This document shows, in pieces, positions 1 through 26,370 of a DNA stretch of 26,370 nucleotides. A model generated the notes under the pieces. That model was not told where the DNA came from. It saw only the letters and a list, made by a program, of their open reading frames with translations, and ran no database searches. The position numbers and the translations under genes were made by a program. Each line of letters begins with the position of its first letter. Positions within the stretch are counted from its first letter, which is position 1. Origin of the DNA: a bacterium. GTDB lineage: Bacteria > DYJV01 > JALVYZ01. The stretch lies in contig JALVYZ010000305.1 in NCBI GenBank assembly GCA_027037705.1, positions 1-26,370 on the forward strand. Direction: 5' to 3'.

Positions 1-70
1 CCTATAGCCTTTCACCCATAGCCTATAGCCTAAATTAAAACTACCACCAACACTATCACTAACACTAAAT
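1..70. repeat. Heptamer (CCTATAG) then hexamer (CTAACA) word arrays
   Basis: Positions 1-35 read as five in-phase heptads: CCTATAG, CCTTTCA, CCCATAG, CCTATAG, CCTAAAT. Positions 41-70 read as five in-phase hexads: CTACCA, CCAACA, CTATCA, CTAACA, CTAAAT. The hexad family recurs at 24960-24989 and, inverted, at 14293-14316. The array ends directly against the stop codon (complement of 70-72) of the DUF3786 gene. It may extend beyond the left edge of the window. No coding potential is claimed. Confidence 0.8.
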
Positions 71-705
71 CAAAATAGCGATTTATAGTATTGAAAATTT
101 TTTATTCTTGAATTTGTTTCAACTACAACTCCCCAAACAAAGTCCTGCATAAAATGTTTGGTTAAAAGCTCATCAAATAGTATAGTTAAGGAAGGTGGGA
201 AATCTTCATCTCCTTTCCAATAAAGGTAGGCAATTTTAATTCCTTTTAAAGGCTCAAGATAAAAAGAATAATCTGCATGCTCAAGCTCTTTGCCATTAAA
301 ATAATTAACAATTTCTTTTAAATCTTCAATTGTTTTTACTGAGCTTAATACAAGCTCTTCTTTTAAAGAATGTACTGCTCTAAAAAATAGAGCCCAATCT
401 TCTCTAAATTTTGGAGAAATAAAATTATAAGTACTATGATTTTCAAAAATTTCTTTCTTTTTTATATAATTTAAAAGTATAGGATAAAAAGAATTTGGGA
501 CTTCAATATCTGCATTTAAAATTTTTATAGTTTTATCTTTTCCATTAACTTCGTATAATTCTTTTAAAAATTTTATTTCAAATTTTTTATCTATTCCTTC
601 CCATAATAAATCATCAATTGGGAAGTTTTGTTTTAAATAAAATATTTTACTACGCTGCGTCTGCTTTACAGCTTGATTTACAAGATTCACAAGATTTTGT
701 ATCAT
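70..705 (-). CDS. DUF3786 domain protein
   Basis: The protein matches my recollection of the DUF3786 family. Its C-terminal half has the characteristic acidic-Phe-Pro stretch (DEDFPPSLTILFDE) followed by an aromatic-rich HFMQDFVWG segment; the middle has a LLNYI...FISPKFREDW block. The family has no established function and occurs mostly in anaerobes. The start is uncertain. The conserved region begins at about NFPIDDLLW, just after the upstream FmdB stop, but no ATG, GTG or TTG lies in frame between that stop and the domain. I chose the ATG at 705, which overlaps the end of the FmdB gene by 56 nt; GTG at 690 is an alternative. That gives 211 residues. It is the last gene of the ssb/DUF167/FmdB group, and its stop abuts a hexamer array. 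Confidence 0.7.
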   Translation of the reverse strand: MIQNLVNLVNQAVKQTQRSKIFYLKQNFPIDDLLWEGIDKKFEIKFLKELYEVNGKDKTIKILNADIEVPNSFYPILLNYIKKKEIFENHSTYNFISPKFREDWALFFRAVHSLKEELVLSSVKTIEDLKEIVNYFNGKELEHADYSFYLEPLKGIKIAYLYWKGDEDFPPSLTILFDELLTKHFMQDFVWGVVVETNSRIKNFQYYKSLF

Positions 706-919
706 TTTTCTTACTTTCTTGTTTTTTGTTATTATTATTAGTTTTTGAATATCCGCTTTTATACCATCCATCACCTTTTAACAAAAATGTTGTACAGTTT
801 ATTAATCTTTTTACACTACCTTTACATTTTGGACATTCTTTTAATGGATCTTCAGTGATTCTCTGTACTATATCAAAATGATATCCACAGTCTTCACATA
901 GATACTCATAAGTTGGCAT
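650..919 (-). CDS. FmdB-family zinc ribbon protein
   Basis: This is a short zinc-ribbon protein of the FmdB/putative regulatory type (89 aa). It starts with the family signature MPTYEYLCEDCG, with Cys8/Cys11 and Cys29/Cys32 (CPKC) forming the likely zinc site. After about residue 55 the sequence becomes low-complexity (Asn/Lys/Ser), and it ends in a second Cys cluster (CESCKSSC), which is common in family members. The name comes from a formamidase regulator; the real role is unknown. The start overlaps the end of the DUF167 gene by 14 nt, and the 3' end overlaps the DUF3786 gene, so the three genes are probably co-translated. Confidence 0.9.
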   Translation of the reverse strand: MPTYEYLCEDCGYHFDIVQRITEDPLKECPKCKGSVKRLINCTTFLLKGDGWYKSGYSKTNNNNKKQESKKNDTKSCESCKSSCKADAA

Positions 920-1211
920 TTTCGACCTCCTGTAATTTTTTAATTATTGACTCATCAGAACCATCAATGGAAACTATTTTTTCCCTTGATTTATCCCCTT
1001 TTTCAATTTTAATTTTTGTTTTTGAAATATTTAATAATTTTGATAAAAATCTAATTAAATTTTTATTTGCTTTTCCATCAACAGCTGGTGAAGAAATTTT
1101 TATTTTTAATGAACTATTGTAAGTACCTGCTATTTCATCTCTTTTAGCATTTGGGTTAACATGTACTTTTAATAAAATTTTATTTTCTTTAACTTTAAAG
1201 AATTCATTCAT
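906..1211 (-). CDS. DUF167 (YggU-family) protein
   Basis: A 101-aa protein of the DUF167/UPF0235 family. The diagnostic blocks are V-x-P-N-A-K near residue 20, then KIKISSPAVDGKANKNLIRFLSK (about 33-55), and KIEKGDKSREK (about 67-77). The E. coli homologue YggU has a known alpha/beta structure but no firm function. No Shine-Dalgarno sequence precedes the ATG. Instead, a strong promoter-like pair sits so close that the mRNA would start about 3-4 nt before the ATG (see promoter at 1222-1249). Transcription could also read in from ssb 40 nt upstream. Confidence 0.88.
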   Translation of the reverse strand: MNEFFKVKENKILLKVHVNPNAKRDEIAGTYNSSLKIKISSPAVDGKANKNLIRFLSKLLNISKTKIKIEKGDKSREKIVSIDGSDESIIKKLQEVENANL

Positions 1212-1221
1212 TTTTGTGGAA

Positions 1222-1249
1222 AATATAAGAATTATTTTTTATTTGTCAA
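1222..1249 (-). promoter_or_regulatory. Sigma70-type promoter for DUF167/FmdB/DUF3786
   Basis: TTGACA (complement of 1244-1249), a 16-nt spacer, then TATATT (complement of 1222-1227). A start 6-8 nt further on would fall at about 1214-1216, with the ATG at 1211, so the transcript would be nearly leaderless. The motif is read by eye; activity is inferred. Confidence 0.55.
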
Positions 1250-1251
1250 TA

Positions 1252-1656
1252 TTAAAAAGGAATGTCATCGTCATTTATTGGTGTATCTTCAATAGTTGTT
1301 TCTTCTGGGGTAAAATCTTCTCCTTTTGAATCCAAAATAAAAAGATTATTTGCTACTATTTCAGTTGTCCATCTCTTATTTCCGTTTCTATCTTCCCATT
1401 GTCGAGTTCTCAATTTCCCTTCGACATAAACTTTCTTGCCTTTAGAATAATATTCTCCAACAATTTCTGCTAATTTACCAAACACAACAACTCTATGCCA
1501 TTCTGTTTGATTAATTTTTTCTCCAGATTTATTTGTATATGATTCATTTGTTGCAACTGTAAAGGTTGCAACAGGATTCCCATCTGGAGTATATCTTATC
1601 TCTGGATTTGCCCCCAATCTTCCTATTAATAGTACTTTATTTAATCCTCTACTCAT
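1252..1656 (-). CDS. ssb: Single-stranded DNA-binding protein
   Basis: SSB coats single-stranded DNA in replication, repair and recombination. The 134-aa product starts with the family-typical MSRGLNKVLLIGRLGANPEIRY. The OB-fold motifs follow (VATFTVATNESY, TEWHRVVVFGKLAEI, KGKKVYVEGKLRTRQWEDRNG), ending at about residue 110. A short acidic linker then leads to the DDDIPF tip that recruits partner proteins. The length is short for SSB because the disordered linker is only about 20 residues. The ATG overlaps the stop of the upstream zinc-ribbon gene (ATGA), so translation is coupled. Confidence 0.97.
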   Translation of the reverse strand: MSRGLNKVLLIGRLGANPEIRYTPDGNPVATFTVATNESYTNKSGEKINQTEWHRVVVFGKLAEIVGEYYSKGKKVYVEGKLRTRQWEDRNGNKRWTTEIVANNLFILDSKGEDFTPEETTIEDTPINDDDIPF

Positions 1657-1961
1657 TTATCCTCTTCGAATCTTGTTTGTTCCAATAATTTTGTGATGCT
1701 AATCCCTTCTTCTTCCTCTTCTTCTGTATCTTCTTCTTTAAAAACATCTTTTATTGAAAGTTCTTGCTCTTCTTGTATAACTTTTTCTTCTTTTTTTTCT
1801 TCTTCTTTTTCAATAATTTCTGGTAAAAGATAATTATTATTTTTTGTTAAATTGTAATCAATAATATTTAAACTTTCTTTTATTTCTGTAAATGATGTTT
1901 TACATTTAGGACAATCATCAAAATGATCAAATGTAATAAATCCACATTTTCTACATTTCAT
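1653..1961 (-). CDS. Small acidic zinc-ribbon protein
   Basis: A 102-aa protein not assigned to a named family. The N-terminus has a rubredoxin-like CxxC (Cys3, Cys6) and a second CPKC pair at about residues 17-20, spaced for one zinc ribbon. The rest is very rich in Glu/Lys (an acidic stretch near residues 50-85), likely disordered or coiled, ending in a short hydrophobic-acidic segment. It is co-translated with ssb through a 4-nt overlap, so a link to DNA metabolism is possible, but that rests on context only. No good Shine-Dalgarno precedes the ATG. Confidence 0.75.
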   Translation of the reverse strand: MKCRKCGFITFDHFDDCPKCKTSFTEIKESLNIIDYNLTKNNNYLLPEIIEKEEEKKEEKVIQEEQELSIKDVFKEEDTEEEEEEGISITKLLEQTRFEEDK

Positions 1962-2039
1962 AATTTTTTCTTAATAATAAAGTTATTTTTAGTCAAGTTT
2001 TTTTTTTAAATATTTTAAAATATATGTTAAATAAAAAAT

Positions 2040-2570
2040 ATGTTAAATTCTAAAAAATTATTTATCTATTTTTCAGTAATATTTTCTCTATCACTAATAG
2101 CAATAATTTTATTAATGTCAAAATCAGATGATAAATTAAATAAAGAGAGTAAAGCATATGTAGATAATGTTCTTCCTGTTATTTTAAAGAATTTAGATGA
2201 AAAAACTTTCTTAAAATTTGCTGCTCCTGAATTAATTAAGGCAGTACCAGAAGAAAAATTTAAAGAAATTTTCAAAATTTACAAAAAACTTGGTAAATTT
2301 GAAAAATATATTGGCTCTAAAGGAAAGGCAAAAAAATCATTTACTTTAAAGGGTAAAAAATGGATTTATGCAAATTACATTGCACTTGCAAAATTTTCAA
2401 ATGGTGATGCTAAAATAAAATTAACAATCATTAAAGAAAAAAATAATTGGTTTATTTATTATTTTAAAATATCATCAAAAGCTTTTAACTCCATTGATAA
2501 TCAAAGTGACAATAAAAGTTATAAGTCAACTTTCTTATTCATGTATAATGATTTAAAAAGCCATTCGTAG
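2040..2570 (+). CDS. Membrane-anchored hypothetical protein
   Basis: A 176-aa protein with one N-terminal membrane segment (about residues 8-26, hydrophobic after a Lys-containing start) and no lipobox. The remainder is likely extracytoplasmic: helical at about 38-85 (YVDNVLPVILKNLDE...), then a beta-rich part (GKKWIYANYIALAKFSNGDAKIKLTIIKEKNNWFIYYFKI). That resembles small cystatin-like-fold periplasmic proteins in which a short helix pair packs on a curved sheet. I recall similar uncharacterised proteins in proteobacteria but cannot name the family. No Shine-Dalgarno precedes the ATG. Its last 52 nt overlap the 3' end of the DUF3141 gene on the other strand. Confidence 0.7.
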   Translation: MLNSKKLFIYFSVIFSLSLIAIILLMSKSDDKLNKESKAYVDNVLPVILKNLDEKTFLKFAAPELIKAVPEEKFKEIFKIYKKLGKFEKYIGSKGKAKKSFTLKGKKWIYANYIALAKFSNGDAKIKLTIIKEKNNWFIYYFKISSKAFNSIDNQSDNKSYKSTFLFMYNDLKSHS

Positions 2571-4381
2571 TAATTGTCTCTTACTTCTCTAAATGAATCT
2601 AAAAATGTTACTATATTATTAGAAATTTTCTCTTCTGTTACTTTAAAAAAGTTATTTTTATCTACTGGTTGTCTATTTTTTCTAATAAATTCTCCAATAT
2701 ATTCAAAATATTTCATAAATGGATTTATTTTGTCTGAATAAATTATCCTAAAAAATCTATCTGGGTGAATCCATTTTAAAAATTCTGCTGTGGCTTCAGT
2801 TACAAATGGTCTAATGAATGGTCTAATATAATTTTCGTAAAAGTATCTATTTGCTTTAGAAACAAATCTTACATATTCAAAATCATCTTTATCATAATCT
2901 AATCTAATATCATCTATATCTTTTTCAATAAATTCCACTTTAAATTTTTTCTTACCTGTAGTTTCATCAGTAGTTTCGCCAATTATTTTCATCTGATATA
3001 ATCCTGGTTCTAATTTTCTTATTTCTTCTATATGTTGAATTATCGCTCTGTGCTCTCTATTTATCACCTTTCCTGAGACAAAGATCCCTAAATGTCCAAC
3101 ATCTGGATGAATTAAATATATAATTCTCTGCCCATGTTTTTTTAGTTCTTCTGTTGTTTTATACACTTCACAAATCCACTGCAAAGCCTGTTCAGGAGGG
3201 GAAATATTGTCACCTTCTGAAGCAAAAATTACCATTGGTTCTTTAATTTTTCTTAAGTCAATAACATTACCATAAGGGTCTCTCATTTCTCCTCTTTCAA
3301 GTTTATTACCAATAAAAAGATTATTAACAATTGCAACAATTTCTTCTTCATTGAAAAAATAAAAACCTGTCCACCATCTTTCAAAGTCAAGATATCTCTG
3401 TTCTTCTTTATCAATATTATGAAATACATTAAATTCCTTTTTCCAAAAAGTATTAGCAGGATTTAGCATTTCAAAATTAAATACCAACCAAGCACCATCA
3501 AATTTCCCATTTCCAAGGTCAGATAGTAACATTGTCATCCATACTCCACCAGTTAAACCTCCAGCTACTCTCATTGGGTTTACAAGTTCTCTTCCTGCCC
3601 AATAGGACATTGGAGTTCCATTTACAACAATTGGACCTGTAATATCAGGTTTTGTTGCAGCAACCATTGATACAAGCCAACCAGCTTGACAATTAGCATA
3701 GATAACCGGTGGATTATCTGGGTGTAAATCGTGCATAACATCAATAAAAGTTAAGATAGCTTCACCAACATCTTCAAGGGTTTGTCCTTCACATGGCTCT
3801 GGGAAAAATCCCACAAGGTAGCATTGATGACCTTCTAACATTGCGATTCCTGCTTCAGAATTTTCTTTAAAAGCGCCAATCCCAGGACCATGACCAGCTC
3901 TTGGATCAAAAATCATTATTGGTCTTTTATTTGGGTCAATTTTAACACCTTTAGGAGGTATAATTTTATAGAGGATGTAATTTGCGGGCTTTTCAAAACC
4001 TCTTGCATCAATAACTTCTTCATATTTAAAATAAATTAAAGGTGGCATACCAGCTTGATAATGTTCTAACATAATATTGCCACGTTTTCTTAAAACATCT
4101 ATAAAAAGAAAATATCTTTGCCAGAAATCTATTAAATAATCTATAAACTCTTTATAATCATCAAAAATATCCTTCATTGAATCAGAAACAATTTTGCTAT
4201 AGTAATCTCTTAATTTTTGATCAAAAAAAGGATTCTTTATGTAATTATTTAAATGTTCAATAATTTCTATAGGAGATGATATATCCTTTGGATAAATTTT
4301 TGAAAATTCATTAAGGAAGTTTTTCCAGAAATTACCATATTGTTGAAACATAAAGTCAAATAAATTACTATAATTAAACAT
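2519..4381 (-). CDS. DUF3141 alpha/beta-hydrolase (PHA-synthase-like)
   Basis: A 620-aa protein of the DUF3141 family, distant relatives of polyhydroxyalkanoate synthases. Residues 1-100 are helical. The hydrolase core runs from about 135 to 440: an RAGHGPGIGAF loop (161-171), the nucleophile elbow YANCQAGW with Cys231 where esterases have Ser, a candidate acid Asp391 (FASEGDNISPP), and a candidate general base His430 (HPDVGHLGIFVSG). A helical C-terminal region of about 180 residues follows. A Cys nucleophile is typical of PHA synthases, but this family's substrate is not established. The start has a good AGGAGG ribosome site. It is transcribed alone, divergently from the 148-aa gene. Confidence 0.85.
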   Translation of the reverse strand: MFNYSNLFDFMFQQYGNFWKNFLNEFSKIYPKDISSPIEIIEHLNNYIKNPFFDQKLRDYYSKIVSDSMKDIFDDYKEFIDYLIDFWQRYFLFIDVLRKRGNIMLEHYQAGMPPLIYFKYEEVIDARGFEKPANYILYKIIPPKGVKIDPNKRPIMIFDPRAGHGPGIGAFKENSEAGIAMLEGHQCYLVGFFPEPCEGQTLEDVGEAILTFIDVMHDLHPDNPPVIYANCQAGWLVSMVAATKPDITGPIVVNGTPMSYWAGRELVNPMRVAGGLTGGVWMTMLLSDLGNGKFDGAWLVFNFEMLNPANTFWKKEFNVFHNIDKEEQRYLDFERWWTGFYFFNEEEIVAIVNNLFIGNKLERGEMRDPYGNVIDLRKIKEPMVIFASEGDNISPPEQALQWICEVYKTTEELKKHGQRIIYLIHPDVGHLGIFVSGKVINREHRAIIQHIEEIRKLEPGLYQMKIIGETTDETTGKKKFKVEFIEKDIDDIRLDYDKDDFEYVRFVSKANRYFYENYIRPFIRPFVTEATAEFLKWIHPDRFFRIIYSDKINPFMKYFEYIGEFIRKNRQPVDKNNFFKVTEEKISNNIVTFLDSFREVRDNYYEWLFKSLYMNKKVDL

Positions 4382-4411
4382 ATTTATTCCTCCTATAATT
4401 TGTCATAATTT

Positions 4412-4439
4412 ATAATAGTTTTATTTTAAAAAAATTCAA
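4412..4439 (-). promoter_or_regulatory. Promoter for the DUF3141 gene
   Basis: TTGAAT (complement of 4434-4439), a 16-nt spacer, then TATTAT (complement of 4412-4417), about 30 nt upstream of the ATG at 4381. Five of six bases match the -10 consensus. Seen by eye only. Confidence 0.5.
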
Positions 4440-4472
4440 TATACTTTTTAATAATAAAAGTAAATATAAAAC

Positions 4473-4501
4473 TTGACTTTAATTAGTTAATATGATATTA
4501 G
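4473..4501 (+). promoter_or_regulatory. Promoter for the 148-aa gene
   Basis: TTGACT at 4473-4478, a 17-nt spacer, then TATTAG at 4496-4501. The ribosome site AAAGGAGG follows at about 4515-4522 and the ATG at 4531. It faces away from the DUF3141 promoter within the same 150-nt gap. Confidence 0.45.
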
Positions 4502-4530
4502 TAATTATTATCATAAAGGAGGTGTTAATT

Positions 4531-4977
4531 ATGTGTATGGAAATTAAAATTAAATGTAATTGTGGTAAAGAAGAGGTGAGATTTAATTTAAAAAATAATA
4601 TTATGCCAGTGGAAACTATTGAGAAAATTTATTGTCCTGAGGAGTCAAGAAATATTAATTTTAATGAAAAAACAATGATAAATGATAATGGATGGATAAT
4701 TGAATATAATATGGATGTTGCAAAGTATATTGGAAGCAAAATGTTAAATATATCTCCAGATGAGATTACACCAGAATTTCTATTTGATGAAGGTTATATA
4801 ACTTGGAAAGAATTATATCCTGGTGAGCAAAAAGATAGTCAAAAAGAGAGAGAAAGATTACAAAATCTTGCTAAGACTGATAGAAAAAAATATTTTCAAG
4901 AGATCAGAAATTGGGCAAATGAAAGAATGAAAAGATTAAAAGAACAAGGATGGCGAAAAGCTCAGGCTGCTGTTTAG
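4531..4977 (+). CDS. Uncharacterised 148-aa protein with CxC motif
   Basis: The start at 4531 is set by a near-perfect AAAGGAGGTG six nucleotides upstream; a longer frame opening at 4492 would place that ribosome site inside the gene. The N-terminus is MCMEIKIKCNCG, with Cys2, Cys9 and Cys11, and a further Cys near residue 36 (YCPEE), perhaps an incomplete zinc ribbon. A DNGWIIEYNMDVAKYIG block and then EFLFDEGYITWKELYP follow. The C-terminal 50 residues are charged and helical, ending WRKAQAAV. I recall similar uncharacterised proteins from sulfate-reducer-like bacteria but no function. It is divergent to the DUF3141 gene, so shared regulation is possible. Confidence 0.75.
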   Translation: MCMEIKIKCNCGKEEVRFNLKNNIMPVETIEKIYCPEESRNINFNEKTMINDNGWIIEYNMDVAKYIGSKMLNISPDEITPEFLFDEGYITWKELYPGEQKDSQKERERLQNLAKTDRKKYFQEIRNWANERMKRLKEQGWRKAQAAV

Positions 4978-5040
4978 AAAGGAGTGAATGTTGAAGGAGA
5001 GAGTGGTTGTTAACCTTCCTCCTTCTGCTTTCTAACTTTT
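4974..5040 (+). terminator. Nested hairpin terminator at the stop codon
   Basis: Inverted arms nest from outside in: TTAGAAAG (4974-4981) with CTTTCTAA (5028-5035), GAAGGAG (4993-4999) with CTCCTTC (5019-5025), and GGTT with AACC around a GTT loop (5005-5015). A T-rich run follows (CTTTTAATAAATTTTT). The outer arm includes the stop codon at 4975-4977. The position between convergent genes fits a terminator for the plus-strand gene. Confidence 0.6.
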
Positions 5041-5063
5041 AATAAATTTTTAAAGTTTACCCA

Positions 5064-5105
5064 CTACGAAACACGCATCACGAATCCCTGACCACAATTC
5101 ACGAA
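5064..5105. repeat. Heptamer array of the ACGAA family
   Basis: Six in-phase heptads: CTACGAA, ACACGCA, TCACGAA, TCCCTGA, CCACAAT, TCACGAA. The last one contains the complement of the miaA stop codon (5099-5101), so the array runs into the end of that gene. The same family recurs at 14344-14371 (inverted) and 20322-20370. Confidence 0.75.
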
Positions 5106-6004
5106 TTCAAAAATTTTTCAATTTTTTCCTTTGCGTTTTCAAAGTTATTAATCCAGTTAATATCAGATTCCTTTTTAAACCAGGTAATTTGCCTTTTGGC
5201 ATATTTCCTTGTATTTTGTTTTATTAATTCAATAGCCTGTTTTTTTCTTAATTTACCTTCTAAATATTGTTTAATCTCTCTATAACCTATACCTTGCATA
5301 GGTCTTGAGTTACTGTAACCTTTTTTTATTAAGTCCTCTGTTTCTTCTATAAGGCCCATCTCAATCATTTTATCAACTCTTTTATTTATCTTTTCATACA
5401 ATTTTTCTCTATCAAATTTTATTGCAATTTTAATATAATCATATCTTTTTTGAGAAAATTTATGTTTTTCTCTTTCAGCAGAAATTAATTTTCCAGTTCT
5501 ATAATAATAGTCAAGTGCCCTAACTATCCTATATAAATCATTTTTATTTATTTTTTCCCATGCTTTAAAGTCTATAAGCTTCAATTTTGTGGATATATAA
5601 TCATATCCATAATTTTCAGCAATATTTTTTAATTTCTCTCTAAAATTAATTTTTTCGTTTTCTTCTTCAAATATCCCAAAAAGTAAACATTTTATATATA
5701 AACCTGTACCACCTACAATTAACGGAATTTTACCTTTTTTCGTTATTTCTTCAATTTTATTGTCTGCATCTTCAACAAATTTCATTACTGAATATGAGTT
5801 ATCATCAGGTTCAACATAGCTTAAAAGATGATGGGGATATTTCTGTATAATTTCTTTTGATGGCTTGGCTGTCCCTATATCAAAATATTTATAAACTTGC
5901 ATTGAATCAGAGTTAACTATTTCACAGTTAAATTCGTCAGCTATTTTTAAAGATAAATCAGATTTGCCAGTTGCTGTGGGTCCAGTTAAAATTATGATTT
6001 TCAT
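5099..6004 (-). CDS. miaA: tRNA dimethylallyltransferase MiaA
   Basis: Transfers a dimethylallyl group to N6 of A37 in tRNAs reading UNN codons. The 301-aa protein has the P-loop GPTATGKS (residues 8-15), the NSDSMQVYKY block (31-40) with the DIGTAKP motif next to it, the VGGTGLY motif (97-103), RIVRALDYY (159-167) and the C-terminal RQITWF (271-276). All are standard for MiaA, and the length is normal. The ATG directly follows the stop of the aminopeptidase gene with no ribosome site of its own, so translation probably depends on coupling. It is the last gene of the polyamine operon. Its last codons and stop lie in a heptamer array. Confidence 0.97.
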   Translation of the reverse strand: MKIIILTGPTATGKSDLSLKIADEFNCEIVNSDSMQVYKYFDIGTAKPSKEIIQKYPHHLLSYVEPDDNSYSVMKFVEDADNKIEEITKKGKIPLIVGGTGLYIKCLLFGIFEEENEKINFREKLKNIAENYGYDYISTKLKLIDFKAWEKINKNDLYRIVRALDYYYRTGKLISAEREKHKFSQKRYDYIKIAIKFDREKLYEKINKRVDKMIEMGLIEETEDLIKKGYSNSRPMQGIGYREIKQYLEGKLRKKQAIELIKQNTRKYAKRQITWFKKESDINWINNFENAKEKIEKFLNS

Positions 6005-7129
6005 TTAAAAAATAGGTTTGCCATTATCTATTATTTTTATTGAATTAAATTTAGAATAAAAAATCTCTACTGTTGGTTTAGAAATTATGTAATCTTCATG
6101 AAAATTTGCTTTTATATTGCCGCCAAATGATGAATTATCTCCAAAGGCTAAGTGAATTGTTCCATAGATTTTTTCAGCTTCTAAAATATTGAAATAATCC
6201 ACTGCTTGGGAATTTATTCCAATACCAAATTCAGCTAATTTATTATTATTTTCTCCTTGAGAAAATTTTTCATTTAACTTTTTTTTATAAGAGTCATCAC
6301 CTTGAATGTGGACAACTTCTCCATTGCTTAACCATAAAGTTAACGGAGATTCTAATTTAAAAGTAGGAGCATATTCAATTACTATTTTCCCATCTGCAGT
6401 TCCTTCGACTGGTGCTACGAAAACTTCACCAGCTGGTAAATTAGAAAATGAACCTTTAAATGTTAAGTCTCCTGTATCCTCAATAAATTCTCTATTTTTC
6501 ACTGAAAATCTTAAATATGTGCCATTTTCTGACTTAACAATTACAGTTTCAGCTCCTTTTAGTTTTTCTTTTAAAAATTCTGCTCTTTTTTTTAAAATAG
6601 ATAAATCTTCCTGTAATGCTGTATAAAACATTTCTTCTTTAAATAGAGGCATACTGCAATATCTTGCCCCAAAAATTTCTGTTAATAATTTTCTGAATAA
6701 TGTATGGCTTGTTGAATAGTAAGGGAGTGCTATAACAACATCTGGGACTTCATTAGCATTTTTTATAATTTCATAAATTAATTTCTTTTCTTCTTCATTT
6801 ATACTTTTATCAGTAATTTTTTTAAATAATTTTTTTTTATTTAAATCTTTTATAACTTTTTCACCAAATACTATTTTCCATAATTCTTCTGGAGGTTCTT
6901 TTCCATGACCACATAGAGAAGGGTAATAGGTAAAGTTAACTTTTGAGGTAAAATTTTTTGAACATTCTGTGAATAAAAGTGCAATTTCAAAAAGATTAGA
7001 ATTAGCGGTTATATCCTCACATCTTTTACAATCATCAGTAAATATTAATATTTTTTCGTTTTCTTTTAAGGCAATATTATTTTTTAGTATTTTATTAATT
7101 GCTTTTTGAGCAAAATTTTTATCTTTCAT
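6005..7129 (-). CDS. M29-like metallo-aminopeptidase
   Basis: The 374-aa protein fits the thermophilic aminopeptidase group (peptidase family M29, COG2309). Recognisable parts are NLPAGEVFVAPVEGTADG with Glu235, the second candidate metal ligand Glu300 in LAEFGIGIN, the KIYGTIHLAFGDN segment with His326, and His344/Asp346 in FHEDYII. These correspond to the two-metal site of M29 enzymes. The N-terminal half (about 1-190) is less conserved. It presumably releases N-terminal residues from cytosolic peptides. The ATG overlaps the dksA stop by one base (TAATG), so it is in the same operon. Confidence 0.85.
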   Translation of the reverse strand: MKDKNFAQKAINKILKNNIALKENEKILIFTDDCKRCEDITANSNLFEIALLFTECSKNFTSKVNFTYYPSLCGHGKEPPEELWKIVFGEKVIKDLNKKKLFKKITDKSINEEEKKLIYEIIKNANEVPDVVIALPYYSTSHTLFRKLLTEIFGARYCSMPLFKEEMFYTALQEDLSILKKRAEFLKEKLKGAETVIVKSENGTYLRFSVKNREFIEDTGDLTFKGSFSNLPAGEVFVAPVEGTADGKIVIEYAPTFKLESPLTLWLSNGEVVHIQGDDSYKKKLNEKFSQGENNNKLAEFGIGINSQAVDYFNILEAEKIYGTIHLAFGDNSSFGGNIKANFHEDYIISKPTVEIFYSKFNSIKIIDNGKPIF

Positions 7130-7494
7130 TAATGTTTATTTTTCTTTTCTAATTCTTCCTGTTCTTCTTTGCATGAAATACACAAAGTTGCCACAGGGCG
7201 AGCTTCAAGTCTCTTTTCTTCTATTTCACATCCACATTCTTCGCAAATTCCATAAGTCCCATTATCAATTTTTTTAAGAGACTCTTCAATTTTATTCAAT
7301 AATTTCATTTCTCTGTCGCGAATTCTCATTATAAATGCTTTATCTATTTCATCAGCAGCAGCATCAACAACATCCTTTGTTTCATCTTTGTCAACATAAA
7401 TATCGCCTTTTTTTAATTTTTCAATTTTCTCAATTATTCTCTTTTTTTCTTTTAGTAATAATTGTCTGAAATATTCAAGTTTTTCCTTTTTCAA
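7129..7494 (-). CDS. dksA: DksA/TraR-family transcription factor, TTG start
   Basis: A 121-aa DksA-like protein that would bind the RNA polymerase secondary channel and work with ppGpp. Two helices form the coiled coil (about 1-75); its tip keeps two acidic residues (Asp41, Asp44 in DVVDAA) at the place of the E. coli DPAD tip. The zinc finger is C84-x2-C87 with C105-x2-C108. The start is TTG at 7494: no other in-frame start exists before the domain, and GAAAGGAG sits 6 nt upstream, overlapping the speB stop. The weak start codon may keep its level below that of the polyamine enzymes. It is co-transcribed with speB upstream and the aminopeptidase downstream. Confidence 0.9.
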   Translation of the reverse strand: MKKEKLEYFRQLLLKEKKRIIEKIEKLKKGDIYVDKDETKDVVDAAADEIDKAFIMRIRDREMKLLNKIEESLKKIDNGTYGICEECGCEIEEKRLEARPVATLCISCKEEQEELEKKNKH

Positions 7495-7506
7495 GGGAAA
7501 CTCCTT

Positions 7507-8343
7507 TCAGTTTTTATTTAAAACAATTAACATTTCTCTAACTACTTCAGCAGCTAAAATGGAAGAAGCTCCAGTTTTATCAATTTCTGGATTAAGTTCA
7601 ACTATATCACAACCCACAATGTTTAATTCTTTTATCTTTTTTAAAAAATCTATAAACTCTTTAAAATTAATTCCTCCAGGTTCTGGGTTTCCTGTGCCTG
7701 GCAAAATAGATAAATCAAAAACATCTAAATCAATTGATAGATAAATAGGGAAATTTTTTAATTTGTCAAGAAATTTTTCAATTTTTAATGAAAATTTCAC
7801 TAAGTTAGTATATTTATTTGCAAAATTAAATTCATCTTTTGTCCCAGACCTTATTCCAAATTGAAATATATTTTTTTCTCCAACTATATCAAAAATTCTT
7901 CTCATTACAGTGGCATGAGAATATTTTTCACCAAAATATTCATCTCTAAGGTCTGTATGTGCATCTAACTGGATAACCTTTAAGTCATTGTAAAATCCCT
8001 TATAAATTTCTACTATTGGTAATGTTATTAAATGTTCTCCGCCTAAAACAAAAGCTTTTTTATCTTTTTCTAATAATTTTTTTATAATTTTTTGGGTATG
8101 ACTATTTAAAACAGAAAAGTTATTTATTGTAACTTCAATATTACCGTAATCATAAAAATTTATATTTTCTATATCATCATTAAAATATGGACTGTAGGTT
8201 TCAATAGAATTTGAAAATAATCTTATTGAGTCTGGAGCAAATCTACTTCCTGAACGAAATGAGCTTGTTCCATCAAAAGGAATTCCTATTAATACAATTT
8301 TTGCATTATCAATATTTTCATTAGCGCCTAAAAATTTTTTCAT
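7507..8343 (-). CDS. speB: Agmatinase (ureohydrolase family)
   Basis: Hydrolyses agmatine to putrescine and urea with a binuclear manganese centre. The 278-aa protein has all ureohydrolase metal-ligand blocks: GGEH (101-104), DAHTD (127-131) and SIDLDVFD (203-210, Asp205/Asp207). It also has an N-terminal GIPFDGTSSFRSGSRFAP substrate-loop segment (20-37) typical of agmatinases rather than arginases. Context decides the substrate: it overlaps speE by 4 nt and follows a pyruvoyl arginine decarboxylase that makes agmatine. Aminopropyl-agmatine, the substrate used in some thermophiles, is a possible alternative. Confidence 0.93.
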   Translation of the reverse strand: MKKFLGANENIDNAKIVLIGIPFDGTSSFRSGSRFAPDSIRLFSNSIETYSPYFNDDIENINFYDYGNIEVTINNFSVLNSHTQKIIKKLLEKDKKAFVLGGEHLITLPIVEIYKGFYNDLKVIQLDAHTDLRDEYFGEKYSHATVMRRIFDIVGEKNIFQFGIRSGTKDEFNFANKYTNLVKFSLKIEKFLDKLKNFPIYLSIDLDVFDLSILPGTGNPEPGGINFKEFIDFLKKIKELNIVGCDIVELNPEIDKTGASSILAAEVVREMLIVLNKN

Positions 8344-9197
8344 ACTTCACTTTTGTTAATAAGTTCCTTAACAAATTGTGGAACAGCAAAAGCTCCTTTA
8401 TGAATATCATTATTATAATATTTTAATTTTAAATTATACTCTTTGTATCTTTCTTCTTGAAAATTCTCTATTGGATCAACATCTTTTGAACAAAAGCCAA
8501 AGCTCCATACTCCAGCTGGATATGTAGGAACATAAGCTGTGAACATTTTGACTATTGGAAAAACCTTTTTTAGCTTTTTATATGTGGCTTCAACCCATTC
8601 AGGATTATGAAATGGTGATTCAGTTTGATTTGCAAGAACTCCGCCAGGTTTTAAAGATTTTAAACAATTTCTATAAAATTCTGAAGTAAATAGACCTTCT
8701 CCAATACTAACAGGATCAGTTGAATCTATTATAATAACATCATAATAATTTTCTTTATCTTCAACCCACTTAACACCATCTTGAAAATAGAGATTTACCT
8801 TAGGATTATCAAGCTCGCAACTCATTGTTGGTAAGTATTTTTTTGATATTTTAACAACATCTTCATCTATTTCAACCATATCAACATTTTTAACAGTTTT
8901 GTGCTTTACAACTTCTCTAACAGTTCCACCATCTCCACCGCCTATTACAAGAACATTTTCAGGATTTTTATGGGAAAATAAAGGTACATGTGCAATCATT
9001 TCATGATATATAAATTCATCTTTTTCAGTTACCATAACAAGATTATCAAGGGTTAATAATTTCCCAAAATCAAGAGTTTCATATAAATCTAATCTTTGAA
9101 ATTTTGTGTCAAAACTTGTAATACATCTTTTTAATCTTAAAATTAATCCCATTCCTTTAGAATGAAATTCAGTGTAGGTTAAGCCATCATCAATCAT
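8340..9197 (-). CDS. speE: Spermidine synthase (aminopropyltransferase)
   Basis: Transfers the aminopropyl group of decarboxylated SAM to putrescine. The 285-aa protein has an N-terminal beta domain (1-60), the nucleotide-binding GGGDGG (86-91), the VEID acidic residue (108-111) for ribose binding, and the catalytic-loop DSTDP (158-162) with Asp158/Asp161. These are the standard motifs, and the length is typical. It sits 15 nt after pdaD with its own AAAGGAG site and overlaps speB. In the same operon as SpeD it needs no other source of cofactor. Aminopropylation of agmatine instead of putrescine cannot be excluded from sequence. Confidence 0.95.
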   Translation of the reverse strand: MIDDGLTYTEFHSKGMGLILRLKRCITSFDTKFQRLDLYETLDFGKLLTLDNLVMVTEKDEFIYHEMIAHVPLFSHKNPENVLVIGGGDGGTVREVVKHKTVKNVDMVEIDEDVVKISKKYLPTMSCELDNPKVNLYFQDGVKWVEDKENYYDVIIIDSTDPVSIGEGLFTSEFYRNCLKSLKPGGVLANQTESPFHNPEWVEATYKKLKKVFPIVKMFTAYVPTYPAGVWSFGFCSKDVDPIENFQEERYKEYNLKLKYYNNDIHKGAFAVPQFVKELINKSEV

Positions 9198-9212
9198 TAT
9201 AAACTCCTTTAA

Positions 9213-9680
9213 TTAATCCCAAAGGACAACTCCAGCAAAAGCTGTCCCTATATTTGTTACTTTGTGTTGGGTTGAAATACTTTTTATTTCTTTAATTTTC
9301 TCACCTCTAAGTTCCATCCCATGCTTTGCCATGTTTCTTACTATCTCTTCTATATCTTCTTTTCTTCCTCTTGCTGAATATTCCATAATCAACCCAGGTT
9401 TCTTATCATCTTCAGGAATAGCAACAGCAACTGCTGCAGCTATAACTTCTCCTTCAAGTTGAGATGTAATTGAAGCATAGGCAATTGGAACAATGGCTCC
9501 GTATGGGACCTGTATTGGTTCAATATTTTCACAATTTGGAGGTAATATGCTACTAACTTTTATTAAATTTGTATTTCCAATACCAGCATTAAGTAAAGCT
9601 CCATCAAAGGAATTTAAATTTGTCATTCCTTCAGAGCTCCCAGCTACAAGAAAGTATTTGGTAGGGATTTTAGTTATCAT
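9213..9680 (-). CDS. pdaD: Pyruvoyl-dependent arginine decarboxylase
   Basis: Converts arginine to agmatine with a covalently bound pyruvoyl group instead of PLP. The 155-aa proenzyme has the self-cleavage site in KVSSILPPN: Ser43-Ser44, where Ser44 would become the pyruvoyl group of the alpha chain. The downstream VPYGAIVPIAYA and the Glu-rich VAVAIPEDDKKPGLIMEYSA segment match the archaeal/Chlamydia family. A good GGAGGATT ribosome site precedes the ATG. It lies 30 nt after speD, so two unrelated pyruvoyl enzymes are neighbours in one operon. Confidence 0.95.
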   Translation of the reverse strand: MITKIPTKYFLVAGSSEGMTNLNSFDGALLNAGIGNTNLIKVSSILPPNCENIEPIQVPYGAIVPIAYASITSQLEGEVIAAAVAVAIPEDDKKPGLIMEYSARGRKEDIEEIVRNMAKHGMELRGEKIKEIKSISTQHKVTNIGTAFAGVVLWD

Positions 9681-9710
9681 ACAATCCTCCTACTTCATAT
9701 AATCTCTCAG

Positions 9711-10160
9711 TCAAAGAACAACGCCTCTCTTTTCTGACATATATTCCTGATTGTAATCGTATCCTAAATTTGCAACTTTCTGCTGACTTTCTCTTAAATC
9801 TCTTATAATGTTTTCAAGGTAACCTCTTCTTAAATCTTTCACATCAGCTTCTTTTGCTTTAAATTTATCTTTTAAATATCTATATGCAATCCAAGGATCA
9901 ACAGTATCGCCACATGTAAATAAATCAACAGCGGCATATCCATATTCTGGCCAGGTATGAATTGCAAGGTGAGATTCAGCAATTACCACAACTCCACTTA
10001 CTCCATGTGGTTGAAATGAATGAAATACACTTTTGATGATTGTTGCCCCAGCTTTTTCAGCAGCATCTTTCATAAATTTTTCAACTAATCCACAATTATT
10101 AATCATCTCTGGGTCACAATCATAAAATTCTGCAAGTAAATGTCTGCCTAAACTCTTCAT
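9711..10160 (-). CDS. speD: S-adenosylmethionine decarboxylase proenzyme
   Basis: Makes decarboxylated SAM, the aminopropyl donor. This is the short bacterial/archaeal class 1 form (149 aa). Cleavage occurs at Glu62-Ser63 in [13 protein letters not shown], leaving Ser63 as the pyruvoyl residue; His68 and Cys83 (LFTCGD) stand at the positions of the known processing and catalytic residues. The C-terminus is about 20-30 residues longer than the shortest members. It is the first gene of a seven-gene operon and lies behind a leader with a promoter and a terminator hairpin. A very purine-rich stretch with GGGGGTGGG immediately precedes the ATG. Confidence 0.97.
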
Positions 10161-10313
10161 ATTCCCACCCCCTTTGCTTTATTTTGACAAAATAAAAGAG
10201 GTGGTAAATACTTGTAGAATATTTACCACCCCTGACAATAATCTATTTTTTAATAAATTTAAACTCAGCAATCCCCCACCAGAATTATCCTCCAAAATTT
10301 TTTAGAGCGAAAC
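10161..10313 (-). promoter_or_regulatory. Candidate regulatory leader of the polyamine operon
   Basis: About 145 nt of leader lies between the likely transcription start (near 10307) and speD. It contains a purine-rich segment with GGAGG and GGTGGGGG (about 10270-10292), an AT-rich spacer, the terminator hairpin, and the ribosome site. The pentamer GGTGG occurs three times (10280-10276, 10230-10226, 10169-10165), whereas its partner CCACC occurs once (10204-10200), allowing alternative pairings. I recognise no known riboswitch class in it. Confidence 0.45.
10188..10230 (-). terminator. Intrinsic-terminator hairpin in the speD leader
   Basis: The arms GGTGGTAAATA and TATTTACCACC (10200-10210 with 10220-10230) form a perfect 11-bp stem with a 9-nt loop. 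Read on the minus strand the hairpin is followed by TCTTTTATTTT. It lies between the promoter at 10314-10342 and the speD ATG at 10160. It could end comM transcripts, but it could also act as an attenuator in front of the polyamine operon. Confidence 0.75.
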
Positions 10314-10342
10314 CTTATATTAAAAAAAAACACTTTTGTCAA
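10314..10342 (-). promoter_or_regulatory. Promoter of the speD-to-miaA operon
   Basis: TTGACA (complement of 10337-10342), a 17-nt spacer containing a run of nine T, then TATAAG (complement of 10314-10319). This is one of the best sigma70 matches in the window. It lies immediately after the comM stop codon. Confidence 0.65.
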
Positions 10343-10350
10343 AGGATTTT

Positions 10351-11889
10351 TTAAAAATATTTTTCTTTATCTAATGTTCTATATTGAAGTGCTTCAAAGA
10401 TATGCTTTTCTTTTATATCAGAGCTGTTTTCCAAATCAGCGATTGTTCTTGACAATTTTATTATTCTTGAATATGCTCTTGCAGAAAATCCAAAATTTTT
10501 AATTGCATTTTCAAGGATTTTGAGACAACTTGAATTTAATTTGCAGTAATTTTTAATATGTTTTTCAGTCATTTGAGCATTTGAAAAAATTTTTTCATTT
10601 TTAAACCTTTCTAATTGGAGTTCTCTTGCTTTTATAACTCTTTCTCTTATTTTTTCTGATGACTCTCCCTCTTCCTGTTTAATTAAATCTGAATGTTTTA
10701 CAGCTGGCACCTCTATTTGAATATCTATCCTATCAAGTAATGGACCTGAAATTTTTGATTGATATTTTCTAATTTCATTTGGAGTGCAAGTGCATTCTTT
10801 TTCCTGAGAACCGTAAAAACCACATTTACAAGGGTTCATTGCTGCTACAAGCATAAATTTTGCAGGAAATGTAACTGTCATACTTGCCCTTGCAATTGTA
10901 ACTTTACCATCTTCCAATGGTTGTCTTAATACTTCTAATACACTTTTTTTAAATTCAGGTAATTCATCTAAAAAAAGAACACCGTTATTTGCAAGAGATA
11001 CAACTCCTGGCTTTGGAATGGAACCTCCACCAATTAAAGCAATATCTGAAATTGTATGATGAGGTGATTGAAAAGGTCTTTTTGTAACAAAGAAATTTTC
11101 ATCGTCTAAAAGGCCACTAACAGAATGTATTATTGATGTTTCGAGGGCTTCATCAAAGGTTAATGGTGGTAAAATAGAAGGAATTCTTTTTGCAAGCATG
11201 GTTTTTCCTGAACCTGGTGGACCAATCATTAGTAGATTATGACCACCAGCAGCTGCAATCTCAATAGCTCTTTTAGCAAAAAATTGTCCTTTAACATCTT
11301 TAAAATCAAGTTCATATTCATAAAATTTATTAAAAATTTTATCTTTATTTGATGAATATAAAAATTCATCTTCATTAACTTCATCATTTAAAAATTTTAC
11401 AATTTCAATTAAATTTTTAAAGCCATAAACATTAATTCCATCAATTAAAGAAGCTTCCCTTGCAATAACTTCAGGTAAAATAATTCCTTTTATCCCCATG
11501 GACTTAGCTTTTAAAGTTATAGGTAAAGCTCCTTTTATTTTGTTTAACTCTCCTGTTAATGAAAGCTCTCCTAAAAAGAAAAAATTATCTAATTTTTCTT
11601 TATTTACAACTTTTAAGTTTGCTAAAATCCCAATTGCAATGGGTAAGTCAAATCCTGAGCCTTCTTTTTTTAAGTCAGCTGGTGCTAAATTAACTGTAAT
11701 TTTTCCACCTGGAAATGGTAGTTTGGAATTTCTAATTGCAAGACGAACTCTTTCCTTACTTTCTTTAACAGCATTATCTGGTAGGCCAACAATGTTAAAT
11801 GAGGGAAAGCCTTGAGAGGAATCAACTTCTATTGTTAATGGAATTCCTTCAATTCCGAAAAGAGCACAAGATTTTATTTTTGTAATCAT
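10351..11889 (-). CDS. comM: ComM/YifB-family magnesium-chelatase-like ATPase
   Basis: A 512-aa AAA+ protein of the YifB/ComM family. ComM of Gram-negative bacteria is a hexameric helicase promoting branch migration during integration of transforming DNA. Order: an N-terminal ribosomal-S5-like/Lon-protease-like ChlI domain (1-175; SFNIVGLPDNAVKESKERVR, GELSLTGEL), Walker A GPPGSGKT (223-230), Walker B LFLDELPEF, the arginine-finger SGPLLDRIDIQIEVP block, a CxC/CxCxC zinc-like insert (PCKCGFYGSQEKECTC), and the C-terminal FSARAYSRIIKLSRTIADL helices. The length is normal. There is no Shine-Dalgarno before the ATG; a promoter-like pair places the mRNA start at or next to the ATG. Confidence 0.95.
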   Translation of the reverse strand: MITKIKSCALFGIEGIPLTIEVDSSQGFPSFNIVGLPDNAVKESKERVRLAIRNSKLPFPGGKITVNLAPADLKKEGSGFDLPIAIGILANLKVVNKEKLDNFFFLGELSLTGELNKIKGALPITLKAKSMGIKGIILPEVIAREASLIDGINVYGFKNLIEIVKFLNDEVNEDEFLYSSNKDKIFNKFYEYELDFKDVKGQFFAKRAIEIAAAGGHNLLMIGPPGSGKTMLAKRIPSILPPLTFDEALETSIIHSVSGLLDDENFFVTKRPFQSPHHTISDIALIGGGSIPKPGVVSLANNGVLFLDELPEFKKSVLEVLRQPLEDGKVTIARASMTVTFPAKFMLVAAMNPCKCGFYGSQEKECTCTPNEIRKYQSKISGPLLDRIDIQIEVPAVKHSDLIKQEEGESSEKIRERVIKARELQLERFKNEKIFSNAQMTEKHIKNYCKLNSSCLKILENAIKNFGFSARAYSRIIKLSRTIADLENSSDIKEKHIFEALQYRTLDKEKYF

Positions 11890-11895
11890 AAAAGA

Positions 11896-11924
11896 ATGTT
11901 AGCAGAATTTATATAAAATTTCAA
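11896..11924 (-). promoter_or_regulatory. Possible leaderless promoter of comM
   Basis: TTGAAA (complement of 11919-11924), a 17-nt spacer, then TAACAT (complement of 11896-11901). The ATG at 11889 begins exactly 7 nt after the -10 element, so the transcript would start at or within a base or two of the ATG. The -10 match is only four of six. Confidence 0.35.
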
Positions 11925-11925
11925 A

Positions 11926-11956
11926 TAAAAAAAGCGGGGATTAACCCCGCTTTTTA
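11926..11956 (-). terminator. Terminator of the porin-like gene
   Basis: An inverted repeat, AAAAAGCGGGG with CCCCGCTTTTT around a 5-nt loop (centre about 11942), stands 25 nt after the porin stop codon. On the minus strand it is followed by a run of T. It is one of the few GC-rich spots in the window. Confidence 0.9.
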
Positions 11957-11980
11957 AAATCTTAAGTCAAAATTAAATTA

Positions 11981-13489
11981 CTACCAAGCCCATTTAAAAT
12001 TAAATGTTGTTGTTACCATTGTGTCATCAGCATTATCTAATCCAAATTGTAATTTATTTAAGTCTTCAACTCCATCACCAGGAACAAATACATTAGTTAC
12101 ATTTTCAATTGAGAAATGTTTGTTAAGAGCTAATTTTAATTTTAAAGCTCCTCCCCAGCCCATTTCTTCATCAATGCTTGCACCAAAGAAGTCTTCTAAA
12201 GCACCTGTATCTTCGTATTCACAATAGAAACCTTGGATTTGATATGTTAATCCTTTGTAAACGATATCACTTAAATCACCTTTGAATCCAAGACCAATCC
12301 ACCAGATACCTGGTTGTAATGATCTACCAGCACCACCAATTTCACCATATCCCAAAGGTATTTTCTTAGTAATACCAAGTAATACTGGGTTTAATCCATA
12401 AAGAACTGTTCCATCATGTAAGTTTGTATCTGTGAAAGAATCTCCATAACCTAAACCAAATGTTGGTGTAAATTTTTGAATCTCTGTGATTCCCTGGAAG
12501 TTGTTAATATCATCATCATCTCCACTATCGTCACCTGAAATATACCATCCACCAAAGTAAGGTTTAAATGCTTTATTTAAATCAAATTCAAATGATAAGA
12601 ATCCAGCCCATGCACTAATATCAGCATCTTCATCTGTTTTGTAAACTTCACCATCTTTATATTCTGTATATCCATCTTGAGAACCACCAACATAAACAAA
12701 TTCAAATCTTGGAACAACGATTCCAAGTTTTCCAAATAATTCTAATCCAAAATAGTAAGACTGAGCTCTTGCAATTTGGTTATCCTGGAATGCGAAAAAT
12801 GGAGCAACAGTCAATTTTCCATATTCAGTTCCAAATGTGTAGTATAATTTTGCAGTGTAAGCAATTAAATCATCCTGATGACCTGAAAAATGAGCTCCTG
12901 GTCTTACATGGTTATATGGTGCTTTTTTAGTAGAACCATCATTTCTTATAAAAAGAGCTAAAATTTCATATTTCCAGTTTTTGCCAGCACCTTTGAATCC
13001 AAAAAATGGGTGGTCATCTGTATATACTAAACCACCAGTTTTAATATCAAGTGCTCTACCATTCCATCCCATTTCAAGTGTAAAGTATTTATTGAATGTG
13101 TAAGAAAAATCTAATTTTTCAAGACCAAAGTCTGAGGAATCAGCCCCATTGTCTTCTCCTCTATCAATATTTGATTTTGTAGCATTGACATCATCTTCTA
13201 AAATGAACATACCTTTCCATTTGTTACCTAAAATTAACCATCCCATTCTAAACTGGTTCCTGATGTCAAATTGCTGTTCATGACCATCTTCTCTACCAAT
13301 CCAGTCAGCTACCTCAGCATCGCTGTCAAAGTCAGCGTTGTAAATAAATGTTGGTTGGAATTCTTCTGAACCAAATAATTTAATGTCTACATCACTTGAT
13401 TTAGCGCTTACATAACCCATTCCTGCAAAAAGACCAACAGGTAAAGCCAATAAAAATGTTAATACTACTGCAAATAACCACTTTTTCAT
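11981..13489 (-). CDS. Porin-like outer-membrane beta-barrel protein
   Basis: A 502-aa exported protein. Residues 1-22 are a signal peptide (MKKWLFAVVLTFLLALPVGLFA) with likely cleavage after Ala22. The mature part alternates short aromatic-rich beta strands (FRMGWLILGNKWKGMFIL, KLTVAPFFAFQDNQ, FEFVYVGGS) with acidic loops (DDSGDDDDINN), and it ends in an aromatic residue (FNFKWAW), the usual BAM recognition end. I do not recognise a substrate-specific family; the pattern resembles the long 16-strand-type porins of anaerobic deltaproteobacteria-like bacteria. It is a single gene with duplicated promoters, its own terminator and a GGAGGG ribosome site, which suggests high expression. Confidence 0.85.
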   Translation of the reverse strand: MKKWLFAVVLTFLLALPVGLFAGMGYVSAKSSDVDIKLFGSEEFQPTFIYNADFDSDAEVADWIGREDGHEQQFDIRNQFRMGWLILGNKWKGMFILEDDVNATKSNIDRGEDNGADSSDFGLEKLDFSYTFNKYFTLEMGWNGRALDIKTGGLVYTDDHPFFGFKGAGKNWKYEILALFIRNDGSTKKAPYNHVRPGAHFSGHQDDLIAYTAKLYYTFGTEYGKLTVAPFFAFQDNQIARAQSYYFGLELFGKLGIVVPRFEFVYVGGSQDGYTEYKDGEVYKTDEDADISAWAGFLSFEFDLNKAFKPYFGGWYISGDDSGDDDDINNFQGITEIQKFTPTFGLGYGDSFTDTNLHDGTVLYGLNPVLLGITKKIPLGYGEIGGAGRSLQPGIWWIGLGFKGDLSDIVYKGLTYQIQGFYCEYEDTGALEDFFGASIDEEMGWGGALKLKLALNKHFSIENVTNVFVPGDGVEDLNKLQFGLDNADDTMVTTTFNFKWAW

Positions 13490-13507
13490 CTTTTATACCC
13501 TCCTTTT

Positions 13508-13570
13508 TTAGTATTTTTTAAATTTTAAATTAATGCCATCAACAATAACTTTCTGAAATTTCTTAATTAT
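13508..13570 (-). other. Possible leader ORF behind an orphan ribosome site
   Basis: The porin leader contains a very strong GGAAGGAGGTGA (complement of 13577-13588) that is about 85 nt too far from the porin ATG. A 20-codon open frame follows at the right distance, ending in TAC-TAA just before the porin ribosome site, but it would have to start with ATA (13570) or ATT (13567). Translation is uncertain; the site could instead be a ribosome standby site or mark a decayed start codon. Confidence 0.2.
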
Positions 13571-13608
13571 TTTTTCACCTCCTTCCAATTTTAATTAATT
13601 TTTTTTAA

Positions 13609-13637
13609 TATTTACTTAAAAAATATTTATTTGTCAA
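13609..13637 (-). promoter_or_regulatory. Porin promoter P2 (proximal)
   Basis: TTGACA (complement of 13632-13637), a 17-nt spacer, then a weak TAAATA (complement of 13609-13614). Together with the flanking T-rich block at 13591-13612 it looks like a second copy of the distal promoter region. Confidence 0.4.
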
Positions 13638-13704
13638 GCAATATTTCAAAAAAATGTTTTATATATTAAAAATAAGAACCATTACTCTTTAATTAATTTT
13701 TTTT

Positions 13705-13733
13705 AATATATCAAATTGTAAAATAATTGTCAA
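13705..13733 (-). promoter_or_regulatory. Porin promoter P1 (distal)
   Basis: TTGACA (complement of 13728-13733), a 17-nt spacer, then TATATT (complement of 13705-13710), followed by a T-rich block at 13689-13709 that is repeated at 13591-13611. The untranslated leader from here to the porin ATG would be about 200 nt. Confidence 0.6.
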
Positions 13734-13759
13734 CAAAAAAATAAATTTTTAAAACATTG

Positions 13760-14293
13760 TTAAAATTTTCTCCCAAGATATCTTTCAGCTTCTGAATATA
13801 TGCATCCACAATAATTTTGTCTGTATAGATTTAATTTTTTTGATTCTTCAATCCCTTCTTTCCAGCCATTTCTAAAATCGTAATAATAAAATTTTATTTT
13901 ATATTTTTTGCTTAATGATTCACAAATTTTCTTTATTAATTCATGTTTTTGATGTTTGCTATATAAAAGCGTTGTTGTAAAATACTCAAAATCGCTTTTT
14001 GCTCCAAGTTTTACTGTTGCTTCAAGTCTTGAATAGTAGCAATAGAAACATCTATTTTCTTCTCTAAAAACGATGCTTTGAATAAATTTTTTTAACTCAT
14101 ATTTTTCTCTAATTATTAAATTTATATTTTCAAGTTTTGTATAATATAGCAATGCTTCAAGTCTTTTTCTAAATTCAGTGTAGGGATGAATATGATTGTA
14201 AAAGTATGAATGAACAGTAAATCCATTCTCTTTTAAAATTTTTAATGGATAAATTAAACAATTTGCACAGCAAGTATGGACTAAAATTTTCAT
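13760..14293 (-). CDS. queH: Epoxyqueuosine reductase QueH
   Basis: Carries out the last step of queuosine synthesis in tRNA, reducing epoxyqueuosine; QueH (DUF208) replaces the cobalamin enzyme QueG. The 177-aa protein has the N-terminal HTCCANC (Cys8, Cys9, Cys12), the middle RCFYCYYSRLEAT (Cys82, Cys85) and the C-terminal NYCGCIYSE (Cys162, Cys164), the Fe-S and metal ligands of the family, plus FTTTLLYSKHQ. The start codon has no Shine-Dalgarno: the hexamer array CTAACA/CCAATA stands directly before the ATG. It is a single gene between the porin and cooC. Confidence 0.95.
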   Translation of the reverse strand: MKILVHTCCANCLIYPLKILKENGFTVHSYFYNHIHPYTEFRKRLEALLYYTKLENINLIIREKYELKKFIQSIVFREENRCFYCYYSRLEATVKLGAKSDFEYFTTTLLYSKHQKHELIKKICESLSKKYKIKFYYYDFRNGWKEGIEESKKLNLYRQNYCGCIYSEAERYLGRKF

Positions 14294-14404
14294 GTTATTG
14301 GTGTTAGTGTTAGTAATTTTGTTATTAATTGTTTAATAATTGTGATTCGTAATTCGTAGTTCGTGATTCATGTTTTTCTTTATCCTTCACCCTTCACCCT
14401 TTAA
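14293..14404. repeat. Hexamer and two heptamer word arrays between queH and cooC
   Basis: The 113-nt gap is largely arrays. 14293-14316 is TTAGTG-type hexads (inverse of the CTAACA family). 14344-14371 is four heptads GATTCGT, AATTCGT, AGTTCGT, GATTCAT (inverse of the ACGAA family). 14384-14404 is CCTTCAC, CCTTCAC, CCTTTAA. The first array touches the queH start codon and the last ends 3 nt before the cooC stop. Confidence 0.8.
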
Positions 14405-14406
14405 AT

Positions 14407-15183
14407 CTAAATTAATTCTTTTAGCCTTAAATATATTTTTTTTACTTCTTTTAAAATTTCTGGATCAACCTCAAATGGAGCTTTATTCTCTCTATCTGCT
14501 TTTATTATATTTGGATTAAATTTTATATATCCTAAAAATTCAAAATCTTTTAATTCTTTTTTTAGAAATTCTACATCTTCATCTGAACTAACTTTATTCC
14601 CAACAACATAAACCCTATTAATTCCAATATCACCAGCTAATTTTCTTATGTGATATGCTGTTTGAATGCTTCTTACTCCTGGTTCTACAACAACAATAAA
14701 AGCATCAATTCCTGCAGTTGATCCTCTTCCAAGATGCTCAAGCCCTGCTTCCATATCAATAATAATAGCTTCTTTTCTTTCTAAAAAAAGATGTCGTATT
14801 AAATTTTTTAATAATACATTTTCTGGGCAGAAACACCCACCACCACCTTGAGGCACAGAGCCTAAAACTAAAAGTTTAATCCCATCTTTATTTTCAATGT
14901 AAAATTTATCAGGAATATCGTCCACTTTAGGATTTAATTTAAAAAATCCCCCAAAAGTCCCTTTTTTTGCTCCTGTCCTTTCCTCTATTAATTTTGTCAT
15001 CTCTGCAATAGGAGTTATATTTTTAACTTGATCAGGAGAAAATCCAAGGGCTGATGCTAAATTTGAGTCTGGATCTGCATCTATTGCAAGGACTTTATAT
15101 CCTTCATCAGCAAGAACTTTTGATAAACACCCTGCAAAAGTTGTTTTGCCAACTCCGCCTTTTCCTGAGATTGCTAATTTCAT
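14407..15183 (-). CDS. cooC: CooC, nickel-insertion ATPase for CO dehydrogenase
   Basis: A 258-aa MinD/SIMIBI-class ATPase that helps insert nickel into the C-cluster of carbon monoxide dehydrogenase. The deviant Walker A GKGGVGKTT (7-15), the switch DADPDSNL (35-42) and the Walker B IIIDMEAGLEHLGRGS are all typical. The Cys117-x-Cys119 pair in GGGGCFCPEN is the dimer-bridging metal site that separates CooC from other MinD relatives. A GAGGAGG site precedes the ATG. No CODH or acetyl-CoA synthase gene lies in this window, so the target enzyme must be elsewhere. Confidence 0.93.
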   Translation of the reverse strand: MKLAISGKGGVGKTTFAGCLSKVLADEGYKVLAIDADPDSNLASALGFSPDQVKNITPIAEMTKLIEERTGAKKGTFGGFFKLNPKVDDIPDKFYIENKDGIKLLVLGSVPQGGGGCFCPENVLLKNLIRHLFLERKEAIIIDMEAGLEHLGRGSTAGIDAFIVVVEPGVRSIQTAYHIRKLAGDIGINRVYVVGNKVSSDEDVEFLKKELKDFEFLGYIKFNPNIIKADRENKAPFEVDPEILKEVKKIYLRLKELI

Positions 15184-15208
15184 AGTTTATTTACCTCCTC
15201 AATTTAAA

Positions 15209-15237
15209 AATATGGCACTAAAAAAGATTGTTGTCAA
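15209..15237 (-). promoter_or_regulatory. Promoter of cooC
   Basis: TTGACA (complement of 15232-15237), a 17-nt spacer, then CATATT (complement of 15209-15214), about 26 nt upstream of the cooC ATG. Confidence 0.5.
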
Positions 15238-15249
15238 GGCTTTAAAAGA

Positions 15250-16719
15250 TTACTTGCAGATATTAAGTTTTTTATCAATTAAATTTGTATCAATTTTTGA
15301 ACAGCCTAAAAGTGAATGAAATACAATATCATGAGTTAAATATAAATTTTTTTTAGATTTTACTTTTTTATACAATTTTTTATATTTTTTTGAAAACCAC
15401 ATAAATGCTGCAATATGTGTTTGATATTCATTTCTTTCCTGTCCATGTCCATATATTCCATTTTCTCCAAGTTGTTCACCATGGTCTGAAACATAAATAA
15501 GAATTGAATTAAATTTTGAAATAATCTTGACAATATTTGCAAGGACAAAATCAGTATTTAAAATGGTATTATCATAAGAATTTATGACTTTTTCTCTTCC
15601 ACATTTTGTAGGATCTTTAAATAAGCAAACAGGAGTAAATACTCTAAAGCTATCAGGATAATGTTTTTCATAATGCCAGTGACTTCCTATTGTATGAAGA
15701 ACAATAAATTTTTTATTATGTTTTTTATCATTTAAAATATTTTTTAAAATTGGGAATAAGTTTTCATCGTAAATGTGAATATTCTTTAAATCACCTGTTG
15801 GATTATTAAATTTTAAAAAATCAGCTTCTTTTGCAATAATTGTTACAGGTGAATCATATTTTCCTAATTTTCTTTGGTTACTAATCCAATAGGTATAGTA
15901 ACCAGCTTTTTTAAACACTGATATTACAGATTTTTCTGTTTTTATAGGCTTTCTATTATTTATTGTAGCTCTCGTCATAAAACATGGTATTGATTTTCTT
16001 GTAGTTATATCGCATGAATAAAATTTCTTAAATGATACAAAATTTGTCAGTTTTTCAATTTCAGGTGAAGTTTTTCTAAAATATCCATTTATGTGAAAGT
16101 GATCTTCCCTCGCAGCTTCACCAATTACTAAAAGTACAATATCAGGAGAGTCTTTTGATATTTTTAAATATTTGTACTTAAAATTTTTCCTATTTTTTTG
16201 TGCTAATCTATAAAATTTATATCTTTCAAGTGCATATTTATAAGATTTTTCAAAAATTATATGTGGCATAAGTTGGATAGTATAATGAAATTTTTTAAAT
16301 ATTGGTAAAAAACAGGATAGAATTATTATTAAAACCAACTTTTTTTTAAAATCTTTTTTATAAATTTTTCTAAAAATTATAACAGCAATAATTGACAGAA
16401 CAACCATTAAAAAAACATAAGCAACCATTTCCCAGCCAACATATCCTGATGCTTCTTCTAATGATGTTTCAAACACAAGGCCTATTGCATTTGTCGTTAT
16501 TTTAATTTTAAAAGTATTAATAAAGTATTTTGCTATTGATGATAAAAAAATTAAAATTGGAAAACCTATTGAGAATAGATTTTTTGAAAGACTTAATATT
16601 AAAAATTGAATAAAAACAATTATTACAGCAGCAAAAAAATGAAATTTACCTGTCAAAATATGATTATTGAAATGTAGGTTAAATAAAATTGAAAGAAAAA
16701 TTAAATATATATAAATCAT
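15250..16719 (-). CDS. EptA-like phosphoethanolamine transferase
   Basis: An inner-membrane enzyme of the alkaline-phosphatase superfamily expected to add phosphoethanolamine to lipid A or another envelope glycan. From the ATG at 16719 it has 489 residues. About five hydrophobic segments cover residues 1-140, with a periplasmic domain after that. Catalytic parts: GEAAREDHFHINGY (about 200-213), CDITTRKSIPC with the candidate nucleophile Thr240, HTIGSHWHYEKHYP, and SDHGEQLGENGIYGHG. A TTG nine bases upstream (16728) is a possible alternative start. The length is a little shorter than EptA (about 545). The acceptor cannot be told from sequence. It is divergent from the fetB-like gene, with only 17 nt between the two ATGs. 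Confidence 0.88.
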   Translation of the reverse strand: MIYIYLIFLSILFNLHFNNHILTGKFHFFAAVIIVFIQFLILSLSKNLFSIGFPILIFLSSIAKYFINTFKIKITTNAIGLVFETSLEEASGYVGWEMVAYVFLMVVLSIIAVIIFRKIYKKDFKKKLVLIIILSCFLPIFKKFHYTIQLMPHIIFEKSYKYALERYKFYRLAQKNRKNFKYKYLKISKDSPDIVLLVIGEAAREDHFHINGYFRKTSPEIEKLTNFVSFKKFYSCDITTRKSIPCFMTRATINNRKPIKTEKSVISVFKKAGYYTYWISNQRKLGKYDSPVTIIAKEADFLKFNNPTGDLKNIHIYDENLFPILKNILNDKKHNKKFIVLHTIGSHWHYEKHYPDSFRVFTPVCLFKDPTKCGREKVINSYDNTILNTDFVLANIVKIISKFNSILIYVSDHGEQLGENGIYGHGQERNEYQTHIAAFMWFSKKYKKLYKKVKSKKNLYLTHDIVFHSLLGCSKIDTNLIDKKLNICK

Positions 16720-16721
16720 AA

Positions 16722-16767
16722 TTGACAAAAGCGATAATGAGATATATTAAACTTTTTGTGAAGTCAA
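16722..16767. promoter_or_regulatory. Overlapping divergent promoters of eptA-like and fetB-like genes
   Basis: On the plus strand: TTGACA at 16722-16727, 17 nt, TATTAA at 16745-16750. On the minus strand: TTGACT (complement of 16762-16767), 15 nt, TATATC (complement of 16741-16746). The two -10 elements share the same bases. The plus-strand start would fall near 16757, downstream of the predicted ATG at 16737 and next to an in-frame GTG at 16758. Confidence 0.35.
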
Positions 16768-17477
16768 CAATTATTTATATTTCATTATCAAAACTTTTTC
16801 TTTCATTAATTCCATCAGTTATTGTTGTTGGAATTTTATTTTTATGGGTTAAAGAAATAAAAAATTATATCTATGCGTTTGTTAGAATGTTTGCTCAGTT
16901 ATTGATTTTAGGTTATATCTTAACATATATTTTTAATGCTGATAAATCATGGATAGTTATCTTATGCTTAACATTTATGTGTTCTGTTGCAAGTTGGATA
17001 GCTTTAAGACCATTAAAGGAGAAAAGAAAATCTTTATTTGCATATTCATTAATACCAATTTTAATTAGTGGAAGTTTTGTGTTATTTTTAATTACTCAAA
17101 TTGTTTTAAATGTGCACCCATGGTATTCTCCAAAGGAATTAATTCCTCTTGGAGGAATGATTTTTTCTTCAAGTATGAATAGTATTAGTCTTGCATCAGA
17201 AAGATTTTTTGCTGAAATTAAAAGAATGAGTGCTGAAGAAGCATTAAAAATTTCGTATAAAACTTCATTGATTCCTATTACTAACATGCTATTTGCAGTT
17301 GGAATTGTATCAATACCAGGAGTAATGACTGGACAGGTTTTATCAGGAATTTCTCCTTTGCTTGCTGTGAGATATCAAATAGTTGTGCTTTCAATGATTT
17401 TTGGCTCTGCTGGAATATCTTCTGCAATTTTTCTTAAAGTTATTTCATCAAAGAAGGAGTTATTTAATGGCGTATAA
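16737..17477 (+). CDS. fetB: FetB/YbbM-family (UPF0014) transporter permease
   Basis: An integral membrane protein of the UPF0014 family; E. coli FetB works with the ATPase FetA in iron export. From the ATG at 16737 it has 246 residues and about seven membrane segments. Matches to E. coli include VRMFAQLLILGYILTYIF (TM2 region), ELIPLGGMIFSSSMNSISLASERF, and the C-terminal SLIPITNMLFAVGIVSIPGVMTGQVLSGISPLLAVRYQI. No FetA-type ATPase stands next to it, which is unusual. The start is uncertain: TTG at 16722, ATG at 16737 or GTG at 16758 (the last fits the promoter). The 3' end overlaps the ubiD-like gene by 11 nt. Confidence 0.85.
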   Translation: MRYIKLFVKSTIIYISLSKLFLSLIPSVIVVGILFLWVKEIKNYIYAFVRMFAQLLILGYILTYIFNADKSWIVILCLTFMCSVASWIALRPLKEKRKSLFAYSLIPILISGSFVLFLITQIVLNVHPWYSPKELIPLGGMIFSSSMNSISLASERFFAEIKRMSAEEALKISYKTSLIPITNMLFAVGIVSIPGVMTGQVLSGISPLLAVRYQIVVLSMIFGSAGISSAIFLKVISSKKELFNGV

Positions 17478-18918
17478 AGATCTAAGAGATTTTATAAAAT
17501 TACTTGAAAGGAAAAAAGAGATTATAAGAATTAAAGAAGAAGTTGATCCTATTTTAGAAATTTCTGAAATAACAGATAGAGTGATAAAAAAGGGTGGTCC
17601 TGCGCTTTTTTTTGAAAATGTTAAAGGTTCTGAATTCCCAGTAGTTACAAATCTATTTGGTACAACGGAAAGAATGTGTCTTGCACTTGAGACAGATTCA
17701 TTGGATTCAATTGCTAAAAGAATAACTGAACTTTTAGAACCAAAAGCACCATTAAAGTTAATTGATAAAGTTAAGATGCTTCCAAAATTAATGGAACTTG
17801 GTAAAATTTTTCCAAAAATTGTAAAAAAGGCTACTTGCAAAGAGGTAATATTAAAAGATGATGATATAGATTTATTTAAGCTTCCAATTTTAAAGACCTG
17901 GCCTTTAGATGGAGGAAGATTTATAACTTTACCAATGGTTTTTACAAAAGATCCTGAAACGAAAGTTAGAAATTGCGGAATGTATAGAATTCAAATTTTT
18001 GATAAAAAAACAACAGGAATGCACTGGCATCCGCATAAACATGGAGCAAAACATTATAAAAGAGCAAAAGAATTAGGTCTTGATAAAATAGAAGCTGCAA
18101 TTGCCATTGGTTCATGTCCTGCTGTAATTTATTCTGCTACAGCTCCACTTCCAGATGATGTAGATGAAATGATTTTTGCTGGATTTTTAAGAAAAAAACC
18201 TGTTGAACTTGTGAAATGTGAGACAGTTGATATAGAAGTTCCAGCTAATTCAGAATTTGTCATAGAAGGTTATGTTGATCTAAATGAAAAGAGAATTGAA
18301 GGACCTTTTGGAGATCATACAGGGTATTATTCTCTTGAAGATTATTATCCTGTTTTTCATGTAACATGCATTACTCACAAAAAAGATGCAATATATCCTG
18401 CAACTATTGTTGGCAAACCACCAATGGAAGATGCTTATTTGGGTAAAGCAACTGAAAGAATTTTTTTGCCTTTACTTAAAAAAACTTTACCAGAAATTAT
18501 TGATATTAATCTTCCTATTGAAGGAATTTTTCATAATTTTGCATTTGTATCAATTGATAAACAATATCCAGCTCATGCAAGAAAAGTTATGCATGCTCTC
18601 TGGGGATTAGGTCAAATGATGTTTACAAAAATTATTGTTATTTTTGATAAAGATGTAAATGTCCAAAATATTAGTGAAGTTCTATGGAGGCTTGGAAATA
18701 ATATTGATCCTAAAAGAGATGTATATTTTGTTGATGGACCAGTTGATGCTCTTGATCATGTTTCATATTTGCCAAATATTGGTTCAAAAATGGGAATAGA
18801 TGCAACAAGAAAATGGAAAGAGGAAGGCTTTACAAGAGAATGGCCTCCTGATGTAGAAATGAGCTTAGAGATAAAGGAGCTTGTTAATAAAAAATGGAAA
18901 AAATATGGGATAGATTAG
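17467..18918 (+). CDS. ubiD: UbiD-family prenylated-FMN decarboxylase
   Basis: A 483-aa reversible (de)carboxylase that uses prenylated FMN and a divalent metal. The start at 17467 is set by GAAGGAG 7 nt upstream. Seen: FENVKGSEFPVVTNLFGT (about 46-63), the RNCGMYRIQIFDKKTTGMHWHPHKHGA cofactor block, and the catalytic EGPFGDHTGYYSLEDYYP with Glu278 as the conserved acid of the Glu-Arg-Glu network. The length and C-terminus (WPPDVEMS...) match the menaquinone/ubiquinone 4-hydroxybenzoate-type UbiD. The substrate is probably a quinone precursor, but UbiD relatives act on many aromatic acids, and no UbiX flavin prenyltransferase is present here. It overlaps both neighbours. Confidence 0.93.
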   Translation: MAYKDLRDFIKLLERKKEIIRIKEEVDPILEISEITDRVIKKGGPALFFENVKGSEFPVVTNLFGTTERMCLALETDSLDSIAKRITELLEPKAPLKLIDKVKMLPKLMELGKIFPKIVKKATCKEVILKDDDIDLFKLPILKTWPLDGGRFITLPMVFTKDPETKVRNCGMYRIQIFDKKTTGMHWHPHKHGAKHYKRAKELGLDKIEAAIAIGSCPAVIYSATAPLPDDVDEMIFAGFLRKKPVELVKCETVDIEVPANSEFVIEGYVDLNEKRIEGPFGDHTGYYSLEDYYPVFHVTCITHKKDAIYPATIVGKPPMEDAYLGKATERIFLPLLKKTLPEIIDINLPIEGIFHNFAFVSIDKQYPAHARKVMHALWGLGQMMFTKIIVIFDKDVNVQNISEVLWRLGNNIDPKRDVYFVDGPVDALDHVSYLPNIGSKMGIDATRKWKEEGFTREWPPDVEMSLEIKELVNKKWKKYGID

Positions 18919-20039
18919 CAGATTTTACAATTAAAAAAGCTAAAAATAGATATAAAGCTGGGATTTATGAAGGAGTAATTAGCTGCATTGTCAATTTTTT
19001 TCTATTTATTGTTAAGGTAATTATTGGATTTTACTTAAAAAGTATTTCTCTGATTACTGATGCGTTTCATTCTTTGTCAGATTGTTTGTCTTCAATTGTG
19101 TTAATTATTGGTTTTTATTATTCTTCAAAACCTGCTGATGAAGAACATCCATTTGGACATGCTAAAGTTGAAAATATTTCATCTTTAATTGTAGCAATTA
19201 TGCTTTTTATTATTTCATTTGAATTTGCAAAAGATTCTTTAATTAGGATTTTTAGACCAGAGAAAATAATTTTTTCATTTCCTTGTTTAGTCGTTGTTTT
19301 TCTAACATTAATTTTAAAGGAGTTTTTATCAAAATATTCAGAATTTTTAGGGAAAAAACTAAATTCAGTTGCAATTGAAGCAGATGCTCACCATCATAAA
19401 ACTGATGTGTATGCTACTTTGCTTGTTATTATTTCACTGATTTTATCTAAATTTGGGATTCAGATATTTGATGGGGTAATAGGTTTTGCAATTTCAATTT
19501 ATATTGGTTTCATCGCATATAAAATGGCAAAAAAATCAATAGATCCATTACTTGGCGAAAAACCCTCAGAAGATTTATTAAACGAAATAAAGAAAATCGC
19601 TTTTTCTGTAGAAGGAGTGAAAGGAGTTCATGATATAATAATTCATAATTATGGAGATAAACATATTGTATCTCTACATATAGAAGTTCCAGATGAATTA
19701 GATCCAAATGAAATTCATGATATTGCAGATGAAGTTGAGAAAAGAATTTCTGGGTTCTGTAATGCAATGTGCGTTGTTCATCAGGATCCAATAAATACTG
19801 ATCATCCTTATTATGATAAAATAAAATCTTTTCTTGATGAACTTCTTGATGATAAATATCATGATTTAAAAATCATTGGAACAGAGAAAAAGTTTAATGT
19901 AATTTTTGATGTAAATATAAAAACTAATGATCCAAAAGAAAAATTAAAATTTGTTTCTGAAATAAAAGAGAAATTAAAAGAAAATTTTTCTGAAATTGAT
20001 GATGTAATAATTAAATTAGAGCCTGAATATGTTTATTAG
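18894..20039 (+). CDS. Cation diffusion facilitator transporter
   Basis: A 381-aa proton-coupled divalent-metal exporter of the CDF family. Six membrane segments lie at about 24-230. Metal site A is formed by His59-x3-Asp63 (HSLSD) in TM2 and His167-x3-Asp171 (HHKTD) in TM5. A cytosolic ZT-dimer domain follows (residues about 215-300, LLGEKPSEDLLNEIKKIA...SLHIEVPDELD). A further ~80-residue alpha/beta extension (DLKIIGTEKKFNVIFDVNIKTND) resembles a repeat of that domain. The metal cannot be told from sequence (Zn, Fe or Mn). The ATG overlaps the ubiD 3' end by 25 nt, and the nearest AAAGGAG is 14 nt away, longer than ideal. It ends directly at a heptamer array. Confidence 0.93.
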   Translation: MEKIWDRLADFTIKKAKNRYKAGIYEGVISCIVNFFLFIVKVIIGFYLKSISLITDAFHSLSDCLSSIVLIIGFYYSSKPADEEHPFGHAKVENISSLIVAIMLFIISFEFAKDSLIRIFRPEKIIFSFPCLVVVFLTLILKEFLSKYSEFLGKKLNSVAIEADAHHHKTDVYATLLVIISLILSKFGIQIFDGVIGFAISIYIGFIAYKMAKKSIDPLLGEKPSEDLLNEIKKIAFSVEGVKGVHDIIIHNYGDKHIVSLHIEVPDELDPNEIHDIADEVEKRISGFCNAMCVVHQDPINTDHPYYDKIKSFLDELLDDKYHDLKIIGTEKKFNVIFDVNIKTNDPKEKLKFVSEIKEKLKENFSEIDDVIIKLEPEYVY

Positions 20040-20383
20040 CAGGAGTCAGGAGTGCAGAGTCGTTAGTTGAAAGTTAGTTGATGTTTTTGATGTTAGTTAA
20101 TGTTAGTATAAAAAAATTTTGGAGTGCGGAGTCTGGAGTCAGGAGTAATAAAAAGTGAAGATGAGTAAAAGCGAAAATGCGAAGATGCGGAATTAGGTAA
20201 ATGCGAAAAAGCGTAGATGAGTAGATGTGAAAATAAAAAATAAGATATATTCTAATTGACGTATGATTCAAATTCGCATTTACACATATACGCATTTACG
20301 CATTAACACATATATGTAATAACGAGTTACGAACTACGAATCACGAACTACGAACTACGAACCACGAATTAAAAGGAGCCAAA
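20040..20383. repeat. 344-nt gap made almost wholly of word arrays
   Basis: No gene is seen here. In order: heptads CAGGAGT, CAGGAGT, GCAGAGT, CGTTAGT (20040-20067) starting one base after the CDF stop; 9-10-nt TTAGTTGATG-type words (20075-20108); GGAGTNN heptads (20121-20148); ten octads such as CGAAAATG and CGTAGATG (20156-20235); an AT-rich core (20244-20271); inverted octads TTACGCAT (20272-20311); and seven exact-period ACGAACT heptads (20322-20370). The ppiC-like ribosome site AAAAGGAG follows directly. Confidence 0.85.
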
Positions 20384-21214
20384 ATGATTAGAATTTTAAT
20401 TATGGTGTTTTTGCTTTTAAATTTTATATCCTGTGATTTCATTGATGATATTAATCCTAATGTTATAGCAAAAGTTGATGATAAAAAAATTTACTTTGAT
20501 AAATTAAAAAAAGAAATAATTGCTGAAAATTCAGATGTAAAATTAACAAAACCTTTAATTTTATTTTATATTAATGAAAAAATTAATGAAATAATCTTGG
20601 AAGATGAATTTAAAAAATTACATATGAAGATTACAAAAGAAGATATAAAAAAGCAGTCAGATATTGTTAAACTTAACCCAGAATTGTTAAAAAAAAGAAT
20701 TATTTTTGAAAAAGTAAAAAGTTATGTAGTTAGAAAAATAACATATCCATCAGATGAAGAATGTTTAAAGTATTATAAAAATCACATAAATGAGTTTAAT
20801 CATTATGATAAAGTTAGATTAAGATATATTGTTAGCGAAAATGAAAAAGTTTGTAAAACTGTTTACAACAAATTAAAAAAATTAAAAGATTTTGATAAAG
20901 TTATAAGAAAATTAAAATTAAATTATGCTTATAATGGAATTCTAAAAGTAAAAGATATTCCAGAAGATGTTAAAGAGCAAATAGATTATACACAAAAGAA
21001 TTCATACTGGTTAGTAAAATCAAAGGATAGATGTTATGTCATTGAATGTATAGAATATATGAAAAATGTCCCTGTAAGTTTTAAAGAAGCAAAATATTTA
21101 ATTAGAGAAACATTATTAATGCAAAGGCAAACAGAATTATTTAAATTATGGCTAAAGAAACAGAGAGAAAAAAGAAAAATTAAAATTTATTACAATAAAA
21201 TTAAAATTGATTAG
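20384..21214 (+). CDS. PpiC/SurA-like peptidyl-prolyl isomerase lipoprotein
   Basis: A 276-aa predicted lipoprotein. The N-terminus MIRILIMVFLLLNFISC ends in a lipobox-like Cys17. A SurA-N-like helical part follows (about 25-115: ANVDDKKIYFDKLKKEI-like start, FYINEKINEIILEDEFKKLHMKITKEDIK), then YPSDEECLKYYKNHINEF, which leads into a degraded parvulin domain (about 140-235, KVRLRYIVSENEKVC...YWLVKSKDRCYVIECIEYMKN), and a helical tail (FKEAKYLIRETLLMQRQTELFKLWLKKQRE) as in PrsA/SurA. The parvulin core lacks clear active-site residues, so a chaperone role is likelier than isomerase. It has its own AAAAGGAG site and abuts the HgdB-like gene. Confidence 0.8.
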   Translation: MIRILIMVFLLLNFISCDFIDDINPNVIAKVDDKKIYFDKLKKEIIAENSDVKLTKPLILFYINEKINEIILEDEFKKLHMKITKEDIKKQSDIVKLNPELLKKRIIFEKVKSYVVRKITYPSDEECLKYYKNHINEFNHYDKVRLRYIVSENEKVCKTVYNKLKKLKDFDKVIRKLKLNYAYNGILKVKDIPEDVKEQIDYTQKNSYWLVKSKDRCYVIECIEYMKNVPVSFKEAKYLIRETLLMQRQTELFKLWLKKQREKRKIKIYYNKIKID

Positions 21215-22228
21215 ATGAGAAAAATTGGTATTACAACAACTATTCCAGTAGAGGTAATTTATGCTTCTGATTGCATTCCTGTTGATTTGAATAATATTTT
21301 TATAACTTCCTCAAATCCTGAAAATATGATTTTGGAAGCAGAGAGAGATGGATTTCCAAGAACAACTTGTAGCTGGATAAAAGGAATATATACAGCATGT
21401 CTAAAGGAAAATATTAAAGAAGTAGTTGCTGTAATGGAGGGAGATTGTTCAAATACACATGCTTTAAGTGAAATTTTTATTTCTAAATCAGTTAAGATTA
21501 TACCTTTTTCATTTCCATTTAATAAAGATTATGATACATTAAAAAAAAATATAGAATCTTTAATCAAATATTTTAAAACTTCTTGGGAAAAAGTTTATCA
21601 ATTAAAGGAGAAACTTGATAATATCAGAAGAAAATTGCAAATTATAGATGAATTAACTTATATAGATTGTAAAGTTACGGGGGTTGAAAATCATTTTTTT
21701 CTTGTGAATGCTTCTGATTTTAAAGGAGATTACAATAAGTTTGATAAAGAAGTAGACTTATTTATAAAGAAAGCAAAAAAAAGAAAATCAATTAAAAAAA
21801 AAATTAGACTTGGGTTAATAGGAGTGCCACCTATTATAACTGATTTATATTCTGAAGTTGAAAAGTTAGATGTTCATATAGTTTTTAATGAGGTTCAAAG
21901 ACAATTTGCAATGTTGAATTTTTGTAATGACATAGTTGAACAATATTTAAATTATACTTATCCATATTCAGTTTTTGAAAGAGTTAAAGATATTAATAAA
22001 GAGATTAAAAAAAGAAAAATAGATGGAATAATACATTATGTCCAATCATTTTGTTTTAGAAGTATTGAAGATACAATATTTAAAAAAGAGTTACATGTCC
22101 CAGTTATTACAATAGAAGGAGATAGACCTCAAAAGTTAGATGAAAGAACTAAAATAAGATTAGAAAGTTTTATTGATATGCTAAAAATGAGGAAAATAAA
22201 AAATGAAAAGAATTATATTTCCGCTTGA
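21215..22228 (+). CDS. HgdB/BcrC-like Fe-S dehydratase/reductase-type protein
   Basis: A 337-aa protein of the 2-hydroxyacyl-CoA dehydratase D-component superfamily (HgdB/FldC/BcrB-C, COG1775). The N-terminal Rossmann-like half contains GITTTIPVEVIYASDCIPVDLN and FPRTTCSWIKG (Cys52), then EGDCSNTHAL (Cys78); the C-terminal half has YVQSFCFRSIE (Cys280) and LHVPVITIEGDRP. Cys52, Cys78 and Cys280 are the likely three ligands of a [4Fe-4S] cluster. Only one such subunit is present, with no partner subunit or ATPase activator (HgdC-like) in the window, so it is probably one of the single-subunit relatives of unknown substrate. The ATG directly follows the previous stop; pyrF overlaps its end by 26 nt. 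Confidence 0.82.
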   Translation: MRKIGITTTIPVEVIYASDCIPVDLNNIFITSSNPENMILEAERDGFPRTTCSWIKGIYTACLKENIKEVVAVMEGDCSNTHALSEIFISKSVKIIPFSFPFNKDYDTLKKNIESLIKYFKTSWEKVYQLKEKLDNIRRKLQIIDELTYIDCKVTGVENHFFLVNASDFKGDYNKFDKEVDLFIKKAKKRKSIKKKIRLGLIGVPPIITDLYSEVEKLDVHIVFNEVQRQFAMLNFCNDIVEQYLNYTYPYSVFERVKDINKEIKKRKIDGIIHYVQSFCFRSIEDTIFKKELHVPVITIEGDRPQKLDERTKIRLESFIDMLKMRKIKNEKNYISA

Positions 22229-22895
22229 TGTTTCTCAGAAAAATGATGCAATTGATTTTGTAAAATTACTTAAAGATGAAGTTGAGATTTTTAAAATAGG
22301 GCTTGAGCTTTTCTGCAAATATGGACCTGAAATATTAAATGATATTTCAAAATTGAATGTTAAAATTTTTCTTGATTTAAAACTTCATGACATCCCAAAT
22401 ACTGTTTACGGGGCTGTGAAAAATCTTTTAAATTTTAATCCTTTTTTCATAACAATTCATCTTGAAGAGTATGAAAAATTTAGAAAATTTGTATTTGATA
22501 AAACAAATTTTAAGGGATTTTTGGGAGTAACATGGTTAACTTCATTAGATGAAAATTCGCTTCACTTTTTAACTGAAAATAAAAATATGTCTGTAATAGA
22601 TTTTGTTTTAAAAAAAGCGGAGATTTATTATAAATCAGGTTGTTGTGGGATAGTGTGTTCAGCTCATGAAGCAAAAAAGGTAAAAGAAAAGTTTGGAAAT
22701 AAATTGAAAATAGTGTGTCCAGGAATTAGACTGTCTGAGTCCTCATCTGATGATCAGGAAAGGATTATGACTCCAGAAAAAGCAATAAAAAATGGAGCTG
22801 ATTTTCTTGTAATTGGAAGGCCAATTAGAGAAGCTAATGATCCATTGGGGATATGTAGGAAAATAAATGCAGAAATTAATGAAAATTTAGGTTGA
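22203..22895 (+). CDS. pyrF: Orotidine-5'-phosphate decarboxylase
   Basis: Converts OMP to UMP in pyrimidine synthesis. The 230-aa TIM-barrel protein has FPLDV at the first strand (Asp9), the catalytic FLDLKLHDIPNT with Asp58-Lys60-Asp63, VCPGIR (169-174) and the phosphate-gripper FLVIGRPI (199-206). The start overlaps the HgdB-like gene in another frame, with a GAGG element before it. Its last codon and stop are supplied by the first GGTTGAA heptad of the following array, so the true ancestral C-terminus may have been different. Confidence 0.96.
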   Translation: MKRIIFPLDVSQKNDAIDFVKLLKDEVEIFKIGLELFCKYGPEILNDISKLNVKIFLDLKLHDIPNTVYGAVKNLLNFNPFFITIHLEEYEKFRKFVFDKTNFKGFLGVTWLTSLDENSLHFLTENKNMSVIDFVLKKAEIYYKSGCCGIVCSAHEAKKVKEKFGNKLKIVCPGIRLSESSSDDQERIMTPEKAIKNGADFLVIGRPIREANDPLGICRKINAEINENLG

Positions 22896-23115
22896 AGGTT
22901 GAAGGCTGAAGGAAAATAGTTTGGAGTCGGGAGTGCGGAGTCGGGAGTAATGAAAAAATGAAAATGCGTAGAAGCGAAAATGCGAAGATGCGGAATTATG
23001 TAAATGCGAAAAAACGTAGATGAGTAGATGCGAAAATAAAAAAATAAGATATATTCTAATTGATGCATGATTCAATTACGCATATACACATATACGCATT
23101 TACCCATCTACGATT
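22890..23115. repeat. Word arrays and second copy of the octamer compound unit
   Basis: The 244-nt gap holds GGTTGAA, GGTTGAA, GGCTGAA (22890-22910), GGAGTCG, GGAGTGC, GGAGTCG, GGAGTAA (22923-22950), nine octads from CGTAGAAG (22967) to CGAAAATA (23038), a core nearly identical to that at 20244-20271, and inverted octads TTACGCAT, ATACACAT, ATACGCAT, TTACCCAT, CTACGATT (23076-23115). The unit 22923-23107 aligns with 20121-20303 with scattered substitutions. No gene is seen in it. Confidence 0.88.
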
Positions 23116-23139
23116 ATAAAATATAAAGGAGGATATAAA

Positions 23140-24798
23140 ATGAGATCAGATTTAATGAAAAAGGGTAAAGAAAGAGCGCCTCATAGATCGTTATTTAAAG
23201 CCACAGGCTTAACTGATGATGAATTAAATAGACCAATAATTGGCATTGCAAATTCTTATACAGAAGCAATTCCTGGACATTTTCATCTTGATAAACTTGT
23301 TGAAGCTGTAAAAGCTGGAATTAGGATGGCTGGTGGGACGCCAGTTGAATTTAATACCATTGGTATTTGTGATGGAATTGCAATGGGACATACTGGAATG
23401 AAATATTCATTGGGTTCAAGAGAGTTAATTGCAGATTCTGTAGAGGTAATGGCAAGTGCTTATGCTTTTGATGGATTAGTATTAATGCCAAACTGTGATA
23501 AAATTATTCCAGGAATGATAATGGGTGCTGCAAGAGTTAACATTCCAACAATTTTAATTAGTGGTGGTCCAATGCTTGCTGGCAACTATAAAGGAAAGGG
23601 CGTGGATTTAATTACTGTATTTGAATGTATTGGAAAAGTTGCGAAGGGAGAAATTACTGAAAATGAATTACTTGAAATTGAAGCATGTGCATGTCCTGGA
23701 GCAGGTTCATGTAGTGGAATGTTTACTGCAAATTCAATGAACTGTTTAAGTGAGGTTCTTGGAATTGCACTTCCAGGTAATGGTACAATTCCAGCAGTAT
23801 ATGCTGAAAGATTGAGACTTGCAAAAATAGCTGGTCAAAAGATTTTAGAATTAATAGAAAAAGATATTAAACCATCTGATATATTAACCCTTGAAGCTTT
23901 TAAAAATGCAATTATTGTTGATATGGCTTTTGGAGGATCAACAAATACATGTCTTCATCTTCCAGCTATTGCTCATGAAGTAGGAATTAATTTAGAGTTA
24001 AAATATTTTGATGAGCTTTCTGAAAAAACTCCTCATTTATGCTTAATGAGCCCAGCTGGTCCAAATCATCTTGAAGATTTATACAAAGCTGGCGGTGTAA
24101 TGGCTATAATGAAAAGACTTGAACCACTTGGAATAATAAACAATGACTGCTTAACAGTAACTGGAAGTACAATTTATGAAAGTTATAAAAATGCAGAGAT
24201 TTATGATGAGGAAGTTATAAGACCATTAGACAATCCTCATCACAAAACAGGTGGATTAACTGTGTTATATGGAAATCTTGCACCTGATGGCTCTGTTGTT
24301 AAAAGTGCAGGAGTTGATGAAAGTATGCTAAAACATGAAGGTCCTGCAAGAATTTTTAATTCTGAGGAAGAAGCTCTTGATGCTATTTTAAATCACAAAA
24401 TTAATAAAGGAGATGTAATTGTAATAAGATATGAAGGACCTAAAGGTGGACCTGGAATGAGAGAGATGCTTGCACCAACATCTGCTATTGCTGGAGTTGG
24501 TCTTGATAAAGATGTTGCTTTAATTACTGATGGTAGATTTTCAGGTGGTACAAGGGGAGCAGCAATAGGTCATGTGTCTCCAGAAGCTGCTGTTGGTGGA
24601 CCAATTGGACTTTTAAAAGAAGGAGATATTATTGAAATTGATATTCCAAATAAAAAGTTAAATGTAAAGTTAAGTGATGAAGAACTTGAAAAAAGAAGAA
24701 AAGAATGGAAAGCACCTGAGCCAAAGATTAAAAAAGGTTACATGTATAGATATGCTCAAAGAGTAAAATCTGCAAATACAGGAGCAATTTTAGAATAA
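23140..24798 (+). CDS. ilvD: Dihydroxy-acid dehydratase
   Basis: Dehydrates 2,3-dihydroxy-isovalerate and -methylvalerate in valine, isoleucine and pantothenate synthesis. The 552-aa protein has [24 protein letters not shown] (77-100), the cluster cysteines Cys119 (PNCDK) and Cys191 ([14 protein letters not shown]), and the C-terminal EGPKGGPGM and [11 protein letters not shown] blocks. At the place where [2Fe-2S] enzymes carry PCN, this one has PGH (45-47), as in E. coli and archaea, which fits the oxygen-sensitive [4Fe-4S] type and an anaerobe. A near-perfect AAAGGAGGAT precedes the ATG. No other ilv genes are adjacent. Confidence 0.97.
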
Positions 24799-24806
24799 TT
24801 AAATAA

Positions 24807-24989
24807 GGCTGAAGGTGGAAGGTGTCAGCAAAGAACTTAAAATTTTAGGTGCTCTATGGAGCTGAAGTTTGGAGACAATTATGTTATTTGATATTAGTTA
24901 GATGTTAGTTGAGGTTAATTAATGTGAACAATGAACTGTGAATAGTGAATAGAAAGAAGCTAACACTATCACTAACACCAACACTAAAA
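24807..24989. repeat. Mixed word arrays between ilvD and the DUF89 gene
   Basis: The 206-nt gap contains GGCTGAA, GGTGGAA, GGTGTCA heptads (24807-24827), decads of the GTTAGTTGAG type (24893-24922), heptads GTGAACA, ATGAACT, GTGAATA, GTGAATA (24924-24951), and hexads CTAACA, CTATCA, CTAACA, CCAACA, CTAAAA (24960-24989). The stretch 24828-24892 shows nothing clear. The DUF89 ribosome site follows the last hexad. Confidence 0.8.
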
Positions 24990-25004
24990 TAAAGGAAGGA
25001 TTTT

Positions 25005-25859
25005 ATGATTTTAGCTGGATATGAATGCACAGGGTGTTTTGTGCATCAAATCAATAAAGTTATATCAATTGCATGCAAAGATTTTAAAGAAAATGAAAAA
25101 ATTGAAATATTTAAAAAAGCAATAAGATTTTTATCTGAAGTAGATTTTAATGAAACTCCTCCTGAAATAGCAAGGAAACTTTACAATTTTTTGTATAAAA
25201 TTACTCAAAATGTGGATCCTTTTGAGAAAATAAAAGATGAAACAAATAAGATAGCAGAAAATTATGTTAAAAATTTAAGATTAGAAGATATTGATTTACA
25301 TGACTGTATAAAATATGCAGTGGCTGGTAATGTAATTGATTTTGGAATTGCAGGGAATGAATTTGATGTAGAAAAGATAAGAAATTTTAATCTCCAGATT
25401 GACCATTTTAATGAATTTTATACTTTATTAAAAAAGTCTAAAAATCTTCTTTATCTTGTAGATAATTCTGGTGAAATAATTTTTGATAAAATACTTTTAA
25501 AAAAGATAAAGTTTGAATTTCCAGAAATAAAGATTATAGTTGCAGGAAGAGAGTCAAATATCATTAATGACATCACATATAAAGATTTAATAAATCTTGG
25601 ATTTAATTTAGAATTTAATGTAATTTCTACTGGCTATTCTGGGGCGGGTGTATATTTAGATAAATGTTCAGATAATTTTAAAAATATATTTTTTTCATCA
25701 GATGTTATAATTTCAAAAGGGCAGGGTAATTTTGAAACACTTTATGGAGAAAAATCTGTAAATATTTTTTTTGCATTAAAAATAAAATGCAATCATGTTT
25801 CAAATAAAACAAAAATTCCTAAAGGGAGTAATGTTTTTATTTTTAATAAAGTCTCATGA
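25005..25859 (+). CDS. DUF89/ARMT1-family metal-dependent phosphatase-like protein
   Basis: A 284-aa protein of the DUF89 family, damage-control phosphatases related to human ARMT1. The N-terminal helical part begins with Cys8-x2-Cys11 and Gln15, as in archaeal/bacterial short members. The metal site is in YLVDNSGEIIFDKILL (150-165; Asp153, Asn154, Asp161), followed by SKGQGNFETL (237-246). Family members hydrolyse phospho-sugars or other phosphometabolites, but the substrate here is unknown. The ribosome site AGGAAGG is good. The stop overlaps the next ATG (ATGA), so it is co-translated with the mlaF-like gene. Confidence 0.88.
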   Translation: MILAGYECTGCFVHQINKVISIACKDFKENEKIEIFKKAIRFLSEVDFNETPPEIARKLYNFLYKITQNVDPFEKIKDETNKIAENYVKNLRLEDIDLHDCIKYAVAGNVIDFGIAGNEFDVEKIRNFNLQIDHFNEFYTLLKKSKNLLYLVDNSGEIIFDKILLKKIKFEFPEIKIIVAGRESNIINDITYKDLINLGFNLEFNVISTGYSGAGVYLDKCSDNFKNIFFSSDVIISKGQGNFETLYGEKSVNIFFALKIKCNHVSNKTKIPKGSNVFIFNKVS

Positions 25860-26370
25860 TAAAAATTAAAAATTTAAAAAAATCCTTTGGTAAACAGCAG
25901 GTTTTAAAGGGGATTAATTTAGAGGTAAAAGAAGGTAAAATTACCTTTATCATTGGGAAAAGTGGAAGTGGGAAAAGTGTTCTTTTAAAACATATCTTAG
26001 GCTTAATTAAGCCTGATGAAGGAGAAATAATTATTGATGGCAAAGATATTACAAAAATTAATTTAAAAGAGTTAAATAATGTAAGAAAAAAATTTGGAGT
26101 TTTATTTCAGAATGTTGCTCTTTTTGATTCTATGAATGTTTTTGAAAATATAGCTTTTCCTCTTGTTGAACATACAAAATTGTCAAAAAAAGAAATAAAA
26201 GAGAAAGTAACCGAAATACTTAAAATGGTTGAACTTGAAGGAGTTGAAGAAAAGATGCCATCTGAATTAAGTGGTGGAATGCAGAAAAGAGTGGGACTTG
26301 CAAGAGCAATAATATTAGAACCTAAAATATTAATTTTTGATGAACCAACTACTGGGCTTGACCCTGTGAT
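25856..26370 (+). CDS. mlaF: MlaF-like ABC transporter ATPase (5' part)
   Basis: The first 171 codons of an ABC ATPase, cut by the window's right edge. Walker A is GKSGSGKS (34-41), the Q-loop is LFQNVALFDSMNVFENIAFPL, the signature is ELSGGMQKRVGLARAI and Walker B is ILIFDEPTTGLDP. The SVLLKHILGL segment, the DSMNVFENIAFPL block and the SGGMQKR signature are those of the MlaF/Mkl group, which powers phospholipid transport between inner and outer membrane with MlaE and MlaD. The ATG overlaps the DUF89 stop. Permease and MCE-domain genes should follow outside the window. Confidence 0.92.
   Translation, partial: MIKIKNLKKSFGKQQVLKGINLEVKEGKITFIIGKSGSGKSVLLKHILGLIKPDEGEIIIDGKDITKINLKELNNVRKKFGVLFQNVALFDSMNVFENIAFPLVEHTKLSKKEIKEKVTEILKMVELEGVEEKMPSELSGGMQKRVGLARAIILEPKILIFDEPTTGLDPV

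Follow-up and report, generated by a model that had tools for sequence, protein, structure and literature searches.

Degenerate heptamer-like repeats occur in many bacteria, and their origin is unexplained. The GGGAATC or (GGGANTN)n repeats of Xanthomonas and the GGGGA(T/C)T repeats of Nostoc are heptamers of constant length in which some positions are fixed and others vary; about 90% of them are intergenic, mostly between co-directional genes and near the upstream gene. Many of the Xanthomonas heptamers lie in convergent (G towards C) pairs, and they are not found at the same genes in two species (PMC4692102). The STRR heptamers of cyanobacteria and the TAACTGA repeats of Beggiatoaceae, likewise short, tandem and intergenic, are scattered unevenly over the phyla and for the most part repeat one word perfectly; TAACTGA has a single inverted set, and heptamers related to it seldom occur as repeats (PMC4679880). 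REP/BIME and REPIN with RAYT are dispersed intergenic palindromic elements often located in operons and built on a fixed palindrome of 20-40 nt (PMC3116915, PMC3733652). The word arrays of the bacterial draft genome described here (G000) form a pattern that is real and genome-wide, is related to the little-studied heptamer repeats of Xanthomonas and cyanobacteria, and is not explained by simple copying slips. Within the open-access PMC literature the GGGANTN heptamers of Xanthomonas are the nearest known system, and their definition applies to G000 in part, through a fixed-length unit with constant and variable positions (the A7 family) and convergent paired arrays in 29 of 30 gaps. Unlike Xanthomonas and Nostoc with their one word family, G000 has at least eight families of 6, 7, 8 and 10 nt that share gaps, a polarity that extends across families, and an octamer element that is dispersed and has a conserved AT-rich centre; nor are its words GGGANTN or of the G-quadruplex type, since G runs reach at most two or three and four G3 runs do not occur. 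The short intergenic tandem heptamers are a likeness to STRR and TAACTGA, from which G000 differs in that these are largely perfect, and dispersal with palindromic arms in operons is a likeness to REP and REPIN, in place of whose fixed palindrome the G000 arms consist of tandem words of variable number.

The window, the whole stretch of 26,370 nt that was analysed, is the entire contig C305 of G000, a draft of 2.05 Mb in 496 contigs that is 93% complete and has a GC content of about 27% in the contigs read. Approximately 455 kb of this genome was sampled, containing 167 gaps and 28.9 kb of intergenic DNA, with genes called by a simple codon model and with some contigs picked for carrying a repeat hit. 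As controls we used 39 gaps of G001, the sole genome of the same order that was compared, and DNA of other bacteria amounting to about 1.1 Mb, with 513 gaps and 80 loci. An assembly artefact is ruled out by the recurrence of the arrays on dozens of contigs and by their consistent placement relative to genes.

The principal gap, 20040-20383, is a mosaic of such words. Directly 3' of the TAG stop of a cation-efflux gene (whose protein, used as a query against the genome contigs, matched only distant relatives), plus-strand A7 heptamers (CAGGAGT CAGGAGT ...) occupy 20040-20062, and they are followed on the same G-rich strand by T10 decamer words (GTTAGTTGAT-like, found by TRF) at 20062-20107 and by A7 heptamers reading GGAGTGC GGAGTCT GGAGTCA GGAGT at 20120-20146. 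The G-arm of the B8 octamers (ATGnGnnn) then runs from 20161 to 20232 on the plus strand as nine 8-nt units, placed in strict phase by a phase table and including the degenerate unit TTAGGTAA. The AT-rich conserved centre of the dispersed element (20233-20272, plus strand) contains the core ATATATTCTAATTGA at 20245-20259 and leads to the minus-strand B8 C-arm (CGCATTTA ACACATAT ACGCATTT ACGCATTA ...) at 20273-20311. Seven E7 heptamers (ACGAANN) fill 20322-20370 on the C strand (minus), and a spacer with the ribosome-binding site (20371-20383, plus strand) separates them from the gene at 20384. This downstream gene (20384-21214) is SurA-like/rotamase and of lipoprotein type, with a SurA_N_2 match below the Pfam cut-off. 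The seven heptamers of the form ACGANNN without a slip are, when checked on the sequence, exactly as the original prediction had described them, and the presence of several unit lengths within one gap was borne out, with A7, T10, B8 and E7 side by side. Its statement that almost every base falls in an array holds for most of the gap; the exception is the AT-rich non-word core of about 40 nt (approximately 20233-20272).

Related words had also been listed for five other gaps of the window, and they are seen in all of them, at 14294-14406, 22896-23139, 24799-25004, 1-69 and 5064-5105. The gap 22896-23139 (plus strand) carries a second copy of the composite element at 89% identity, with D7 words from 22889 that overlap the end of pyrF, A7 at 22923-22948, a B8 G-arm at 22949-23037, the core at 23049-23063 and a B8 C-arm at 23077-23112. 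Between 24799 and 25004 (plus strand), the left side has D7, T10 and H7 G-words and the right side C6 words (CTAACA), and in the gap between tandem minus-strand genes at 14294-14406 (minus strand), C6 and E7 G-words lie left of TTCACCC C-words. Two gaps are without strand assignment: the contig-end gap 1-69, with CCTATAG and CTAACAC C-words, and the gap of convergent genes at 4978-5098, with weak ACGAA-like C-words (5064-5105).

The periodicity of these gaps was measured by autocorrelation, expressed as z against dinucleotide shuffles. The gap 20040-20383 gives z=+6.3 at lag 7, +4.4 at lag 8 and +2.9 at lag 10, with +5.4, +4.3 and +5.8 at the longer lags 14, 16 and 24, and lag 6 is weak within it (z=+1.6). 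Across the 167 gaps, counting arrays with a GC content of at least 30% plus AT-rich arrays against shuffled means, we found 9 arrays of period 6 (0.2 in shuffles), 33 of period 7 (0.1), 35 of period 8 (0.3), 16 of period 10 (0.4) and 6 of period 12 (0.2); none has period 4 or 5, and one has period 9. On contigs not chosen by a repeat hit, lags 6, 7 and 10 are enriched (z +3.6, +5.9 and +3.8) and lag 8 reaches +2.2. The genome-wide enrichment of intergenic lags 6, 7, 8 and 10 beyond shuffles that had been proposed was thus confirmed when the test was run. In 421 kb of predicted coding DNA there are 58 arrays of period 5-12, mostly of period 9 and 12 as is expected from codons. Almost no word arrays occur in the 39 G001 gaps and the 513 gaps of other bacteria, the exception being one period-10 array in G001 (L132:1020-1240; TATTAGCGTT TATTCGCGGT ...), which looks like the U10 family and suggests that one family may predate the rest.

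Each period corresponds to separate families, and the unit consists of a constant core of about 5 nt plus a variable rest. Read on the G-rich strand, the families are A7 (GGAGT-NN), B8 (ATGnG-NNN), C6 (TTAGTG/TTGGTG), D7 (GAAGG-NN), E7 (TTCGT-NN, reverse complement ACGAA-NN), T10 (GTTAGTT-NNN), U10 (GTWATT-NNNN) and minor ones. In A7, positions 1-5 have an entropy of 0.07-0.43 bits and positions 6 and 7 of 1.73 and 1.97 bits; anchoring on the core inflates this conservation figure, and anchor-free detection gives the same pattern. Five homologous copies of the octamer core, compared with no anchors, differ in 48% of pairs at unit phase 4 and in 0% at phases 1-2. Adjacent units are not copies of each other: of 88 pairs of A7 neighbours 3 are identical, where random draw gives 8.4%, and of 144 pairs of B8 neighbours 5 are, where it gives 5.2%, so that the identical consecutive units of an exact tandem SSR show no excess over random draw in either family, and the variable letters of A7 neighbours match 37 times where shuffled units give 52.5+-6.2. 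Since neighbouring units are no more alike than random draws, recent slippage is argued against. Unit similarity is equal at lags 8, 16 and 24 in contigs with hits, so that distant units are as alike as near ones. In a genome of 27% GC, the variable positions of A7 are rich in G and C (C 51% and G 23% at position 6), which indicates that they are not at mutational equilibrium and have not decayed to background. It is possible that the arrays are old and saturated, with their cores under constraint. The original interpretation is supported in part, namely for a fixed unit length with loose sequence that is intergenic, genome-wide and not due to simple slippage; the rewriting of a template word, which it also suggested, is a possibility. 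Fold-back copying of one arm from the other was rejected, because between paired arms the variable letters show no more complementarity than when arms are swapped.

That interpretation had overlooked that G-words and C-words converge, that an 8-mer element is dispersed, that arrays are tied to stop codons where genes are co-directional, and that units divide into constant core and variable rest. Among 30 gaps with words in both orientations, all G-strand words precede all C-strand words in 29 and none is fully reversed; G-before-C pairs outnumber the reverse by 51:3 (Fisher P=4e-14 by gap halves). The polarity is alike in tandem-plus and tandem-minus gaps and also holds between different families (57:2). 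In 23 of 39 gaps, where 13.3 would be expected, one family occupies both sides, the remainder having differing families, and the long gaps L200 and L190 are readable as two G-C elements in succession. In independent IMG/VR contigs totalling approximately 0.95 Mb, which were retrieved with patterns of the words or of the backward words, opposite-type neighbouring arrays are G-before-C in 13 cases and reversed in 2, one of the latter being a 9-nt array that may be coding. Because the polarity is present in these contigs as well, it can be tested at once across thousands of genomes. Any model for the origin of such repeats is now bound by three constraints: a G-to-C polarity across families, units of constant core and variable rest whose neighbours show no excess of identity, and a preference for co-directional spacers.

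Co-directional spacers are preferred: 47 of 121 tandem gaps have arrays, as against 5 of 38 divergent gaps and 0 of 8 convergent ones (P=0.003 and 0.027). Arrays start at a median of about 5 nt past the stop codon and end about 20 nt ahead of the next start, so that the spacers of tandem genes are filled from stop codon to ribosome-binding site. TAA stops are rarer beside arrays (19 of 53) than elsewhere (42 of 68; P=0.006), because words enter the 3' ends of genes and supply TAG or TGA. At 22889-22912 of the window and at L200:1647-1674, the word arrays provide the final codons of genes along with the stop, so that these C-termini are partly made of words. One orthologous gene pair has a spacer of 116 bp in G000 (L181:12478-12593) and of about 17 bp in G001, where the absence of the array could be a loss since the ortholog protein is only about 50% identical. 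At the same gene junctions, paralogous transport operons of G000 have either a spacer of about 0-6 bp or 190-250 bp filled with words. The comparison covers this one ortholog and several paralogous operons.

The middle of the principal gap (approximately 20113-20320) belongs to a dispersed element. Five copies share 79-100% identity over about 150 nt, the others, 79-89% identical to it, lying at 22913-23107 of the window and on contigs C453, C357 and C338. The AT-rich centre GTATATTCTAATTGA with its context, used as a query, finds at least eight copies in G000, a count that leaves out single centre hits on C33, C103 and C289 in other contexts; the dispersed homologous copies expected of a MITE are thus present for the octamer core. 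What varies between the copies is the number of whole octamers in each arm (2 to about 10 units), which fits the unit-locked expansion proposed originally, or equally contraction, and the flanks of the copies vary as well, with T10, D7 or A7 on the left and E7 or U10 on the right. In all 7 tandem gaps that carry it, the octamer element is sense-oriented with the genes; for the variable letters of its arms it matters which strand is sense (P=5e-6) but not how the gap lies on the map (P=0.08).

At the RNA level, same-family gaps fold well below shuffles (median z -3.5) but other gaps do not (-0.5), and the sense strand is slightly more stable than the antisense strand (P=0.04). Where both arms are of the octamer or the GGAGT family, the transcript is predicted to form a long hairpin in which helices of roughly 5 bp alternate with 2x2 or 3x3 loops. 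Mixed-family gaps keep the order without folding, which means that hairpin pairing alone does not explain polarity. The two main gaps have no Rho-independent terminator (a GC-rich hairpin and then a T run), and no Rfam 15 covariance model matched up to E=1. The conserved core has a TTGACG-like hexamer, and a promoter was rejected as its -10 score is no better than in shuffled sequence (P=0.21, with one of eight sequences read at a wrong TTGA site). Searches for proteins covered G000 at 93% completeness with many short contigs outside the search: the absence of a Y1 match (PF01797) there speaks against identity with REP/RAYT, the absence of RVT_1 against retron- or DGR-type reverse-transcriptase mechanisms, and the absence of Ku against Ku-type end joining. 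A phage origin was likewise dropped, with no match in phage records.

Several explanations of these arrays can be weighed. The words and their families, the polarity, the position at stop codons, the tandem-gap preference, the dispersed copies, the whole-unit differences and the one short-spacer ortholog are observations. The explanation that we favour, with middling confidence, is that small non-autonomous insertion elements made of words, which are copied among operon spacers and remodelled by whole units, together compose the gap. Each element would consist of G-strand words, an AT-rich centre and C-strand words, and would enter a short spacer of co-directional genes at or just before the upstream stop codon, where elements could adjoin or nest; the octamer element in the middle of 20040-20383 would have been copied in this way to at least eight gaps. 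After insertion the arms would gain or lose whole units, core letters changing slowly and variable letters fast, so that neighbours would not stay identical. We infer that spread may proceed by transposition or gene conversion with enzymes encoded elsewhere, that selection would act against reverse orientation or placement between divergent promoters, and that identical neighbouring units may be lost because perfect repeats and perfect palindromes are unstable. Polarity, dispersed core, stop-codon position, the short-spacer ortholog together with the paralogous operons, whole-unit changes and same-family folding all argue for insertion. Against it count the lack of a Y1/RAYT-type transposase or reverse transcriptase match in the part of G000 searched, a target-site duplication and sharp outer boundary that are undefined for the candidate element, mixed gaps with different families per side, unlike a classical element with terminal inverted repeats, the distance of the ortholog, whose short spacer could reflect loss, and the partly hit-selected contig sample. 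If plain replication slippage of heptamer or octamer seeds, followed by point mutation, had made the arrays, they would be degenerate simple-sequence repeats of the ordinary kind and would need neither an element nor a special mechanism. Many bacteria have an excess of heptamer repeats, for which slippage of the polymerase has been put forward (Mrazek et al. 2007, as cited in PMC4679880 and PMC4692102), near-perfect arrays of such words exist on unrelated contigs, and copies differ by whole units. Slippage is nevertheless already disfavoured and, we think, unlikely: it predicts neither the G-before-C order nor dispersed homologous cores, and both the missing identity excess between A7 and B8 neighbours and the GC-rich variable positions of A7 run counter to it.

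A function in RNA offers a different account, in which the arrays are retained for the long hairpins that they form in mRNA, with internal loops at regular intervals, and these hairpins protect operon transcripts or serve in their processing or modulation, cores being paired and variable letters lying in loops. The tandem-gap preference, the consistent sense orientation of the octamer element and the dependence of its variable letters on the sense strand agree with such a role, as do the strong folding of same-family gaps, the greater stability of the sense strand and the position-specific conservation between copies; yet mixed-family gaps are polar without folding, most tandem gaps have no array, no Rfam match, terminator or supported promoter was found, and the two arms are no more complementary in their variable letters than swapped arms, so this account too is improbable. 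Polarity across unrelated families would also be produced by two-ended strand synthesis, in which each 3' end at a break is extended with G-rich words by a polymerase before the ends are joined; the product would read G-words and then C-words for any combination of families, as in a head-to-head telomere fusion or an interstitial telomeric repeat. This predicts the 57:2 order where the two sides carry unrelated families, arms that are independent of each other, and a polarity that recurs in unrelated organisms, as in the 13:2 count and the convergent Xanthomonas pairs (PMC4692102). The sense orientation and dispersal of the octamer core are left unexplained by it, and neither a reverse transcriptase nor Ku was matched in G000. 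No bacterial enzyme is known to add such words, and we regard two-ended synthesis as very unlikely for G000. The broader proposal, that prokaryotes of unrelated lineages share an unrecognised process generating fixed-length degenerate words in obligatory G-first, C-last order, whether through a telomere-like healing of breaks in which both 3' ends receive G-words or through an insertion process of equivalent dyad symmetry, is speculative and in our view distinctly doubtful.

A vocabulary of words shared across phyla was also considered, and by backward-word controls it is weak beyond the general abundance of heptamer repeats. In IMG/VR contigs, stretches of the words and of the same words read backwards number 31:14 for E7, 17:21 for A7 and 16:6 for B8, and the A7 word occurs in 10 of the non-own genomes surveyed against 5 for its backward control. 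Two IMG/VR contigs (L281, L285; GC about 60%) contain convergent octamer arrays of GCGTNNAT/ACGCNNNN, much like the B8 element. In L242, L259 (G171) and L249 (G261), TCAGGAG heptamers of about 21-28 nt seem, by eye, to lie in frame within coding genes of unrelated genomes, like an inserted peptide repeat. On the haloarchaeal plasmid pNMAG01 of Natrialba magadii (L329, approximately 216050-216320), intergenic GAGCTAC/ACGAACT, CCTGGAA/CCTGAAT and ACGAATC heptamers adjoin one another.
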